Positions 1 through 64,000 of a DNA stretch of 64,000 nucleotides are shown here, piece after piece. The stretch's first letter is position 1. Each line of letters opens with the position of its first letter. Source of the stretch: an uncultured Chloroflexota bacterium (GTDB taxonomy: Bacteria; Chloroflexota; Chloroflexia; Chloroflexales; Chloroflexaceae); contig CAKZKA010000061.1 in NCBI GenBank assembly GCA_937120965.1, positions 1 through 64,000 on the forward strand. Reading direction: 5' to 3'. The position numbers and the translations under genes were made by a program. The notes below the pieces were generated by a model, which was given only the letters and a program-made list of their open reading frames with translations, ran no database searches and had not been told where the DNA came from.

Positions 1-354
1 GCTGGAGACAACTCTCTGTTGTATCGTACCCCAGAATCGCCCTCATTGCAGAAGGTTTCCGCTCCTTTCGCAGGGGGCGCCGGGGGGGTGAGGACCAGCA
101 GCCCATCACGAAGCCATCCGCCACTAACCTGAAAATAGCCCGCGCGCGGGAGGGTTTGGGCGTAGAGGCGCGGCGCCGCCGCGCCTCTACGCCCTCCCAG
201 GAACCAACCCGCCAGCGGAGAGGGTTCGAGAGGGCGTAGCCCTCCCAGAAACAAGCCCCCAGCGGGGAGGGTTTGGGAGGGCATAGCTCTCCCAGGAAAA
301 ATCCATGTTCATCTTGTCGTTGTGCGGCGCAGCCACATGGATGGTATTGAGAAG

Positions 355-569
355 TACGTGTTCACATGTGGGGTAATACCAATTGGAATTGAACAGGCCG
401 CATTCGCACACTCACCAGCGCGCATTGCAACGCTATTGCGGCAATCTGCAATCCGAAATCTGCAATCTGAAATGGTATAAGGCGTCACCCCGGGTGCGCG
501 GGCGCCCTGCCCGCAATGGCCTGGATGCGGGCAAGCTGCCCGCGCACCCGGGAGACGTGTGAACACGTC
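355..569. repeat. Long inverted repeat copy 1, interrupted by a MITE-like insertion
   Basis: The ends TACGTGTTCACA and TGTGAACACGT face each other. Inside are the arms CCCGGGTGCGCGGGC and GCCCGCGCACCCGGG. Three intact relatives lie at 25498-25612, 30895-31010 and 42883-42992. Against those copies, this one has about 103 extra bases placed between ggggta and aggcgtcac. Confidence 0.75.
376..478. mobile_element. MITE-like element, copy 1 (filled site)
   Basis: A 103-bp segment begins ATACCAATT and ends AATGGTAT, so its termini are inverted. It has no coding capacity. It sits at a TA in the host repeat: related copies read ggggtaaggcgtcac without it, and here the flanks read gggg-TA-[element]-TA-aggcg. 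The reverse complement of its right half (ATACCATTTCAGATTGCAG...) aligns with the left half of the second copy at 52981-53084. A TA target is typical of IS630/Tc1-mariner-type movement. The transposase family is inference. Confidence 0.65.
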
Positions 570-592
570 CATGGAGAAACCCGGGTTTCCTG

Positions 593-2269
593 TTAATCGC
601 GAACCCAGAGCACCGCCACCAGCAGCGCCAGGCCGGTCACAACCGTACCTATTGCCACCAGGATCAGCAGCGTCATCGGCACCAGACCGGACCAGCCGCC
701 CACGCCTGCGGCGACCGCCAGAATGGCCAGGGTCAACATCAGCGCCGCCAGCACCAGCGCCATGGCGATGCGGTTGGCCGCGCCGATCAGCGCCCCCGCG
801 ACCCGTCGCAGTTCGCGCTCTTCGGTGCGCACGCGCAGTACCCCCTCGTTGAGTTGCTGTAGCGCATCACTCAACTGGTGTGGCAGTTCCACGGCCACCT
901 CGCCCAGCGATCGCCCCTCGCGCAGAACCTGCGCCCCTACCGCGCCTGGTCCCATCTGCTCGGCGAGCGCCTGGCGCACATAGGGTCGCGCGATCCCGAA
1001 CACATCGAGTGTGGGATCGAGTTGCACTCCCACCCCTTCCATAATCACCAGGGTTTTCAGCAGAATGGCCAGTTGTCCGGGCAGGCGGATGTTGTGTCGC
1101 CGGAACAGCACCAGCAGGTCGTTGATTGTGTCGCGCGCCGAGATGTCGCGCAGCGAGTGATCGACGAAGCCTTCGGTGAACCGCTCCAGATCACGTCGCA
1201 ACTGGGGCGTAATATCGCGTCGCGACACCAGGTTTAGCCGTTCCATCGCCCGCAGCGCGCCGCCGGTGTCGTGGTTCACCAGGGCGGCGAGGAGGAGCAG
1301 GAGGCTCTGGGAGGTTTCCCGATCCAGGCTGCCCACCTGTCCGAAGTCCACCACGCCGAGCACGCCGCCGTCCATCACGAAGAAGTTGCCGGGGTGCGGA
1401 TCGCTATGAAAGAAGCCAAAGCTAAAGACCTCGCGCAGGATCAGTTCGGTGCAATTGCGCGCCAGACGGCGGCGATCCACGCCGGCACGCCGCAGGCCGG
1501 CCTCATCGGTGAGCTTTACTCCGTACAGGCGCTCGGTGGTCAGCACACGCGTATCGGTCAGTTCCCAGTAGACGGTGGGGATATGCACCGTCGGTGTATC
1601 GGCGAAGAGCGCACGGAAGCGATCGGCGTTGCGGCCCTCACGTTTGTAGTCAAGTTCGGCCCGGAGCATCGCCGAGAACTCCCAGGCCAGTTCCATGAGG
1701 TTGTACTCTTGCCCGAAGGGCAGCCGTTCCTGGGCCAGCGCGGCCAGGTCGGCCAGAATCGCCAGGTCGGTATTGATGCGCGCCTCGATGTCAGGCCGTT
1801 GCACCTTGACGGCCACATCAGCGCCGCTGCGCAGGCGCGCTGCGTGTACCTGCCCGAGCGAGGCGGCGGCCAGCGGCGCCGGGTCGAAGCTGGCGAAGAG
1901 CGCGTCAATCGGTCGGCCAAAGGTCTGCTCGATCAGCGCCACCGCCTGCTCGCCCGGGTACGGCGGCACGGTGTCCTGGAGTTTCTCCAGTTCGGTGATG
2001 AACTCCGGGGGCAACAGATCGGGGCGGGTGCTCAGGGCTTGCCCCAGCTTCACGAAGGTGGGGCCGAGGGCAATCAACGCCTCGCGCAGGCGCGCGGCGG
2101 TGCCCAGGGGCGCTGGCGGCGGCACGCGCAGGATCATCCGCCGCGGCAGCGAGAGCAGCGAAACCAGGCCCAGTTGCTCAACCAGGTAACCGAAGCCGTG
2201 GCCGACCAGCACGTGGGCGATTTCGCGGTAGCGGCCAAGGTAGCGCGCCTGGCGAACGAGGGGCCACAT
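593..2269 (-). CDS. ABC1/UbiB-family atypical kinase with C-terminal membrane anchor
   Basis: A 558-residue protein of the ABC1 (AarF/UbiB/ADCK) family, atypical protein-like kinases or ATPases linked to isoprenoid quinone metabolism. The KxGQ signature is at residues 74-77 (FVKLGQ), the Ala-rich nucleotide loop AAAS at 134-137, the VAVK lysine at 155, an ELD at 205-207, the catalytic HSDPHPGN at 288-295, and the DFG at 308-310. About residues 505-558 form two hydrophobic helices, the usual C-terminal anchor. The ATG lies 3 nt after the stop of the upstream dgkA-like gene, so the two are probably co-transcribed and translationally coupled. The substrate is unknown; a role in menaquinone or lipid homeostasis is inference. 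The stop is followed by repeat DNA. Confidence 0.92.
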   Translation of the reverse strand: MWPLVRQARYLGRYREIAHVLVGHGFGYLVEQLGLVSLLSLPRRMILRVPPPAPLGTAARLREALIALGPTFVKLGQALSTRPDLLPPEFITELEKLQDTVPPYPGEQAVALIEQTFGRPIDALFASFDPAPLAAASLGQVHAARLRSGADVAVKVQRPDIEARINTDLAILADLAALAQERLPFGQEYNLMELAWEFSAMLRAELDYKREGRNADRFRALFADTPTVHIPTVYWELTDTRVLTTERLYGVKLTDEAGLRRAGVDRRRLARNCTELILREVFSFGFFHSDPHPGNFFVMDGGVLGVVDFGQVGSLDRETSQSLLLLLAALVNHDTGGALRAMERLNLVSRRDITPQLRRDLERFTEGFVDHSLRDISARDTINDLLVLFRRHNIRLPGQLAILLKTLVIMEGVGVQLDPTLDVFGIARPYVRQALAEQMGPGAVGAQVLREGRSLGEVAVELPHQLSDALQQLNEGVLRVRTEERELRRVAGALIGAANRIAMALVLAALMLTLAILAVAAGVGGWSGLVPMTLLILVAIGTVVTGLALLVAVLWVRD

Positions 2270-2272
2270 CGC

Positions 2273-2704
2273 TCAGAAACCCGACAGCCTGAACAGAAGG
2301 GGCAGGAGGTACGGCAGAAAGATGATACAGCCGACGACCACCGAGCCGATGGCGCAGATCAGCACCGTTCCGGCGGCGACGTCTTTGGCGATCTTGGCCA
2401 GCGGATGGCGCGCGCTGGTCACCAGGTCCACCGTTGCCTCGATGGCCGTGTTCACCCCCTCTGCTGCCAGCACCAGGGTGATGGTGAGCACCAGCGCCAG
2501 CCATTCCCAGCGCTCGATACCCAGCACCACCCCCAGGGCCACGGCGCACGCGCCCACCAGACAGTGGATCTGCGCGTTCCGCTGGGTACGCAATAGATAG
2601 CCTAACCCCGCGAAGGCGTAGCGAAAAGCGGCGACCAGTGGCCCCAGTCGCCGATTCACCCCTCGTCGCGGCAGATCGCTCTGGCTGTCAGCATCGCGCT
2701 CCAT
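2273..2704 (-). CDS. dgkA: Diacylglycerol kinase / undecaprenol kinase (DgkA family)
   Basis: A 143-residue small integral membrane kinase. The family signature EGVNTAIEATVDLVT is followed by KIAKDVAAGTVL, and there are three hydrophobic helices (about residues 55-75, 78-98 and 118-140). DgkA-family enzymes phosphorylate diacylglycerol or undecaprenol, and in Gram-positive-type organisms mostly undecaprenol for envelope recycling. The open frame extends further upstream, but only through repeat DNA, so I chose the ATG at 2704. A TATAAT box lies 6 nt before that ATG, which leaves no room for an SD and suggests a leaderless message. The first about 40 residues are basic and slightly longer than usual for the family. 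It leads into the ABC1 kinase gene with a 3-nt gap. Confidence 0.9.
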   Translation of the reverse strand: MERDADSQSDLPRRGVNRRLGPLVAAFRYAFAGLGYLLRTQRNAQIHCLVGACAVALGVVLGIERWEWLALVLTITLVLAAEGVNTAIEATVDLVTSARHPLAKIAKDVAAGTVLICAIGSVVVGCIIFLPYLLPLLFRLSGF

Positions 2705-2710
2705 ACCCCG

Positions 2711-2716
2711 ATTATA
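2711..2716 (-). promoter_or_regulatory. TATAAT -10 box immediately before the dgkA start
   Basis: On the minus strand the sequence reads TATAAT-CGGGGT-ATG. A start of transcription about 6-7 nt past the box falls on or next to the ATG, so a leaderless transcript is likely. No good -35 hexamer is visible 16-18 nt upstream. Confidence 0.5.
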
Positions 2717-2995
2717 CACCACCACGGGGTGGGAAAACCGGCGGTCTTCCGCGCTCGCAGGGCTGATGCAGCGCAGGCGCGTCTGGTTCTCCCGGGCGTT
2801 CCCAGGCCCTGAAGGCGCACAACTCCACAGAGAGGGGGATGGGGAAACCGAGTTTCCCCATCCCCCAACCGCCCCACTGGGGGGAAGGCTGGGAGGGCTG
2901 CGCCCTCCCAAACCCTCCCCGCAGGAAGGGGCGTGGTTCGGCAAGCTCACCACAGGTGGGGAAACCCGGTTTCCCCATATACTCACATCAGGACC
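2717..2995. repeat. Intergenic repeats between the Ig/SH3 gene and dgkA
   Basis: Holds two copies of the 19-bp palindrome, at 2841-2859 (GGGGAAACCGAGTTTCCCC) and 2958-2976 (GGGGAAACCCGGTTTCCCC). Between them at about 2891-2935 is the GGGAGGGCtgcGCCCTCCC hairpin with its aaccctccccgc tail. No gene. The second palindrome lies about 20 nt downstream of the SH3 gene stop. Confidence 0.75.
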
Positions 2996-4255
2996 CTAAT
3001 CCGGCTGCAACACCAGGTTCTCACCCGCCACCCAGCCATTCTGACCACCCACGGTCGTGACGCGCCACCAGGTGTAGCCATCGGCAGATTGCGGACCTTC
3101 GTCTACCACCATTTCGGTGCCGATCGGCAAGCGGGCGACGATGTTATCGGGGCTGATCGCCGGCCCCGAGCGCATACGCAGGTTGAGCCCGCCTGCACGC
3201 GTGACCCAGGCGCGACAGCCGACGGCGATCTCGGTACAGGCCGGCCCAACCTGGGCCGCCTCGCCGATCGTTACCCGCACCGGCCGGTTGAGGATCTGGT
3301 CAGTTCCCTTGACGCGCACGCTGATCGCCGCCGTGCCCTGCGCCAGGGGCACTTCCGCCCTCCAGGCGCCGTCTGCGCCCACCGTCGCCTCGCCGAGCAC
3401 CAGGTCGCCATTCAGTATTTCGAGCACTGTGCCGGGTTTACCCTTGCCGCTGATCACATTCGGGCCGGGTTGCAGCACCGCGCCCTCGACAGGCGCGTCC
3501 ACGCTCACCCCCAGGCCCCCGGTTGCCTGCACCTCGACCGGGGCGCTTGCGGCTACCGGGTTGCCGCCGGCATCCAGCGCTTCGACGACGATTGGCTGTG
3601 TGCCGGCGCCGAGGATCGTCTCCAGCTCCCAGCGTCCATCGGGGCCGACCACGGTCGTGCCGAGGTTCGCATCGCCCGCCCGCACCCGCACCCGCGTACC
3701 GGGTGTGCCGGTACCACTCAGGGTGATCGGGCCGCTTTCGACCTCGCCGGTGGGCGCATCGAAGGTTGGCGCTGCCAGGGCCTCACCAACGGCCAGCTTC
3801 ACTGGCTCGCCCGTAGCCACAACCTGGCCGCTGGCGTCCACGGCGCGGGCCACAATCTCGGCCTCACCCGCCGACAGGGTCGTGTCCAGGCTCCAGCGCC
3901 CATCGGCGCCAACCACGGCCGTGCCCACCGGCGCGCCGTTCACCAGCACCTCCACCGTCGAACCGGGGGTGCCCGTGCCGCGCACGGTGTAGGGGCCGGC
4001 AAAGATCGCCTCGCGGGTGCTAACAATCGCCGGCGCTGCCAGGGCCGCAATCGTCGGCACGGGCGTGCTTACCACCACCGGCACCGCCGTGGCCTCCGCT
4101 GCCGGCGCGCCAGCCTGGGGCTGCGTCGCTGCGCCGGGTCGCAGCAAGGCCAGCGCGAGCAACCCCGTGATCCCCAGCTTGATCCAGTCCCGGCCCTGCC
4201 AGCGACGCTCATCGGGGATCTCGGTGACCGTTGTGGTCGTCGTCGTCTGCTGCAT
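2996..4255 (-). CDS. Membrane-anchored protein with Ig-like repeats and a C-terminal SH3b domain
   Basis: 419 residues. A short Thr-rich cytoplasmic start is followed by one membrane helix (about 24-39) and a Pro/Ala/Thr linker. Three similar units of about 85 residues each follow the pattern 'GTGTPGTxVxVxxxxxxxGTxVVGADGRW', as in bacterial Ig-like/adhesin repeats. About 345-419 is a bacterial SH3 domain (GGLNLRMRSGPAISPDNIVA, YTWWRVTTVGGQNGWV), a fold that often binds the cell wall. Expected location is outside the membrane, anchored by the N-terminus. Its ATG overlaps the stop of the upstream gene by one base (TGATG), so the pair is an operon. Exact role unknown; envelope scaffolding or wall binding is inference. 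Confidence 0.82.
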   Translation of the reverse strand: MQQTTTTTTVTEIPDERRWQGRDWIKLGITGLLALALLRPGAATQPQAGAPAAEATAVPVVVSTPVPTIAALAAPAIVSTREAIFAGPYTVRGTGTPGSTVEVLVNGAPVGTAVVGADGRWSLDTTLSAGEAEIVARAVDASGQVVATGEPVKLAVGEALAAPTFDAPTGEVESGPITLSGTGTPGTRVRVRAGDANLGTTVVGPDGRWELETILGAGTQPIVVEALDAGGNPVAASAPVEVQATGGLGVSVDAPVEGAVLQPGPNVISGKGKPGTVLEILNGDLVLGEATVGADGAWRAEVPLAQGTAAISVRVKGTDQILNRPVRVTIGEAAQVGPACTEIAVGCRAWVTRAGGLNLRMRSGPAISPDNIVARLPIGTEMVVDEGPQSADGYTWWRVTTVGGQNGWVAGENLVLQPD

Positions 4256-5250
4256 CAGTACCTCCCCTTGCGATACGTGCCGTCACGCACCTGCTGGGCG
4301 AGGACCTTCGCCTCGGCGATCCAGGCCGCAATATCCACGTTCTGCCAGGCTTCAGGCTTGATAATCGCGCGGATCTGCGCCTCGCTCATACTGGCGAGCT
4401 GCTCGAAACTGGTCACCCCGGCGTTCAGCAAGCGCTGCTCGTAGACCGGGCCAATGCCGTTGATGTCGATCAGCGGATCACGGCTGGGCAGGCGGGCCAA
4501 CTGGCGCGCCTGTTCGCGCCACGATTCGGTGTCCAGTTCAAACGTCGTCTCTGGATCGACAATCGCGCGCAGCCGGTCCGGGTGCATTGCTGCAACCTGC
4601 TCGAAGGTAACGATCCCGGCTTCGTACAACCGATCCTGGTACAGCGGGCCAATACCTTTGATGTCAATCAACGGATCGCCCTTGTTGCCGGCAAAACGAC
4701 CGAGGGCCATGCGTGTGGCCGCCAGCTCGTCGTAGAGCGCCAGGTTATAGGCCCGCAGCTCGGCCACCTCGCCGGTCGCATCGGCGGCGCCCACCTGCTT
4801 TGCCACCAGCGTCTGGCCCTGCGCGCCGCTCTGCGCCCCGCTGCCGGCGCGCAGGGTGGCCAGTTCGGCCCGAAGCTGCTCGTTTTCCTCGCTCAACGCC
4901 GCAACGCGGGTACGTAGACCGCCCAGTTCGTCCTGCACTGTGCGAAGCTGCTCATTTTCCTGGCTCAACGCCGCAACACGGGTACGCAGACCGCCCAGTT
5001 CGTCCTGCACAGTCTGGAGCGTTCCCTGCGCCGTCTTCAGATCACTCTCCAGCACGGCCCGCCGATCGCCGCAGGCGCGCAGATCGGCTGCCAGTCGGTC
5101 GCGTTCGCCGCGCAGGGTGCTCACCTGCGTCTCGACGTCCACCGAAACCACCTGACGGCGGCGCCGGAACCAGATCCAATCCCAGATCCACTCGGCGACG
5201 AAGCCGATCAGCACGCCCAGCGTCAACCACCACAGAAAGTCGAGATTCAT
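4255..5250 (-). CDS. Membrane-anchored coiled-coil protein with two C-terminal helix-hairpin-helix domains
   Basis: 331 residues. A Trp-rich N-terminal membrane helix (about 5-28) ends in RRRR. A coiled coil follows (about 40-160), then two related HhH-type domains, each beginning with 'PLIDIxGIGPxYxxRLxxAGxxxFEQxA' (about 187-250 and 260-325). This domain resembles the DNA- or ribosomal-type HhH of DUF4332/flap-endonuclease-like proteins, but no nuclease residues are visible. The coiled coil contains an exact-length 24-residue internal duplication (TVQDELGGLRTRVAALSxEN), visible in the DNA as a 72-bp tandem repeat starting at about 4875 and 4947. It is translationally coupled to the Ig/SH3 gene downstream. 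Function unknown. Confidence 0.82.
   Translation of the reverse strand: MNLDFLWWLTLGVLIGFVAEWIWDWIWFRRRRQVVSVDVETQVSTLRGERDRLAADLRACGDRRAVLESDLKTAQGTLQTVQDELGGLRTRVAALSQENEQLRTVQDELGGLRTRVAALSEENEQLRAELATLRAGSGAQSGAQGQTLVAKQVGAADATGEVAELRAYNLALYDELAATRMALGRFAGNKGDPLIDIKGIGPLYQDRLYEAGIVTFEQVAAMHPDRLRAIVDPETTFELDTESWREQARQLARLPSRDPLIDINGIGPVYEQRLLNAGVTSFEQLASMSEAQIRAIIKPEAWQNVDIAAWIAEAKVLAQQVRDGTYRKGRY
4872..5017 (-). repeat. 72-bp in-frame tandem duplication in the coiled coil
   Basis: Two neighbouring 72-bp units encode nearly the same 24 residues (DELGGLRTRVAALS plus Q/E and ENEQLR). They differ at scattered, mostly silent positions. The phase keeps the heptad register approximately. Confidence 0.75.
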
Positions 5251-5743
5251 CGCACCCTCTCCCGCGAGTAGCGTATTGTCTGCGGACCGGCGCGCCGATC
5301 AGCAGGGCCACCGAGAACATGCGCGCAGCACGATCCAGGTTTACACTACTACGGCTAGCAGGTTCATGGCCTATCCAATTGGCTAGATTGTGGTACAACT
5401 CCCGACCAGGCTTCCGGCGCGGAAGAGGAGGGCGAACCCCGGCTTTGTCGCTCCAGGCGCGCCGGGGCAAAGTGTGGTGGGAGGGCGCAGTCTTCCCAAC
5501 CCCCCGCAGGGCAGGGCATGGGGAAACCCGGTTTCCCCATCTTCTGACACGATGAAGGCAGGTTTGTTCTTGGGAGGGCTACGCCCTCCCAACCCCTCCG
5601 CAGGGCGGGGCGTGGGGAAACCCGGTTTCCCCTGAACGGAGCGTGCCCCGGGATCGGCTATAATGGCCGATTGGAATGGCGCACAGTGGCGGGGCGCTGC
5701 TTGCCCCGCCTATCGCCGCACGCTCAACAGAGAGGCATGCGCT
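5251..5743. repeat. Divergent intergenic region with palindromic repeats
   Basis: Separates the minus-strand HhH gene from the plus-strand phosphatase. Palindromes GGGGAAACCCGGTTTCCCC lie at 5520-5538 and 5614-5632, with GGGAGGGC..GCCCTCCC hairpins at about 5480-5500 and 5572-5592. A TATAAT at 5659-5664 could be the -10 of the phosphatase gene. It has no clear -35 and leaves an approximately 75-nt leader. No gene is seen. Confidence 0.65.
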
Positions 5744-6385
5744 ATGCGACTGATCATCGTTCGTCACGGTGAGAGCGAGTGGAACCGCATTCACCGCTAC
5801 CAGGGTCAACTTGACGCTCCGCTCTCCGAGCTGGGGTTGCGGCAGGCCGAAGCGCTGGCCACCCGCCTCAAGGCCGAGCCAATCGACTACATCTACAGCA
5901 GTCCCCTCCAGCGCGCCGCGCGCACCGCCGAGGCCATCGCCGCCTACCATCCCCGGGTGCCCCTGGCCTACAGCGATGCCCTGCTTGAGATCAACCATGG
6001 CGAATGGCAGGGCAAGTACGCCCATGAAGTCGAAGCGCTCTACGGCCCCGGGTTGCGCGAGTGGCGCGAGCATCCCACCCGCTCGCAAATGCCCGGCGGC
6101 GAGAGCTTCTCCAATGTCCTCAAACGCACCCTGGACTTTCGCGAGGAACTCTGCCGGCGGCACAGCGATCAGAGCGTGCTGATCAGCACCCACGATGTCA
6201 TCGTCAAGATCCTGGTCGCCGACGCGCTGGGAATGAACATGGACCGCATCAACCGCATCTGGGTTACCAATGCCAGCATCTCGGTCATCGAATACGGCGC
6301 CGATCTGCCCTACCTGGTCAGCCTCAGTGAAGCCTGCCATCTGGGCACGCTCGCCAGCACCCGCGAGGGCCAGAAAGCGCTCTGA
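5744..6385 (+). CDS. Histidine phosphatase family protein (phosphoglycerate mutase-like)
   Basis: 213 residues. The branch-1 histidine phosphatase core begins at once with VRHGESEW (catalytic His8), followed by the YSSPLQRAARTAEAI segment, EINHGEWQG, PGGES and STHDVIVK with the second His. The size and motifs fit cofactor-dependent phosphatases of the PhoE/CobC/GpmB type. The substrate cannot be told. The start at 5744 is preferred because the core begins there and ACAGAGAGGC lies upstream; the open frame reaches further but through repeat DNA. It stands alone on the plus strand. A copy of the 19-bp palindrome (6397-6415) follows 12 nt after its stop and could serve as a terminator hairpin. 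Confidence 0.9.
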   Translation: MRLIIVRHGESEWNRIHRYQGQLDAPLSELGLRQAEALATRLKAEPIDYIYSSPLQRAARTAEAIAAYHPRVPLAYSDALLEINHGEWQGKYAHEVEALYGPGLREWREHPTRSQMPGGESFSNVLKRTLDFREELCRRHSDQSVLISTHDVIVKILVADALGMNMDRINRIWVTNASISVIEYGADLPYLVSLSEACHLGTLASTREGQKAL

Positions 6386-6503
6386 GGTGGAAATACGGGG
6401 AAACCGGGTTTCCCCATACCCCTCCCTGGCGGGCGGGTTTGGGAGGGCGCAGCCCTCCCAAACCCGCCCCTGGGCAGGGAGGTGGAGGACCCGGGTTTCT
6501 TTC
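6386..6503. repeat. Palindromic repeats between convergent genes
   Basis: Palindrome GGGGAAACCGGGTTTCCCC at 6397-6415, GGGAGGGCgcaGCCCTCCC hairpin at about 6441-6460, and a half-degenerate copy at about 6487-6500. They lie between the convergent phosphatase and GT-C genes, where a bidirectional terminator would be expected. No U-tract is present. Confidence 0.7.
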
Positions 6504-8000
6504 TCAACACGTCTGATTGGTCATCAAGCGGCAGCGATCAAAGAGCAGCGTCCACAGTTTATCGAACACCTGCCGGGGCACTTCCACGAACTGGTAATAG
6601 AGCATATCCTCCCAGACCAGTTCCCGGCGGATCACGCCGGGCCGGATGAAGGTGAACTGGGCAATCAGGCCCACGTTCCAGGCCACCAGGGCCGCAGCGC
6701 CGATGAGGATGGGCCACCGGCCCGTCCGTGGCTGGAGCCAGGCGAGCAGCGCCGCCAGGCCGAGCACGAAGATCGGCGTGCACTCGATCAGGCGACGGAA
6801 GCCAAACGCGCCACGCAGGTGCCAGGTCGTGCCAAAAGCGCCGTTGATGTAGGTCTGCGCCAGAAACCCCATCAGCAACAACCCGGCCAGCAGCGCGTCC
6901 CGGCGGGCCAGCCAGACCAGGCCCAGCAACCCCAGGGCCAGCACCGGCGCCCACACGAAGGCGCCCCGTCCCGGATCGATAAGCGTATTCAAAAAGTTCG
7001 GGCTGCTCCAGATGAACTTGCCCGCCACAGTTGGCGAGGGACCGGGACGACCGTTGAGGATCTGGTAGGCCAGGAATTGCGGCGTCAGCGTCAGCGCCAG
7101 GATCTTCAGAAACATTGTGTGGCGTCCGAATAACCCCAGGGCGACGCGCCAGCGCTGCGTGCCCAGCAACGCCCCGTAGGTCCCCAGGGCCTCCAGGGCC
7201 GGGATGATCAGCAACAGCCCCAGTTGCTCGCGGGTCATCACCATCAACCCGCCAATCAACCCCAGCGCCACCCAGGTGCGCATGCCCCGCTCCAGGGGCC
7301 GTCGCCAGTGGTGCATCCACACCGTCAGGAAGAGGGCGAAGAGAAAGAAGCCCGGCGCGTGCGACCAGGGCATCAGAATAATGCTGTAAAACACCAGGGA
7401 GGAAGCCAGGAAGACGGTTAGCGTTGCCACGGTGGCAGCAAAGTCGCCGCTGAAGCGCCGCGCCAGCCGGTAGGTCAGCAGCAGGCCCATCAGGCTGTAC
7501 AGCGCCGACATCATACACGTCGCGACGATGTACGGTCGTCCGTAGCCGTCCCTGGGCAGGTTCGCTCCGAAGGCGTTGACAACCCCCACGCCCAGGTCGG
7601 CCAGCGCAAACCCCGGCGCCCAGAGGATCGCCGCGCCGACCGGCGCGACGTTGCGCAGCAGGCCGGTTTTCGGATTGGGGTTCATGGCGTCTTCGCGGAG
7701 CAGCGCGTTGGTCACGGCTCGATCGCCGAACCGCTCGGCCTGCGCCGCGAAATGCTCGTACTCGTTACGAAAATCCAGATCGCGGTCAAAATAGACCGAG
7801 CGCAGGTAGGCGTAGTACTGTACCTCATCACTGAGGGCCACCCGCGGCACGCTGAAGGGCAGCAGCAACAGGAACACCAGGACGATGAGCCAGGGGCCGG
7901 GGTCGTTAACGGCCAGCCAGGCCCGGAAACGGGCCAGTGCCGGCACGCGCTCCAGGGTGGCGGAAGGTGCCATACGCTCAACCGGTTTCACCGTGTTCAC
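6504..8000 (-). CDS. Polytopic membrane protein, GT-C/ArnT-like glycosyltransferase fold
   Basis: 498 residues with about ten hydrophobic helices. After the first helix (about 36-52) comes an acidic pair in VALSDEVQYY (Asp58-Glu59). This is the place where GT-C transferases keep their catalytic Asp/Glu in the first outer loop. A second outer loop is rich in charged residues (about 65-110). Such enzymes use lipid-phosphate sugars on the outer membrane face. It is the last gene of the minus-strand envelope locus, 119 nt after the Asp-box gene, with repeat DNA between. Donor and acceptor are unknown; the GT-C assignment rests on topology and the DE pair only. Confidence 0.7.
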   Translation of the reverse strand: MNTVKPVERMAPSATLERVPALARFRAWLAVNDPGPWLIVLVFLLLLPFSVPRVALSDEVQYYAYLRSVYFDRDLDFRNEYEHFAAQAERFGDRAVTNALLREDAMNPNPKTGLLRNVAPVGAAILWAPGFALADLGVGVVNAFGANLPRDGYGRPYIVATCMMSALYSLMGLLLTYRLARRFSGDFAATVATLTVFLASSLVFYSIILMPWSHAPGFFLFALFLTVWMHHWRRPLERGMRTWVALGLIGGLMVMTREQLGLLLIIPALEALGTYGALLGTQRWRVALGLFGRHTMFLKILALTLTPQFLAYQILNGRPGPSPTVAGKFIWSSPNFLNTLIDPGRGAFVWAPVLALGLLGLVWLARRDALLAGLLLMGFLAQTYINGAFGTTWHLRGAFGFRRLIECTPIFVLGLAALLAWLQPRTGRWPILIGAAALVAWNVGLIAQFTFIRPGVIRRELVWEDMLYYQFVEVPRQVFDKLWTLLFDRCRLMTNQTC

Positions 8001-8119
8001 CTAAATGTGGGGAAACCGAGTTTCCCCAGGCCCCTGCCTGTGGGGGTGGTAAGCCCTCCCCACCGGGAGGGGAGGGCGCAGCCCTTGTCCGGATGCGCCA
8101 CGCCCAATCTGCAACCGCG
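8001..8119. repeat. Palindromic repeat gap
   Basis: Contains GGGGAAACCGAGTTTCCCC at 8009-8027 and a following gggaggggagggcgcagccc segment. It lies between two co-directional minus-strand genes. Confidence 0.65.
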
Positions 8120-10390
8120 CTAGCGACGGGTGACCGGCAGATGCGTCCGCGGAAACGTTACACTGGTCAGATTAATCGTAGCCGCCAGATGGCCGTCGGT
8201 GGGATTACCGGCGCCGTCGAGGAAGCGGGCATAGACATAATAGGCGCCGGGTGTGAGCTGATCGCCCCGTAGCCCGGTTGCCAGGCTCCAGTTGGCGATG
8301 GTGAAGGTGGCGCCGTCGCCAGGCGCCGGCAGCGGTGTCCAGAACAGATTCGGATCGGTGGCAGGATTGCTGATCGGCTGCCGGCTATTGGCCAGCCAGA
8401 CTCCCCAGAAGCCCCGGCCCGGATAGGCATTGTCGGTAACGGTGAAGTTGCTGAAACTCAGCGTAGTCAGGATGCTGGCCTGGGGGTTCGAGGTAACGCG
8501 CAGCGAATCGGGAGTCGAGCTTGCCAGCACCGGCCGTTCAGGATCGTAGACCAGCGTTTGCGGAAAATCGCGCTGATTGCCCGCCCCGTCGCTAACGCGC
8601 ACAAGCACGTTATTCTCACCAGGGGCGATGCGGCCGGGGTAGCCGAGCACATTGGCGAAGAAGTCGTTCTGCGTGGAGATAGCCCGCGCAAAGCTGGTGA
8701 TACTGCGACCGGCTGCCACATCCTTCAGGTTGCTGCAATCATTGACGCCGCGAACGTCCAGGTAAAATCCGGGATCGCGGGTATAGCCGGGATGACCATC
8801 GCTTGCTCCGGCGGTACCGATGTCGGCCGGCAGCACCGGGTTGGACAGCTCATCGGCGGCGGGAGTGAACCGTGGCGCGCGCCCGGCGATATGCGGATTG
8901 CTGATCGATACCGCTGCCTGGATCCCCGGATCGATAATAATATCGTCGCTTTCGGGGGCGCCGGTATCGCCATCGGCCTCACGCACCTGGGTGAACAGCC
9001 TGACCGGCGTGCAGTCCTGGCCGAAGAGGCCCGAGGGTAGGGGAATAGTTATCGGATTGCTGAACGGCTGCCATCCATTCGAGTCGCTGGCGCTATCGCT
9101 CGGTTCAGCGTTCCAACGCCAGCGGATCTGCGTGGGCTGCCCGCGAATGTTGAGGAAGCTCACCGAAATGGTGCTTGTGCCCGGCGCGAACCGGGCATTG
9201 TCGCGGATATTCGGCGCTGCGCCCACATTCGCTCCTGGCGCGGCGGCAAAGAGCAGGTAGCGCAGCACCGAGGCCCCACCCCCGAACAACTCGCCCGCCA
9301 CGTGGGCATAGGCAACATCGCTCACGTTCGCCGACATCCGCGAGTTGAAAATGACCCCCGCGTCGTTCGGAGCGGCGATAGGTGTGCTAAAGGCTGTGCT
9401 GCCTCGTGGGCGTACAGCGTAGTATACCCGCTGACCAATATCCACCACCGCGTTCCACTGGAGATGTAAGTTGCCGCTCGAGTCAGTGAAGATGTTGGCC
9501 GTGCCGAACGTTGCGGCCGGGCCGGTGATCCGCGAAATGGCCCAGGTGTTGCCATCGCTGGAGCTCGATATCCAGATACCTGCGCTCGAACCGCCAGTGG
9601 CAATGCTGCGGTAGGCCACATGGATCCGCCCGTCCAGATCGTAGGTCACCGTCGGGTCAGCGTACCCCTCATCGAACCCCGAGACGCGGGTGAGTGAGAA
9701 GGTGCTGCCGTTCCACGTACCTGCCCGGATAACCAGGCGATCATTCTCGCCTGCGGTCACGGCAATTGCCATTGCCCCATTCGGTCCGGCGGCCAGGGCG
9801 GGGAAATTAACTGCGGCGTCATTGCCGATGCTCACCCGCGGGGACCAGTTCTGGCCATCGTTATTGGAGCGCACCACATACGCTGGCGTATCTGGCTCGC
9901 GCCAGGCGACGTAGGCAAAATTGTCACTGGAGACTTCAACCACGGCATTGACCGGAAAGGCGCCGCCCGGACCCGCGTACACCGTGCGCTGCGGCCCCCA
10001 GTCGCCGTTTGAAGGTTTGCGCCGGTAGAAAATCGAGCGGCGCTCCTGATTGATCCAGACGTAGTGTGTGGCGCCATCGGGGCCGATGGCCACGCTGGTA
10101 GTCGAGAAGTCAGCCTGACCGGGCGCATCGCCGAGGCGCGCGGGGTTGGGGAAGTCGGTGGCGCGGTCCTGTTTCTGCCAGACAAAGGCATCGGCGCGGT
10201 TGGCGTTGGCCGAAAGGAACACCTCGTTCCGCGCAGCGGCTACGTCGGGGAACTTGATCTCACGGACGTTGGGAACCGTCGTCTGACCGATCAGACGCGG
10301 GCCGGTGGTCCCCTGAGCAACGGTAGGCGCCACGGGCGCGAGCAGGGCCAGCAAGGTCAGAACACTGAGAATCACGAACAGGCGGCGCAT
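8120..10390 (-). CDS. Secreted Asp-box (BNR/sialidase-like) beta-propeller protein, copy B
   Basis: 756 residues. Signal peptide about 1-26 (hydrophobic LSVLTLLALLAPVAP, then AQG). About 30-390 resembles a sialidase-type propeller with Asp-box motifs such as SNNDGQNWS and SSSDGNTW. No sialidase catalytic Arg triad is evident, so enzymatic activity is doubtful. About 400-560 is a conserved middle region (IRWRWNAEPSDSASDSNGWQ). The C-terminal part has Ig-like turns (DGAGNQRDFPQTLVYDPERP, FLDGAGNPTDG) and ends THLPVTRR. It is paralogous over its full length to the gene at 11873-14137 (754 residues). It follows a ConA-like gene by 21 nt and is probably co-transcribed with it. Exported or surface-displayed; ligand unknown. 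Confidence 0.8.
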   Translation of the reverse strand: MRRLFVILSVLTLLALLAPVAPTVAQGTTGPRLIGQTTVPNVREIKFPDVAAARNEVFLSANANRADAFVWQKQDRATDFPNPARLGDAPGQADFSTTSVAIGPDGATHYVWINQERRSIFYRRKPSNGDWGPQRTVYAGPGGAFPVNAVVEVSSDNFAYVAWREPDTPAYVVRSNNDGQNWSPRVSIGNDAAVNFPALAAGPNGAMAIAVTAGENDRLVIRAGTWNGSTFSLTRVSGFDEGYADPTVTYDLDGRIHVAYRSIATGGSSAGIWISSSSDGNTWAISRITGPAATFGTANIFTDSSGNLHLQWNAVVDIGQRVYYAVRPRGSTAFSTPIAAPNDAGVIFNSRMSANVSDVAYAHVAGELFGGGASVLRYLLFAAAPGANVGAAPNIRDNARFAPGTSTISVSFLNIRGQPTQIRWRWNAEPSDSASDSNGWQPFSNPITIPLPSGLFGQDCTPVRLFTQVREADGDTGAPESDDIIIDPGIQAAVSISNPHIAGRAPRFTPAADELSNPVLPADIGTAGASDGHPGYTRDPGFYLDVRGVNDCSNLKDVAAGRSITSFARAISTQNDFFANVLGYPGRIAPGENNVLVRVSDGAGNQRDFPQTLVYDPERPVLASSTPDSLRVTSNPQASILTTLSFSNFTVTDNAYPGRGFWGVWLANSRQPISNPATDPNLFWTPLPAPGDGATFTIANWSLATGLRGDQLTPGAYYVYARFLDGAGNPTDGHLAATINLTSVTFPRTHLPVTRR

Positions 10391-10411
10391 AGGGTTGTCC
10401 TCTTCTACCGG

Positions 10412-11197
10412 CTAGCGGCTCGTGACGCTGAAGTCGTCAAAGAGAATGCCCCCCATCGCCCGGGTGTAGACCCCTGCGCGTCCTGCCGGCAAAGGCTCCG
10501 GATCGAACGCCTCGACCACGACCGTCCCGTCCAGCGTGACCGTGATCGTATCCCCGGTGACGTTCATTGCCAGCACGTGCCACACGCGGTCAGTAAACCC
10601 TGGCTCCCTGATCTCCACCAGGGTGGTGGTTACCCCTTGATGGACTCGTTCCAGCACCTGTTTGGGAGTAGCCGGATAGGCGTTCTTCAAGATTCGGTAG
10701 CGGTAGTAGCTCGCTGTCAGCGGATCATCGCCGGTGTAGCGGGCCACCAGCCCCGCGGTGCCGTTGTACAGGTCATAGAAACTCACCTGCACCGTGTAAT
10801 CGGTCCACGCCGGTGCACCGGTTACGGCCGCCGTCTCCAGGGTTGACGGGTTCCCCGCTGAAGCGGTGAAGCGCTGCTGCAACCGCCCATCGGCAATCGC
10901 CCAGACCGGACGTTGCTCGGCCAGTCGGATCGGCTCCAGGGGCACGAACGTCCAGGCGCCGGCAGTTGCGGGATCATCAAAGGCGTCTGCGGCAAGGGTG
11001 GTAGCATGCTGGGGCACAACCGGCGCGGTAGGGTTGGGGCCAATCGTCGGCGTGGGGGGAAAGGGCGGATACTCGAGCATGGGCGGTTGTTCTTGGGCAA
11101 CACCTCGCGGCGCTTGCCAGAGGACCACGGCCACAATTGCGGTAAGTAGCACGATCACCACCCCGCTAGCGATGGCGGGTCTGATGTAACCTTTCAT
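10412..11197 (-). CDS. Exported ConA/LamG-like (GH16-type jelly-roll) protein, copy B
   Basis: 261 residues. An N-terminal membrane helix or signal anchor (about 6-24) runs into WQAPRGVAQ. A Pro-rich linker (PPFPPTPTIGPNPTAP) leads to an about 190-residue jelly-roll domain of the concanavalin-A-like/DUF1080 type, ending GILFDDFSVTSR. Such domains bind or cleave glycans, but no catalytic pair is recognisable. The ATG at 11197 is chosen because GAGGGG lies upstream and the signal sequence follows; the longer frame adds only 16 residues. It is followed 21 nt later by the Asp-box gene. It is clearly paralogous to the 14488-15270 gene (shared WQAPRGVAQ, PPTPT.GPNPTAP and FDDF.V). Confidence 0.8.
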   Translation of the reverse strand: MKGYIRPAIASGVVIVLLTAIVAVVLWQAPRGVAQEQPPMLEYPPFPPTPTIGPNPTAPVVPQHATTLAADAFDDPATAGAWTFVPLEPIRLAEQRPVWAIADGRLQQRFTASAGNPSTLETAAVTGAPAWTDYTVQVSFYDLYNGTAGLVARYTGDDPLTASYYRYRILKNAYPATPKQVLERVHQGVTTTLVEIREPGFTDRVWHVLAMNVTGDTITVTLDGTVVVEAFDPEPLPAGRAGVYTRAMGGILFDDFSVTSR

Positions 11198-11872
11198 AAG
11201 CACCCCTCGTATGGACGCGGCCCCATTGCCGTGCGGGTCGCGCAAGGTGATCGTATTGTACTACTGAGAGCCAGGTCTTGCGAATAGGAAGAAGGTCTTG
11301 CCGTACCCGCGCGACCGTCATACGCTGAGGTGAACATATGGGGAAACCATGTTTCCCCGTCCCCCTGCCTGTGGGAGTGCCAGGCGCCCTCAACGGCGGT
11401 TGGGACATGGGGAAACCGGGTTTCCCCAACCCCCTCCCTGCGGGGAGGCGCCCGGTTCCCTCCCCCAGCGGGGGAGGGCCAGGGAGGGGGCGGCCCTCCC
11501 AAAGATACCCCATGTTCATCGCGGCGTTGTGCGCCATGCGCATGACCGTCTAGCGTAAACATAGCCCGCGCGCGGGAGGGTTTGGGAGGGCGCAGCCCTC
11601 CCAGGAAAAACCCATGTTCATCTTGTCGTTGTGCGGCGCAGCCGCATGGATGACTGAGGTGAAAATACGGGGAAACCGGGTTTCCCCATACCCCTCCCTG
11701 AGGGGAGGGTCGGGGGGCTACGCCTTCCCAGGAAACAGCCCGCTGGCGGGGAGGGTTTGGGAGGGCTGCGCCCTCCCAGGAACAAGCATGTTCATTCTGG
11801 CGTTGTGCGCCTGCACAGGTGGGTAGCTTCGGAGGGGCCTCTGGCCCCTCCGAAGCTACAGGCGGTTTGTTC
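11198..11872. repeat. 675-bp intergenic repeat cluster inside the envelope locus
   Basis: Palindrome copies at 11340-11358 (GGGGAAACCATGTTTCCCC), 11409-11427 and 11669-11687. GGGAGGGC..GCCCTCCC hairpins lie at about 11485-11502, 11583-11602 and 11757-11778. The module beginning atgttcat and containing gttgtgcg occurs at about 11513, 11614 and 11789, in two cases followed by the gcggcgcagccgcatggatg type hairpin. No gene. The cluster separates the two copies of the duplicated gene module and may mark the duplication joint. Confidence 0.75.
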
Positions 11873-14137
11873 TTACCGATAGGCCCGCGGCATCCACAGT
11901 TGGGGCGCCACCAGGTTGCTGGAGGGGACGCGGATCTCGACATAATCGTCAGTGGCGTTGCCTGCCGCGTCGAGGAAGCGAACATAGATGTAGTAATCCT
12001 CGCCCGCCACCAGTTGCGCCCGGCTAAGACCGCTGGCCAGGCTCCAGCCCCGGATATCAAACGTGCCGTTCTGAACCCCGCTCGCTGGAACGATGAACCA
12101 TCGCAGGTTCTGGTCCTGTAGCGGATCACGAACCCGATCAGGAGAGTTCGCTACCCATATGCCCCAGATCTCATCGGGGAAGAAGTCGTCATCCACCGGC
12201 ATGTTGTTGAAGCGCAGCGTTTGCAGCAGGTCGAACTGCGGATGGGGGAGTGCGCCGGCCTCCGCTTCGACACTCGCACCTTGCTGGTTGAACCGGGGCT
12301 TCTGCCTATCGTAGTTGACGGTCAGGGTGAAGGTCTGGACATTACCCACGCCATCGCGCACTTCGACCACGATCGGCCAGGCGCGTGATTGTTCGCCGCT
12401 GAACCCCGGGATCGGTACCAACCCGGAGAAACCGTTTGGCCCGAGCTGGTAGGTCGTAATAAGGTTGTTCTCAGCGTTCCCCACCCGGGCCGTAGTCAGA
12501 CCGCTGCAGTCGGTGTCGGGAATGATATTCAAATAGGTAAACGGATAGCGGGTATGGTCTGGCGCGCCGCCCGGGGCCCCGCCATCGGTGCTTGCTGGAG
12601 GATTGCTGCTGCCGGCGGCCCTGGCGAGCGGGTTCTCCAGGTAGACCCAGACTTCTACCGTGCCATCGATCTGAATGCTATCCGAGCGCGCCTCGGTCTC
12701 GATCTCACCGGTCTGAGTATTTCGCAGTTGCGTGAACAGGGTTACCGGCAAGCACGACGTGTCGCTGTAGAACGCTGCAGGCACGGGAACCCGCAACGGA
12801 TTGCTGAAGGTTTGCCAGCCATTGGAGTCACTCGTCGCATCAGTCGGGGGAGCGTTCCAGCGCCAGCGGATCTGGTTTGGCGTGCCCTGGAGGTTGGGGA
12901 ACGAAACCAGCACGGCCCGGTCGGCGCTGCGGCCCGTCCGCGGGGCGTCACCCTCGATGACTGGCTGACCGCCGAAGATCGCGGCGCTGAACAGCGAATA
13001 GCGTGTGCGCAGGCCACTGCCGGTGAACTCTTCGCTAACCATGTGGTTGTAGACGGCGGCCGAGGCGATACTGCCGTAGGCCCGCGGGTTGAAGAGCGCT
13101 CCTCTGGCGGCCGAAGCCAGTGGCCCTTGAAAATTTGCTGTCGGGGGCTTGAAGGCATAGAAGGGCTGGATCGATCCCGACGGCTGTCCGATCCACGAAA
13201 CGTGCAGGTTGTTCTGCTCGTCGGCGTTGATGTTCACCGTGCCAATGACCCGACCAGACGTGAGCCGGCTGCGCGGCCAGCTTCCATCGGGCTGGCGCTC
13301 GGCATAGAACACCCCCGAGTTCGGCCCACCCTCGGCAATACTGCGCCATGCCACATACACCCGGCCCCGGCGGTCGAAGCTAATGCTCGAGTCGGCCCAC
13401 CCATCGCCCCCAGAGGTCACCTGGCTAATCTCAAAGCGCGATGCCGCCGCGTTCCACAACCCGGCGAAGATGTGCAGGCGATCCCCAGCGCCGGCGGTGA
13501 ACGTCAGCCCGACCTGTCCGTTCGGCCCGGCAGCCAGGCCAAGCGGCGAGGCGTAGGCTTCTAGATTGGTGACGTTGGTCAGGCCGGTCCAGTTTACGCC
13601 GCCATCGGTAGAAGTGCGGATGCGCACCGGGGTGCCGGGATCGCGCCAGGCAACAAAAATCTGGTTGGTGCTCGAAACGGCCACTTCAACCGAGACCGGG
13701 AAGGGTGAGCCCCGGTTGACGACGCGGGTTGGCCCCCATTCACCCTGCGGAGAGCGCTGGCGCAGCAGGATCGTCCGTGCTGGCTGGTTGATCCAGGCCA
13801 CCCATACCGAGCCATCAGGCCCCAGATTGACCGAGGTGCTGGAGTAGTCGGGCTGCCCCTCGGCGGGACCCAGGTCCACCGGGTTTGGGAAGCTGGTTGC
13901 GGTTGCGGCCTTGCTCCAGGCGAAGGCGGTTCGGCGAAAGGCGTTTCCAGAGGCATGCACCTGGTTGTTGCCGGCCACGACGTGGGGGAACTTGACATCG
14001 TTGGAGTTCGGCAGGATGAACTCGGTGACCAGCCTGAGGTTGCCTTCTTGCGCCCGGACGGTGGGAATGGGCGGCCCCGCAAGCATGGCGGCCAGCATCG
14101 CAAAGGTACACAGCGCGACAAGCGACGTTCGCAACAT
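11873..14137 (-). CDS. Secreted Asp-box (BNR/sialidase-like) beta-propeller protein, copy A
   Basis: 754 residues. Signal peptide about 1-29 (LVALCTFAMLAAMLAGPPIP, then VRAQ). The propeller-like N-terminal half has TSTDGGVNW Asp-box turns and repeated GPDGS.WVAWIN / GPNGQVGLTFT blade motifs. The middle domain reads IRWRWNAPPTDATSDSNGWQ. The C-terminal Ig-like part has FLDAAGNATDDYV, and the protein ends APQLWMPRAYR. The start has a clear SD (GGAGGT, about 11 nt upstream). Full-length paralog of the 8120-10390 gene, diverged well beyond recent duplication. Probably displayed outside the cell; catalytic residues of sialidases are not evident. Confidence 0.8.
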   Translation of the reverse strand: MLRTSLVALCTFAMLAAMLAGPPIPTVRAQEGNLRLVTEFILPNSNDVKFPHVVAGNNQVHASGNAFRRTAFAWSKAATATSFPNPVDLGPAEGQPDYSSTSVNLGPDGSVWVAWINQPARTILLRQRSPQGEWGPTRVVNRGSPFPVSVEVAVSSTNQIFVAWRDPGTPVRIRTSTDGGVNWTGLTNVTNLEAYASPLGLAAGPNGQVGLTFTAGAGDRLHIFAGLWNAAASRFEISQVTSGGDGWADSSISFDRRGRVYVAWRSIAEGGPNSGVFYAERQPDGSWPRSRLTSGRVIGTVNINADEQNNLHVSWIGQPSGSIQPFYAFKPPTANFQGPLASAARGALFNPRAYGSIASAAVYNHMVSEEFTGSGLRTRYSLFSAAIFGGQPVIEGDAPRTGRSADRAVLVSFPNLQGTPNQIRWRWNAPPTDATSDSNGWQTFSNPLRVPVPAAFYSDTSCLPVTLFTQLRNTQTGEIETEARSDSIQIDGTVEVWVYLENPLARAAGSSNPPASTDGGAPGGAPDHTRYPFTYLNIIPDTDCSGLTTARVGNAENNLITTYQLGPNGFSGLVPIPGFSGEQSRAWPIVVEVRDGVGNVQTFTLTVNYDRQKPRFNQQGASVEAEAGALPHPQFDLLQTLRFNNMPVDDDFFPDEIWGIWVANSPDRVRDPLQDQNLRWFIVPASGVQNGTFDIRGWSLASGLSRAQLVAGEDYYIYVRFLDAAGNATDDYVEIRVPSSNLVAPQLWMPRAYR

Positions 14138-14487
14138 GGCTCGTTCTACCTCCAGGCGGGGATAGGCGAAGCGTTCGTGGCAGGCGCCCCCGCATATGTT
14201 TCACGAGTAAGATACAGCCCTGAATCGGGCGCTCTGGCGCGACAGTTGCTTCACAGCTCTACAGAACCCCGGTAGGGGATAGGGAAGACTGGACGTGACG
14301 CATCCGGCAAGCAACTCCGTCAGGTGCGGCAACTCAGCTCAGGGCCGGAGTAGCGGCAGGCCGCGCTGCCCCATCTGACAGGTCCGTTATCGGATGCACC
14401 AGTATGGTTTGTACACTCCATCCTGAACGTGGCCGGGGCGTCGGGCCCGGCGGGGTGGAGACCGCCCGACCCGACGCTGACCTACGG
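14138..14487. other. 350-bp gap without a gene; possible hairpin terminator
   Basis: Unlike most gaps here it lacks the 19-bp palindrome family. The only clear structure is a GC-rich inverted repeat close to the stop of the upstream gene (14438-14477). The remainder shows no coding signal on either strand. Confidence 0.55.
14438..14477 (-). terminator. Possible terminator hairpin after the ConA-like gene
   Basis: GCGTCGGG (14438-14445) pairs with CCCGACGC (14470-14477), with further GC pairing inside, 11 nt past the stop codon at 14488. There is no T-run, so an intrinsic terminator is not certain. Confidence 0.35.
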
Positions 14488-15270
14488 TTACGGCTGGACG
14501 ACGGCAAAGTCATCGAAGAGAATCCCGCCGATTGCGCGGGTGTAGATACCGGCACGTCCGGCCCTCAGCGGCGCGGGGTCCTCTGCCTGCGCCACGACCT
14601 GGCCATCGAGGGTCGCGGTGATGACGCCACCATTCACGCTCAGCGTGAGGGTGTGCCATTCGCGCTCGGTGAAGCCAGGCTCGTCAATCGCCACCAGGGT
14701 GGTTGCAACGCCGCCCTCGACCTTCTCCAGCACGCGCTTCGGCGTATCTTCGAAGGTGCTCTTCAGGATACGGAAGCGATAGAAGCTGGCGATGGTCGGG
14801 TCCGTGCCGCTGTAGCGAGCCACCAGCCCGGCGGTGCCGTTAAAGAAGTCGTAGAAGCTTGCCTTGACGGTGTAGTTGGTCCACCCGGCGTCACCGGTGA
14901 GGGCAACGGTCTCCTGAATCGAGGGGTTCCCGGCGGCCGCGGTAGCGTCCTGCGCCAGCCGCCCATCGCGAACGCTCCAGACCGAGCGGCTCTCCGGCAG
15001 GACGAACTCGAGATCGATGATCTCCCAGTCGCTCAGATCGGCCGCATCGTCGAAGGCGGCGGCGGTGAGCGGCGCCCTGCTTTGCAGCAGGGCGGGCGCG
15101 GTCGGGTTCGGCCCGACGGTGGGGGTGGGTGGGTAGTCGGGGTATTGCAGGATCGGCTGCTGATCCTGGGCCACGCCGCGGGGCGCCTGCCAGAGCGCCA
15201 CGGCGATGCCGCCAATCGTCAGCAGCCCGACCACCAGGCTCACAATCGTTGATGTGCGATATCGCTTCAT
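14488..15270 (-). CDS. Exported ConA/LamG-like (GH16-type jelly-roll) protein, copy A
   Basis: 260 residues. Signal anchor about 8-28, then WQAPRGVAQDQQP and a Pro/Thr linker (PPTPTVGPNPTAP). An approximately 190-residue jelly-roll domain ends GGILFDDFAVVQP. The SD is strong (GGAAGGAGAT, about 7 nt before the ATG). The same order (ConA-like then Asp-box) recurs at 11197-8120, so this is the first half of a duplicated two-gene unit. Likely displayed outside the membrane; glycan binding is inferred from the fold only. It follows the GT4 gene by 95 nt in the same direction. Confidence 0.8.
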   Translation of the reverse strand: MKRYRTSTIVSLVVGLLTIGGIAVALWQAPRGVAQDQQPILQYPDYPPTPTVGPNPTAPALLQSRAPLTAAAFDDAADLSDWEIIDLEFVLPESRSVWSVRDGRLAQDATAAAGNPSIQETVALTGDAGWTNYTVKASFYDFFNGTAGLVARYSGTDPTIASFYRFRILKSTFEDTPKRVLEKVEGGVATTLVAIDEPGFTEREWHTLTLSVNGGVITATLDGQVVAQAEDPAPLRAGRAGIYTRAIGGILFDDFAVVQP

Positions 15271-15365
15271 GGACGAGATCTCCTTCCAGCGGATGTCCCT
15301 CAGGATGGGTGGCGGAGTGTGGCGGGCCGCGCGCTGCTGACCCGATGGGGACTGCCGATCTTAGC

Positions 15366-16649
15366 TTAGTTCCTCACGGTTGTCAACGTTTCCGGATGAG
15401 CGGGGTGTAATTCGATGAGCGACCCCAGAAACGGCTGGTACAAACGCAGCAGTTCGACCGCGATGCGCGCCGAGCTGAAGGCCGGGGCCATTGCCGTCGC
15501 ATGGCGGCTGCAAGCGGCCCAGCTCTCGTGGTCGGTGAGCAACTCTTCCAGCGCTTCAGCGATGGACGCGCCGGAGCGTGGATCGACCACCCGCCCGGCT
15601 GCGTGGGCCGCCACATAATCGCTGACGCCGGTGGTGCGGGTGACGACCGCGGGGGTGCCCACTGCCGCGGCCTCGACCACCACGCGACTGAATGACTCGG
15701 CCACCGAGGGCACCACTGCCACGTCGGCTGCGGCGAGGTAGGTGATAGCCTCGGCGTGGGGAATGCCGCCGATGAGGTGGACATCGGCGCCAACGCCGGC
15801 TGCGTCGGCCCGCGCCCGCAAGAAAGCGCCGTAATCCCCAAAGCGCGGTGTCGAACGATTGGGTCCGACGATGAGCACGTGTGGCGCTATTCCGCGTCGT
15901 CGGAGGCGCGGCAGCGCGTCTACCAGGTAGGCGATGCCTTTGAAGGGGTGCAGGCGGTTCAGGCTGACAACGATGGGGCGGGCATGGTCGAGGTGGTGCC
16001 GTTCTGCAATCGCCCGACGGCTGCGCTGGCGGAATGCCGCGAGGTCGCCGGGAGGCGGGAAACTGTCACTGGTGATGTTGTAGGGGATCGCGACCACCTT
16101 GCGGGGATCGGCGCCCAGGCGGATGGCCAGCTCGCGGATCTGCGGCGAGTCGGCCCGCAGCACCGCCGCGCGCCGGAAGACGCGGGGCGCCACGGCCCGC
16201 ACGGCGCGGAAGCGTCCGTAGCCGTAGTCGTACTCCGGCTCGGCCATAATATCGGCGCCGGGCAGGGTGACTGCCAGGGGTGGCGAGTGGCGGTGTGGGG
16301 CCAGCGCCGCAACCAGGCCGAGGGGGAAGGCGGTTTCGATGTGGGCCAGGGCGTAGCGCCGCTCACGAATCAGTCGCCGGTAGTGCAGGGCCGCGCCGGC
16401 AAGATAGGGGTAGGGCAGCACCGTGGCCACGACGCGATTGGCGAGCTTCAGCGCTGCGCTGGCGCTCACCGGGAGGCGGTGCACCGTCACTCTCTCTTCT
16501 ACGCTCGTGACCCGGCGCGTCAGACGGGCGTCGAGGCTCACGACCTCGGCCTCGATGCCGTAGCGCCGCCACTCGGCGATCACTTCGGTGTGAATGCGAT
16601 TGCCCATCGCGGCGCTGTCGTAGCGCGGGATGCAGTAGAGAACGTTCAT
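15366..16649 (-). CDS. Family 4 (GT-B) glycosyltransferase
   Basis: 427 residues with two Rossmann-like halves. The acceptor half begins MNVLYCIPRYDSAAMGNRIH. The donor half contains VVSLNRLHPFKG (phosphate-binding region), a GPNRS loop, HLIGGIPHAEAITYLAAADVAVVPS, and the family EX7E signature in ESFSRVVVE (the second Glu binds the donor ribose). Retaining GT4 enzymes use NDP-sugars on the cytoplasmic face. The ATG is preceded by TTGAGGAACC. It is located in the envelope glycan locus, about 140 nt downstream of the AftB-like GT-C gene, and probably adds a sugar to the same exported glycan. The sugar is not predictable. Confidence 0.9.
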   Translation of the reverse strand: MNVLYCIPRYDSAAMGNRIHTEVIAEWRRYGIEAEVVSLDARLTRRVTSVEERVTVHRLPVSASAALKLANRVVATVLPYPYLAGAALHYRRLIRERRYALAHIETAFPLGLVAALAPHRHSPPLAVTLPGADIMAEPEYDYGYGRFRAVRAVAPRVFRRAAVLRADSPQIRELAIRLGADPRKVVAIPYNITSDSFPPPGDLAAFRQRSRRAIAERHHLDHARPIVVSLNRLHPFKGIAYLVDALPRLRRRGIAPHVLIVGPNRSTPRFGDYGAFLRARADAAGVGADVHLIGGIPHAEAITYLAAADVAVVPSVAESFSRVVVEAAAVGTPAVVTRTTGVSDYVAAHAAGRVVDPRSGASIAEALEELLTDHESWAACSRHATAMAPAFSSARIAVELLRLYQPFLGSLIELHPAHPETLTTVRN

Positions 16650-16790
16650 GGTTCCTCAACCCGCTGTGGTCAGTAGGGCACGCCCACGGCGCAACAGGCC
16701 AGAAAGAAGCAGGTCACTAGTAAAACGAATAACCCGGTCATAAAGTTGCGTTGATTCGCTGGCAAAATCCTGCGATCCGGCCAGGGTTTG

Positions 16791-19187
16791 TCAACCTGGT
16801 GGTGACAGATTGTGTTTTGCGGGAAGGGCTTCGCCCTTCCACGCCTCTCCCTCTTGCATCCTCAGGCCGCTGCCGGATGGAAGGGCGTGGTCCTGGCGGC
16901 GTTCCCACAGTTCCAGGGCGCGCCCTGAGCGGGTCACCACCCGGATGAGCCGGTAGGACGGCTCCAGGGCCGCCGGGCCGCCGAAGTACTCGTCCCAGAT
17001 GCGCGGAATGTAGGTCGGGCGTCGCTGGTTGAGAATGTAGTCGGGATCGCGCTTTTCGTGGCCGGGCACACCCCGGCCTATGCCAGGGATCTCCAGCCGG
17101 CCGATGTGCCGGTCGGTCAGCCCGTACATGTCAATTGCCACACGCTGCCCGTAGAAGGCCACCGCTCCTGCCCCCGCGACGGCGATGCTGGCCTCGGGGG
17201 GGCTGTGGTCGTTCAGCCACCAGCCGATCTCGCGCCAGATCCACACGCTCTCGTCCAGCCCGCGGATGGTTGTGTCGAAGGGCGCGGTGCGCGCCAGGGC
17301 CGCCAGGCTTCCGGTTACCAGCCCCAGGGCCAGCAGTGGCCGTGCCAGGCGCGCCGGCGCGCGGAGGGCGCGGGTGAGGGTCGCCAGTCCGTCGGCGATG
17401 AGGAGGGCGAACCAGGGCACGAGCGGCACAAAGAAGCGTTCGCCGCGAAAGTGATCGCCGCCGACGACGATAATGTAGGCGCTGTACGTCAGGGTCAACA
17501 GCAATGCGTAACCGCGCCACAAGGCCAGGGCCGCGCGCCAGGAGCGTACCCACGGCGCCGCGATCACCAGCAGGAGCGGCCCGCCAATGGTCAGGGCGAA
17601 GCCCGCCGCATAGGCCAGACCGCGCTCGATCTGCTCCAGGCCGCCGCCGGTCTTGGCGTAGAAGGTGTTCGGCAACAGGTCGCCGTAGTAGACCAGGCGC
17701 CAGAGGAAGTAGGGGCCAAACAGGGCCAGGAAGGGCGTGACGAGGGTCAGCAGTGGCGGTAGCGCGGCGCGCGCGCGTTCGACCGGGCTGCCCTGCTGCT
17801 CGACCAGCGCCCTGAGGACGATGTGCAGGGCCGTGAGGGCGAGGATCAGCAGGCCCTCGGGGCGTGTGAGCGCAGCCAGGCCGAGGGACAGCCCGGCGGC
17901 GAGGAGGGCGGGCCGTCCGAAGCGTTCATGGGCCAGGTAGGCGCCTCCACCCGCGAGCGCCAGCAGGGTAAACAACCCGGTCTCCAACCCGGAACCGCGG
18001 GCGGTGTAGAGCAGCAGGCTCTGGCTCGTGCCGGTGAGCAGGGCCGCCACCAGCGCCCAGGGCGGGTCAACCAGCGCTGCGGCCAGGCGGTAGGTTCCCA
18101 CAACGATCAGCAGGCCGAGGAGCACGCCGCTGGCGTGGCTCCAGAGCACCAGATCGCCGCCGAGCCGCAGCACTCCCGCAGCCAGAACCGTCCACAGAAA
18201 GTTGGTGTACCCCTCCACCCGCTCGCCGACGTTGTAGACCAGCCCGTGGCCCAGGGCCAGGTTCTGGGCGTAGCGGAAGGAGATGAAGGCGTCGTCGGAG
18301 AGCCAGGAGGGCCAGATCAGTCCGGCCAGGGCAACGATGGGCATCAGGGCGGCGAGGCCGAGACGGGCGGGGAGCGGTTGCGCGGCCAATGCGGCCAGGA
18401 AGATGCCGACGAGCATCAGGGCTGCGAGCCACATCGGCGGCAGGGCGGCAGGCCGGTTGAGGGCGGCCAGCGCCGCCAGTCCCAGGCCGGCCAGGCCGGC
18501 AAGGGCCAGCGCGTCGCGCCGCGGCAGCCGGGCGGCGCGCATCACGGCCCAGAGCGTCGCCAGCCCCAGGCCCGTCAACGCCGCCCCTGGCAGGTCGAGC
18601 CGGGTCAGCGGTTGCAGCCGCACGTCGGTCAGCATTACCCCCAGGGGACGCGGGTTTTCTGCGGCCGCAAACGTGGGGGTCTGGAGCGCGAGCCATAGTT
18701 CGGCGCCCTCGCGATCCGGGCCAACCAGGAACTGGTAGATGCGAAAGCGCGGTTCGGGGATGAGCCGGGCTACGGGTTGCCCGCCGGCGAGCACCGTCAG
18801 CGGCTGCGGCCCTGCGGGGTTGTCGGCGCGCAGGCGCACCTCGACCCGGTAAGCCGGCGCAGCGAAGAAGGCGCCCCGCACCTGTACCAGCGCGTTGCCG
18901 CTCGTCCAGCGGTACCACGAACCATCGGGGAGGCGCTCGGGGCCGTAGATGCCGTCGAGGAAGACCGGTCTGGGCGTGAGCTGGCCGCCCGTCACCGGGG
19001 CAAAGGCGGGCGCGCGCGCCCGGCCGATCACCACCAGACCGGCGACGATCAGCAGCAGGGCCAGCAACGTCGCCCCGGTCCAGGCCGAGGGCAGCGCCAG
19101 CGGCGCCGCGCGGTGGCGGGCGGCAACGGGCGAGCCGGCCAGGCGTCGCCGCTCAGGTTCGAGGACGTCGCGGGACTCGGCGTTCAC
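16791..19187 (-). CDS. Large GT-C membrane glycosyltransferase, AftB-like
   Basis: 798 residues. One helix (about 38-55) precedes a soluble beta-rich insert of about 120 residues (about 70-195), then ten or more helices. The GT-C acidic pair is in [17 protein letters not shown] (Asp298-Asp299), followed by [15 protein letters not shown]. That block is shared with mycobacterial arabinofuranosyltransferase AftB and its wide bacterial relatives, which use polyprenyl-phosphate sugars outside the membrane. The start codon is GTG, overlapping the methyltransferase stop by four bases (GTGA), so translation is coupled. The last about 40 residues read into DNA resembling the local intergenic sequence. 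Substrate unknown. Confidence 0.82.
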
Positions 19188-20041
19188 GGTTTGTGCAGGG
19201 TGAACATAACGTAGAGCGGATCGCTCCGGTCAAAACGCTTCTCAAGGGGATGGACGACGAGGGCCAGCACGAGATCCTTGAGCACGAAGCGTCGCCAGTA
19301 GCGCGTGAGTCGCGTCTCATGATAGCGCCCGTTGAGGATGGAGCGCCCGAAGCCCTCAAGGCGGCTCATCCGCAGGCCGGCAGGCCGGGCATAGGTTCGC
19401 TCCAGGTCTTCCAGGGTATAAAAGCGGAAAAACGAACCGGCTTTGCCCTCCTGCACAAAGGCGTTGCGCCCCACCGGCACGAATCGGCGAATGCCCGCGA
19501 AAAAACTGGCGCGCTCGCCGCTGGTAAACGGCAGGGTCAGGGCGGCGATGCCACCGGGAGCGAGGATGCGCCCGATTTCGCGCCCCACCGCCGCATCGTC
19601 CGGGATATGCTCCAGCGAGGAGATGGCGGCGATGCGCGCGATACTGTCCGCGCAAAAGGGCATAGCGGTCGCGCTGGCTACCAGGGGGAAGAACCGGCCA
19701 TCGCCGGGGCGGGCGGTGGCGCGGCGCTTGCGCGCTTGCCAGCGCACCCGTTCGGGGTCAAGCTCCAACACGATCACGTTGACGCCCTCTCTGGCGAGCA
19801 TGTGCGGGTACGATGAAGTGCCCGAGCCAACATCGAGCACCAGGTCGCCACGGCGCAGGTTGAGCGCGCGGGTGGCCCAGGGGTACTCGATGATGCGCCA
19901 GAGGCTGAAATCGTTGACCGTTTCCCGGAGAATGCGCCAGCCGTTGAGCGCCACTTCGTAGGCAACCGTGCGCCATTTACTGAGGCGAACGGCCTGTCCG
20001 TCGCGCTGGCGCCGGGTCGGTTGGAGCGTCGTCGTTGCCAT
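19184..20041 (-). CDS. Class I SAM-dependent methyltransferase
   Basis: 285 residues. Motif I is [13 protein letters not shown] (Asp70 to Gly74) and motif II is [10 protein letters not shown] UbiE/Methyltransf_11 type core follows with [11 protein letters not shown] and [14 protein letters not shown]. About 20-60 is an N-terminal helical region. The ATG at 20041 is chosen over the longer frame, whose extra residues come from the repeat DNA. The stop overlaps the GTG of the AftB-like gene by four bases, which ties it to glycan assembly. O-methylation of a polysaccharide or of a lipid-linked intermediate is inference. Confidence 0.88.
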
Positions 20042-20235
20042 ATGGGGAAACCAGGCGCTATGGTGAGGGCCTGGGGGATGCAGCCCTCGCAGACACATCC
20101 GCTGCTACGTTACGGGGAAACCGGGTTTCCCCCAAACCCCTGCCCGGGAGAGCGGCAAGCCCTCCCAGGAGAATCTCAACATGTGGGCAACCGGGCTTCC
20201 CCATGCCCTTCCCCTCAGGAGGAGCAACGCGCCAC
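20042..20235. repeat. Palindromic repeats between GT-C and methyltransferase genes
   Basis: Intact palindrome GGGGAAACCGGGTTTCCCC at 20114-20132 with half-decayed copies at about 20043-20060 and 20185-20203 (GGGCAACCGGGCTTCCCC). The methyltransferase ATG touches the first one. Confidence 0.65.
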
Positions 20236-22374
20236 TTACTCAACAACAATCCCCATAAACGCCAGACTGAGCCGGCGCGCGGGCTGGCCCGGCGGCGCAT
20301 CGGCAGGAGCGCTTAAGTATAGCACAGTCTCGCCGGGGGGAAGCGTGAGGTGCAGGGTTCGGCGCATGCGGGCGCGGCTGATGGGCAGAGTGAAGGGTGC
20401 GGCATCACCCAGGCGCGCGGTGAGGGCGCGGGGCCGCTCGAAGGATTCAAGGTCGAGCGTTAGCCGCGTGGGGCGGGGCGCGCCGGTCGGGTTCAGCAAG
20501 AAGACCTGCGCCTCGTCGCCCATCCAGCGCCAGCGGTCGCCGGCGGCGCTCCGCTCCAGATCGCCCCAGCCGGGGCCGAGGTAGGCCAGCGGGCGGGGCC
20601 GCTCCGGCGAAGGTGCCGGGTAGAAGGTCACCAGATCATCGCGGTAGCTCTCGGCCAGGCCCATCTCGGCGACCAGGTCACGCATGCGTGGCAGTGATTC
20701 ACCCATCGAGCGGTGGTGGAACACAACATACCGTATGGCATAGGCCGCCAGGGTCTCGCGGGCCAGCTCCGGCCAGCCAGGGCTGAGAATGTCGTCGCGT
20801 TCGACCTGTCCAGAGCGCAGCTCCCGAATCCCCGGCGCGTAGCGACCTGGCAGATAGGGCGGCTCGCGTCCGATGAAGCCGCCGATGATCGGCCAGTGGT
20901 GACGGGTCTGGTACCAGAGGTGTTCGCTATTGGAGAAGTTCAGGTGCAGCGGGACGGGGAGCAGGGCGCCGTCGGGAGCAGGCATGCTCAGATAGGGGCG
21001 GGGCATGGGGCGCTGGAAGAGCGGCACGGCGCCGGCAGTGCCGTCAATGGCAAGGATGCCTGCCAGCAGGGCCGTGGCGAGCAGGGGCGCGCCCCGTTCG
21101 GCGCGGGCCAGGAGGGCGCGGGCGCCCGCAGCGGCAAAGACGGCCACGGTGAGCAGGCTAATCAGCACGAAGTGGTTGGGCCGATGGCTGGAGCGCACTC
21201 CGGGCAGGTCGCGGATCAGCGCGTAGGGGCCGGGCAGGCCGGTGTTCCACCCCAGCACGAAGATCTCTGCGCCGAGCGCCATAGCTGCGGCGAAGACGCC
21301 GAGCGCCAGCCAGCGCCAGCGAGTGCGTCCACTCAGGATCACCCCGTAGAACGCCAGGGCGATCCCGACCAGACCGAGCGAAACGTTCCAGAGGATCTGG
21401 CCGGGGTGCAGCCGTTCGTAGAAGGCGGTTACGGCTCCTCCCCAGAGTGGATGGTTCGGATTGGGCAGCCAGAAGCTGATCAGGTCGGCATAGGCTTGCT
21501 GCTCGCCGCGGGCGTCGCCGAGGAGCGTGTCGCCGGTGCGCAGCAGCCCCAGCAGGCGCGGGGCCATCACCGCGAACCAGAAGGCGATCGGGGTCAGGCC
21601 CCAGAGCAGCGTGGCAACGTGCAGGCCCGGGGGTATTCCGGGCAGCCGCAGGGTTGTTGGCGGCGCAGCGTGGTCGGCGGCAGGGCGGAGCGCCCACAGC
21701 CCTGCCATCAGGCCAGTGGCGATCAGTGCGAAGAGGCCGTAGTACCAGGTGCCCAGCCCGACCACGAGCAGCGCGATGCCGCTGAGCAGGGCCAGGGGCC
21801 AGCGTGGGCCTTCGAGCAGCGCCGCAGTGGCCAGTGCCCATAGCGGCAGCCACTGGATCGAGGCGACCTCGAGCTGGGCATCGAGGACCTTTTGCATGTG
21901 AAAGGGCGCAAAGGCGTAGACCGCGCCGCCGATGAGCGCGGCGAGCGTGGTGAGCCGCCATTCGCCTGTGTCGCGCAACACGTAGGCGATGAAGAGAAAG
22001 GCGAAGTAGCCGCCGAGGATGAAACTGAGCAGGATCAGCAGATTGTAGGCCGGCAGCGGGCCGGCGCTGAGGGTAACCGGCAGGGCCAGCACCCCCTGGG
22101 GCAGGCTCAGGGTCTGCCAGAACAGATCCAGCCCCTGGGGGTGGAAGAGCAGCGGCGTTACGAACGGGTTCTGGCCCGTCGTGAGGGCATGGGCCGTCCA
22201 CCAGACATTCCAGATCCCCAGGTAGCCGTCCACCTGCCCGGGTTGGTTGGCGATGATGCGCTCGCCGAGGTACAACGGCAGTGGATAGGTGACGACCAGG
22301 GCCAGCAGGGTGTAGACCAGCAGGGCCAGCGCGTGGGGCCACCAGGGTGGGCGTGCTGTAGCAGGGGAACGCAC
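20236..22374 (-). CDS. Polytopic membrane protein, GT-C/YfhO-like
   Basis: 712 residues, about eleven hydrophobic helices and a C-terminal soluble region (about 480-712). After the first helix comes QVDGYLGIWNVWWTAHALTT, a loop often seen in membrane proteins of the YfhO/GT-C type. The acidic residue (Asp49-type) is a candidate catalytic base but is less convincing than in true GT-C enzymes. The C-terminus has beta-strands ending PGETVLYLSAPADAPPG. Its GTG start follows the upstream stop with no gap (TGA-GTG), so it is coupled to the ArnT-like gene. A role in exporting or decorating a surface glycan is inference from position. Confidence 0.68.
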   Translation of the reverse strand: MRSPATARPPWWPHALALLVYTLLALVVTYPLPLYLGERIIANQPGQVDGYLGIWNVWWTAHALTTGQNPFVTPLLFHPQGLDLFWQTLSLPQGVLALPVTLSAGPLPAYNLLILLSFILGGYFAFLFIAYVLRDTGEWRLTTLAALIGGAVYAFAPFHMQKVLDAQLEVASIQWLPLWALATAALLEGPRWPLALLSGIALLVVGLGTWYYGLFALIATGLMAGLWALRPAADHAAPPTTLRLPGIPPGLHVATLLWGLTPIAFWFAVMAPRLLGLLRTGDTLLGDARGEQQAYADLISFWLPNPNHPLWGGAVTAFYERLHPGQILWNVSLGLVGIALAFYGVILSGRTRWRWLALGVFAAAMALGAEIFVLGWNTGLPGPYALIRDLPGVRSSHRPNHFVLISLLTVAVFAAAGARALLARAERGAPLLATALLAGILAIDGTAGAVPLFQRPMPRPYLSMPAPDGALLPVPLHLNFSNSEHLWYQTRHHWPIIGGFIGREPPYLPGRYAPGIRELRSGQVERDDILSPGWPELARETLAAYAIRYVVFHHRSMGESLPRMRDLVAEMGLAESYRDDLVTFYPAPSPERPRPLAYLGPGWGDLERSAAGDRWRWMGDEAQVFLLNPTGAPRPTRLTLDLESFERPRALTARLGDAAPFTLPISRARMRRTLHLTLPPGETVLYLSAPADAPPGQPARRLSLAFMGIVVE

Positions 22375-24459
22375 TCAGGGACCTCGTTCGGCGGCGAGTA
22401 CGGCGACGCCGGTGTGCCAGGGCGCCCGTTCCAGGTCGAGTAGCCCGGTGGGGCTGGTGATGGTAACGACGAGGGGCGCGGCGGGATCGCAAGGCGCCGC
22501 CCCGAGCGGCAGGGTCACCTCTTCGGGGGCGCCGCTGAGCACGATGGCGCGCTCGATGCCGGCGGCGCGCAGGGTCGCGGGGCGCCCGGCGGGGCCGTGC
22601 AGGGTCAGGCGCGCATCGCCACAACCACCCAGGCGCAGCCGGGCGACACCGAGAGTCCAGCGGCCGGTGGGCAGGTCGAAGGTGGCAGGGGCGAAGCCGA
22701 CGAAGTGGCCGATGGCGGTGGCGGCGCCGGGTACGAGCCGCGTGGGGGCGGGGGTGGGGGCGACGGCCCAGGCCCAGAAATAGAAGTCGTTTGTATCACG
22801 TCCGAAGCTGGCGATGCGGGCGTGGGCGCTGGCTGCGGCGGCGGCATCGCCGCGCAGGGTGGCGATCCAGATCTCCATCGCCAGGGCGTAGAGGCTTCGG
22901 GGTTCGAGGGCGCTGGCCTCGGCGAACCAGGCCGCAGCGGCGGGGAGGTCGCCGCGGGTGAAGGTCAGGTCGCCCAGGGCGATGGGGCGCAGTGAGTTGC
23001 CGGGGTCGGCGCGGTAGGCGGCGCGAAAGGCCGCCTCGGCGGCGCCGACATCGCCCCGCGCCAGGGCCTGGCGCCCCTCGGCGGCGATGCGTTCGGCGCG
23101 CGCCCAGGTGACGTAGCGCGTGCTGACAATCAGACTGGCGAAGAGCAGCCAGCCTGCCAGCATCGCGCCCGCGCGGAGCACGGTCGGGCGGGTGAGGCCA
23201 CGGCGCAACGCGCGCAGCGCCGTCGGCAGCCGCCAGAGGGCATAGGCGCAGAAGGGGACCAGCGCGGCCACCAGTGGCAGACGCAGGCGGTGATGGGCCA
23301 CGGTGATCGCCGCGAGCAGCACGCCAAAGGCGAACCAGGCCACGGCGGGCGCGGCCCGCCGCCACGCCGGAGCGAAGCACAGTCCGGCGATGCCCCCGAG
23401 CATCACCAGCACGTACTGGAGATCGGCGAGCAGACTGAGGGGGCGTGGGTTCTCGCCGGCGCTCAGGGCGATCTGCTCATCGCGGGGGCTGATCGTCACC
23501 ACATCGCCGACGGCGAAGCTGCGCGACTGGAGCAGGAAGAGCGAGGCGACTTTGTAACGCGCGCGGTTGAGGAAAAAGAGCGGGTCTTCGCGGATGCGCT
23601 CGAGGGTCAGGCGCACCGCGAGGGCCTGGCGGTCGGCCAGGTTGGGCTGGCTGAAGATCAACGCCTCGCTGGCGCGCTGTTCCTCATCACTGCGCACCAT
23701 GCCGAACCACATACTGATGCCCCCGTTGGTATCGGCCAGGATGAGCCGGTCGTGCACGATGTAATTGCGCAGCGCCCAGGGGCCGATCACCAGGGCCGCG
23801 CCGAGGAGCAGCGCCAGCGGCGGGGCCAGGCGGGTGGTGAGACGGGCGCAGGGCGAGTGGCGGGGGAGCAGCAAGATGAGCAGCGCGGCGATGGGGATGA
23901 ACATCAGGGCCACGGCGCGGGTCAGGGTGGCGAGGGCCAGGACCACGCCGGCGACGAAGGCCTGGCGCCAGCGTCCCGTCACGATGGCGCCATCGATCAG
24001 CGCCAGAGCCACGACGATCAGCACCACAAAAAGCGCCTCTGCGAAGAGCACACTGCCGAAGCTGGCAAAAGGCACAAAGACCGCCGCCAGGGCAGCGCTG
24101 AGCAAGCCGATGGCGCGGCTGGCGAAGAGCCGCTGCCCGAGCCAGGCAAAAGCCAGCACCCCGACACCGGCGCCAATGGCCTGGCCAAGCAGAGCCCAGC
24201 GCACATCAACCCCGGCGAGGGCGAACATCAGCGCCAGGAAGGCCGGGTAGAGCGGCGGCCGCAACCACTTGCCCGTATCGTGGTAGCCGCCCTGGAGGAG
24301 GTGCAGCGCGGCGCGGTAGTACTCCTCCGGATCGCCCGGCTGCACCGCGCCGGCGCGCGCCTGCCAGGCCCAGAACCAGACCCGCAGGCTCACCGCCAGG
24401 GCGACGATGAGCATCAGGGCCAGAGCATAGCCGCGGGCGACAGGAGTGGCGCGGGTCAT
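22375..24459 (-). CDS. ArnT-like (GT39/GT83) membrane glycosyltransferase with TPR and C-terminal domain
   Basis: 694 residues. After helix 1 (about 12-31) the loop reads PGDPEEYYRAALHLLQGGYHDTGKWLRPPLYPAFLAL. That is the classical PMT/ArnT pattern, with Asp43 as likely catalytic base and the RPPLYP motif. About ten further helices run to about 450. About 460-560 has two or three TPR-like helix pairs (ALARGDVGAAEAAFRAAYRADPG, RGDLPAAAAWFAEASALEP), and a beta-rich tail closes the protein. It is the first gene of the minus-strand envelope cluster. Lipid-linked sugar transfer on the outer face is the expected reaction; donor unknown. Confidence 0.82.
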   Translation of the reverse strand: MTRATPVARGYALALMLIVALAVSLRVWFWAWQARAGAVQPGDPEEYYRAALHLLQGGYHDTGKWLRPPLYPAFLALMFALAGVDVRWALLGQAIGAGVGVLAFAWLGQRLFASRAIGLLSAALAAVFVPFASFGSVLFAEALFVVLIVVALALIDGAIVTGRWRQAFVAGVVLALATLTRAVALMFIPIAALLILLLPRHSPCARLTTRLAPPLALLLGAALVIGPWALRNYIVHDRLILADTNGGISMWFGMVRSDEEQRASEALIFSQPNLADRQALAVRLTLERIREDPLFFLNRARYKVASLFLLQSRSFAVGDVVTISPRDEQIALSAGENPRPLSLLADLQYVLVMLGGIAGLCFAPAWRRAAPAVAWFAFGVLLAAITVAHHRLRLPLVAALVPFCAYALWRLPTALRALRRGLTRPTVLRAGAMLAGWLLFASLIVSTRYVTWARAERIAAEGRQALARGDVGAAEAAFRAAYRADPGNSLRPIALGDLTFTRGDLPAAAAWFAEASALEPRSLYALAMEIWIATLRGDAAAAASAHARIASFGRDTNDFYFWAWAVAPTPAPTRLVPGAATAIGHFVGFAPATFDLPTGRWTLGVARLRLGGCGDARLTLHGPAGRPATLRAAGIERAIVLSGAPEEVTLPLGAAPCDPAAPLVVTITSPTGLLDLERAPWHTGVAVLAAERGP

Positions 24460-24821
24460 AGCGGAAGCTTTACGTATGGTTGTTCAGCATTACAACAAGC
24501 AGCCGCCCGTGCCGTGGGCGTAAATGCCCCGGCTATGGGAAGCGCAGCTCACCTGCGCGGGCTAGACCGGCATACATGCTCAGAGTCCATATGAACGCCG
24601 GGACAGAGGTAGACGTTTCCGGGGAGGCGCCCGGGTTCCCCGTGTTTCCACCGCGGTAGTATACTCGAAGGCGCTACGAGGGTATGCAGCGGGCGCCGGG
24701 ATGGAACGCTGTGGGGAGATGCGGCGACACTGCGCCGGAAAGGGGCGATGTGCGGGGGCCACAGACCCCTGCGCGCGCCGATGGGGCGAGAGATCTTTCG
24801 CCCCATCGGCGCGTTTGCCGC
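24460..24821. other. 360-bp gap with a strong hairpin and the promoter region of the glycan locus
   Basis: No gene. The right end holds a long perfect hairpin (24774-24813) downstream of the TetR gene. On the minus strand a TATACT occurs at 24658-24663, a possible -10 for the ArnT-like gene, but without a convincing -35 and about 200 nt from the ATG. I see none of the 19-bp palindrome family here apart from a degenerate ggaggcgcccgggttcccc at about 24621-24639. Confidence 0.5.
24774..24813 (-). terminator. 16-bp hairpin terminator after the TetR gene
   Basis: CGCGCCGATGGGGCGA and TCGCCCCATCGGCGCG pair perfectly around the 8-nt loop GAGATCTT, beginning 9 nt past the TetR stop. There is no U-tract, so termination may need Rho or the hairpin may stabilise the 3' end. 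Confidence 0.6.
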
Positions 24822-25433
24822 TCAAGGGCGCCCCGGCAGCGGGCGGGGCAAACCGCGGCGGAACAGCTCCACCACCGTATCGGCGAGGCGTTCGGCGTCA
24901 GGCTCCTCGATAACGCTCAGGCGCCCGACGCTGGGAGTGAGGCTGAGGGCGTAGTAGGCCCGCACTAGGCTGGGGACATCCGCGCCGGGGTCAATTTCGC
25001 CAGCCCGGATGGCCTCGTGAAACGCGGCGACGATGGTTTCATCAATGCGCATCAGGCATGCCCGGGAGTGGGGATGGCGCTCCAGCAGGTCAACGATTTC
25101 AGGTAGCCACAGTTGCATCGTGCTGGTGCGATGCTCGACCTGGAGCCGCACACTGGTGTGCAGGAAGCGCAACAGCCGCTCGAGCGGCGAAGCTGAGTGT
25201 TCACCGGCGACGAGGGCCAGCGTGCGCTCGATCAACTGGGTGGCCATCGCCGCGATCAGATCCTCCTTGGTGGGGAACTGGCTGTAGAGTGTTGGCTTGG
25301 AGACGCCCACGCGAGCGGCCAGTTCGTCCATTGACATGGCCGCATAACCACGCTCGGTCAGCAACTGGTGGGTAGCCTCGAGGATCTCCTCGCGGAGCAT
25401 CTGGCGACGGCGTTCGCGGAGTGACTGAGTCAT
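24822..25433 (-). CDS. TetR/AcrR-family transcriptional repressor
   Basis: 203 residues. The N-terminal HTH (about 14-60) reads REEILEATHQLLTERGYAAMSMDELAARVGVSKPTLYSQFPTKEDLI, typical of TetR. The C-terminal ligand domain (about 70-195) is helical, with a Leu-rich dimer interface. It lies directly downstream of the adaptor and RND pump genes on the same strand, so local pump control is likely. A perfect 12-bp palindrome (TCGTTCGAACGA) starts 11 nt upstream of the ATG, a candidate autoregulatory operator. The ATG at 25433 was chosen because the longer frame crosses a repeat element and that palindrome. Confidence 0.92.
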   Translation of the reverse strand: MTQSLRERRRQMLREEILEATHQLLTERGYAAMSMDELAARVGVSKPTLYSQFPTKEDLIAAMATQLIERTLALVAGEHSASPLERLLRFLHTSVRLQVEHRTSTMQLWLPEIVDLLERHPHSRACLMRIDETIVAAFHEAIRAGEIDPGADVPSLVRAYYALSLTPSVGRLSVIEEPDAERLADTVVELFRRGLPRPLPGRP

Positions 25434-25443
25434 AGCAACCGTT

Positions 25444-25455
25444 TCGTTCGAACGA
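25444..25455. promoter_or_regulatory. Palindrome TCGTTCGAACGA, candidate TetR operator
   Basis: A perfect 12-bp dyad just upstream of the TetR ATG. Size and place suit autorepression. The binding protein is inferred from position only. Confidence 0.4.
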
Positions 25456-25497
25456 TCATTGTTCTGCCCTGGCGCCCGGCGTCCCCGTTGGCGCGAT

Positions 25498-25612
25498 CGT
25501 ACGTGTTCACAGTGGGGCAAGGCGTCACCCCGGGTGCGCGGGCATCTTGCCCGCATCCAGGCCATTGCGGGCCGGACGTCCGCGCACCCGGGAGCAGTGT
25601 GAACATGTACGC
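25498..25612. repeat. Long inverted repeat copy 2 (empty MITE site)
   Basis: Outer arms TACGTGTTCACA and TGTGAACATGTA; inner arms CCCGGGTGCGCGGGCA.. and ..CGCGCACCCGGG. It reads gtggggcaaggcgtcacc where copy 1 holds the MITE-like element. It lies between the adaptor and TetR genes. Confidence 0.75.
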
Positions 25613-25616
25613 CCGA

Positions 25617-27185
25617 TCATCCCTCCGTGTTGATGCTCACCCGGACGCTCATCCCCGCCCGGAGCGCCGGGTCCTGGCCGTCGAGGGTGATCCGCACCGT
25701 GTAGGTGCGCACGTTGCCGATCACTGTCGCGGTTGGCGCGATGTAGGTCACCGTTCCCGCGAAGGTCCTGTCGGGGATAGCATCTACGCTGACGGCGGCG
25801 GGCATACCCTCGCGCACCCGGGCCACGTCGGTGTCGCTGACGTTGACCTCGACCCGCAGTTCGCTCGTATCAACCACTTGCAGGGCCGGGAGAGCGCTGG
25901 CGCCCACCGGGTCGCCGGGATCAATGTTAATCTGGGCGACAATGCCATCGAAGGGGGCGCGCAGCACTGACTTGTCAAGGTTGAGTTTAGCGGACTCCAC
26001 GGCCACCTCGGCGGCAGTTACCTGCGCCAGGGCGGCGGCCAGGGTAGCCGCGGTGGGATCGCTGGTAATACGCGCCAGGTTGGCGCGGGCGGCCGCCAGG
26101 CTAGCCTCGGCGGCCTGGAGCCCGCCGGCGCGCTGGTCGCCGCGGAGTTTGTCGAGGTTAGCGCGAGCCTGGGCCACCTGCGCGGCCACGGCGGCGCGTT
26201 GTTCGGCAGTGGCGCCATCGAGCAGCCGCTGGAGGCTGGCCTGAGCCTGGCGGAGTTGTGCTTCGGCGGCCTGCAAGCCCTCGATCTCGGCCTGCTGCGC
26301 CTGCTCGAAGGCCACACGAGCCTGCTCGAGCTGGGCCTCGGCGGTCTGCACGGCGCGAAGGGCCGACGCCTCACGGTCACGGGCCTCGCGAGGCAACTCG
26401 ACGGGCAGCTTCTCCAGTTCGCGGTTGCGCCAGTAGATCGTGCTGTAGGCATCCTGGGCATCGCGAAGCTGATTGGCGGCCTGCTCCATCCGCAACTGGG
26501 CGCTAGTCTTGGAGGCCGAGAGATTGGCGCGCTGGAGTTCGAGGTTCGCAGCGGCCTGCTGCACGGCTGCCTCAGCCTGCTGGAGATCGGTAGCTTTGGG
26601 GCCGGCTTCGATCTCGGCCTGGCGCGCCAGCGCCGATTGGAGGGCCTGTTCAGCGGCGGCGATATCGGCATCGGTGACGCTGCCCCGCGCCTGCCGTAGC
26701 CCTGCCTCGGCCTGGGCCACCTGGGCGCGGGCCGCGGCTATTTCCTCAGCCGTCGCGCCCTCGACCAGCCGGTCGTAGTTGGCGCGAGCCTGGGCCAGGG
26801 TGGCCTCGGCCTGGCGCACCTGTAACTCCAGCTCGGCCCGGTCCAGACGGGCCAGTTCCTGGCCGGCCTGGACCTGCGCGCCCTCTTCGACCAGCACCTC
26901 AGCCACGGTGCCCGGTACGCGGAAGCTGAGTTCGGCGGAGCTGCGGGCGGCGATCTCGCCCGAAGCGGTGACACCACGGTTCAGGATTGGCGCCGGCGTT
27001 GGCGCCACCTGCTCGGCCGGAGCAGGCGCGCTGCCCGCGCCGACCGGCGCCGTGGTGGGCAGAACCATCGTCGGACGGGTTTCGACCGTCGGCTGCGGCG
27101 CGGTGGTCGGGGCGGCGCAGGCGCCCAGAGCCGCGGTGAGGAGCGTCAGTACGAGAATCTTCTTGTACACGGAATCAAACTCCAT
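25617..27185 (-). CDS. RND efflux periplasmic-adaptor-type lipoprotein (HlyD/MFP family)
   Basis: 522 residues. A lipoprotein signal (about 1-22) ends with the lipobox LGAC (Cys23), followed by a Thr/Pro/Ala linker. The lipoyl half-motif is SFRVPGTVAEVLVEEGAQVQAGQELARLD. A very long Ala/Gln/Glu-rich coiled coil follows (about 120-390), far longer than the 60-100 residues of AcrA. The second lipoyl half is APFDGIVAQINIDPGDPVG, then a beta-barrel with RVEVNVSDTDVARVREGMP and a membrane-proximal domain. MFPs link an inner-membrane pump to the outside. It ends 6 nt... before the repeat gap, and lies 306 nt downstream of the RND gene. The ATG at 27185 starts the lipoprotein signal; the longer frame reads through a repeat. 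Confidence 0.9.
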   Translation of the reverse strand: MEFDSVYKKILVLTLLTAALGACAAPTTAPQPTVETRPTMVLPTTAPVGAGSAPAPAEQVAPTPAPILNRGVTASGEIAARSSAELSFRVPGTVAEVLVEEGAQVQAGQELARLDRAELELQVRQAEATLAQARANYDRLVEGATAEEIAAARAQVAQAEAGLRQARGSVTDADIAAAEQALQSALARQAEIEAGPKATDLQQAEAAVQQAAANLELQRANLSASKTSAQLRMEQAANQLRDAQDAYSTIYWRNRELEKLPVELPREARDREASALRAVQTAEAQLEQARVAFEQAQQAEIEGLQAAEAQLRQAQASLQRLLDGATAEQRAAVAAQVAQARANLDKLRGDQRAGGLQAAEASLAAARANLARITSDPTAATLAAALAQVTAAEVAVESAKLNLDKSVLRAPFDGIVAQINIDPGDPVGASALPALQVVDTSELRVEVNVSDTDVARVREGMPAAVSVDAIPDRTFAGTVTYIAPTATVIGNVRTYTVRITLDGQDPALRAGMSVRVSINTEG

Positions 27186-27491
27186 AAAACTATCTGATGC
27201 AATGACCCTTCCAGGGATGAAAGAGATTCTCCTGGGAGGGCGCAGCCCTCCCACACTCTCCCCCGGGCAGGGGCGGACAGAACGTATGAGCGCCGACGAG
27301 CGCCATGGCGTTGGGATGCGCTGGTTGGTCCTCACCCCCTCCCCCCTCTCCAGCGAAGCCGGAGAGGGGAGACCAGAGCCGTCCGCGGGGGCGTTCCAAT
27401 GCGGTACAAGCCACGTTGGCTCGGATGTTCTGTCCGCCCTTAAACTCCCCCGGGCAGGGGCTTTCGCCCCAGCATGCTCCTGCAATGCCGC
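27186..27491. repeat. 306-bp gap between RND and adaptor genes, filled by a TIR element
   Basis: Contains a GGGAGGGCgcaGCCCTCCC hairpin at about 27235-27254 and the 169-bp terminal-inverted-repeat element copy A (27271-27439). The two pump genes would otherwise be adjacent, so this looks like an insertion inside an operon. No gene is seen. Confidence 0.7.
27271..27439. mobile_element. Small TIR element, copy A
   Basis: 169 bp. The left end is GGGCGGACAGAACGTATG and the right end is the reverse complement of GGGCGGACAGAACATC. The core has gcgttgggatgcgctggttg, an inner hairpin (ctctccagcgaagccggagag) and gttccaatgcggtacaagcc. Relatives are at 32463-32640 and 60753-60906. It is non-coding and MITE-like. 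Confidence 0.65.
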
Positions 27492-30400
27492 TTAGTCGGC
27501 TGATGGCTCGGACGTAGGAGCGGCAGGGCCGGGCAGTGACGGAATGGGCGGATCGCCGGACGCGACAGGCGCGGTGGGCGCTGGCGGCGGCGCTGCGGCC
27601 GGTATGCGTCGCCGCACCCAGGCTGAGAAGCGCGTGACCACCGAGTCCATCAGGCTGTAGACCGTCGGCACGACCAGCAGGGTCAGCAGGGTCGAGGTGG
27701 TCATACCGCCGATGATCACCCAGGCGAGGCCCTTGCGGAACTCGCTACCTTCGCCGGTGGCAAACACGTGAATGCCCAGCGCCGTGGGCAACGCCCCGGC
27801 GATCAGCGAGAGTGCCGTCATCAAGATCGGGCGCAGGCGGATGGCGCCAGCCAGGCGCAGGGCCTCGTGCTTGCTCAGCCCCAGCTCGCGCAGCCGGTTG
27901 GTGAAATCAACCAGCAGGATCGAGTTCTTCACCACCAGACCGAGGAGCATGATCAGGCCGATCATTCCCGTGATGTCGAGGTCAATGCCAATGATGCGCA
28001 GCACCAGAAAGGCGCCGATGAAGCTGAAGGGCATGGCCATCATAATCACGAGAGGTTGAGAGAACGACCCGAACTGCGAGGCCAGCACCATGTAGACGAA
28101 GAGGACCGAGAGACCCATTGCCAGCAGCAGCGACTCGAAGCCCTCACTGGTCTGCTGCAAGGTGCCCACGTAGCTGATCACCACATCACCGGGGATCCCC
28201 AGGGCGGCGATGCGCGGGGCGATTTCGGCCTGCACCTCGCCCAGGTTGCGACCTTCGAGGTTCGCGCCGATGAGCACCTGGTTGAGGCGGTCAAAACGGC
28301 GGATGGTCACCGGGCTGGAGGCCAGTTCGACCGTCCCCAACGCGCTGAGGGGCACATTGCCGGTGCGGGTAGGAATGCTGATCGCCCCCAGCGACTCAAC
28401 CCCGGCGCGATCCTCCGGCTCAAGGCGCACCACCACATCGGTATCGGTGCCATTCTGGCGCAACACAGTGGCCTGGTCGCCCTTGATCAGCGCGCGCACC
28501 GAGGTGGCGATGTCATCGTTCGTCACACCCAGCTCGCCGATGCGCCCGGGGTCGGCGCGAAAGCGCAACTCAGGCTTACCGAGCTGGAAGTTCGAGTCGA
28601 TGTCCACCAGACCGGGCGTCCGCTGGAGTTCGGCGATGACCGCCTGCACCACCGGCTCAAGCTCGGTAATTGGCCGCGTGGTTTGCAGGCTGACCTGCAA
28701 TTCGCGCCCGGCCACCCCGGTGCTGGTAGGCTGGAAGCTGGGCTGGGCGAAGGAGAGGCGCGGCAGGAACGCCAACTGACTGCGTAAGCGTTCCTGAACG
28801 GGGATGGTTGGTGTACGGTCTTTGAGCTTGACAAAAAACTCAGCGCGCTCCGGGTTACCCGCGAAGCCCACGTTGGTAATCACCGTCTCCACTGCCGGAT
28901 CGGCCAGCAGCACCTGCTCGGCCTGCTGGGCCAGACGATTGGTCTGCTCGAGCGCGGTACCGGCGGGAGCCTCAAAGCCCATCAAGAACTGATGCGGGTC
29001 CTGATCAGGAAAGAAGCTGAACTTGAGACCGCTGGCGACGATCATGCTGAGCACCAGCACGCCGACGGCAATACCAACCACGATCAGCCGGTTGCGGGTC
29101 GAGCGCAGCGTCCAGGCAAGGAGCGAGCCATAGGCCAGGCCCATGCGCCCGGGATCCTCCTGCGCCTCGTGGATGAGGCCGGCGTCGCGCTCGATATGCT
29201 CGCCCTCCAGATGATCGAGCTTGAGACCGGGAACAGCATCGCGGTGCGGCCCCTTCTGCTGATGCGGCTTGACCTTGACCCCGGGGAAGACATTGGCCGA
29301 CAACATCGGGGCCAGGGTAAACGCCTCGGCCAGCGAGAGCAGAATAGCGATCGAGACCACCAGACCGAAGGACTTGAAGACGATGCCGGCGGTGCCCTCG
29401 GCGAAGGTCACGGGAACAAACACCGCGACGATGGTCAGCGTCATCGCCACCACCGAGAGGCCCACCTCCCAGGTACCTTTAGACGAGGCCACGCGCGCCG
29501 ATTCGCCCCGCTCCATATGGCGGAAAATGTTCTCGCGCACCACGATCGCATCATCAATGACCAGCCCGACGCAGAGCGACAGCGCCAGCAGCGTGATCAG
29601 ATTGATGGTCAGCCCGAAGATCGGCATAAAGATGAATGTACCGATCAGAATGATGGGCAAACCGGACATCGTAATGATCGTGCTGCGGAGATTACGGAAA
29701 AAGAGCCAGACCACCACAAAGGCCGCGATCGAGGCGAAGATCAGTTCTTCGAGTGAACTGGCGACTGACGAGCGCACGGCCTCAGAGTCGTCGCGGGGAA
29801 TGGTGTAGGTCAGATCGGGGCGATTGGCAAACACCTCGGCGAGGGCCTGGCGCACATTATCGGCCACGGCCACGGTATTGGTGCCGGTCTGCTTGCGGAC
29901 CTGGAGAATAATCGCGTCGCTGCCATCGAGGCGCGAGATGCGGGTCACATCGGCTACGCCGTCTTCAACGCGGGCCACATCACCCACGCGATAGGGCGTG
30001 CCGGTGATCTGAATACGGGCAATATCCTCGGGCGTCTGGAGCAGCGAAGGGGCGCGCAGACTGATCTCCTGATCGCCCTGAGTAATCGAGCCGAGGCCCA
30101 GGTTGGCATTGGCCTGGCGCAGCGCGTTGCTGATCTGCGAGGGCAGAATACCGTAGGCCTGGAGCTTCTCCAGATCCATCAGCACATTGATCTGGCGCGT
30201 TTCGCCGCCGCTCACGCTGATCGAGCCAACGCCCTGGGCGCGCTGCAACAGGGGCACGATCTCGTCATCGAGGATGCGGCGCAACTCCAGCGGCGATTGC
30301 CCGGCGGTGCCGGCCACCGCGATCGACATGATCGGTTCCTGGTTGGGGTCGAAGCGCTCGTAGATCGGCTGGCGCACATCGCGCGGCAAGGTCGGCAACA

Positions 30401-30782
30401 CCGCGTTGACCTTCTCGCGCACCTGCTGTTCGACCTCGCGAATATCGGTGCCGGCCTTGAACTGCAAAAGGATGAGGGCAAAGCCCTCACTGGCCTGCGA
30501 GGTCATATCCTCCAGGCCCGCCAGGGTATTGACCGCGTCTTCGATCGGCTTCACGACCTGATCGGCCACACTCTCCGGGCCGGCGCCGGGGTAGGTGATC
30601 GAGACCGACATCACCGGCACGTCAATATCCGGCAGCAGGTTGACGGGGGTGGTGCGAAAAGCCAGGAGGCCGAAGGTGATCACCGCCAGCATAACCATGG
30701 TGATAAACACCGGCTGGCGGATGGACATATCGGAGATCCAGAGGCCGTTGAGTTTCTCTTTCTCGCGGGGGCCCGTTGCCAT
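27492..30782 (-). CDS. RND-family efflux transporter (AcrB/MexB-like)
   Basis: About 1096 residues with the standard RND plan: helix 1 (IRQPVFITMVMLAVITFGLLA), an outer loop with porter domains, helices 2-6, a second large loop and helices 8-12. The proton relay is intact: the Asp-Asp pair in CVGLVIDDAIVVREN (TM4) and the Lys in GLVVKNSILLVDFTNRLRELG (TM10). The cytoplasmic loop between the halves is His/Lys-rich (HQQKGPHRD). The start at 30782 (ATG) fits AGGAG 6 nt upstream; a GTG one codon earlier is also possible. It forms a unit with the lipoprotein adaptor and TetR gene. No TolC-like gene is present. Drug or lipid export is typical; substrate unknown. Confidence 0.94.
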   Translation of the reverse strand: MATGPREKEKLNGLWISDMSIRQPVFITMVMLAVITFGLLAFRTTPVNLLPDIDVPVMSVSITYPGAGPESVADQVVKPIEDAVNTLAGLEDMTSQASEGFALILLQFKAGTDIREVEQQVREKVNAVLPTLPRDVRQPIYERFDPNQEPIMSIAVAGTAGQSPLELRRILDDEIVPLLQRAQGVGSISVSGGETRQINVLMDLEKLQAYGILPSQISNALRQANANLGLGSITQGDQEISLRAPSLLQTPEDIARIQITGTPYRVGDVARVEDGVADVTRISRLDGSDAIILQVRKQTGTNTVAVADNVRQALAEVFANRPDLTYTIPRDDSEAVRSSVASSLEELIFASIAAFVVVWLFFRNLRSTIITMSGLPIILIGTFIFMPIFGLTINLITLLALSLCVGLVIDDAIVVRENIFRHMERGESARVASSKGTWEVGLSVVAMTLTIVAVFVPVTFAEGTAGIVFKSFGLVVSIAILLSLAEAFTLAPMLSANVFPGVKVKPHQQKGPHRDAVPGLKLDHLEGEHIERDAGLIHEAQEDPGRMGLAYGSLLAWTLRSTRNRLIVVGIAVGVLVLSMIVASGLKFSFFPDQDPHQFLMGFEAPAGTALEQTNRLAQQAEQVLLADPAVETVITNVGFAGNPERAEFFVKLKDRTPTIPVQERLRSQLAFLPRLSFAQPSFQPTSTGVAGRELQVSLQTTRPITELEPVVQAVIAELQRTPGLVDIDSNFQLGKPELRFRADPGRIGELGVTNDDIATSVRALIKGDQATVLRQNGTDTDVVVRLEPEDRAGVESLGAISIPTRTGNVPLSALGTVELASSPVTIRRFDRLNQVLIGANLEGRNLGEVQAEIAPRIAALGIPGDVVISYVGTLQQTSEGFESLLLAMGLSVLFVYMVLASQFGSFSQPLVIMMAMPFSFIGAFLVLRIIGIDLDITGMIGLIMLLGLVVKNSILLVDFTNRLRELGLSKHEALRLAGAIRLRPILMTALSLIAGALPTALGIHVFATGEGSEFRKGLAWVIIGGMTTSTLLTLLVVPTVYSLMDSVVTRFSAWVRRRIPAAAPPPAPTAPVASGDPPIPSLPGPAAPTSEPSAD

Positions 30783-30828
30783 CACATTCTCCTGGATGGG
30801 ATCTGCACATCCTTTGCAAAGACGCTTT

Positions 30829-30846
30829 CTTTACTCTACCGTAAAG
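30829..30846. promoter_or_regulatory. Inverted repeat CTTTAC-N6-GTAAAG upstream of the RND gene
   Basis: An 18-bp dyad about 47-64 nt upstream of the RND start, in the place of a promoter operator. The form (6-bp arms, 6-nt spacer) suits a TetR-type dimer. It differs from the palindrome before the TetR gene itself. Confidence 0.4.
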
Positions 30847-30894
30847 TCTTCTGACGCGCAAGTAGAAATCTCGCCCGGGCAGGGCTGTGGCAAA

Positions 30895-31010
30895 CGTACG
30901 TGTTCACACTTCTCCTGGGAGCGCGGGCATCTTGCCCGCATCCAGCCCCTTGCGAGCGGGACGCCTGCGCTCCCGGGGTGACGCCTTACCCCACATGTGA
31001 ACACGCACGT
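30895..31010. repeat. Long inverted repeat copy 3
   Basis: Begins GTACGTGTTCACA and ends CACATGTGAACACGCACG. The inner arms are GGGAGCGCGGGCA and its partner CTGCGCTCCC, so both sides changed together relative to the other copies. A run of six T follows on the plus strand. In this copy the reverse complement reads ggggtaaggcgtcacc, an empty MITE site. Confidence 0.7.
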
Positions 31011-31204
31011 TTTTTGGGATGGTGTAGCCCTCCCAGACCCTCCGGGTGGGGAGGGCTTGCCACCCCGTGGGCGGGGGATGGGGAAACCCAGTTTCCCCAT
31101 TTTTCAACCGCTGGTGGGAGCGGCTGGCGCCCCCACAGGCAGGGGTGCGGTTCGACAGGCTCACCGCAGGTGGGGAAACCCGGTTTCCCCATATGTTCAC
31201 CTCA

Positions 31205-31232
31205 GTGCCATCCAGCATATGCCGGATGGCAC
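31205..31232. promoter_or_regulatory. 28-bp near-perfect palindrome
   Basis: GTGCCATCC (31205-31213) and GGATGGCAC (31224-31232) flank GCATATGC, itself palindromic, with one A/C mismatch pair. It stands about 290 nt before the response regulator start. It could be an operator or a transcribed hairpin. Confidence 0.4.
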
Positions 31233-31525
31233 AGTACCACTAACCCCTTGCGCATTAGGAACATCGGGACTTGTGCCAGCGACGCCGAGACTGGTATCCT
31301 GGTGCCGCTCGAACGTTCCGGCATACCGGCGGAGTCTGGCGCCCTGACCGCGGCCGATTCCGCAGCGCAGCGGAAGGATGCGACGGCTCTACCGGTGACG
31401 AGTGGCGTGTACTGCGGCGCCGCATCTGAGTCGGGTATTACGAGGTCCGAAGCCTGCGCCAGGCGCCCGCCAGCGCCGATATGCCGCTACCCGATCCGCC
31501 ATCCTACTGAGCAGTGGGGCAGCCG

Positions 31526-32314
31526 ATGAACACGCCACGTATACTTCTGGTAGAGGAGGACCCTGAACTTCGCGTTGCGCTCGACAGTCAGCTTCGCGCT
31601 GACGGACACACGGTCATCGCCACGGGGAGCGCCGAGCAGGCCCTGGCGCTGTTGCAGCGCGAGCGCTTCGCCGTACTGATGACCGAGATCGCCCTTGCGG
31701 CGGGCGATGGTATCGCGCTGATGGCCGCGGCGCGTCGCCTGCAACCGGACCTTGAGTTGATCGTCCTGACGGGTGCAGCGACGCTCGACTCGGCGATTGC
31801 GGCCCTCAACCTGGGCGCGCGGGCCTATCTGCGCAAGCCCTTCACCTCCGATGCCGTGGCGCAGTGTGTGGCGCGGGCGCTGGAGCAATGGCAGACGCGC
31901 CATACCCACCAGGCCATGCTCCGGCGCCTGGGCGCCACCCTGTTGCGCATCGCCGAGCCCCACGACGCTCCCTACGAGGTGAGCGATCCCCGCCCGCTCC
32001 CCCTGCGTATCGGCGCGTTGCAGATTGACCCGCGCCGCCGCCGGGCGATGCTGGGCGAGCGGGTCATTCCGCTGACCAGCGGCGAGTTTGATTTGCTGCT
32101 CTACCTGGCGCATCGCAACGGCGAGGTGCTGTCTTCCGAGCGTCTGGCGCGAGACGTGCTGGGCTACAACTGCGCCCCCGATGAGGCCCGCGAGCTGATC
32201 AAGGCCCGCGTGCATCGGCTGCGGGCCAAGCTCGAACCCAATCCCCGCGCGCCGACCTTTCTCGTGAGCGTGCGCGGCGCAGGCTATATGCTGACATCGG
32301 GCGAGGAACGCTGA
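31526..32314 (+). CDS. OmpR-type response regulator with Glu at the phospho-acceptor position
   Basis: 262 residues. A receiver domain (about 4-118) is followed by a winged-helix DNA-binding domain (about 160-258; RVIPLTSGEFDLLLYLA.., LIKARVHRLRAKLE, VRGAGYML). In the receiver the acidic pair (Glu10-Glu11-Asp12), the Thr of IVLTGAAT and the Lys of LRKPF are present. The residue aligned with the phosphorylated Asp is Glu54 (FAVLMTEIAL.AAGDG, against FHLMVLDLMLPGEDG in OmpR). Glu there often mimics the phosphorylated state, so the protein may be constitutively active or respond in another way. No histidine kinase gene is nearby. I chose the ATG at 31526 with GGGG about 7 nt upstream; a GTG four codons earlier is possible. 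Confidence 0.9.
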   Translation: MNTPRILLVEEDPELRVALDSQLRADGHTVIATGSAEQALALLQRERFAVLMTEIALAAGDGIALMAAARRLQPDLELIVLTGAATLDSAIAALNLGARAYLRKPFTSDAVAQCVARALEQWQTRHTHQAMLRRLGATLLRIAEPHDAPYEVSDPRPLPLRIGALQIDPRRRRAMLGERVIPLTSGEFDLLLYLAHRNGEVLSSERLARDVLGYNCAPDEARELIKARVHRLRAKLEPNPRAPTFLVSVRGAGYMLTSGEER

Positions 32315-32848
32315 AGGGGCGTGCAGCGGCGCTGGCCGGGGTCGCGGGAATGCCAGGCGGACCCGACGCCCCCGGCCGTCGGGAGGGCCTACCCCTCTCA
32401 GGGGGTAAGGTTTTTGGGGCGCAACCCCCGGACCCCGCATATCCCCCTACCCCCGCTCAGGGGTTCAGGGGCGGACAGAACGTATGAGCGCCGACGGGGG
32501 TGATGGCGTTGGGAGGCGCTGGTTGGTTCCCGCCCCCGGCCCGCTCCAGCGAAGCTGGAGCGGGGAGACCAGCGCCGCGCAGGGGGCGTTCCAATGCGGT
32601 ACAAGCCACGTTGGCTCCGATGTTCTGTCCGCTCCTGAACATACCAGGTGAGGGGGTTCAGAATCTGGCGTTGCGATGCCAAACGTGAGCGCCCCCCTCT
32701 CCCGCTCAGGGAGAGGCTTGCCCTGAGCGGAGCCGAAGGGGGGGGCAGGGGGGGTGAGGAGCAGCAGTGCATCAGGACGCCATCCGCCACAAACTCTCCA
32801 CCTGAACGGGGGCCTGCCCTCCCTCTGGCGTTGCGCAGCGCCGCGTGG
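32315..32848. repeat. 534-bp intergenic region with a TIR element and shared repeats
   Basis: No gene. It holds TIR element copy B (32463-32640), then gggggttcagaatctggcgttg at about 32652-32673, whose reverse complement recurs inside the uracil-DNA-glycosylase-like gene end at about 53797-53822. 32735-32800 matches the left edge of the window (about 85-145). It separates convergent genes. Confidence 0.7.
32463..32640. mobile_element. Small TIR element, copy B
   Basis: 178 bp. Ends GTTCAGGGGCGGACAGAACG and the reverse complement of GTTCAGGAGCGGACAGAACA, so about 20 bp of terminal inverted repeat. The core shares gttccaatgcggtacaagcc and the inner hairpin with copy A; the hairpin arms (ccgctccagcgaagctggagcgg) differ from copy A but still pair. 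Confidence 0.68.
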
Positions 32849-33643
32849 CTACCGGTTACCGCCGAACAGGCCCCCCAGCATGTCGAGGATGGGGTTGCCG
32901 GAACTGGCAGGGGCCTGCGGGCGGGCCTCACCGGTGCTGCTCTCGGCCCGGGGCAGCGTGGAAGGGCCGCCATACATGCCCGGTGCGCCCGCGCCGCCAG
33001 ACTGGCCGCGCATCGCGCTTTGCAGCAGGGCGCCAAGCAGGCCCTCGAGCAGCGAGGCCGCGCCAGCGGCGCCGGGATCGATTTCCCCCCGCGTATCCCG
33101 ACCGGCGCCACGGCCATAGCCGGTGGATGCGCTGGCGGTGCCGGTCGCGCCCCGGCGCGCCTCCAGCAGCGCGCCGAGGATGGCCTCCAGATCACCCTGG
33201 CCCTGGCGCTTGGCCTGGCTGTAGCTACCGATCGCCGGCAGCAGCACATCCAGCAGCGAACCCTCGCCGGGCTGGCGGCCCGACTGCTGCGCCCCGCGGG
33301 CCAGGCCCTCCAGCAGAGGCAGCAGGTCATCGAGGGTGAAACTGGTCTTGCCCGTCAGCCGGTTGGCCGCCTCGGCGAGACCGTCGGCATAGACTGCCGC
33401 TGTGCCTCCCCGACCCTCGCTGCGCAACGTCTGAGCGGCCTGGCCGAGCGCCACGCCCAGATCCGTCTCGCCCTCGCGGTTAATCTCCTGCTGCAACGTT
33501 GCCGTTACCAGGCGGAAATTGGCGACCATATTATCGCCAGTGTCGTTATCATCGCGATCAAGCTGGTTCAGATTGTCGCGATCACGTTCAAGGTTCTGCG
33601 TCATCGCTTCAAACAGCGCGACAAGGCTCTGGGCATTGGCCAC
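32849..33643 (-). CDS. DAK2/DhaL-like domain protein
   Basis: 264 residues. The N-terminal about 120 residues resemble the DhaL/DAK2 helical barrel: LDRDDNDTGDNMVANF (Asp32, Asp34, Gly36, Asn38) matches the Mg-nucleotide motif DxDxGxN-M of dihydroxyacetone-kinase L subunits and fatty-acid-kinase FakA. Then come DLGVALGQAAQTL and TLDDLLPLLEGLA. From about 165 the chain is Gly/Ala/Ser-rich with short Leu segments, unlike the family. The start is GTG at 33643 with a perfect AGGAGG 7 nt upstream. No kinase partner gene is close. It follows the RDD gene on the same strand after 155 nt. The enzymatic role is uncertain because the rest of the kinase is absent. Confidence 0.72.
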   Translation of the reverse strand: MANAQSLVALFEAMTQNLERDRDNLNQLDRDDNDTGDNMVANFRLVTATLQQEINREGETDLGVALGQAAQTLRSEGRGGTAAVYADGLAEAANRLTGKTSFTLDDLLPLLEGLARGAQQSGRQPGEGSLLDVLLPAIGSYSQAKRQGQGDLEAILGALLEARRGATGTASASTGYGRGAGRDTRGEIDPGAAGAASLLEGLLGALLQSAMRGQSGGAGAPGMYGGPSTLPRAESSTGEARPQAPASSGNPILDMLGGLFGGNR

Positions 33644-33798
33644 GGGTACGCCTCCTGTGTTATGTAGTTCTGGGCTTCGTCTCACCGCCGCATGTGGTTG
33701 GGCCCGCGGGCGGCGCGCGGGGAGAGCGCAGCTCTCCGAGACCCTCCCTCATAGAAGGACGTGGGGAACCCGGGGTTCCCCATCCTCCAACCCCGACC
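33644..33798. repeat. Palindromic repeats between RDD and DAK2-like genes
   Basis: Palindrome variant GGGGAACCCGGGGTTCCCC at 33763-33781 and a GGGAGAGCGCAGCTCTCC hairpin at about 33720-33738. In both, changes in one arm are matched in the other. The AGGAGG SD of the DAK2-like gene lies at 33651-33656. Confidence 0.65.
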
Positions 33799-34374
33799 CT
33801 ATGGTTCCACCGGTTCCTGAACGGCTAACGTCTCAGGATAGTCACGCCAGTAATAGACCACCACCGTCCCCGTGATCAGATCGTGCCAGCCCCGGCGCCG
33901 ATCGTCGATCAGGATGTTGAGAAAGCCGAAATAGAGCGGCAAGGAGGAAAGGGTATAGGCCAGAGCGCGCAGGGCGGCTCTGCCGGTTCGGAGGGGGCGC
34001 CCGTTGGTGCGGAGCACGCGCAGGCCGAGCAGGTACTTGCCGATCGTCGCCCCGCCGATGCGGATGAAAAAGGTAAAGTACAGAAAGGAGAAGAACTGAA
34101 GCGTCAGGAGACTGACCAGCAGGTTTCTTGCCAGCCCCTGGCCCGGGTTGCGCCAGTCAAGGGCGCCAAACAGCAGACGCAGGAGTTCATCAATGCCCGA
34201 TGTGCGTCTGAAGAACTCAAGCGTCATACCGCCGACCACCCAGAGGACAAAGATGATCGCCAGATCAATCACCATCGCCATGGTTCGGGTCACGAAGCCG
34301 GCGTAGCCAACGAACCTTTCGCCGGTCTGCCCGGCGCGGGCTTGCCGCGCGGCTCTGAAGGGATTTGCAGTCAT
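33799..34374 (-). CDS. RDD-family membrane protein
   Basis: 191 residues with three hydrophobic segments (about 27-50, 85-105 and 130-150). It has the RDD family pattern: GYAGFVTRTMAMVIDLAII at the start, then an IGGATIGKYLLGLRVL loop and LIDDRRRGWHDLITGTVVV near the end. RDD proteins are small polytopic proteins, some linked to Na+/H+ exchange or membrane stress. The ATG at 34374 is chosen; a TTG seven codons earlier is open. It sits 40 nt downstream of the 13-residue-repeat gene and probably belongs to the same operon. Transport function is not shown. Confidence 0.88.
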   Translation of the reverse strand: MTANPFRAARQARAGQTGERFVGYAGFVTRTMAMVIDLAIIFVLWVVGGMTLEFFRRTSGIDELLRLLFGALDWRNPGQGLARNLLVSLLTLQFFSFLYFTFFIRIGGATIGKYLLGLRVLRTNGRPLRTGRAALRALAYTLSSLPLYFGFLNILIDDRRRGWHDLITGTVVVYYWRDYPETLAVQEPVEP

Positions 34375-34414
34375 AGATACCCGCCGGTGGCTCAATCAAC
34401 ATTCACCCGGCGGA

Positions 34415-35785
34415 TCAGCGATCAGGGTCGCGGGTCGTTCCGGCGATCAGCAGGCCACGCAGCTCACGGGGCAGGGAGGCCCGCGGGGGACGCCGGAGCG
34501 CGCGTCGAACAAGGTTCTCGAGGCCGTGATCGCCCTGTATTGCCATGCCACGCACATCGTTCAGTATGTCGTGGGCCAGGGAACTACTCTGCGATCGCAC
34601 CAGTTCGGCCAGTGCCGGGTTCTGGGAGAGCGTTTCGATAGCCTGATCCATAGCCGGCGTTTCCGTCAGATAGGTAATCGCCTCTTCCATCGCCGGGGAA
34701 CGCACGATCTTGCCAATCGCCGCATCAAGCGCCGGGCTGCGGGCCACACTGTCAATCACCGTATCCAGGGCCGGACTGGCGGCAACCCGGGCCACCACCG
34801 TATCCAGGGCCGGGCTGGCGGCCACGCGCCCGATAGCCTGTTCAATCACGGGACCCGCGACGATATGCTCGACGGCCTCGTCCATGGCGGAGGAGCGAAC
34901 GATTGCGCCGAGGGCCTGCGCGACAGCGGGGCGGTCGGCGGCATAGATAATCGCGTGATGGAGCATATCTTCCAGCGCAGCCCGGGCAAAACGCCGGCTT
35001 GGCTCCGCTTCGGCCAGGCCGCGGGCGATCCAGCGCTGAGTCTCCTCATCGGTAGGATCGGCGTTGGCCCGGCGGCGGCGCACCCCGAAGCGGGGGAGTG
35101 GCAGCATCTCGATCACCACCCAGAACACCGTGCCAAAGAGGTAGGCTACCACGGTACGCAGCCAGGCAATCGGGTTGCCGCGGGGACGCAGGTGTGTTTC
35201 GGCCTCGAAGAGCCAGCCTATGAGCGCGTAGCGGAAGCGACCCGGGCCGGCCTCGTCGCCGCCGGCAGGGGTGGCCCCGCCGGGGCGGCTGATCCCGGCG
35301 GCTGCCTCCCACGCCTCTGAGCGCGCGGCCAACCCCTCGAGGCCCAGCAGCGCCCCGCCCACGACCAGCCGCAGCAGCGCCTCGGTTGAAGGGGGCGGCG
35401 GGAGCGTGGCCGCCTGCGCGCGCGCGTCGGGTTCGACGGGCGCAGCGGGCGTGGCCGGGGTGACGAGCGCGCCCTGTGTTGGCGCTTCTGTATCATCTAA
35501 ACGGATCATCGGCTTAATCGTAGTGGGCTGCGCCACCGCAGCAGTACCGGCAGAGCGCCGGGCGGCACGGTAGGCCAGAGCGTGCCGTCGCGCGCTCCGC
35601 GGGCGAGGGGAAGGCGCTGCGGAGACGCCGGGCGCCGCGTCGGGTTGCGCGGGCGCCTCGACCCCGGGCCCGGCGTCCGGCGGCGCAGGCGCAGAAGCCG
35701 CGGACGCTTCAGACGAGGCGGTCTCCAGCCGCTGGAAGGCCTCGTCGAGTTGTCGTCGGGCATGATCGAAGGAGGTTTTTGCCAT
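34415..35785 (-). CDS. Membrane protein with nine 13-residue repeats
   Basis: 456 residues, family not recognised. A low-complexity Ala/Pro/Thr region (about 25-135) precedes a hydrophobic segment (about 137-152) and a membrane helix (about 207-232, AWLRTVVAYLFGTVFWVVIEML), then RRRR. From about 285 to 400 a unit of exactly 13 residues recurs nine times (consensus SPALDxVIxxVAx; starts at 285, 298, 311, 324, 337, 350, 363, 376 and 389). It predicts a row of short helices, each opened by Ser/Thr-Pro. The ATG at 35785 has AGGGGG 6 nt upstream. It leads the RDD gene by 40 nt, so a shared membrane function is likely. Confidence 0.78.
   Translation of the reverse strand: MAKTSFDHARRQLDEAFQRLETASSEASAASAPAPPDAGPGVEAPAQPDAAPGVSAAPSPRPRSARRHALAYRAARRSAGTAAVAQPTTIKPMIRLDDTEAPTQGALVTPATPAAPVEPDARAQAATLPPPPSTEALLRLVVGGALLGLEGLAARSEAWEAAAGISRPGGATPAGGDEAGPGRFRYALIGWLFEAETHLRPRGNPIAWLRTVVAYLFGTVFWVVIEMLPLPRFGVRRRRANADPTDEETQRWIARGLAEAEPSRRFARAALEDMLHHAIIYAADRPAVAQALGAIVRSSAMDEAVEHIVAGPVIEQAIGRVAASPALDTVVARVAASPALDTVIDSVARSPALDAAIGKIVRSPAMEEAITYLTETPAMDQAIETLSQNPALAELVRSQSSSLAHDILNDVRGMAIQGDHGLENLVRRALRRPPRASLPRELRGLLIAGTTRDPDR
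34617..34945 (-). repeat. Coding tandem repeat, 39-bp period
   Basis: DNA behind the nine 13-residue units. Adjacent units differ at many third positions, which shows protein-level maintenance over recent DNA duplication, apart from the two SPALDTVxxRVAA units, which are close at the DNA level. Confidence 0.65.
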
Positions 35786-36221
35786 AGACGGCCCCCTGAT
35801 GGGAACATCGGAGAAAGCGGGTTTCCCCGTGCCCTGCCTGCCGGGGCGCCAGGCGCCCCCACCACCGGCTGGGGAATGGGGAAAGCAGATTTCCCCGCGC
35901 CCTGCCTGCCGGGGCGCCAGGCGCCCCCACCACCGGTTGGGGGATGGGGAAAGCGGGTTTCCCTCTACCCCTGGCCACAGGGGTGGCAAGCCCTCCCGTC
36001 GGGAAGGGGCGTGGGGAACCGCGGGCTCCCCTGCACCTTGCTCGCGGCGCATTTCCTGGCACTCTATTGTAGGCGAAGCCTATCTGCTTTGCCCTACCCG
36101 TAAGGACGGAACGCGCGACGTTCGAGCGGTATCGGGTTTGCGCGCTGCGCTTGCCGGAGAAGCGACCGAGCAGGGGTGAACCAGGTTCCCCTACACCTCT
36201 ATGCGCCGGATGGAAAAGCAG
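35786..36221. repeat. 436-bp intergenic array with 68-bp tandem repeats
   Basis: Units starting at 35831 and 35899 (gccctgcctgccggggcgcc) with a shortened third near 35960. Each carries ggcgccaggcgcc and a palindrome relative (GGGGAAAGCAGATTTCCCC at about 35877-35895). A further degenerate copy lies at about 36012-36030. No gene; 36060-36190 is unique sequence without coding signal. Confidence 0.65.
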
Positions 36222-39032
36222 CTATTTCAAGCGTTTGCGGCGCTGCTTGGCCGCCAGGAGTGACGCCAGGCGCTCGTCGGCGGGCGCGGGGGCGGAGGCC
36301 AGCGGCGGGGCTGGCGCCTCAGCCGTGGGGGGCCGGGCCTGCCGCGGCGCCGCGGGGGGCATAGGGCGCCGGGCGCGCTCCCGGGCGGCACGGAGACGGG
36401 CAAGCATCGCGTCGGCGCTTGCTGGCGCCAGCGCGGGGCGAGGACGGCGCGTCAGGGCAGGGGCCAGGCTGCCGGGGCGCAGGAACAGCCGGCGCAGGGC
36501 GATGTCCAGAGGAAGGAGCGCAAGGGCCAGCCAGAGGAGCGGCTGGCTGATGGCCCTTACGCGCCCCACGCGCTGCCCTGGCGCCTCGAACAGACTGGCC
36601 GGCGGCGGCGCGACGCGCCCGCCGCTGATGGCCGCCAGCGACTCCAGCAAGGCCGCGCCCGTCGCGTCCGGGCGATACTCTGGCGAATAGCTTACTACCA
36701 GGCCACCGCTGGCCGCGCCCAGCGGCTGCCCTGCGGCGTCCAGGGCCGTTACCCGGGCCAGGTAGACCCCGGGCTGGTCAGCCGGGACGGTGGCGCGGTA
36801 GCGGCCCGGCGCGACCCGGGTGAACTCCAGGGGCGCACCGGCGCCCGCAGGGTCGAGGAGCCGGCCCTGAACGGCGGCTACCGGGGCGGACAGGCCCTCC
36901 GCGCTACCCACAGCCAGGGTAAGAACCGCTTCTCCTTCCGTGGCGCTCAGCTCCAGGGTCAGGCGCCCATCATCCACGGGCGGCAGCACGGCATCAACCA
37001 GGCCGGCGGCGAACCGCGGAAACTGCTCCCAGCCGATCCACTCGGTAGCCCACTGGCCCTTGAGGTCACTGGTCCAGGCCAGGGTGCGGCCCAGGCCCAC
37101 CTGCCAGGTTGCGAGGAGCGGCGCGCCGTCGGGGGTGATCAGGAACGTGCGCGCGGTTGCCCGACGGCCGGTGTTGTTGTAGCCGTACAGGAGGGGCATG
37201 CCCTCCAGATCGCGTACGGGGGGAGCAGGCAGGGCCACCACCGGTGTCACCACCTCTTCCACCAGGTCGCGATCGGCGGCGCGCACCGTTTCGCTGAGAA
37301 AGATCGCCGGCACCTGGTCGGCGCGGGTGACGCGGTAAAATGCGCCGCCGCCTTCGCGGGCAGCGCGTTCGAGACGCGGGTTTGCCGCGCCCCCAATCGA
37401 AACGACGGTGATGGTAACGTCGCGCTGGCGCATCTGGTCTGCCAGGTCGGCGTAGTTGCTGTTGTCCAGACCGTCGGTTAGCAGGATCATGTGCTTGACG
37501 CGGGCATCGGCGGCGATCAGCGCCGGGGCGGCCAGCTCGATGCCCGCGCGGATGTTGGTGCCGCCGCCGAGACTCACCAGGCTCAGGGCGTTCTCAATGG
37601 CTGCCAGTGGCGGGAGCGGTTGCAGCGGCAGCACCGTGGTTGCCCGGTCGTCGAACGCGAAGATGCCGAGTTGATCGCCGGCGGCCAGGCCCTGGGTGGC
37701 CAGAAAAACAGCGTCTTTGGCCAGGTCGAGCCGGTTGCGCCCGGAGCCGGCGGTGTCGGCCATGCTGCCGCTCCGGTCAATCACCAGCGCCAGGGCCAGA
37801 TCAGGGCGTCGCTCGCGCGCAGGCGGGTCAAGCTCCACCGGGAGCACCTCGGCGATGGGGGTCCGTCGCCAGCCACCGGCGCCAAACGACTCGGCGCCGC
37901 CGATCATTGCCAGCCCGCCCCCCTGCTCGCGCACATACGTCACCAGTGCGCGCTGGACGGCCGAGGGCGCGGCGGTTGCGGGAACATCCACCAGAATAAC
38001 GGCAGCGAACTGGCGCAGGTCGACGGGGTCGGAAGCGACCTGACCGGGGCCGACGAGGGTCGGGCGCAACCCGGCGGCGGTCAGGGCGGCGCGCAGTGGC
38101 GCGGCGCGGTCCTCCGCCGCGGTCACCAGCAGCACGCGCGGCGGCCCTTCGACCCGGGTGAACGCGCCGCCGGTATTGTTGAGGGGCTGAGTGTCTCCGG
38201 CGGCGGTGATGCGCGCCTCAAAGCGACGGAAGCCGGCCTCTCCAGCCGGCGCCCGCACCTGGAGCGACTGCGCGCCCCCGGTGAGGGTGATTTCCTCGGC
38301 AGCCACCAGTTGCCCGTCGGCGAGCACCTCCACCCGGGCAGGTCCGCGCAGATCGCTCTCAATGTTCAGGGTCAGCGGCACGTCCTGGCCCTCGCGGGCC
38401 ACACCGGGAGCGTCAAGCCCGACAAGGCGCGCGTCGGGGCCGGCCTCGGCTGCCAGGGGCACCACTTCAATCGGTACACCGCGGAGCGCAGCCAGGCGCG
38501 CGGCCTCAACCGCGTCGCCCAGGTTCTGCGCCCCGTCGGAGAGCAGCACGAGCCGCTTCTGAGCATCGGCGGGCAGCAGCGCCAGGCCCAGCAGCAGCGC
38601 TTCGGCAATATCGGTGCGATTGCCCGCCACCACCGACGTCAGGCGCGGCAGGGAGGCCGGCGGCTGGGGCGCCCGTTCCACCGCAGCATTGGCGCCAAAC
38701 ACAACCACTGCTGCCCGGTCGCCGGGTGTTCCCGTTGCCAGGGCTTCATTCACATAGGCCAGAGCGCGCTCGCGCTGCGCGGGGGCCACCGAGTCGCTCC
38801 CATCAATCAGAAAGACCACCGCCGTATCGTCCACCGGCTGCACCACCTGGGCGCCGGCCAGGGCCAGCACAAGCGCGGCCAGGATGCCGCTGCGCACGGC
38901 AAGCAGCGCCAGGTAGCGCCCGCGGCCCAGGCGCGCGCGGTTGGCCCGCCGCGTGGCCCATGCGAAGAGCCACAGGAGGGGCAGGAGCGCAAGCAGCCAG
39001 AGGGCCGCAGGATGGACAAACGAGATCAGCAC
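36222..39032 (-). CDS. Double-VWA membrane protein with central amidotransferase-like fold, copy 1
   Basis: 936 residues. Two N-terminal helices (about 8-26 and 40-62) precede a first VWA domain with MIDAS FLIDGSDSV (Asp77, Ser79, Ser81). A beta-rich stretch and a class-I glutamine-amidotransferase-like region (YVREQGGGLAMIGGAESFGAGGW) follow, then a second VWA (LALVIDRSGSMADTAG). A C-terminal helix (LLWLALALLPLDIALRRLFL) comes before an Ala/Pro/Arg tail. The order matches the BatA/YegL-type proteins often called 'VWA and GATase-like' in Chloroflexota. It probably acts outside the membrane in metal-dependent protein binding. The GTG start at 39032 begins the first helix. Full-length paralog of the 47910-50810 gene. 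Confidence 0.84.
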   Translation of the reverse strand: MLISFVHPAALWLLALLPLLWLFAWATRRANRARLGRGRYLALLAVRSGILAALVLALAGAQVVQPVDDTAVVFLIDGSDSVAPAQRERALAYVNEALATGTPGDRAAVVVFGANAAVERAPQPPASLPRLTSVVAGNRTDIAEALLLGLALLPADAQKRLVLLSDGAQNLGDAVEAARLAALRGVPIEVVPLAAEAGPDARLVGLDAPGVAREGQDVPLTLNIESDLRGPARVEVLADGQLVAAEEITLTGGAQSLQVRAPAGEAGFRRFEARITAAGDTQPLNNTGGAFTRVEGPPRVLLVTAAEDRAAPLRAALTAAGLRPTLVGPGQVASDPVDLRQFAAVILVDVPATAAPSAVQRALVTYVREQGGGLAMIGGAESFGAGGWRRTPIAEVLPVELDPPARERRPDLALALVIDRSGSMADTAGSGRNRLDLAKDAVFLATQGLAAGDQLGIFAFDDRATTVLPLQPLPPLAAIENALSLVSLGGGTNIRAGIELAAPALIAADARVKHMILLTDGLDNSNYADLADQMRQRDVTITVVSIGGAANPRLERAAREGGGAFYRVTRADQVPAIFLSETVRAADRDLVEEVVTPVVALPAPPVRDLEGMPLLYGYNNTGRRATARTFLITPDGAPLLATWQVGLGRTLAWTSDLKGQWATEWIGWEQFPRFAAGLVDAVLPPVDDGRLTLELSATEGEAVLTLAVGSAEGLSAPVAAVQGRLLDPAGAGAPLEFTRVAPGRYRATVPADQPGVYLARVTALDAAGQPLGAASGGLVVSYSPEYRPDATGAALLESLAAISGGRVAPPPASLFEAPGQRVGRVRAISQPLLWLALALLPLDIALRRLFLRPGSLAPALTRRPRPALAPASADAMLARLRAARERARRPMPPAAPRQARPPTAEAPAPPLASAPAPADERLASLLAAKQRRKRLK

Positions 39033-39260
39033 GGTGTGTCCACGGATGGGTAGTCTCCTGATGTGAACATACGGGGAAACCGGGTTTCCCCACGCCCCTC
39101 CCTGAGGAGAGGGTTTGGGAGGGCTGTGCCCTCCCAAGAAAAACCTATGTTCATCGTGTCGTTATGCGGCGCAGCCGATGACCATCTGATGTGAAAGCGG
39201 ATGTTCCCCTGCCTGCCAGGGCGAAGTTGTAGTCCTGGGTACACTCTACCACACTACGGT
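39033..39260. repeat. Repeats between the VWA and phosphatase genes
   Basis: Palindrome GGGGAAACCGGGTTTCCCC at 39073-39091, GGGAGGGCtgtGCCCTCCC hairpin at about 39117-39136, and the atgttcat / cgttatgcggcgcagcc module at about 39149-39175. No gene. Confidence 0.68.
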
Positions 39261-42200
39261 TCACGTAACACGAACAACCACCAGGGTCATATCGTCGTGA
39301 GGCGGCATACCCTCGCTGAAGGCGTGTACCTCGGCGAACACCCGGTCAACCAGTTGACCGGCGGGCAGGTGGCCCCAGCGCTGGACGAGCCGCTCGAGGC
39401 GCTCGAAGCCGAAGAGGTTGCGGCGCTGGTCGTGGGCCTCGACGATGCCATCCGTGTAGAACAGCACCGTGTCGCCTGGCCCCACTTCCACTTCGAACTG
39501 GCCGAACGTGACACGATCGGAGAGGCCGAGGGGCAACGCTGGCGGCCCTTCGAGAAAACAGGTGCGCCCATCGGCGCGGCGCAGCAACGGGGTGAGTTGC
39601 CCCGCCAGGGCCAGCACCAGCCGGTCGCGGGCCCGATCCACCAGGGCGTAACTGAGGGCCACGAAGCTGTTGCGGGGCACGTCGTCAACCAGCGAGCGGT
39701 TGGTCTCGGTCAACACGACCGAGGGCGTCTCGTGATTACGGGCCTCGGAGCGGGCGGTCGAGCGGGCAACCGCCATAAGCATCGCCGCCGGAAGCGATTT
39801 TCCACTCACGTCGCCGACGATCACCCCGATCCGCGCGCCCAGTTGCACCACGTCGTAGAAATCTCCGCCGGTCTCCCGCGCTGGCACACAGCGGGCCGCC
39901 AGTTCCAACCCTCCCACGGTGGGCAACTGGCGGGGGAACAGGTTGGCCTGGATGCGGCGGGCGATCTCCAGTTCTTGCTCCACGCGCGCCACCGATTCCT
40001 GGTACAGCCGGGCATTCTCGATCGCCAGCGCGGCGTGGTTGGCAAAGGCGCTTGCCACCTCAACATCACGCTCGCTGAAGACCCGCCCGGAGCTGTTGTC
40101 ACCTTCCAGGGGATGGCGCGAGTCGATGTTGAGCACCCCAACGACGTGGCCGCGGGCAATCAACGGCACGCCGATCCAGGAGGAGATATTCTCGGACGAA
40201 GGCAGGTGCAGCCAGGGAACAGTGGTCCGACCGGCTATGTAGCGCAGGGGCGCGCCGGTACGGGCCACGTGCCCGGCGGCGCTGCCCTCCAGGGGCAGGA
40301 TCAGGTTGCGCGGCTCGATGCCGGGCGCGCGCCCGCACGAGGCCACCAGGCGCAACTGCGCGCCGTCGAGGAGCATGATCGAGGCAGTATCAAAGACGAT
40401 GACCTTCTGTAACTCAGCCAGCACCAGCCGCAGCACCTCGCCCGGGTCGAAGGTGGAGCTGAGCACCCGGGTCATCTCCCGCAGCGTCTCCGCGGTGCGC
40501 CGCTGCTCCTGCTCGGCGGCGAAGAGTTGCGCATTCTCGACCGCTGTGGCGATTGCCGTGGCGACCGTGCTCATCAGCTCCAGTTCTTCGTCGCCGAAGC
40601 GCAGCGGCGCGCCATAGCTATCCAGCGAGATCGATCCCAGCACCCGGTCGCGGCTCACCAGGGGCACGATCACGAGCGAGCGGATGCCCATAGCCCGCCA
40701 GCGTTGGCGACTGCGCTCGGCCAGCGGATCGCGTTCGATATCTTCAATCACCACCGGGCGCCGGGTGGCGATCAGCCGCTCGACCAGGGGATTGTCCTGT
40801 AATGGAATGGGCAGGCCCACTGTGCCGGTCTCAGGGTACTCGGCGACCACCGTGCCCGTCTCAGGCTCGGTGAAGAGGATCGTGCCGGTGTGATCGGCCC
40901 AGAACAGCCGCATGAGTTCACGGGCGGCAAGCGCCAGGATCTCCTGCTGATCCAGGCGCGCGGCCAGCACCGAGGCGATGCGGTTCACCAGTTCCATGCG
41001 GTGGGCCTGCCGTTCCACCGCCTCAGCGTGCAGGCGCGTCTCTTCCAGCAGCCGCTCGCGCTCCTGGAAGAGCCGCACCTTCTGCACGCCCAGGCTCACG
41101 TGGCTCGCCACCTGGTAGAGAAAATCAATCGTGCCGGTGTCGTAACGGGAGGGCCGGTAATCCTGGATGGAGAGCACCCCGATCAACTCGCCATCACGGG
41201 CCACCAGTGGGACGCCGGCCCAGGAACGCACCAGCCGCTCCGGCCCCACCGGGCGCGGCTCGATGCCGCGGCGGGCCAGCTCGTGGCGTTCGTGCAGCAG
41301 ATCGTGAAAGAGCAGCGGTTCACGGTGGGTCATGATCCAGTGGCTCAGCGAGCCGGGGGTCACCTGGCGCCCGACGAGATTGAGGGGTACCGATTGTCCT
41401 TCTTCCACAAATACGGCGTTGGTAATCACCTCACTCTCAGGCTCACAGATCAACAGCGCAAAGACCGGGGCGCCCAGCAGGTCGTTGAAGACCCGGTAGA
41501 TCTCCGCCAGCATTTTATCCAGATCATACGACGCGGTGACCACCTTGCCGATCTGGCCGATGGCATCGAGTTCGGCGATCTGCCGCTCCTGTTCGTCGAG
41601 CAGACGGCGATTCTCGACGATGATCGCGATCTGATTAGCCACCGACTGCGCGACACGCACATCGTGCTCACTGAAATCGCGCTGGGCGAAGCCGAAGAGG
41701 CTCAACGTTCCCACCACGGTACTTCCGGCGAAGAGGGGCAGAATGAGCGAGCACTCGAAGCGCGGAAAGACCTCCAGAGGCAGCGAGCCGCCACGCCGGA
41801 ACTCGTACCACTCCCGCGGCACCACAATCGGCTCGCCTGTCTCGACAACGGAGCGAATGGGACTGGTTGCCAGAGGTGAGCGGTAGGTGCGTTGCTCGTA
41901 CTCTTCTGAAAAGCCCCGCTGGCAGCAGAGCACGAGGTGCTCGCGGGGCGCATCGAGCAGGCGCACATTGCCGGCCTCGAGGCGAAACAGGCGCAACACG
42001 ATATCCAGGGCGCGCCCGAGGGTCTCAGCGAGGGGGCGCCGCTCCACCAGGCCAGCGGAGATGGCGCTCAGCGCCGCAAGCTCCTCGGTGCGCGCGGCTA
42101 CCTGGGCGCCGAGCGCGGCGCGCAACTGCTCCTGGCGCCTGACCAGGACCACGTTCTCCAGCACCACGGCGATCACGTTTGCGATGCGCTGGAGCAGTTC

Positions 42201-42710
42201 CAGATCGGTTGGTGTGTAGACACCGGCCCGATAACTCTGGACCGACAGCACGCCGATGGCTTCGGCGCCGATCATCAGCGGCACGCCGAGCCAGGCCCGC
42301 GAGCGTTTCTCGTGAGCGCCGCCGGGCGGCAGCGCAGCGGCATCACCTTCAGCCAGGAGATCTTGAATGAGGAGAGGTTGTCTGGTACGGATGATCGTGC
42401 CGGTGAGGTAGCCGAACTCAACGTCCTCGATAAACTCGCTTACCTCTTCGGTAGCCAGCAGGGCATAGGCGAAGCGCTCATGGCGCTCGCCGCAACATGC
42501 CAGGTAGAAGGTGTCGAAGGTGACGACGCGGGCCAGTTCGCGCTGGATACGCTCGAAGATCGTGCGCGCATCGGGGTGCTCGCTCCCAACCAGACTGATG
42601 GCGGTCAGCGCGTGAAGCAGACGGGCATCACGCTCGTGCTGGGAGAGCAACTGATCGCGTTGCCGTTCGAGATCGCGTATCCGAGCGCGGCTGGAAGTGG
42701 ACCGTGGCAT
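39261..42710 (-). CDS. PP2C-type (SpoIIE/RsbU) serine phosphatase with five GAF domains
   Basis: About 1149 residues. An N-terminal coiled-coil helix (RIRDLERQRDQLLSQHERD) precedes five GAF domains at roughly 30-190, 205-365, 375-560, 575-725 and 735-915; each ends in a helix such as ANVIAVVLENV or ANHAALAIENARLY. The PP2C/SpoIIE domain (about 930-1149) has RETGGDFYDVVQL, VGDVSGKSLPAAMLMA, VLFYTDGIVEA and MPPHDDMTLVVVRV, with metal-binding Asp residues in place. Such proteins sense small molecules or redox through GAF and dephosphorylate anti-sigma-factor antagonists. No RsbW/RsbV genes are nearby. The ATG at 42710 is chosen; the upstream frame is low-complexity. Confidence 0.92.
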   Translation of the reverse strand: MPRSTSSRARIRDLERQRDQLLSQHERDARLLHALTAISLVGSEHPDARTIFERIQRELARVVTFDTFYLACCGERHERFAYALLATEEVSEFIEDVEFGYLTGTIIRTRQPLLIQDLLAEGDAAALPPGGAHEKRSRAWLGVPLMIGAEAIGVLSVQSYRAGVYTPTDLELLQRIANVIAVVLENVVLVRRQEQLRAALGAQVAARTEELAALSAISAGLVERRPLAETLGRALDIVLRLFRLEAGNVRLLDAPREHLVLCCQRGFSEEYEQRTYRSPLATSPIRSVVETGEPIVVPREWYEFRRGGSLPLEVFPRFECSLILPLFAGSTVVGTLSLFGFAQRDFSEHDVRVAQSVANQIAIIVENRRLLDEQERQIAELDAIGQIGKVVTASYDLDKMLAEIYRVFNDLLGAPVFALLICEPESEVITNAVFVEEGQSVPLNLVGRQVTPGSLSHWIMTHREPLLFHDLLHERHELARRGIEPRPVGPERLVRSWAGVPLVARDGELIGVLSIQDYRPSRYDTGTIDFLYQVASHVSLGVQKVRLFQERERLLEETRLHAEAVERQAHRMELVNRIASVLAARLDQQEILALAARELMRLFWADHTGTILFTEPETGTVVAEYPETGTVGLPIPLQDNPLVERLIATRRPVVIEDIERDPLAERSRQRWRAMGIRSLVIVPLVSRDRVLGSISLDSYGAPLRFGDEELELMSTVATAIATAVENAQLFAAEQEQRRTAETLREMTRVLSSTFDPGEVLRLVLAELQKVIVFDTASIMLLDGAQLRLVASCGRAPGIEPRNLILPLEGSAAGHVARTGAPLRYIAGRTTVPWLHLPSSENISSWIGVPLIARGHVVGVLNIDSRHPLEGDNSSGRVFSERDVEVASAFANHAALAIENARLYQESVARVEQELEIARRIQANLFPRQLPTVGGLELAARCVPARETGGDFYDVVQLGARIGVIVGDVSGKSLPAAMLMAVARSTARSEARNHETPSVVLTETNRSLVDDVPRNSFVALSYALVDRARDRLVLALAGQLTPLLRRADGRTCFLEGPPALPLGLSDRVTFGQFEVEVGPGDTVLFYTDGIVEAHDQRRNLFGFERLERLVQRWGHLPAGQLVDRVFAEVHAFSEGMPPHDDMTLVVVRVT

Positions 42711-42882
42711 AGCCTGTCCCCGCGTGCTGGCACGTCGTAGCAGAAGGCGGCCGGGGGCCGGTTCGATGTCGGGCGCTGGTGCGGCTGCGCTGCTCGTTGT
42801 GAACAGCCGCCCCCGGGAGCGGGAGGTGAGGCCCCGGTCTCCACGCGAACCCGCGCGCACCGTTATGGCGCGTCCCCGCTCC

Positions 42883-42992
42883 GTACGTGTTCACACCTTT
42901 CCCGGGTGCGCGGGTATCTTGCGCGCATCCAAGCCATTGCGGGCGGGACGCCCGCGCACCCCGGGTGACTTACCCCACATGTGAACACGTAC
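42883..42992. repeat. Long inverted repeat copy 4
   Basis: GTACGTGTTCACA at the left end and TGTGAACACGTAC at the right; inner arms CCCGGGTGCGCGGG and CCCGCGCACCCCGGG. Empty MITE site at about 42965-42975 (gtgacttacccc). It lies between the ygfZ and phosphatase genes. Confidence 0.72.
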
Positions 42993-42997
42993 CCCGC

Positions 42998-44026
42998 TCA
43001 GGCATCTCCCGGGGTCTCGGCGGTGCCGAAGGGCAATTCAACCACTTCGACGCGAAGGTCGCCAACCTGGACGGAGGCGCCGGGAGTGGCGTAGGCGGTG
43101 CGCACATACCCGAGACCGATCAGGCCATAGCGGGGGGAGGCGACCAGGCTGGTCAGATCGCCGGCTTCTTTCCCCTCGGCATCGAGGCGCGCCAGCGGCA
43201 CACCTGCCCCTGCGGGCAACGCGGGCAACCCGGCGAAGCGCAGACCCCGCAACTGCCTGGCAATGCGGCCACGGCTCTCCATACGCGCGATGATCTCCTG
43301 GCCCACGTAGCAGCCCTTGTTGAAGCTCACTGCGCTCCACAGGCCGGCCTCCAGGGGGATGTACTCCTGCGACAACTCCCGCCCGAAGGCGCCGTACCCC
43401 TGCTCAACCCGGAGCACGTCATAGGTGGCGGCATCGAGCCGGACGGTGCCCGCGGCGCACAGAGCGGCCTCCATCTGCTCCAGGAGCGCAGGGGTGGCAA
43501 GGAGGCGATAGCCGCTCCCGCCGATGGGCGCCGCGCCGGCCACGAAGAGCGGCGCTTCCTGCCAGGTGGCAGCAACGATACCGCGGGGCGACAGTTCTGC
43601 CACGGCGATGCCCAGCGCGTCCAGCAGCGCCCCGGCACGCGGGCCATACAGCGTCTTTTCGCCAAGCGTGGCGCTGGCGTCCTCCACCTTCACCCGGTCG
43701 TTAAAAAAGATATTCTTCCGCAGGTAGGCATGGATGGTCGCGCCCTGCCCCGGACTGGTCACCAGCAACAGGCCCTCATCGAGACAATACACGTCAAGGA
43801 GGTCAATAATCCGGCCAATCGGTGTCGTCAACACCGTCTCGACACCTTCGCCGGGTTTCAACCGTTCGATATGATTGGTCGAGAGGCGATGCAGCAGCGC
43901 CGCGCGGTCACGGTCGCGCATCCAGATGCGGCCACGGGCGGCGCTATCATACACCGCGACACCCTCGCAGGCGGCGGCATAGGCGTGCGGTTGAGCGTGG
44001 GAGATCGGTGTTTCGGTCATCGTCAT
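42998..44026 (-). CDS. ygfZ: YgfZ/GcvT-domain folate-binding protein
   Basis: 342 residues. The YgfZ signature KGCYVGQE is at residues 237-244 (Cys239 conserved), preceded by DVLRVEQGYGAFGREL and the N-terminal DRAALLHRLSTNHIERL. YgfZ-type proteins resemble the glycine-cleavage T protein and use folate in Fe-S cluster assembly or repair. Cytoplasmic, about the usual length. Starts at the first ATG; a second ATG two codons later is possible. It stands alone on the minus strand between the phosphatase gene (with an inverted repeat between) and a divergent GxxExxY gene. Confidence 0.92.
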   Translation of the reverse strand: MTMTETPISHAQPHAYAAACEGVAVYDSAARGRIWMRDRDRAALLHRLSTNHIERLKPGEGVETVLTTPIGRIIDLLDVYCLDEGLLLVTSPGQGATIHAYLRKNIFFNDRVKVEDASATLGEKTLYGPRAGALLDALGIAVAELSPRGIVAATWQEAPLFVAGAAPIGGSGYRLLATPALLEQMEAALCAAGTVRLDAATYDVLRVEQGYGAFGRELSQEYIPLEAGLWSAVSFNKGCYVGQEIIARMESRGRIARQLRGLRFAGLPALPAGAGVPLARLDAEGKEAGDLTSLVASPRYGLIGLGYVRTAYATPGASVQVGDLRVEVVELPFGTAETPGDA

Positions 44027-44321
44027 TGGCTCGAATCACCCTCTGGGGGGGCCGGCGGGAGCGCCAGTGGCTGACGACGGCGACCATGCAGGAAGAGGGG
44101 GCTCCACATCATGATTTGACATAATCACCAGGGCGACTTGATGTCACCGTCCCGACAGTTACTGGCATGATACCATACTCAAGCCAGGCGCGGGGAGACC
44201 CGGGGCTTCCCACAGCGAGGGGAGGGTATGGGCGTGCGCTCTGGCCTTACCAGGCGCTTTCGCGCGCGCAGCGACAGAGGCCAATGAAAATAAAAGCCCC
44301 GACGTAAACACATTCGTTTCC

Positions 44322-44366
44322 CATTCGTTGACCTATCCTCCCCCGGGGGAGAAAGGTCAACGAATG
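44322..44366. repeat. Nested hairpin with 13-bp outer and 14-bp inner palindromes
   Basis: CATTCGTTGACCT (44322-44334) pairs perfectly with AGGTCAACGAATG (44354-44366). Between them lies CTCCCCCGGGGGAG (44338-44351), itself a perfect palindrome. Together they make a near-continuous 45-nt foldback. Confidence 0.7.
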
Positions 44367-44391
44367 GAGGAAGAAAGGCCAACGAACAACC

Positions 44392-44441
44392 AACGAATAA
44401 ACGAATGAAAGACGTGACGTGAACATATTCGTTTATTCGTT
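44392..44441. repeat. 15-bp perfect inverted repeat before the GxxExxY gene
   Basis: AACGAATAAACGAAT (44392-44406) pairs with ATTCGTTTATTCGTT (44427-44441) across a 20-nt loop. The right arm continues ttcccattcgttg, which also occurs at about 44310, 46336 and 46490. Confidence 0.7.
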
Positions 44442-44488
44442 TCCCATTCGTTGACGTACTCTCCCCCCGGGAATGAAAGGAGCAGACA

Positions 44489-44932
44489 ATGAACTCAGCA
44501 AACCACGGCTCCCATCTCGTTGATGACGGTCTTAATGGCCTCACCTATAAGGTCATTGGCCTGGCTATAGCAGTTCATAACGACCTTGGGCCCGGCCACC
44601 GCGAGATGACGTATCACAATGCCATGCATCAACGCTTCATTGATGCGCGCCTGGCTGCCGAACGGGAACCAGAACTACTCGTTCTGGATGAGAATGGCAA
44701 TCTGGTAAATTTCTACCTGCCCGACCATCGCGTCGAGCAGGTGTTGTTAGTGGAGTATAAGGCGCACTCCTTCCCTCTGACCAATGATGAGATCGCGCAA
44801 TGCATAGACTATTTCGCCGCTTCCAATTGTTCCGTTTGTCTCTTGTTCAACTTTGGAAGGCGGCGTCTGGAATGGAAACGTCTCTTTCCGCCCCAAACGA
44901 TCCTGGAACACCGCCAGCGCCGGCAGCGATAA
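44489..44932 (+). CDS. GxxExxY protein
   Basis: 147 residues. The name-giving motif is G36-H-R-E39-M-T-Y42, preceded by the conserved KVIGLAIAVHNDLGPG. Later VLLVEYKAH resembles the E-x-K end of PD-(D/E)XK nuclease-like folds. GxxExxY proteins are small, often mobile, and of unknown function. SD AAAGGAG lies 7 nt before the ATG. The nearest upstream DNA holds two hairpins with a cattcgtt word repeated elsewhere in the window. The gene converges with E1 beta. Base composition is more AT-rich than its neighbours, which fits transfer, though I did not compute it. Confidence 0.85.
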   Translation: MNSANHGSHLVDDGLNGLTYKVIGLAIAVHNDLGPGHREMTYHNAMHQRFIDARLAAEREPELLVLDENGNLVNFYLPDHRVEQVLLVEYKAHSFPLTNDEIAQCIDYFAASNCSVCLLFNFGRRRLEWKRLFPPQTILEHRQRRQR

Positions 44933-44963
44933 GCCGGGGAGGATGGGGCTTCCCCACGCGCAC

Positions 44964-46013
44964 TCAAAACTCCAGTAACCGCTGCGCCGCGGCGCGGATC
45001 TTCACCGCATCGGGACGATGCGCGTCCTCCAGGGGTGGACTGTAGGGCACGGGCGTATCGGGCCCGGCCACGCGGGTAATCGGGCCGTCGAGGGCATCGA
45101 ACGCCTGTTCAGCGATCAGCGCGGCCACCTCAGCGCCCACGCCACAGGTGCGGTTAGCTTCGTGGACGATAAGCACCTTGCCGGTCTTGTGGGCAGTGGC
45201 CAGGATGGCTGCCTCATCGAGCGGCTTAAGTGTGCGCAGGTCGAGCACCTCGATGCTGTGCCCGGCGCGTTCCAGATCCGCGGCCACTGCCAGGGCCTCG
45301 TGCACCATCGCGCCATAGGTGATAATCGACAGCTCTTCGCCCTCGCGGCGCAGCGCCGCCCGACCAAGCGGCACCAGCCCCGTCTCGCCGCCAGCAACCG
45401 GTCCCTTGAGCGAACGGTAGAGGTACTTGGTTTCGTAGTAGATCACGGGGTTGGGATCGCGAATGGCGCTGATCAGCAGGCCCCAGGCGTCGGCGGGAGT
45501 GGCAGGGGCCACCACCTTTAGCCCCGGGGTGTGCACGAACCAGGCCTCATTGCTCTGCGAGTGGAAGGGTCCAGCGCGCAGCCCCCCTGCGCCCGGCGCG
45601 CGGATGGTGATCGGCGCCGCCTGGCCCCAGCGGTAGTGGTTGGTGGCGGCAAATTGCACGATGGCATCGAAGCCGGTGGAGATAAAATCGGCAAACTGCA
45701 TCTCCACTACTGGACGGAAGCCCTGGAAGCTCATGCCGATTGCCGCGTAGATCATCGCCAGTTCCGTCATCGGCGTATCGATCACGCGCTGCTCGCCGAA
45801 CTCCTCGATCAACCCCTGGGTTACTTTGAAGGCGCCACCGTATACGCCAATGTCTTCACCCAGCAGCAGCACAGCCGGATCGCGCTGCAATTCGTAGCGT
45901 AGCGCCTCGCGAATGGCTTCGAGGTAAGTTAGCTCGCGGATAGCGCCCGGCGGCGCGTCGCCGGTTTCGGCGAGCGTCGTGACCCCGGTGTGAAGGTTGG
46001 CATCCCAGGTCAT
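44964..46013 (-). CDS. 2-oxoacid dehydrogenase E1 component, beta subunit (pyruvate/branched-chain type)
   Basis: 349 residues. A transketolase-like pyrimidine-binding N-terminal half (LTYLEAIREALRYELQRDPAVLLLGEDIGVYGGAFKVTQGL, VIDTPMTELAMIYAAIGMSFQGFRPVVEMQFADF) includes the Glu of GEDIGVYGG and MTE near thiamine diphosphate. The C-terminal half has the usual EVLDLRTLKPLD and VLIVHEANRTCGVGAEV. With the alpha subunit it decarboxylates a 2-oxoacid and transfers the acyl group to E2 lipoate. The substrate (pyruvate or branched-chain) cannot be decided. The SD is GACGAGGAG about 6 nt upstream. Unusually, 608 bp of repeats separate it from E1 alpha, and no E2/E3 gene is in view. Confidence 0.92.
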   Translation of the reverse strand: MTWDANLHTGVTTLAETGDAPPGAIRELTYLEAIREALRYELQRDPAVLLLGEDIGVYGGAFKVTQGLIEEFGEQRVIDTPMTELAMIYAAIGMSFQGFRPVVEMQFADFISTGFDAIVQFAATNHYRWGQAAPITIRAPGAGGLRAGPFHSQSNEAWFVHTPGLKVVAPATPADAWGLLISAIRDPNPVIYYETKYLYRSLKGPVAGGETGLVPLGRAALRREGEELSIITYGAMVHEALAVAADLERAGHSIEVLDLRTLKPLDEAAILATAHKTGKVLIVHEANRTCGVGAEVAALIAEQAFDALDGPITRVAGPDTPVPYSPPLEDAHRPDAVKIRAAAQRLLEF

Positions 46014-46621
46014 GGTTGCTCCTCGTCAGTTGCCGCGCCGCGCAATAAAGAGGTTTTTTTTCTGAGAGGGCGCGGCACTCTCACATCTGAAAACAGGGGC
46101 ATCTCTGGGAGGGCCGCCCCCTCCCTGGCCCTCTCCCGCTGGGGGAGGGAACCGGGCGCCTCCCCGCAGGGAGGGGATTGGGGAAACCGGGTTTCCCCGT
46201 ATTTTCACCTCAGACGCCCATGCGCGGGGCGCACGACGCCAGAATGAAAATAGTATTGTTCTTGGGAGGGCTGCGCCCTCCCAAACCCTCCCCGCGGGCG
46301 GGCTCTGTTCACCTCAGAGTCAGACACACCTTGCGCATTCGTTTATTCGTTTCCCATTCGTTGGCCCATTTCCCCTCGGCGTCCCGGGAAGCCTATCCCG
46401 GAGCAGGTGAAACCTGTTGCAGGGCTGCGCCCTCCCAAACCCTCCCCGCGGGCGGGCTCTGTTCACCTCAGAGTCAGACACACCTTGCGCATTCGTTTAT
46501 TCGTTTCCCATTCGTTGGCCCATTTCCCCTCGGCGTCCCGGGAAGCCTATCCCGGAGCAGGTGAAACCTGTTGCAGGGCTGCGCCCTCCCAAACCCTCCC
46601 CGCGGGCGGGCTCTGTTCACG
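46014..46621. repeat. 608-bp repeat block between E1 alpha and E1 beta
   Basis: Palindrome GGGGAAACCGGGTTTCCCC at 46180-46198, GGGAGGGCcgccCCCTCCC type hairpin at about 46110-46128, and the 154-bp tandem array (46268-46620). No gene; the apparent ORFs across it repeat the same peptide and are translations of the array. Confidence 0.75.
46268..46620. repeat. 154-bp tandem duplication (2.3 units)
   Basis: Units begin gggctgcgccctcccaaacc at 46268, 46422 and 46576. The first two are complete and nearly or fully identical; the third breaks off after ctctgttcac. Each contains attcgtttattcgtttccc and cccgggaagcctatcccgg. The high identity implies recent duplication. Confidence 0.82.
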
Positions 46622-47587
46622 TTAGTCCGCGTACACCCCCTGCGTCACCTCGGACGGGTCGGGGTAGGGGCTGGCTTCGGCGTAGGCCTGGGCTTCGTCG
46701 AGTTCGTGGTCAATACGTTCGAGGAGCGCGGCAAGGGCGGCATCGTCGAGCAGGCCCCGCTCGCGGAGCACGGCCTCGATGCGCGCGATCGGATCGCGCT
46801 GGGCCCAGGTTTCCAGCAGGTCCTTTGGCACGTAGGCCATATTGTCGTGGATGGCGTGGCCGCGCATACGCATCGTCTTGCACTCGATCAGGGTCGGCCC
46901 GCCGCCCGCGCGCGCCCGCTCCACTGCCTGAGTAACCGCCTGGTACACCGCACAGAAATCGTTGCCGTCCACAATCACGCCGGGTATGCCATAGCCCGCG
47001 GCGCGGTCGGCGATATGCTCGATGCGCATCTGGCGTGCCAGGGGGGTGGAATAGGCGTACTGGTTGTTTTCGCAGATGACCACCATCGGGAGTTGGAAGA
47101 CCGATGCCCAGTTCAGCGCCTCGTGGGCCAGGCCCTGGCTGGCGCCGCCATCGCCGAAGAAGGCCATTGCCACCCGTGGCTCGCCCTTGAGCTTGAAGGC
47201 GTGGGCCACGCCGGCAATCACCCCGGTGGAGGCCGGCAGGTGACTGATGAAGCCGATGAGGCCCAGGCTCAGGTCGCCCATACCGTGCAGGTTGGCGTCG
47301 CGCCCGCGACTGACGCCTGTGGCCCGTCCGAGGAACTGCGCCAGAATGCGTCGCGGATGCAGCCCTCGCACCAGGTACGTGCCGAGGTCGCGATGCATCG
47401 GCGCCGCCACATCGTCGGGGCCGAGCGCCAGCCCGGCAGCCACACTGATGGCCTCGTGCCCGATCTGCGAAAAGTAGCCGCCGACAATTTTGCTCTGCTT
47501 GTGGAGGAAGGCGCCCCGCTCGTCCAGGGCGCGGGTCAGGCGCATCCAGTAGTGCGCCCGGGTAAGCAGTTCTGCGGGAAGCTCCAT
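46622..47587 (-). CDS. 2-oxoacid dehydrogenase E1 component, alpha subunit
   Basis: 321 residues. The thiamine-diphosphate motif is GDG (145-147) to NN (174-175): MAFFGDGGASQGLAHEALNWASVFQLPMVVICENNQYAYS. Also seen are QIGHEAISVAAGLALGPDDV, HRDLGTYLVRG and the phosphorylation-loop-like KTMRMRGHAIHDN. Length is typical. With E1 beta it forms the alpha2beta2 E1 of a pyruvate, branched-chain or acetoin dehydrogenase complex. It is transcribed before the beta gene, which follows after 608 bp of repeats. A TACAAT box (-10 type) lies 72-77 nt upstream. E2 and E3 must lie outside the window. Confidence 0.92.
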   Translation of the reverse strand: MELPAELLTRAHYWMRLTRALDERGAFLHKQSKIVGGYFSQIGHEAISVAAGLALGPDDVAAPMHRDLGTYLVRGLHPRRILAQFLGRATGVSRGRDANLHGMGDLSLGLIGFISHLPASTGVIAGVAHAFKLKGEPRVAMAFFGDGGASQGLAHEALNWASVFQLPMVVICENNQYAYSTPLARQMRIEHIADRAAGYGIPGVIVDGNDFCAVYQAVTQAVERARAGGGPTLIECKTMRMRGHAIHDNMAYVPKDLLETWAQRDPIARIEAVLRERGLLDDAALAALLERIDHELDEAQAYAEASPYPDPSEVTQGVYAD

Positions 47588-47909
47588 TGCTCCTGGTCCG
47601 GGCTATGGGCCTGGCATCATGCCATGCCAGGACGTGATCGTCGCTCGATTGCACCGGTATTGTACCATCTTCGGGGCATGAGCAAAGTCCGCAAAAGGCG
47701 CCATGCCGGGCGGAGCGAAGCATCTCTGGTTCGCATCAGGAAGAGACCCTTCGCTGCGCTCAGGGTGACAACAAGCGACTTTGCACAAGCCCCGGGTTTT
47801 TCTCCTGGCTTGCGAAGTGGCAGGTCGATCCGGTAGAATAAAATAATCTGCCTCACCATCACTCTGCGGCCCGCCCAGGCGGGTCCCGTTACCCGCCGAA
47901 AGATTGCCT
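47588..47909. other. 322-bp divergent promoter region, E1 alpha and VWA copy 2
   Basis: No gene. The minus-strand TACAAT is at 47659-47664, and a plus-strand TTGCGA-N18-TAGAAT is at 47810-47839. Between about 47700 and 47775 lies cttcgctgcgctcagggtga, a word commonly found in dispersed repeats of Chloroflexota genomes, preceded by gcggagcgaagcatctctgg. 47683-47690 (caaagtcc) and 47777-47782 (actttg) face each other. Confidence 0.5.
47810..47839 (+). promoter_or_regulatory. Sigma-70-like promoter for VWA copy 2
   Basis: TTGCGA (47810-47815), an 18-nt spacer and TAGAAT (47834-47839), about 70 nt upstream of the ATG. Confidence 0.4.
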
Positions 47910-50810
47910 ATGCCGCGCCTCTCGTTCATCTACCCCGAGATGCTCTGGCTGCTGATCGCGGTCGGGCTGATCTGGGCTGTTGCTCTGCTTCCCCCGCGCC
48001 GCCTGACGCCAGGGCGCTTCTGGACGAGTTTGACGCTCCGCAGCATCATCGCTACGGCTCTGGTTTTCGCTGTGGCCGGCGCGCAACTCGTGCTGCCGGT
48101 CGAGCGTTTGACGACGGTCTTTTTGCTCGATGCGAGCGACTCGATGCCGCCCTCTACCCGCGCCCAGGCCGAGACCTTTATCCAGGAGGCGCTCCAGCAG
48201 ATGCCCCCGGGCGATCGGGCTGCCATCGTCGTCTTTGGCGGCAATGCCCTGGTAGAACGGGCGCCCAGCGAGGAGCGTCGGCTGGGGCGTATCAGTTCGG
48301 TGCCGGTGGTGACGCGCACCAATATCGCTGAGGCCATTCAGCTCGGTCTGGCCCTTTTCCCCGCCGATGCCGAGAAGCGCCTGGTGCTGCTCTCCGATGG
48401 CGGTGAGAACGAGGGCCGGGCAATCGAGGCCGCCCGCCTGGCCGCGGCGCGAGGGGTGCCGATTGACATTGTGGACCTTGCGATCAATTCCAGCGATGCC
48501 GAGGCGCTGATCGCCCGCCTGGAGGCCCCCGCGCGGGTGCGTGACAACCAGCGCGCCACGGTGGTTGCCACGGTGGAAAGTACGGTCGCCCAGGGCGCCA
48601 CGGTGCGCCTGATCGGCGATGGCGGGGTGATCGCCGAACGGCGCGTCGAACTCCAACCTGGCTCCAACGAGGTTCCCTTCCAGATCGAGGTTGCCGGCTC
48701 CGGCTTCCAGCGCTTCCGCGTCCAGGTTGAGCCAGACCAGGATGGTCGCCCCCAGAACAACGAGGCTTCGGCGCTGATCCAGATCCAGGGTCCACCACGG
48801 GTGCTGATCGTGGCCGTTAACCGCGCCGACGCGCAACCGCTGGCTACCGGTTTGCAGGCCACCAGTATGATTGCCGAGATTGTGGTGCCCGATCTGATGC
48901 CCAGCGACCTGGCCGGTCTGAGCGCCTACGAGAGTGTCGTTCTGGTCAACACACCGGCCCGCGCGTTGCCGGTTGGCGCTATGGCCGCCCTTCCCGCCTA
49001 TGTCCGTGATCTGGGCAGGGGCCTGGTGATGGTCGGCGGCGAGGAGAGTTTCGGTGTCGGCGGCTATGGGCGCACGCCCATCGAAGAGGCTCTCCCGGTC
49101 TACACGGACGTGCGTGACCGTGAGGAGCGCCCCGATCTGGCCCTGGTCTTTGTGATTGACAAGTCCGGTTCGATGGACGCATGCCACTGCGCCAGCCCGG
49201 ATCGCGGCGCTATGCCCCTCCAATCCGCCGGAACGCGCAAGGTGGATATTGCCAAGGAAGCTGTGGCGCAGGCGGCGGCGCTGCTCGGGCCGCACGATAC
49301 CCTTGGCATCGTGTCCTTCGATAGTCGCGCCATCCAGACGATGCCGCCTACCACCGGCGCCACGGTGGAGGAGGTGATTGAGGCGGTGTCGGGCCTCGAA
49401 CCACGTGGCTCCACCAACGTCCGCGCCGGTCTGTTGGAGGCCGAGTCGCTGCTTCAGGGCGTGGATGCCCGCCTCAAGCACGTGATTCTGCTTACCGACG
49501 GTTGGGGGTCCGGCGGCGACCAGGTGGATATCGCCGAGCGCATGCGCGCCCAGGGTATAACCCTCACCGTCGTGGCGGCGGGCAGCGGATCGGCTGACTA
49601 TCTGGAGCGCCTGGCGCTCGCCGGCGGCGGTCGCTACTATCCGGCCCAGGATATGGCCGAGGTGCCGCAGATCTTTGTGCAGGAGACGATCACCACCGTC
49701 GGTAATTACATTATCGAACGCCCCTTCGTGCCCGTGGCTATCGGCGAAAGTCCGATCCTGGCCGGTCTCGGCGGTCTGCCGCCGCTCTTCGGCTTTAACG
49801 GGAGCACGCTTAAGGAGAGCGCCCGCGCGGTGCTGGAGACCGACGATGACCAGCCGCTGCTGGCGATCTGGCAGTACGGCCTGGGGCGGAGCGCCGCCTG
49901 GCTCAGCGATACGCGCGGCAAGTGGGCCGCGGAGTGGATCCGCTGGGAAGGCTTTCCGCGCTTTGCCGGGCAACTCGTCGGCGCGGTGCTGCCCACCCGC
50001 GGCGGCCAGGAGGTCAGCGCCGAGATGCAGGTGGCCGGCGCCGAAACGCTCATCCGGCTGACGACTGGCCCGGGGCAGGAGAACCTGGAGGTTACTGCAA
50101 CCCTGATCGGCACCGACGGCTCGCGGCGCGAGGTTGCGCTGCCCCAGGTCGGCCCGCAGACCTACCAGGGCCGTTTCGAGAGTCCCGCGCCGGGCACCTA
50201 CCTCGTGCAGATCAGTGGCGCCGCAGGCGGACGCGCGGTGTTGCAAGAGACGGCGGGCCTGGTGGTGCCCTATTCCTCGGAGTACCGCGGCGCCCAGGCC
50301 AACCCGGCCTTGCTGTCTGAACTCGCCACGCTCACCGGGGGCGCCACGTTGAACGAGGCGGCCGACGCCTTCGCGCGTGTTGATAGCGGCGTCACCCGCG
50401 CCCGCGAGATCGCTATGCCCCTCCTGGCTCTGGCGCTGCTGTTACTGGTCTTCGACATCGCTGTGCGGCGCCTGCTGTTGCGCCGCGAGGATCTCGCGGC
50501 GGCGCGAGCCTGGATGGGCGTTCGTGTCGCGCCGGCTCGCCCGGCGCCTGTGCCGGCCAATCCTACTCTGGACCGACTGGCCGGCGCCAAGCGGCGGGTG
50601 CAGGAGCGTATCGGCAACCCCACCGCGCCTGAAGTCCCGGCGAGGTCAACCCCCAGCATCGCCGCGCCCCCCGAACCGCCCGGTCCGCCCCCGCCTGCCC
50701 CGCCCCCGGTTGCGCCGCCCGCGCCGCCCCCCACGCCAGCCGACGACCCCCTGGCGCGCCTGCGCGCGGCCAAGGAACGCGCCCGCCGCCGCGCCGCCGG
50801 TGATGAGTAG
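47910..50810 (+). CDS. Double-VWA membrane protein with central amidotransferase-like fold, copy 2
   Basis: 966 residues. Two N-terminal helices (about 11-27 and 42-62) precede VWA 1 with MIDAS FLLDASDSM (Asp74, Ser76, Ser78). Beta-sandwich and GATase-like regions follow (YVRDLGRGLVMVGGEESFGVGGY), then VWA 2 (VFVIDKSGSMDACHCASPDRG) with a Cys-x-Cys insertion that copy 1 lacks. A C-terminal helix (AMPLLALALLLLVFDIAVRRLLLR) is followed by a Pro-rich and then Arg/Ala-rich tail. It shares order and motifs with the 36222-39032 protein. The start at 47910 is preferred over a TTG two codons earlier. Probably outside the membrane, binding a protein partner through metal. A sigma-70-like promoter lies about 70 nt upstream. 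Confidence 0.85.
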   Translation: MPRLSFIYPEMLWLLIAVGLIWAVALLPPRRLTPGRFWTSLTLRSIIATALVFAVAGAQLVLPVERLTTVFLLDASDSMPPSTRAQAETFIQEALQQMPPGDRAAIVVFGGNALVERAPSEERRLGRISSVPVVTRTNIAEAIQLGLALFPADAEKRLVLLSDGGENEGRAIEAARLAAARGVPIDIVDLAINSSDAEALIARLEAPARVRDNQRATVVATVESTVAQGATVRLIGDGGVIAERRVELQPGSNEVPFQIEVAGSGFQRFRVQVEPDQDGRPQNNEASALIQIQGPPRVLIVAVNRADAQPLATGLQATSMIAEIVVPDLMPSDLAGLSAYESVVLVNTPARALPVGAMAALPAYVRDLGRGLVMVGGEESFGVGGYGRTPIEEALPVYTDVRDREERPDLALVFVIDKSGSMDACHCASPDRGAMPLQSAGTRKVDIAKEAVAQAAALLGPHDTLGIVSFDSRAIQTMPPTTGATVEEVIEAVSGLEPRGSTNVRAGLLEAESLLQGVDARLKHVILLTDGWGSGGDQVDIAERMRAQGITLTVVAAGSGSADYLERLALAGGGRYYPAQDMAEVPQIFVQETITTVGNYIIERPFVPVAIGESPILAGLGGLPPLFGFNGSTLKESARAVLETDDDQPLLAIWQYGLGRSAAWLSDTRGKWAAEWIRWEGFPRFAGQLVGAVLPTRGGQEVSAEMQVAGAETLIRLTTGPGQENLEVTATLIGTDGSRREVALPQVGPQTYQGRFESPAPGTYLVQISGAAGGRAVLQETAGLVVPYSSEYRGAQANPALLSELATLTGGATLNEAADAFARVDSGVTRAREIAMPLLALALLLLVFDIAVRRLLLRREDLAAARAWMGVRVAPARPAPVPANPTLDRLAGAKRRVQERIGNPTAPEVPARSTPSIAAPPEPPGPPPPAPPPVAPPAPPPTPADDPLARLRAAKERARRRAAGDE

Positions 50811-51160
50811 AGGCGCTTCTCCGCCCAGGAACCAGCCTGCCGCCTTCCAGAAACAACCCGCCAGCGGGTAGGGCTTGGGAGGACGTAGCCCTCTCAAGAA
50901 AAAACTGGTCTTCATCTTGTCAGAGTATGGGGAAACCGGGTTCCCCCATGCCCTGCCCAGGGGAAGGGCTTGGGGGGGGCGTAGCCCTCCCAGGAGAATC
51001 TCTTTCTTATAGCGCGCAGCGCAGCCGCATGGAAGGCCGAAGTGAACATAGGGGCAACCGGGTTTCCCCGCATTACACCTGAGAAGTATGCTCTTTGAGC
51101 GACACCACCGCGCTAGCCTGCGCAGGCGGGCTACCCGAATGAAGCGGCTGCGCCGCACTG
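50811..51160. repeat. 350-bp repeat gap between convergent genes
   Basis: Palindrome GGGGAAACCGGGTTCCCCC at 50929-50947, GGGGCAACCGGGTTTCCCC at 51051-51069, and type-B hairpin segments at about 50878-50895 and 50968-50992 (ggggggcgtagccctccc). A relative of the cgcagccgcatggaag module is at about 51018. No gene. Confidence 0.68.
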
Positions 51161-52129
51161 CTACGGGCTTGCGGCGAGAAACGCGGCGACCTCGGAGCGG
51201 CGGGGAGGATCGGCGCCTGGACGGGTGCAGGTGAGGGCGGCAACAGCGGCAGCGAAGCGCAGGGCAGCCGTGAGTTCCTCCACAGGCAGCGCCGCCAGCG
51301 CTTCTCGCGTGAGGGCTGCCCGTTCGGCCAGGGCCGCAAGCAACCCGGCGCTGAAGCTGTCGCCCGCGCCAACGGTGTCGGCAACCGCTACGGAAAAGCC
51401 CGGGATGTGCAGCGTTTCAACCTGACCATCGCGCTGCCGCAGGACGGTCACGCCAGCGCCGCCACGGGTGAGCGCTACCAGCGCCGGGCCATCTGCGAGG
51501 CGAGCGGAGGCAACCTGAACCGGGTCTTCGCCGGGGGCCAGCCAGGCGCAATCGGCGGCGCTGAGTTTCAACAGGTCGCACGCGGCGATGGCGCGAGCCA
51601 GTGTGAGGCGATAGGCGCCCGGATCGTCAATCAAGCGCGGGCGCACGTTGATGTCGAGGGACACCAGGGCCTGGCCGCGTAGCCTCTCGGCGGCGGCCAG
51701 CGCCGCCGCAGGCGTGGAGCCACGCAACAGGCTGATGCCGCCGAAGTGCAGCCCGGCGGCACGCTCGAACAGCGCTGGCGGCAGGTCCGCCGGGGTTAGC
51801 AGCGTGTCGGCGGCGCCGGCGCCATAAAAGGTGAAGACCGGCTCGCCGTCTTCGTGGGAAACGAAGGCCAGGGTGGTGGGCGCAGGCGCATCGGTGAGCC
51901 AGGTGTCATCAATACCCTCGGCACGCACGGCGCGGCGCAGGCGCCGCCCGAACACGTCGGCGCCGAGCTTGCCCACAAATGCGGTAGGCTGGCCCAGGCG
52001 CGCCAGCCCTACCGCCACGTTGAACGGGCCACCCCCGGGATGCAGCGTGAAGCCCGTAAGTTCGCCGTGGCTCTCCAGCGGCAAGAAATCGATCAGAATC
52101 TCGCCCAGGCAGACCAGCAGATTGCGCAT
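51161..52129 (-). CDS. PfkB-family sugar kinase (fructokinase/ribokinase-like)
   Basis: 322 residues. N-terminal sugar-binding motif GGGPFNVAVGLARLG (32-46) and C-terminal anion-hole/base motif DTVGAGDSFSAG (251-262, catalytic Asp257). Also present are LVSLDINVRP and LKLSAADCAWL. Proteins with this pattern phosphorylate fructose, 2-keto-3-deoxygluconate or ribose; the exact sugar is unclear. Cytoplasmic. The ATG at 52129 has GGAG about 7 nt upstream; the longer open frame runs through repeat DNA. It stands alone on the minus strand, between repeat blocks, converging with VWA copy 2 and divergent from the carbonic-anhydrase-like gene. Confidence 0.9.
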   Translation of the reverse strand: MRNLLVCLGEILIDFLPLESHGELTGFTLHPGGGPFNVAVGLARLGQPTAFVGKLGADVFGRRLRRAVRAEGIDDTWLTDAPAPTTLAFVSHEDGEPVFTFYGAGAADTLLTPADLPPALFERAAGLHFGGISLLRGSTPAAALAAAERLRGQALVSLDINVRPRLIDDPGAYRLTLARAIAACDLLKLSAADCAWLAPGEDPVQVASARLADGPALVALTRGGAGVTVLRQRDGQVETLHIPGFSVAVADTVGAGDSFSAGLLAALAERAALTREALAALPVEELTAALRFAAAVAALTCTRPGADPPRRSEVAAFLAASP

Positions 52130-52465
52130 ACGTGTCTCCAGAGAGTACAATGGCTCAACGACCAGAGCCGACGGGTCTGGCCCGGGAGGAGCACGGGGAT
52201 AGCCGGCCCTTCCCGTATGGGGAGGATCTGGGACGGCGTAGCCCTTCCAGGAAACAGCCCGCCGGCCGGGAGGGTTTGGGAGGGCCACGCCTTCCCAAAA
52301 ATAATTACAATGTTCATTTCGGCGTTGTGCGCCCCGCGCCTGGCGCCTGATGTGAACATAGCCCGCGCGCGGGAGGGTGCAGGAGGGGGTAGGGAAACCC
52401 GATTTTCCTATTTTACAATGTCCATGCAACCTGGCGGATGCACTATTTACCACGCGAGCGAACCC
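52130..52465. repeat. 336-bp divergent gap with repeat relics
   Basis: Degenerate type-B hairpins at about 52227-52250 and 52271-52296, the atgttcatttcggcgttgtgcgcc module at about 52311-52336, and a decayed palindrome (GGGAAACCCGATTTTCC) at about 52394-52410. A TTTTACAATGTCC stretch at about 52413-52425 could hold a -10 (TACAAT, 52415-52420) for the downstream gene, about 46 nt before its ATG; no good -35. Confidence 0.5.
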
Positions 52466-52981
52466 ATGAACGAAAACGCAGCCATCTTGATCGACCAGAT
52501 TACCATCCACCCGAGCGCGTATGTCTTCCCCAACACCTTTCTGGCCGGAACGATCACCATCGGCGCGGAAAGCAGCGTCTGGCCGATGAGCGTGCTGCGC
52601 GCCGACACCGTACCCATCCAGATCGGCGCCTGCTCAAATGTCCAGGACGGGTGTATTATCCATGGCGATCCGGGGTTTCCGGTGATTATCGGGGACTACG
52701 TGACCCTGGGCCACGGCGCCATCGTGCACGGCGCGGTGATCGAAGACGAAGTGCTGATCGGCATCGGCGCGGTCGTGCTGAATGGCGCGCGTATCGGACG
52801 GGGCTCGATTGTGGGCGCGCGCGCCCTGGTGACCGAAGGGATGCAGGTGCCACCGGGGTCGCTGGTGCTGGGCGTGCCGGGGAGCATCCGCCCCCTCAGC
52901 GCCGAGCAGGCGGCGCGCATTCGCGGGCCGGCGGAGCGCTATGTCGAGCGCAAGGAGTTGTACCGGCGTCGGGAGGCGTAA
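52466..52981 (+). CDS. Gamma-carbonic-anhydrase-like hexapeptide protein
   Basis: 171 residues with a left-handed beta-helix of hexapeptide repeats (TITIGAESSVWPMSVLRAD, VVLNGARIGRGSIVGARALV) and a C-terminal helix (EQAARIRGPAERYVERK). The three zinc-ligand histidines of gamma-class anhydrases are all present: His66 (IHGD), His83 and His88 (LGHGAIVHG), with Arg45, Asp47 and Gln60 around the site. Related proteins (YrdA, PaaY) have low or no anhydrase activity, so the reaction (CO2 hydration) is possible, not shown. The ATG is chosen from the start of the fold. Its stop codon TAA uses the first base of a MITE-like element. Confidence 0.88.
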   Translation: MNENAAILIDQITIHPSAYVFPNTFLAGTITIGAESSVWPMSVLRADTVPIQIGACSNVQDGCIIHGDPGFPVIIGDYVTLGHGAIVHGAVIEDEVLIGIGAVVLNGARIGRGSIVGARALVTEGMQVPPGSLVLGVPGSIRPLSAEQAARIRGPAERYVERKELYRRREA

Positions 52982-53084
52982 TACCATTTTTGGTTTTAGA
53001 TTTTGGATTGTGGATTGCCACACTGGGCAGCACAACGCCTGAAATCGCTTCAGGCAATGCGGCATCATCAACGGTAATTGGTAT
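52981..53084. mobile_element. MITE-like element, copy 2
   Basis: 104 bp, begins ATACCATTTTTGG and ends GTAATTGGTAT, flanked by TA on each side (gcg-TA-[element]-TA-AGGCG by the same reading as copy 1). Its left half aligns with the reverse complement of the right half of copy 1. The GTG of the uracil-DNA-glycosylase-like gene starts 9 nt later, so its right end may supply the upstream TATAAG box. Confidence 0.62.
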
Positions 53085-53092
53085 AAGGCGCA

Positions 53093-53842
53093 GTGAACCC
53101 TGACCCTGAGGTGACGGCATCGCCAGTTGCCGCGCTGATCGCCGATCTGGCGATGTTGCGCCCGCCCGGCGATGCCGTGAATATGTACGCCGGCGACGGG
53201 CCGCCAGGAAACCGTACCCGGCGCCGCAACCTGGCTCTGGCGCTGGAGGCGGCGCTCGAGCAACCGCCCGACCTGGTGCTGATCGGTGAAGCCCCGGGGT
53301 ACAACGGCGCCCGGCGCACGGGGGTGCCGTTTACCAGCGAGCGCCTGTTGCTGGAGGGACGCTGGCCGCTGGGCCGCTTCGACGCCGAGCGGGGCCTGAC
53401 CCTGGCCAGAGATGACGCGCGGATCAGCGCCGAGCCAACCGCAACCATCGTCTGCCGTGAACTGGAGGCCCTGGGCCTGGCAGCCGTAGGCTGGAACGCC
53501 TACCCCTTGCACCCGCATCGTCCCGGCGTGGAGCGAAGCAATCGCCCGCCACGGGCAAGCGAGATCGCCCTGGGCTTGCCGTGGCTGGCCCGGATCTGCG
53601 CGCTGTTTGCCGGCGTGCCGGTGGTGGCGCTGGGGCGTATCGCCGCGGCAGCGCTGACGACCCTCGGCGTGCCGCACGTCAGGCTGCGGCACCCGGCCCA
53701 GGGCGGCGCGCGGCAGTTCGCTGCCGGGCTGCGCGCCGGAGAGTGGAGAAGCCAGCGAAACCGCGTTTCTGCTTGTGCGGGCGGGCTGCGCCCCTCGACA
53801 ACGCCAGATTCTGACCCCCTCCCCCAAAAATCCTCCACCTGA
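53093..53842 (+). CDS. Uracil-DNA glycosylase-superfamily protein
   Basis: 249 residues. Motif A is LIGEAPGYNGARRTGVPFTS (63-82), typical of the UDG superfamily (GEAPG with a following pocket). Motif B is RHPAQGGARQF near 208. The Cys cluster of 4Fe-4S (family 4/5) enzymes is absent, so it belongs to another branch; catalytic competence is uncertain. It would excise uracil or a related lesion from DNA. A GTG start lies only 9 nt after a MITE-like element. The last about 30 residues (from about 218) read into a segment also found as a dispersed repeat at about 32652-32673, so the native C-terminus may have been replaced. Confidence 0.8.
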   Translation: MNPDPEVTASPVAALIADLAMLRPPGDAVNMYAGDGPPGNRTRRRNLALALEAALEQPPDLVLIGEAPGYNGARRTGVPFTSERLLLEGRWPLGRFDAERGLTLARDDARISAEPTATIVCRELEALGLAAVGWNAYPLHPHRPGVERSNRPPRASEIALGLPWLARICALFAGVPVVALGRIAAAALTTLGVPHVRLRHPAQGGARQFAAGLRAGEWRSQRNRVSACAGGLRPSTTPDSDPLPQKSST

Positions 53843-54166
53843 GATCCCGCCCGGGAGGGGCGTGGGGAAACCCGGTTTCCCCATATGTTCACGTCAGCCG
53901 TCCAAACCCTCCCGGTCGGGAGGGTTTGCCGCCCCCAGTGGCAGGGGGATGGGGAAACCTGGTTTCCCCATATGTTCACATCAGTCATCCATGCGGCTAC
54001 GCCGCACAACGACAAGATGAACATGGGTTTTTCTTGGGAGGGCTTCGCCCTCCCAAACCCTCCCCGCTGGCGGGTTGGTTCCTGGGAGGGCTTCGCCCTC
54101 CCAAACCCTCCCGCGGGCGGGCTATGTTCACCTCAGCCCGCCCGACAGGGGATATAATGAAGAACC
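53843..54166. repeat. Composite repeat gap before the HipA-like gene
   Basis: Palindromes GGGGAAACCCGGTTTCCCC at 53864-53882 and GGGGAAACCTGGTTTCCCC at 53951-53969. Each is followed by atatgttcacatcag-type linkers. The gcggctacgccgcacaacgacaagatg module is at 53991-54018, with GGGAGGGCttcGCCCTCCC at about 54036-54055 and 54085-54105. This is the clearest example of the repeat families arranged as one cassette. A TATAAT lies at 54153-54158. Confidence 0.72.
54153..54158 (+). promoter_or_regulatory. TATAAT box 8 nt before the HipA-like start
   Basis: gaTATAATgaagaaccATG. With a usual 6-8 nt distance to the transcript start, the RNA would begin at or next to the ATG at 54167, so a leaderless message is likely. 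A TTCACC at 54127-54132 is 20 nt further up, a poor -35. Confidence 0.45.
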
Positions 54167-54958
54167 ATGGCACCCATGCTCCGCACTGTTATCGCCACCC
54201 GATACGTCACGCCGCTGCGCGAGGGCGGCTCGTTGCCCGCCCTCGTCGAGGCGGATGACGACGGGTTGTACGTGCTCAAGTTTCGTGGCGCCGGCCAGGG
54301 GCCAAAGGCGCTGATCGCCGAATTGCTCGCCGGCGAGTTGGGGCGCGCCCTCGGCCTGCCGGTGCCCGAGATTGTCCTGGCGCATCTTGACCCGACCCTG
54401 GGGCAGAACGAGCCCGATAGCGAGATCCAGGATCTCGTCAGGGCCAGTGGCGGGCTGAACCTGGCTGTGGACTTTCTACCGGGCGCTCTGGCCTTCGATG
54501 CGCTCAATGCCGCCAGCGTCACTCCCGAGCTGGCAGCGCGCATCGTCTGGTTCGATGCCTTCGTCACCAATGTGGACCGGACAGCGCTCAATACCAACCT
54601 GCTGCTCTGGCATCGCCAGCTCTACCTGATCGACCACGGCGCGGCGTTGATTGTTCACCATACCTGGGAAGACTGGCGCGCGCGGGCCAGTGGTCGCTTT
54701 GCGGCGATCAGGAACCACGTGCTGCTCCCCGTGGCCGGCGATCTGCGCGCCGCCGATGCCGCGCTGGCGCCCCAGATCACGCCCGCCCTGGTGGAACGTC
54801 TGGTTGCCGGGGTACCCGATGTCTGGCTGGTCGGTGATAGCACGTTCGGGAGCCTGGAAGAGCACCGGGCAGCCTACGTCGAATACCTGCTGACGCGGGC
54901 AGCACCGCCACGGTTGTTTGTTGAGGAGGCGATCCATGCCCGCGACCAGCGTCTTTGA
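54167..54958 (+). CDS. HipA-like serine/threonine kinase
   Basis: 263 residues, shorter than HipA (about 440) because it lacks HipA's N-terminal lobe extension. Kinase features: YVLKFRG (Lys38, ATP lysine), LARIVWFDAFVTNVDRTALNTN (catalytic Asp137 with Asn144) and YLIDHGAAL (Asp156, Mg-binding Asp of the activation segment). HipA kinases phosphorylate translation factors in toxin-antitoxin modules; no HipB-like HTH gene is adjacent. Instead its 3' end overlaps the DUF3037 gene by 23 bp, a conserved pairing. A TATAAT box just ahead of the ATG suggests a leaderless transcript. The biological target is unknown. Confidence 0.85.
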   Translation: MAPMLRTVIATRYVTPLREGGSLPALVEADDDGLYVLKFRGAGQGPKALIAELLAGELGRALGLPVPEIVLAHLDPTLGQNEPDSEIQDLVRASGGLNLAVDFLPGALAFDALNAASVTPELAARIVWFDAFVTNVDRTALNTNLLLWHRQLYLIDHGAALIVHHTWEDWRARASGRFAAIRNHVLLPVAGDLRAADAALAPQITPALVERLVAGVPDVWLVGDSTFGSLEEHRAAYVEYLLTRAAPPRLFVEEAIHARDQRL

Positions 54959-55331
54959 GTACGCCCTGCTGCGGGTGGTACCACGGATCGAACGCGGCGA
55001 ATACGTCAACGTCGGCGTGGTGCTCCTCTGCCGGCAGCACAGCTTTCTCCAGGCGCGTCTGCGCCTCGACACGGCTCGCCTGCGCGCCCTCGATCCCACG
55101 CTCGACCTGGAGCTGCTCGAGGCGCAACTGGCGCATATCCCCTTGATCTGTGCCGGCGGCGCTGCCGCCGGTCCGATTGGAGCCTTACCGCACTACGAGC
55201 GCTTCCGCTGGCTTACCGCCCCACGCAGCACCATCATCCAGCCCTCGCCTGTTCATACCGGCCTCTGTGTGGACCCGCAGGCGACCCTTGAACGGATTTT
55301 CGCCCGTAGTGTCGGCCAGGGGCACGCTTGA
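54936..55331 (+). CDS. DUF3037 domain protein
   Basis: 131 residues of the DUF3037 family (FEYALLRVVPRIERGEYVNVGVVLLC at the start; RFRWLTAPRSTIIQPSPVHTGLC later). Function unknown. Its gene overlaps the HipA-like kinase gene by 23 bp, with SD GAGGAGG 7 nt before the ATG, so translation is coupled. The repeated association with HipA-like kinases in other genomes suggests it is a partner or substrate, possibly an antitoxin-like regulator. No membrane segment. Confidence 0.86.
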   Translation: MPATSVFEYALLRVVPRIERGEYVNVGVVLLCRQHSFLQARLRLDTARLRALDPTLDLELLEAQLAHIPLICAGGAAAGPIGALPHYERFRWLTAPRSTIIQPSPVHTGLCVDPQATLERIFARSVGQGHA

Positions 55332-55652
55332 GGGTGGCGAATGCTTCGGCCATGCATGCCGTCGCCCCGGGGCGGCCCCGCCGCCCCGCGGCCATGCCGC
55401 CGCGGATGTTGCATGGGCGCTGTGCAAACCACGATGTCACACCGTCACACGTGAATTGACAAACTCATCGCTCCGCGCTACACTTTTGATAACCCAGATT
55501 TAATTGACACCCCCCTCCGTGGAGTGACGCTGCTACGTCAGCAGCCGCTCCGGCAGTGCTCCTGTCGGTCGCTGGACAATGCTGTCCACGGCCTTACGTT
55601 CCGGCGTTGATGCAAAAGGTTGCCGCGTTGCCTCGATTGCTGGAGGCCTGAT
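55332..55652. other. 321-bp gap with promoter of the ABC/hydantoinase cluster
   Basis: Contains a sigma-70-like promoter at 55456-55484. A GC-rich segment with ccccggggcggccccgccgccccgcggccatgccgccgcgg (about 55368-55403) can fold and may end the HipA/DUF3037 transcript. I see no riboswitch with the conserved core of THI or FMN elements. No palindrome family members here. Confidence 0.6.
55456..55484 (+). promoter_or_regulatory. Sigma-70 promoter of the ABC/hydantoinase cluster
   Basis: TTGACA (55456-55461), 17-nt spacer, TACACT (55479-55484). This is the best -35/-10 match in the window, about 170 nt ahead of the first permease start. Confidence 0.65.
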
Positions 55653-56486
55653 TTGACATACTCTGCTCAGGGTGTCCCTGGCGGCGCCCCCGGAACTCTG
55701 GTTCGGCGCGTCCTGCCCGTTCTTGGCGTGGTCGCTACGCTGCTGCTGCTCTGGGAGGGCGCCCGGCTGCTGTTTGGCTTCTCCGAGCAACGCCTGCCGT
55801 CGCTGGGTTCGATCGTCGAGACGATGTTCACCCGCACCCGCGGGGGCACAGGCCCGCTGCTGATCGTGCAGATGCTGGCGAACGGCTGGGCCACCTTTCG
55901 CGTGGCCCTGGGCGGCTTCGTCATCGGCGGGTTGCTGGGCTTCGGTCTGGCGGTGCTCTTTATGCGCCTGCCAGTTCTGGAACGGGGCCTGATGCCGTAT
56001 GTTATCGGCTCGCAGACTGTGCCCATTCTCGCCATCGCCCCGATGGTCGTCGTGGGCCTCGGGCGTATGGGCGCGCCTGCCTGGCTGGCCAAGATGGTCG
56101 TCGCTGCCTACCTGACCTTCTTTCCCGTCACTATCGGCATGCTGCGCGGGCTGCGTTCGGCTTCGCCCCAGAGCCTCGACCTGATGCGCTCGTATGCGGC
56201 TACGCCGTTCCAGTACTTCTGGAAGCTGCGTTTTCCGGTTTCGCTACCCTATCTGTTTACCGCCCTCAAAATTGCCGCCTCGGCAGCGGTGATCGGGGCG
56301 ATTGTGGCCGAGTTGCCCTCTGGCGCCCGCGAGGGCATCGGGGTGATGATCCTCAACGCGGCGCAGTACTACAATTCGCGACCACAGGCCCTCTACCTGG
56401 CTATCCTGGTCGCCGGCCTGGTGGGCATTGGTTTCTATGGCCTGGTGGTGCTGGCCGAGCACCTGATCGTCAAATGGCGAACGTAG
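55653..56486 (+). CDS. ABC transporter permease 1 (SsuC/ThiX/RibX type)
   Basis: 277 residues from the TTG at 55653, which has GGAGG 6 nt upstream. Six helices; the EAA-type loop is ASPQSLDLMRSYAATPFQYFWKLRFPVSLPYLFTALKIA. It belongs to the BPD permease group for nitrate/sulfonate/taurine/pyrimidine-precursor importers. It is the first gene of a cluster that includes an ATPase, a second permease and a lipoprotein SBP, so the importer would be heterodimeric. A longer frame from 55620 lacks an SD. It is inserted in the cytoplasmic membrane; substrate from context is a cyclic ureide or pyrimidine-like compound (inference). Confidence 0.88.
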   Translation: MTYSAQGVPGGAPGTLVRRVLPVLGVVATLLLLWEGARLLFGFSEQRLPSLGSIVETMFTRTRGGTGPLLIVQMLANGWATFRVALGGFVIGGLLGFGLAVLFMRLPVLERGLMPYVIGSQTVPILAIAPMVVVGLGRMGAPAWLAKMVVAAYLTFFPVTIGMLRGLRSASPQSLDLMRSYAATPFQYFWKLRFPVSLPYLFTALKIAASAAVIGAIVAELPSGAREGIGVMILNAAQYYNSRPQALYLAILVAGLVGIGFYGLVVLAEHLIVKWRT

Positions 56487-56668
56487 GGGTACGCCCGTTC
56501 TACGTTTGTGGAGCCTTCCGCGCCACAGGATGAACGGCGATCTTCCCGAGAGGGCGGCGCCCTCTCGAACCCTTCCTCGAACAGGGGTGCGGGGCACCTG
56601 CTTTCCCCACCCTGCTGGTGCTGGAGAGGCCGGACATCCACCCCGTGCGTTCCCGAAATCCGAACCCT
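56487..56668. other. Short gap between permease 1 and ATPase genes
   Basis: 182 bp with a GAGAGGGCGGCGCCCTCTC hairpin at about 56549-56567, a sequence variant of the local GGGAGGGC hairpin family whose arms co-vary. No gene. Confidence 0.6.
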
Positions 56669-57466
56669 ATGAGCACTCCACCCATTATCGAGTTCGATCG
56701 CGTCAATAAGGTGTATCAAAGCGGTGGCGGGCCAGTCACCGCTCTGCTCGATGTGAGCCTGAGCATCGCCACCGGTGAGTTCATCGCCCTGATCGGTCCG
56801 AGCGGCTGCGGCAAGAGCACCTTGATGCGCCTGATCGGTGACCTTGAGCAACCCAGCTCGGGCACGGTGCGGGTGAAGGGCAAAACACCCGCACAGGCCC
56901 GTCTCGACCGCGACTACGGCATCGTGTTCCAGGCGCCCGTGCTCTACGAGTGGCGCACCGTGCGCCGGAACGTGGAATTGCCACTGGAGATTATGGGGCG
57001 GCCCCCCGCAGAACGCCGGGAACGGGCCATGAGCCTGCTGCGCATGGTCGGCCTGGGGGATTTTGGCGATGCCTATCCGTACCAGCTCTCCGGGGGCATG
57101 CAGCAACGGGCGGCAATTGCGCGCGCCCTCTCCTTCGAGCCGTCCATTCTGCTTATGGACGAGCCGTTCGGCGCGCTCGACGAGATCACCCGCGAGCGTA
57201 TGCAGACCGAACTGCTGAGCCTCTGGTCAAACGCCACCCCCCGTCCTACGGTTATCTTCGTCACCCACAGCATCCCCGAGGCGGTCTTTCTGGCCGACCG
57301 GGTGGTGGTCATGTCACCGCGACCGGGTCGCGTCCAGCGGATCGTCTTGATTGACCTGCCGCGCCCCCGGGTGTTTGAAACCCGTGAGTCGCCCCGCTTC
57401 TTCACCCTGGTGACCGAGGTCCGCGAGGCGCTCCGCGCCACCGAGAACGAACGGGTAGGAGCATGA
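56669..57466 (+). CDS. ABC transporter ATP-binding protein (SsuB/TauB type)
   Basis: 265 residues. Walker A GPSGCGKST (43-51), Q-loop Gln88, signature LSGGMQQR (140-147), Walker B LLMDEP (161-166) and switch His in VTHSIPEA (about 198). A typical NitT/TauT-group ATPase. The ATG at 56669 is chosen from the fold start. Its last codon overlaps the next permease by four bases (ATGA at 57463), so the two are coupled. Energises import of the ligand bound by the SBP at 58532. Confidence 0.93.
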   Translation: MSTPPIIEFDRVNKVYQSGGGPVTALLDVSLSIATGEFIALIGPSGCGKSTLMRLIGDLEQPSSGTVRVKGKTPAQARLDRDYGIVFQAPVLYEWRTVRRNVELPLEIMGRPPAERRERAMSLLRMVGLGDFGDAYPYQLSGGMQQRAAIARALSFEPSILLMDEPFGALDEITRERMQTELLSLWSNATPRPTVIFVTHSIPEAVFLADRVVVMSPRPGRVQRIVLIDLPRPRVFETRESPRFFTLVTEVREALRATENERVGA

Positions 57467-58281
57467 GCGCGCCGGTACAGGCAACAACGGTGGCTCGCCA
57501 GGCGGGCCAAGCAGCGCAGAAGGGCTTCAGGTTGCACGACCTGTGGCCGCCGGTACTCACGTTTGCGCTGGTCATCGGGCTGTGGGAACTGGCGGTGTGG
57601 TTCTTCCAGATCCCGCTCTACCTGCTACCCGCCCCCAGCCAGATCCTCGAGACGTTCCTGGCCCGCCCCGTTTTCTTGTTGCGGATCGGGCTGGTTACCT
57701 TTATCAATGCGGTAATCGGGTGCGCCATCGGGGTGAGCCTGGGCTGCCTGGCGGCGGCGCTCTGCGTGCGCTGGCGCGTAGTCGCCGATGGGCTGGTGCC
57801 CCTGGCTGTCGCGGCCAGCGCGGTGCCGATTATCGCCCTGTCGCCGCTGATGGGCATCTGGCTCGGGAGTGTCAGCCCGCTCTCGAAGATCGCCGTGGTG
57901 GCGGTGATGACCTTCTTTCCGACCCTGGTGAGCGTCTATCGCGGCCTGGTCTCGCCCACCGCCGACGCGCTCATGCTGATGCGCTCCTATGCCGCCCCTC
58001 AGCGGGCGGTTTTCGCCAGGCTCCGGGCGCCCGCAGCGCTGCCCTTTCTTTTCGGCGCGCTGCGCGTCTGCGCTACGCTCAGCATGATCGGCGCAGTGGT
58101 GGCCGAGTTCTTCGGTGGCCCGCAGAATGCCCTGGGGGTGTATATCAAAACTCAGGCCGGCATCCTGCGTACCCGCGAGGCCTGGTCGGCGATCCTGGTG
58201 GCCTGTCTCTTCGGGTTGGCCTTCTACCTGGCTGTAGTCCTCGCGGAACGCGCTGCGATGCCCTGGAAACGGGGGCGCTGA
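57463..58281 (+). CDS. ABC transporter permease 2 (SsuC/ThiX type)
   Basis: 272 residues, six helices, EAA loop SPTADALMLMRSYAAPQRAVFARLRAPAALPFLFGALRVCA. Homologous to permease 1 with the same topology. ATG overlaps the ATPase stop (ATGA). Two different permeases around one ATPase suggest a heterodimeric channel, the arrangement seen in RibXY/ThiXYZ-type importers. Next gene is the SBP after 250 bp of repeats. Confidence 0.9.
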   Translation: MSAPVQATTVARQAGQAAQKGFRLHDLWPPVLTFALVIGLWELAVWFFQIPLYLLPAPSQILETFLARPVFLLRIGLVTFINAVIGCAIGVSLGCLAAALCVRWRVVADGLVPLAVAASAVPIIALSPLMGIWLGSVSPLSKIAVVAVMTFFPTLVSVYRGLVSPTADALMLMRSYAAPQRAVFARLRAPAALPFLFGALRVCATLSMIGAVVAEFFGGPQNALGVYIKTQAGILRTREAWSAILVACLFGLAFYLAVVLAERAAMPWKRGR

Positions 58282-58531
58282 GGCGCCCATACGCGGGAGG
58301 GGTTGGGGGATGCAGCCCTCCCAGGAGGATTGCTGTTTTGAGCACGGGGAAACCGGGTTTCCCCAATCCCCCTGCCTGTCGGGGGGGGCAAGCCCTCCAC
58401 GCCGGGAGGGTTGGGAGGGCACGGCCCTCCCGGCGTTCAGGGTCGCGACCGGGCAGCGTCGCCTGTCGGCAAGGGAGCACAGGGTTCTCGTTCGTGTTCG
58501 GGTTCGTTGACAGATGCCAAGGAGGATGACC
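58282..58531. repeat. 250-bp repeat gap before the SBP
   Basis: Palindrome GGGGAAACCGGGTTTCCCC at 58346-58364, with GGGAGGGCacgGCCCTCCC hairpin at about 58411-58430. The SD (AAGGAGG) of the SBP is at 58519-58525. Confidence 0.68.
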
Positions 58532-59599
58532 GTGCAGATGCCCAGACGTTTCGGATGGATGGCTCTCCTGCTGCTGATCGGCGCGCTGCTGACGGCATGT
58601 GGCCAGGCCCCTGCTACCGCTCCCACCACCGCCCCTGCCGCGGCGCCCACCACCGCCCCCGCCGCGCTCGTGCCGGTGCGCCTGCAATTGAAGTGGGTGC
58701 CCCAGGCCCAGTTCGCCGGCTACTACGCCGCCCTTGACCAGGGCTTCTACGCCGAAGAAGGTCTCGATGTGACCATTCTCCCCGGCGGCCCCGATATCGT
58801 GCCTGAACAGGTGGTCGCCGCCGGCCAGGCCGAGTTTGGCATCAACTGGATGGCCAGCCTGCTCGCCACCCGCGAGACCGGCGCTCCGCTGATCAACATC
58901 GCCCAGGTCTTCACCCGCGCCGGGATGCGCCATCTGTCCTGGAAGGATAGCAACATCACCTCGCCGGCCGATTTCAAGGGGCGCAAGGTGGCGGTCTGGT
59001 TCGGCGGTAATGAGTATAACCTGCTGGCAACCCTCAGCAAGTACAACCTCAACAAAGACACCGACCTGACCCTGGTGCAGCAGCCTTTCGATATGAACCT
59101 GCTGCTCAACCGCGAGGTAGACGCGGCCGCCGCGATGACATACAACGAACTGTACCAGGTGCTCAGCGCCGGCCACACCATTGAGGAGCTGAACATTCTC
59201 GATTATAACGCCGAAGGCACCGCCATGCCCGAGGATGGCATCTTCGTAACCGAAGACTGGCTCAACGCCGACCCGCAGCATAAGGATATCGCCGCCCGCT
59301 TCCTGCGGGCCTCGTTTAAGGGGTGGGCCTACTGCCGCGATAACCCTGAGAGCTGTGTCGAGATTGTGCTCAAGCAGGATAGCGGCGGCGTGATGACCAG
59401 AGAGGCCCAGACCTGGCAGATGGAAGAGATCAACAAGCTCATCTGGGGCGATCCGATTGACCCGAATACGAAGATCGGCTATCTGGAGCCGTCGCTGTTC
59501 ACGTTTGCTGCGGATACCGCGCTGCAATTCGGAGTGATTACCAAACCTGCCGATGAGTCGGCTTACACTCACGAAATCTGGGAAATGGCGACGAAGTAG
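58532..59599 (+). CDS. NMT1/THI5-like substrate-binding lipoprotein
   Basis: 355 residues. Lipoprotein signal ends in the lipobox LLTAC (Cys23), followed by an Ala/Pro/Thr linker. The mature part is an NMT1/THI5-type solute-binding domain (LQLKWVPQAQFAGYYAALDQGFYAEEGLDVTI, QAEFGINWMASLLATRETGAPL, VDAAAAMTYNELYQVL). Relatives bind thiamine pyrimidine, riboflavin precursors or hydroxymethylpyrimidine-like rings. The CCCFC heme/iron motif of THI5 is absent, so it is a binding protein, not HMP synthase. I prefer the GTG at 58532 (AGGAGG 6 nt upstream) over the in-frame ATGs at 58514, 58526 and 58538. Delivers ligand to the two permeases. Confidence 0.92.
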   Translation: MQMPRRFGWMALLLLIGALLTACGQAPATAPTTAPAAAPTTAPAALVPVRLQLKWVPQAQFAGYYAALDQGFYAEEGLDVTILPGGPDIVPEQVVAAGQAEFGINWMASLLATRETGAPLINIAQVFTRAGMRHLSWKDSNITSPADFKGRKVAVWFGGNEYNLLATLSKYNLNKDTDLTLVQQPFDMNLLLNREVDAAAAMTYNELYQVLSAGHTIEELNILDYNAEGTAMPEDGIFVTEDWLNADPQHKDIAARFLRASFKGWAYCRDNPESCVEIVLKQDSGGVMTREAQTWQMEEINKLIWGDPIDPNTKIGYLEPSLFTFAADTALQFGVITKPADESAYTHEIWEMATK

Positions 59600-59705
59600 T
59601 AGAACTTCCCGGGAGGGCCTCGCCCTCCCAAACCCTCCCCTCGGGCAGGGGCTTGAGGAAATCCCGGTTTCCCGCTTTGTTCACCCTGGTCCTGAAAGGT
59701 GCATT
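59600..59705. repeat. Short repeat gap before the LLM oxidoreductase
   Basis: GGGAGGGCctcGCCCTCCC hairpin at about 59610-59629 and a decayed palindrome (GGAAATCCCGGTTTCC) at about 59656-59671. Confidence 0.6.
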
Positions 59706-60701
59706 ATGGACTTTGCCATCACCCTGAAACTCGACATGCCGCCGGCTCGCAGCGTGGCGCTGACCCGCCAGGCCGAGGCGGCCGGCTTTAGCTACGGCTG
59801 GGTCTTCGACTCCCACGTGCTCTGGCAGGAACCCTACCCGCTCCTTACCCTCATGGCTGCCAGTACCGAACGCATGCGCCTGGGCACCTGCGTCACCAAC
59901 CCGGCGGTACGCGATGTGACCGTTACCGCCAGCGCCCTGGCGACACTCAACCTGATCTCCGGCGGACGCATGGACCTGGGCATCGGACGCGGCGACAGTT
60001 CGCGTCGCGTTCTGGGTAAGAAGCCCACCACGCTCGAAAACCTGGAGACGGCCACGCGCAAGATCCAGGCCCTGGCGACTGGCGCCGAGGTCGAGCACGA
60101 GGGTGCGCCGGTGCGCCTGGCGTGGGCCAACCCGGCCTATAATCTGCCGGTGTGGGTAGCCGCTTATGGCCCGAAGGCTCTGCATCTCACCGGGCGCATC
60201 GCTGATGGGGTGATCCTCCAGTTCGCCGATCCCGACCTGATCCGCTGGTGCCTGACCTTCGTCCACGAAGGCGCCCGCGCCGCCGGGCGCGATCCCGCGG
60301 CGATCAAAGTGATGGCGGCAGCTCCCGTGTGGGTCGCCGATGATCTGGCTCTGGCTCGCGACCGGGTGCGCTGGTTCCCCGCCCTCGTTTCCAACCACGT
60401 GGTTGATCTGCTCTCACGCTACGATCCCGCCGAACTGCCCCCGGCGCTTACCGCCTATGTCGAAAACCGCGGGACCTATGATTACCGCCAGCACGCCGAG
60501 GTCGGCTCGTCCAATGCTACCTTTGTAAGCGATGAGGTGGTGGACCGCTTCTGCATCGTTGGCCCGCTGGAGGAACACCGCCGGCGCCTGGAGGAACTGG
60601 CAGCCGTTGGTGTCGATCAGTTCAATATCTACCTGATGTCCGGCGATGAGGAGACCTGTCTGGAACAGTACGCCCGGGTGACGCCGGAGTTTTGCGCGTA
60701 G
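59706..60701 (+). CDS. LLM-class flavin/F420-dependent oxidoreductase
   Basis: 331 residues with the bacterial-luciferase TIM barrel (ARSVALTRQAEAAGFSYGWVFDSH, NLISGGRMDLGIGRGDSSRRVLG, VWVAAYGPKALHLTGRIADGVIL). The block WVFDSHVLWQEPYPLLTLMAASTERMRLGTCVTNPAVRDVTVTA is close to the TIGR03842-type F420 oxidoreductase group. FMN or F420 as cofactor is not decided by the motifs. It follows the SBP by 106 nt and precedes the hydantoinase. An oxidation or reduction of the imported ring before hydrolysis is inference. The ATG at 59706 is preceded by AAAGGTG. Confidence 0.86.
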   Translation: MDFAITLKLDMPPARSVALTRQAEAAGFSYGWVFDSHVLWQEPYPLLTLMAASTERMRLGTCVTNPAVRDVTVTASALATLNLISGGRMDLGIGRGDSSRRVLGKKPTTLENLETATRKIQALATGAEVEHEGAPVRLAWANPAYNLPVWVAAYGPKALHLTGRIADGVILQFADPDLIRWCLTFVHEGARAAGRDPAAIKVMAAAPVWVADDLALARDRVRWFPALVSNHVVDLLSRYDPAELPPALTAYVENRGTYDYRQHAEVGSSNATFVSDEVVDRFCIVGPLEEHRRRLEELAAVGVDQFNIYLMSGDEETCLEQYARVTPEFCA

Positions 60702-61065
60702 GACTGACCCTCCGACATCAGGGGAAACCGGGTCTCCCCACCCTCCCTCCTTCCGGTTTAAGGAGGACAGAGCGTATGGGCGCCGACGGGCGTTATGGCG
60801 TTGGGATGCGCTGGTTGGTCCTCACGAGACCAGAGCCGTGCGCGGGGGCGTTCCAATGCGGTACACGCCACCCTGGCTCGAATGTTCTGTCAGCCCTTAA
60901 ACCGGGAGGGGTGAGGAGGGCGCAGCCCGCCCGCGCCGCGCGCGCAGGGGCGTGGGGAACCCGGGGTTCCCCACCCTCTCTCTTCCGGGAAGGGTGAGGA
61001 GGGCGCAGCCCGCCCGGGAGAACGTTTGATTTGCGCTGGAAGTTTAATACCAAAGGAGCCAACCA
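60702..61065. repeat. 364-bp gap with TIR element copy C
   Basis: Palindromes GGGGAAACCGGGTCTCCCC at 60721-60739 and GGGGAACCCGGGGTTCCCC at 60954-60972. TIR element copy C (60753-60906) lies between. gaggagggcgcagcccgcc hairpins at about 60913-60931 and 60995-61013. The SD of the hydantoinase (AAAGGAG) is at 61052-61058. No gene. Confidence 0.7.
60753..60906. mobile_element. Small TIR element, copy C
   Basis: 154 bp. Ends CCGGTTTAAGG and the reverse complement of CCGGTTTAAGGG, then GGACAGAGCGTATG against CTGACAGAACA. The core keeps ggcgttgggatgcgctggttg and gttccaatgcggtaca as in copies A and B but lacks their inner hairpin. Confidence 0.63.
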
Positions 61066-62466
61066 GTGTCAACGCTGATAAAAGGTGGAACCGTCGTAAC
61101 GGCCAGCGACACGTTCGCTGCTGATGTCTTGATCGAAGGCGAGCAGATCGTTGCCGTGGGCCAGGGGTTAAGTGGGAACACCGTCATCGACGCGAGCGGC
61201 GCCTACGTCATCCCCGGCGGCATTGATGTGCATACCCACCTGGATATGCCCTTCGGCGGCACGGTCTCGTCGGACGATTTTTTCACCGGGCAGCGCGCAG
61301 CCGCCTTCGGTGGCACGACGATGCACATTGACTTCGCCATCCAACCCCGCGGCGCAACCCTGCGCGAGACACTCGATATCTGGCACGCCAAAGCCAGAGA
61401 CAAAGCGGTGATTGACTACGGCTTCCACGTGGCAATCACCGATCTGCCCGACAGTGTGCTCGAAGAGATGCCGCGCTGCATCGAATACGGGGCCACGAGC
61501 ATGAAGCTCTTTATGGCCTACAAGGGCGCGCTGCAAGTAGACGATATGACCCTCTTCCGCGCTATGCAGCAGGCGGCGCAGCACCGTCTGCTGATTATGG
61601 TCCACGCCGAAAATGGCGACGCGATTGACGTGCTCATCCGCGAGGCCGTCGCGGCGGGCCAGCTCGCTCCCAGGTACCACGCCCTGACACGCCCCCCCGA
61701 ACTCGAAGCCGAGGCCACCGCGCGCGCCGTGCGCCTGGCCGAAGTAGCCGGCGCGCCGCTCTACGTGGTCCACCTGACCAATGCTGGCGCGCTGGAAGCG
61801 GTGCGCCTGGCCCGCGCGCGGGGCAAGGCCGGGCAGATCTTTGCCGAGACCTGCACCCAGTACTTCTTCTTCACCAGAGACGACCTGGCGCGCGAGGGCT
61901 TCGAGGGGGCCAAATGGGTCTGCTCGCCGCCCTTCCGCTCCCCTTACGACCAGGAGGCCCTCTGGCAGGGAGTGGCCGATAACTCGCTGCAGGTAGTCTC
62001 TACCGACCACTGCCCGTTCTGGTTCCAGGGCGGCATTGAGGGGCGCCCCGCCGGCAAGGAGCTGGGTCGCGAGAGCTTCGCGAAGATCCCCAACGGCTGC
62101 CCGGGGATCGAAGAGCGCATGATGCTCCTCTACACCTACGGCGTGCGCGCGGGCCGCATCTCGCTCAACCGCTGGGTCGAACTGTGCTGCACCAATCCGG
62201 CCCGCCTCTTCGGCTGCTACCCCCGCAAAGGCACCCTGACCCCCGGCGCCGATGCCGATGTTGTGGTGTGGGACCCCGAGGCCAGACGCATCCTCAGCGC
62301 CGCCACGCTGCACCAGCGCACCGATTATACCCTCTACGAAGGCTGGGAGATCACCGGCGCGCCGCGGGTGGTGCTCTCGCGGGGCCGGGTGATCGTCGAA
62401 GGAGATACGTGGACCGGCGAGGCCGGCGCGGGGCGCTTCGTGCATCGCCGCCCGTTTGCCCCGTAA
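61066..62466 (+). CDS. hydA: Dihydropyrimidinase / D-hydantoinase
   Basis: 466 residues, an amidohydrolase. Metal site residues: His56 and His58 (DVHTHLD), Lys147 (SMKLFMAYKG, carbamylated), His180 (MVHAENGD), the His of VVHLTNAG and the Asp of STDHCPF. The FGGTVSSDDF region is typical of dihydropyrimidinases. It opens a cyclic amide ring (5,6-dihydrouracil, hydantoin) to the N-carbamoyl acid. Stereo-preference is not predictable. GTG start with AAAGGAG 7 nt upstream. Next to an M20 carbamoylase that would act on the product. Confidence 0.94.
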   Translation: MSTLIKGGTVVTASDTFAADVLIEGEQIVAVGQGLSGNTVIDASGAYVIPGGIDVHTHLDMPFGGTVSSDDFFTGQRAAAFGGTTMHIDFAIQPRGATLRETLDIWHAKARDKAVIDYGFHVAITDLPDSVLEEMPRCIEYGATSMKLFMAYKGALQVDDMTLFRAMQQAAQHRLLIMVHAENGDAIDVLIREAVAAGQLAPRYHALTRPPELEAEATARAVRLAEVAGAPLYVVHLTNAGALEAVRLARARGKAGQIFAETCTQYFFFTRDDLAREGFEGAKWVCSPPFRSPYDQEALWQGVADNSLQVVSTDHCPFWFQGGIEGRPAGKELGRESFAKIPNGCPGIEERMMLLYTYGVRAGRISLNRWVELCCTNPARLFGCYPRKGTLTPGADADVVVWDPEARRILSAATLHQRTDYTLYEGWEITGAPRVVLSRGRVIVEGDTWTGEAGAGRFVHRRPFAP

Positions 62467-62851
62467 TACCAGCCAGGGAGGGTGGTGGGGAAACCGGGTT
62501 TCCCCACCACCCAACCGCCGTTGGGAGCGGCTGGCACCCCACCGGCAGGGGGATGGGGAACCCCGGGTTCCCCGGCTGGTCACTGCAGGGAGGGGGATGG
62601 GGAAACCCGGTTTCCCCATTCCCCAACCGCCGTTGGGAGCGGCTGGCACCCCCCACCGGCAGGGGGATGGGGAACCCCGGGTTCCCCGGCTGGTCACTGC
62701 AGGGAGGGGGATGGGGAAACCCGGTTTCCCCATTCCCCAACCGCCGTTGGGAGCGGCTGGCACCCCCCACCGGCAGGGGGATGGGGAACCCCGGGTTCCC
62801 CATATTTTCACCTCAGGTTGTCAGGCTGCCACTGAACCGAAAGCACAGATT
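62467..62851. repeat. 114-bp tandem array of palindromes between hydantoinase and carbamoylase
   Basis: Palindromes alternate: GGGGAAACCGGGTTTCCCC (62487-62505, with flanking GGTGGT/ACCACC giving a 15-bp stem), GGGGAACCCCGGGTTCCCC (62555-62573), GGGGAAACCCGGTTTCCCC (62599-62617), then 62669-62687, 62713-62731 and 62783-62801. The unit, with accgccgttgggagcggctgg, repeats every 114 bp (112 for the first). ORFs across it repeat the same residues and are not genes. The last 50 bp carry the start signals of the next gene. Confidence 0.8.
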
Positions 62852-64000
62852 ATGACAACTTCAACCCTCAACCCGGCCCGCACCCTCGCCGAACTCAAAG
62901 AACTGCGAGCGTTGACGGGCAACGCCGACGGCGCGCAACGCGTAGCCTGGACCGACACCTGGGCCAGGGCGCGGGCCTGGTACCGTGAGAAACTGGCGGC
63001 CCTGCCGGTGAGTGTCGAAACGGACGAAGGCGGCAACCTCTGGGCCACTCTGCGCGGCGCCTCGGAGCGCGCCCTGCTGATTGGCGGCCACCTGGACTCG
63101 GTGCCGAACGGGGGCTGGCTCGACGGTTGCCTGAATGTGCTCGCCGGCCTCGAAGTGCTGCGCCGAATCGCCGCCGAAGGCACGCCGCCCGTGACCGTGC
63201 GCCTGGTAGACTGGGCCGACGAAGAGGGCGCCCGCTTCGGGCGCAGTCTGCTTGGCTCCAGCGCCTTTTCGGGCACCCTCGATCCCGCCACCGTCGCCGA
63301 TCTGCGCGACCGGGACGGCATTACCCTGCCCGAGGCCCTGGCGGCGCACGGTGTGGCCCTGGAACGGATGCTTGACGCCCGGCGGCAGCAGGCCAGGGCC
63401 GCGGCTTACCTCGAACTGCACATCGAGCAGGGGCCAGTGCTGGAAGATCTGGGGCTGCCGCTGGGCGTGGTAATCGGCACCTTCGGAGTAGAGCGCCACC
63501 GCATCACCTTCACCGGCCAGGCGGCCCACGCCGGCTCCACGCCGATGGATCGCCGCCGCGACGCCTTTGCTGCGGCCGCGAAACTGGGCCTGGAGATTCG
63601 CGGGATCGCCAGGCGGCACGGCGGGGTCTGCACCGTGGGGAGTTGCATCACCCGTCCGGGTATCGTGACGGCAGTGGTAGGGGAGTGTGTCGTCACACTC
63701 GATCAGCGCCATATGGACGCGCGGGCGCTGAGCGCGATGCTGCAGGAGGCCAGGGAGGCGGCGGCACGCTTCGCAGCCGAGGAGGGCTGCACGGTGGCCT
63801 GGGAGCCAATCTGGCGCATTGACCCCATTCCCTTCCACCCCGAGCTGATCGCCATGGGTGAAGCTGCCATTCGCGAGGTGGCGGGCGCAGCCCATCGCCT
63901 GCCGAGCGGCCCCCTGCACGACGCAGCCGAAGTGGCGCGGGCGGGCATCCCTACCGTCATGCTCTTCGTGCAGAGCCTGCGCGGCATCTCCCACAACAAA
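62852..64000 (+). CDS. Zn-dependent M20-family N-carbamoyl amidohydrolase (hydantoinase/carbamoylase family), 3' end cut by window
   Basis: 383 residues visible, with no stop before the window edge. M20 amidase with metal ligands His80 and Asp91 (GGHLDSVPNGGWLDG), Glu124-125 (DWADEEGARFG), His190 (LELHIEQGP) and His381 (SHNK). The group includes beta-ureidopropionase, N-carbamoyl-L-amino-acid hydrolase and allantoate amidohydrolase; motifs alone do not separate them. The hydantoinase gene in front makes a carbamoylase most likely: it would release CO2, ammonia and an amino acid or beta-alanine. The ATG at 62852 has weak upstream GAAAG. The final about 20-30 residues are missing. Confidence 0.92.
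   Translation, partial: MTTSTLNPARTLAELKELRALTGNADGAQRVAWTDTWARARAWYREKLAALPVSVETDEGGNLWATLRGASERALLIGGHLDSVPNGGWLDGCLNVLAGLEVLRRIAAEGTPPVTVRLVDWADEEGARFGRSLLGSSAFSGTLDPATVADLRDRDGITLPEALAAHGVALERMLDARRQQARAAAYLELHIEQGPVLEDLGLPLGVVIGTFGVERHRITFTGQAAHAGSTPMDRRRDAFAAAAKLGLEIRGIARRHGGVCTVGSCITRPGIVTAVVGECVVTLDQRHMDARALSAMLQEAREAAARFAAEEGCTVAWEPIWRIDPIPFHPELIAMGEAAIREVAGAAHRLPSGPLHDAAEVARAGIPTVMLFVQSLRGISHNK

Follow-up and report, generated by a model that had tools for sequence, protein, structure and literature searches.

Recurrent insertion of a MITE with three-base TNA target duplications in a Chloroflexaceae genome: an IS630-type element as the probable mover

The window, by which we mean the whole 64,000-nt stretch of DNA analyzed (contig CAKZKA010000061.1 of an uncultured Chloroflexaceae bacterium), carries two copies of a MITE and a palindromic host repeat that occurs both with and without it:

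354-569, plus strand: host palindromic repeat GTACGTGTTCACATGTGGGGTAAGGCG...GTGTGAACACGT, ~110 bp minus the MITE (profile versus spliced flanks, E 3.6e-33)
374-376, unstranded: left TAA of the target duplication of MITE copy 1 (from the copy 1 flank and the empty sites)
377-477, plus strand: MITE copy 1, 101 bp, ends TACCAATT...AAATGGTA
478-480, unstranded: right TAA of the target duplication of copy 1 (from the copy 1 flank)
25502-25609 (end approximate), plus strand: empty host repeat without the target, reading GGGGCAAGGCG
30897-31005, minus strand: empty host repeat, target GGGGTAAGGCG intact
42884-42989, minus strand: empty host repeat, reading GGGGTAAGTCACC
52979-52981, plus strand: left TAA flanking MITE copy 2, doubling as the upstream gene's stop codon
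52982-53083, minus strand: MITE copy 2, 102 bp, major subfamily, reversed relative to copy 1
53084-53086, unstranded: right TAA duplication of copy 2

A first-pass annotation of this DNA had described a 103-bp insert with ATACCA/TGGTAT ends and a second copy at 52981-53084. Both elements are present, but their true spans are slightly shorter (377-477 and 52982-53083), and at both copies the sequence doubled at the joint is TAA; a TA had first been reported for copy 1. The two ends of the element are asymmetric (TACCAATT-N4-TTGAACAtnCCGCAT versus TACCATTT plus 7-bp AATC repeats): copy 1 starts with TACCAATT and a TTGAACAggCCGCAT subterminal motif, and finishes with the heptamer-like AATCTGC/AATCCGA followed by AAATGGTA. 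Copy 2, which has an identical counterpart elsewhere in the genome (C306:6124-6227), lies within the upstream gene's stop codon, which the TAA duplication restores. As a test for a hairpin, predicted folding of copy 1 does not exceed that of shuffled sequences; for copy 2 the z values are -1.7 and -2.9, and the hairpin reading was set aside.

To place these copies in their genome, we used the bacterium's own assembly (5.18 Mb in 307 contigs), 1.92 Mb of which was examined base by base. The pattern TWATACCAWTT-N-TGGTATWA gave 111 forward matches versus 0 for the reversed control pattern, indicating that the insert pattern does not arise by chance, and a looser pattern gave 138. The 1.92 Mb contain 146 MITE copies in which neither 8-bp end has more than one mismatch; in 118 of these the ends are exact. 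The further copies that the first pass had suggested looking for thus number well over a hundred. Their terminal inverted repeats are TACCAWTT/AAWTGGTA, and their lengths (mode 102 bp) fall into classes of 88, 95 and 102 bp, set apart by a 7-bp repeat at one end. Clustering at 85% identity yields four groups (112, 19, 7 and 5 copies) and three singletons; copy 1 of the window belongs to the group of 5. Of the 146 copies, 83 have a relative at ≥99% identity, which points to recent movement; together with the recurrent insertions described below, this bears out the earlier claim that the element moves. The 103-base insert, earlier called MITE-like, is a MITE, a non-autonomous DNA transposon: it is short (∼100 bp, below transposase-coding size), multi-copy and bounded by short inverted ends, and its sites are found both filled and empty.

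The target duplication was clear from the flanks. Identical 3-bp TNA triplets border 131 of the 146 copies (TTA 56, TAA 53, TCA 12, TGA 10) and a 4-bp match borders none, indicating that the duplicated target is TNA, not TA; three copies have unequal TNA flanks. The empty host repeats, which show a single TAA and contain the exact string GGGGTAAGGCG 23 times, confirm the TNA duplication. Around the triplet there is a palindromic preference, approximately GGnnTWAnnCC (one of the two flank tables retained about eight host-repeat sites). In 38 of 132 insertions the duplicated triplet terminates an open frame of 120 codons or more, compared with 128 of 1310 random TNA positions, a control not matched for coding versus intergenic position.

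Elements with the same ends occur in related genomes; they are ∼1.1 kb long and encode IS630-family transposases. Among 43 relatives searched, one genome (G009) has an inverted pair of left-end patterns 1.17 kb apart, differing from the MITE end pattern by 1 and 2 mismatches; the pattern had 0 reversed-control matches in the 43 genomes. This IS comprises two ORFs that meet at an AAAAAAA run, one with the HTH part and one with the DDE part, and its transposase belongs to the IS630 family (NF033545, 126.7 bits against a cut-off of 100; PF13358, 82.5 bits). In another genome (G021), an IS of the same kind and 97-bp MITEs share the terminal TACCAATTTGCGTTTTG at 17/17 bp. Of 82 genomes from the order, 14 contain transposase homologues, and a search across 84,980 species genomes returned 80 loci, spanning cyanobacteria, Chloroflexota, Poribacteria, Desulfovibrio, Acetobacteraceae and others. 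At one of these (L261, 3001-3537), in Scytonema tolypothrichoides, the transposase is 83% identical to that of G009, reflecting either recent transfer between phyla or assembly contamination.

We then asked what flanks these ISs. When TACC/TATC ends were paired irrespective of the bases flanking them, 49 pairs resulted, of which three are clearly mistaken. TNA lies on both sides of all 46 retained ISs (two of which are counted twice: L262=L185 and L266=L188), and the two triplets are identical in 29, versus 13.9 expected when right flanks were shuffled over all 49 pairs (p<5e-5). Thus these IS630-type elements depart from the 2-bp TA duplication of their family. Other IS630 elements of the same order, inspected by eye as a control, look TA-flanked. 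About 37% of the ISs carry an unequal N in their two TNAs, including the close ISs of G009 and G005, which may result from recombination between copies.

Within the bacterium's own assembly, the homologue search (query P0001, E 1e-15) found no match. The sole PF13358 match is divergent and lacks MITE-like ends, no inverted end pairs 150-4000 bp apart were found in the part of the sequence examined at that stage, and the heptamer right end of the MITE was found on none of the ISs examined. The transposases at L050, L071 and L073 were rejected as movers, having no matching autonomous ends. An IS701-like element at C118:37819-39466 (L067) lies in or adjoining a MITE-like half; it was considered as an autonomous copy and discarded, since its transposase is IS701-like and it is bounded by ends of its own, CTACTTTGTCAGTT, with a TTAT duplication. 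The IS630/Tc1-type mover proposed in the first pass is therefore upheld indirectly, by the same-ended ISs of relatives, but not by an element in this assembly, where the mover was presumably an IS of this kind that has since been lost or has escaped assembly.

The host repeat provides a second view of target choice. Its 110-bp profile matches 67 loci in the 1.92 Mb, and 17 MITEs cross it at essentially one place when spliced flanks are compared with the profile (one is offset by ∼2 bp). Two loci first scored as empty, C157:53 and C19:12005, turn out to carry a MITE end in this position, so the true filled count is ∼19. In the window, the copies that had been described as reading straight through the insertion point do so at 30895 (GGGGTAAGGCG) and 42883 (GGGGTAAGTCACC), but the one at 25498 (GGGGCAAGGCG) lacks the target. 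The insertion rate in the host repeat is ∼0.3 per site. Other insertions number 115 per 58,958 TNA triplets, 24 per 697 half-consensus sites and 14 per 155 full-consensus sites; by comparison of these consensus sites with all TNA triplets, plain target preference explains part of the host-repeat excess. A further contribution probably comes from the repeat lying between genes. The window also has exact tandem duplications composed of its palindromic repeats (154 bp at 46267-46574 and 114 bp at 62537-62764), and another palindromic family, TGGGGAAACCCGGTTTCCCC, often followed by a TGTTCACATCAG-like sequence, occupies at least 16 places in the window (for example, 53853-53904).

The two loci were also compared with those of related species. 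In the same-genus genomes G002 and G003, the copy-2 locus lacks a MITE and shows a TAA stop codon. In G004, the site orthologous to that of the intact, recent copy at 52982 has a degraded MITE-like sequence that lacks the TACC end and is fused to the stop codon (L221, junction near 1872-1986), so this position may have received two insertions or may predate the copy it now carries. The copy-1 locus in these three genomes contains neither repeat nor MITE. The MITE pattern is present in 11 of 61 genomes searched, the bacterium's own included, and G015 has 69 copies.

How did so many host repeats come to carry the insert at one point? The first-pass annotation had held that such shared inserts would mark ancestral structure. 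They do exist, in 17 copies, and the insert could accordingly be an old part of the long repeat, or repeat and MITE could have spread as a composite unit. One pair fits the latter: C10 and C208 have identical truncated hosts with the MITE in the same orientation, and probably represent one composite duplication. Apart from this pair, ancestral or composite origin is contradicted for most copies: the MITEs lie in both orientations (10 versus 7) and belong to at least four subfamilies, filled repeats are scattered in the host tree with their nearest host copies mostly empty, and the repeat-borne MITEs are mostly closest to MITEs outside the repeat. We conclude that the site was hit by repeated independent insertion, and regard common descent of the inserts as very improbable. 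The IS630/Tc1/mariner group is the textbook TA inserter. An IS630/Tc1 MITE with a 2-bp TA duplication, as first proposed, would agree with the transposase type, with the apparent TA flanks of the control elements and with the TA duplication made by ISY100 and IS630 (PMC2170065). Such a duplication predicts empty sites reading TNATATNA, but the observed ones read TNA, as GGGGTAAGGCG, and N is itself duplicated in the 131 copies, TGA and TCA among them. On these flanks and empty sites we rejected the TA parse, and regard this reading as very improbable.

The footprint by itself would also suit a different mover. The prokaryotic IS5/IS1031 group makes 3-bp TNA duplications, as does this MITE, and an IS5/IS1031-type (Tourist/PIF-like) transposase could in principle have moved it. 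We searched for such enzymes with PF01609 (DDE_Tnp_1), leaving out the IS5-specific PF13359, PF13586 and PF13340; the three matches in the assembly resemble IS701, an IS4-like element and an IS1182-like remnant, and none is bounded by matching ends. Moreover, all TACC-end ISs inspected encode IS630-type transposases, a set that was found with an IS630-type protein query. An IS5-type mover is thus unlikely.

Taken together, the sequence comparisons indicate that an uncommon branch of IS630-type transposases most probably moves the MITE. An IS630-like DDE transposase would recognize the TACCAWTT ends, cut and paste the element, and join its ends to the target at TNA with a 3-bp stagger, by preference inside GGnnTWAnnCC; gap repair would then duplicate the TNA. 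The host palindromic repeat offers a fitting site, GGGGTAAGGCG, and would therefore be hit repeatedly. While the biochemical steps are inferred, the element boundaries, the TNA duplication, the recurrence and the same-ended, TNA-flanked IS630-type ISs in relatives are direct observations, and we hold this reading with considerable confidence. We are inclined, with less assurance, to a broader proposal: that one bacterial IS630 branch of wide distribution (cyanobacteria, Chloroflexota, Poribacteria, Desulfovibrio and others) shifted its strand-transfer stagger from 2 to 3 bp, so producing TNA duplications, and supplies large families of MITEs for which a second palindromic repeat serves as the landing site.

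The main interest is that IS630 elements of one bacterial branch would leave a 3-bp TNA footprint. We found no report of such a group in the open literature, and we make only a moderate claim to novelty because the search did not extend to ISfinder. If the proposal is correct, comparison of close transposases could test what determines stagger length, and the case would caution that a TACC-end element may be misread as a TA inserter. A repeat with filled and empty copies in one genome also constitutes a natural assay of insertion preference.

It is instructive to compare this system with known ones. Like Tourist-like MITEs and the IS5/IS1031 group, it combines a 3-bp TNA/TWA duplication with short non-autonomous copies; unlike them, its associated transposase is of IS630 type, not IS5/PIF. 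The likely mover resembles IS630/Tc1-mariner (ITm) elements such as ISY100 in its DDE_3 transposase with an HTH N-terminal part, its size (∼1.1-1.2 kb) and its short, weak inverted ends starting with TA, but differs in the TNA rather than TA duplication, in the TACCAWTT ends and, in G009, in a transposase divided between two ORFs that adjoin at an A7 run. Departure of an ITm-type duplication from TA is shared with the Fot and Fot-like (pogo) elements, which duplicate TAA and TAAA (PMC7386202), and with Sailor, which duplicates TATA (PMC8533490); in contrast to these, N is free here (TAA, TTA, TCA, TGA) and the elements are bacterial. Finally, BrickBuilt of Porphyromonas gingivalis is likewise a MITE with an internal tandem repeat (PMC4596501), but its unit is 23 bp, whereas here a 7-bp unit at one end produces the 88-, 95- and 102-bp length classes.
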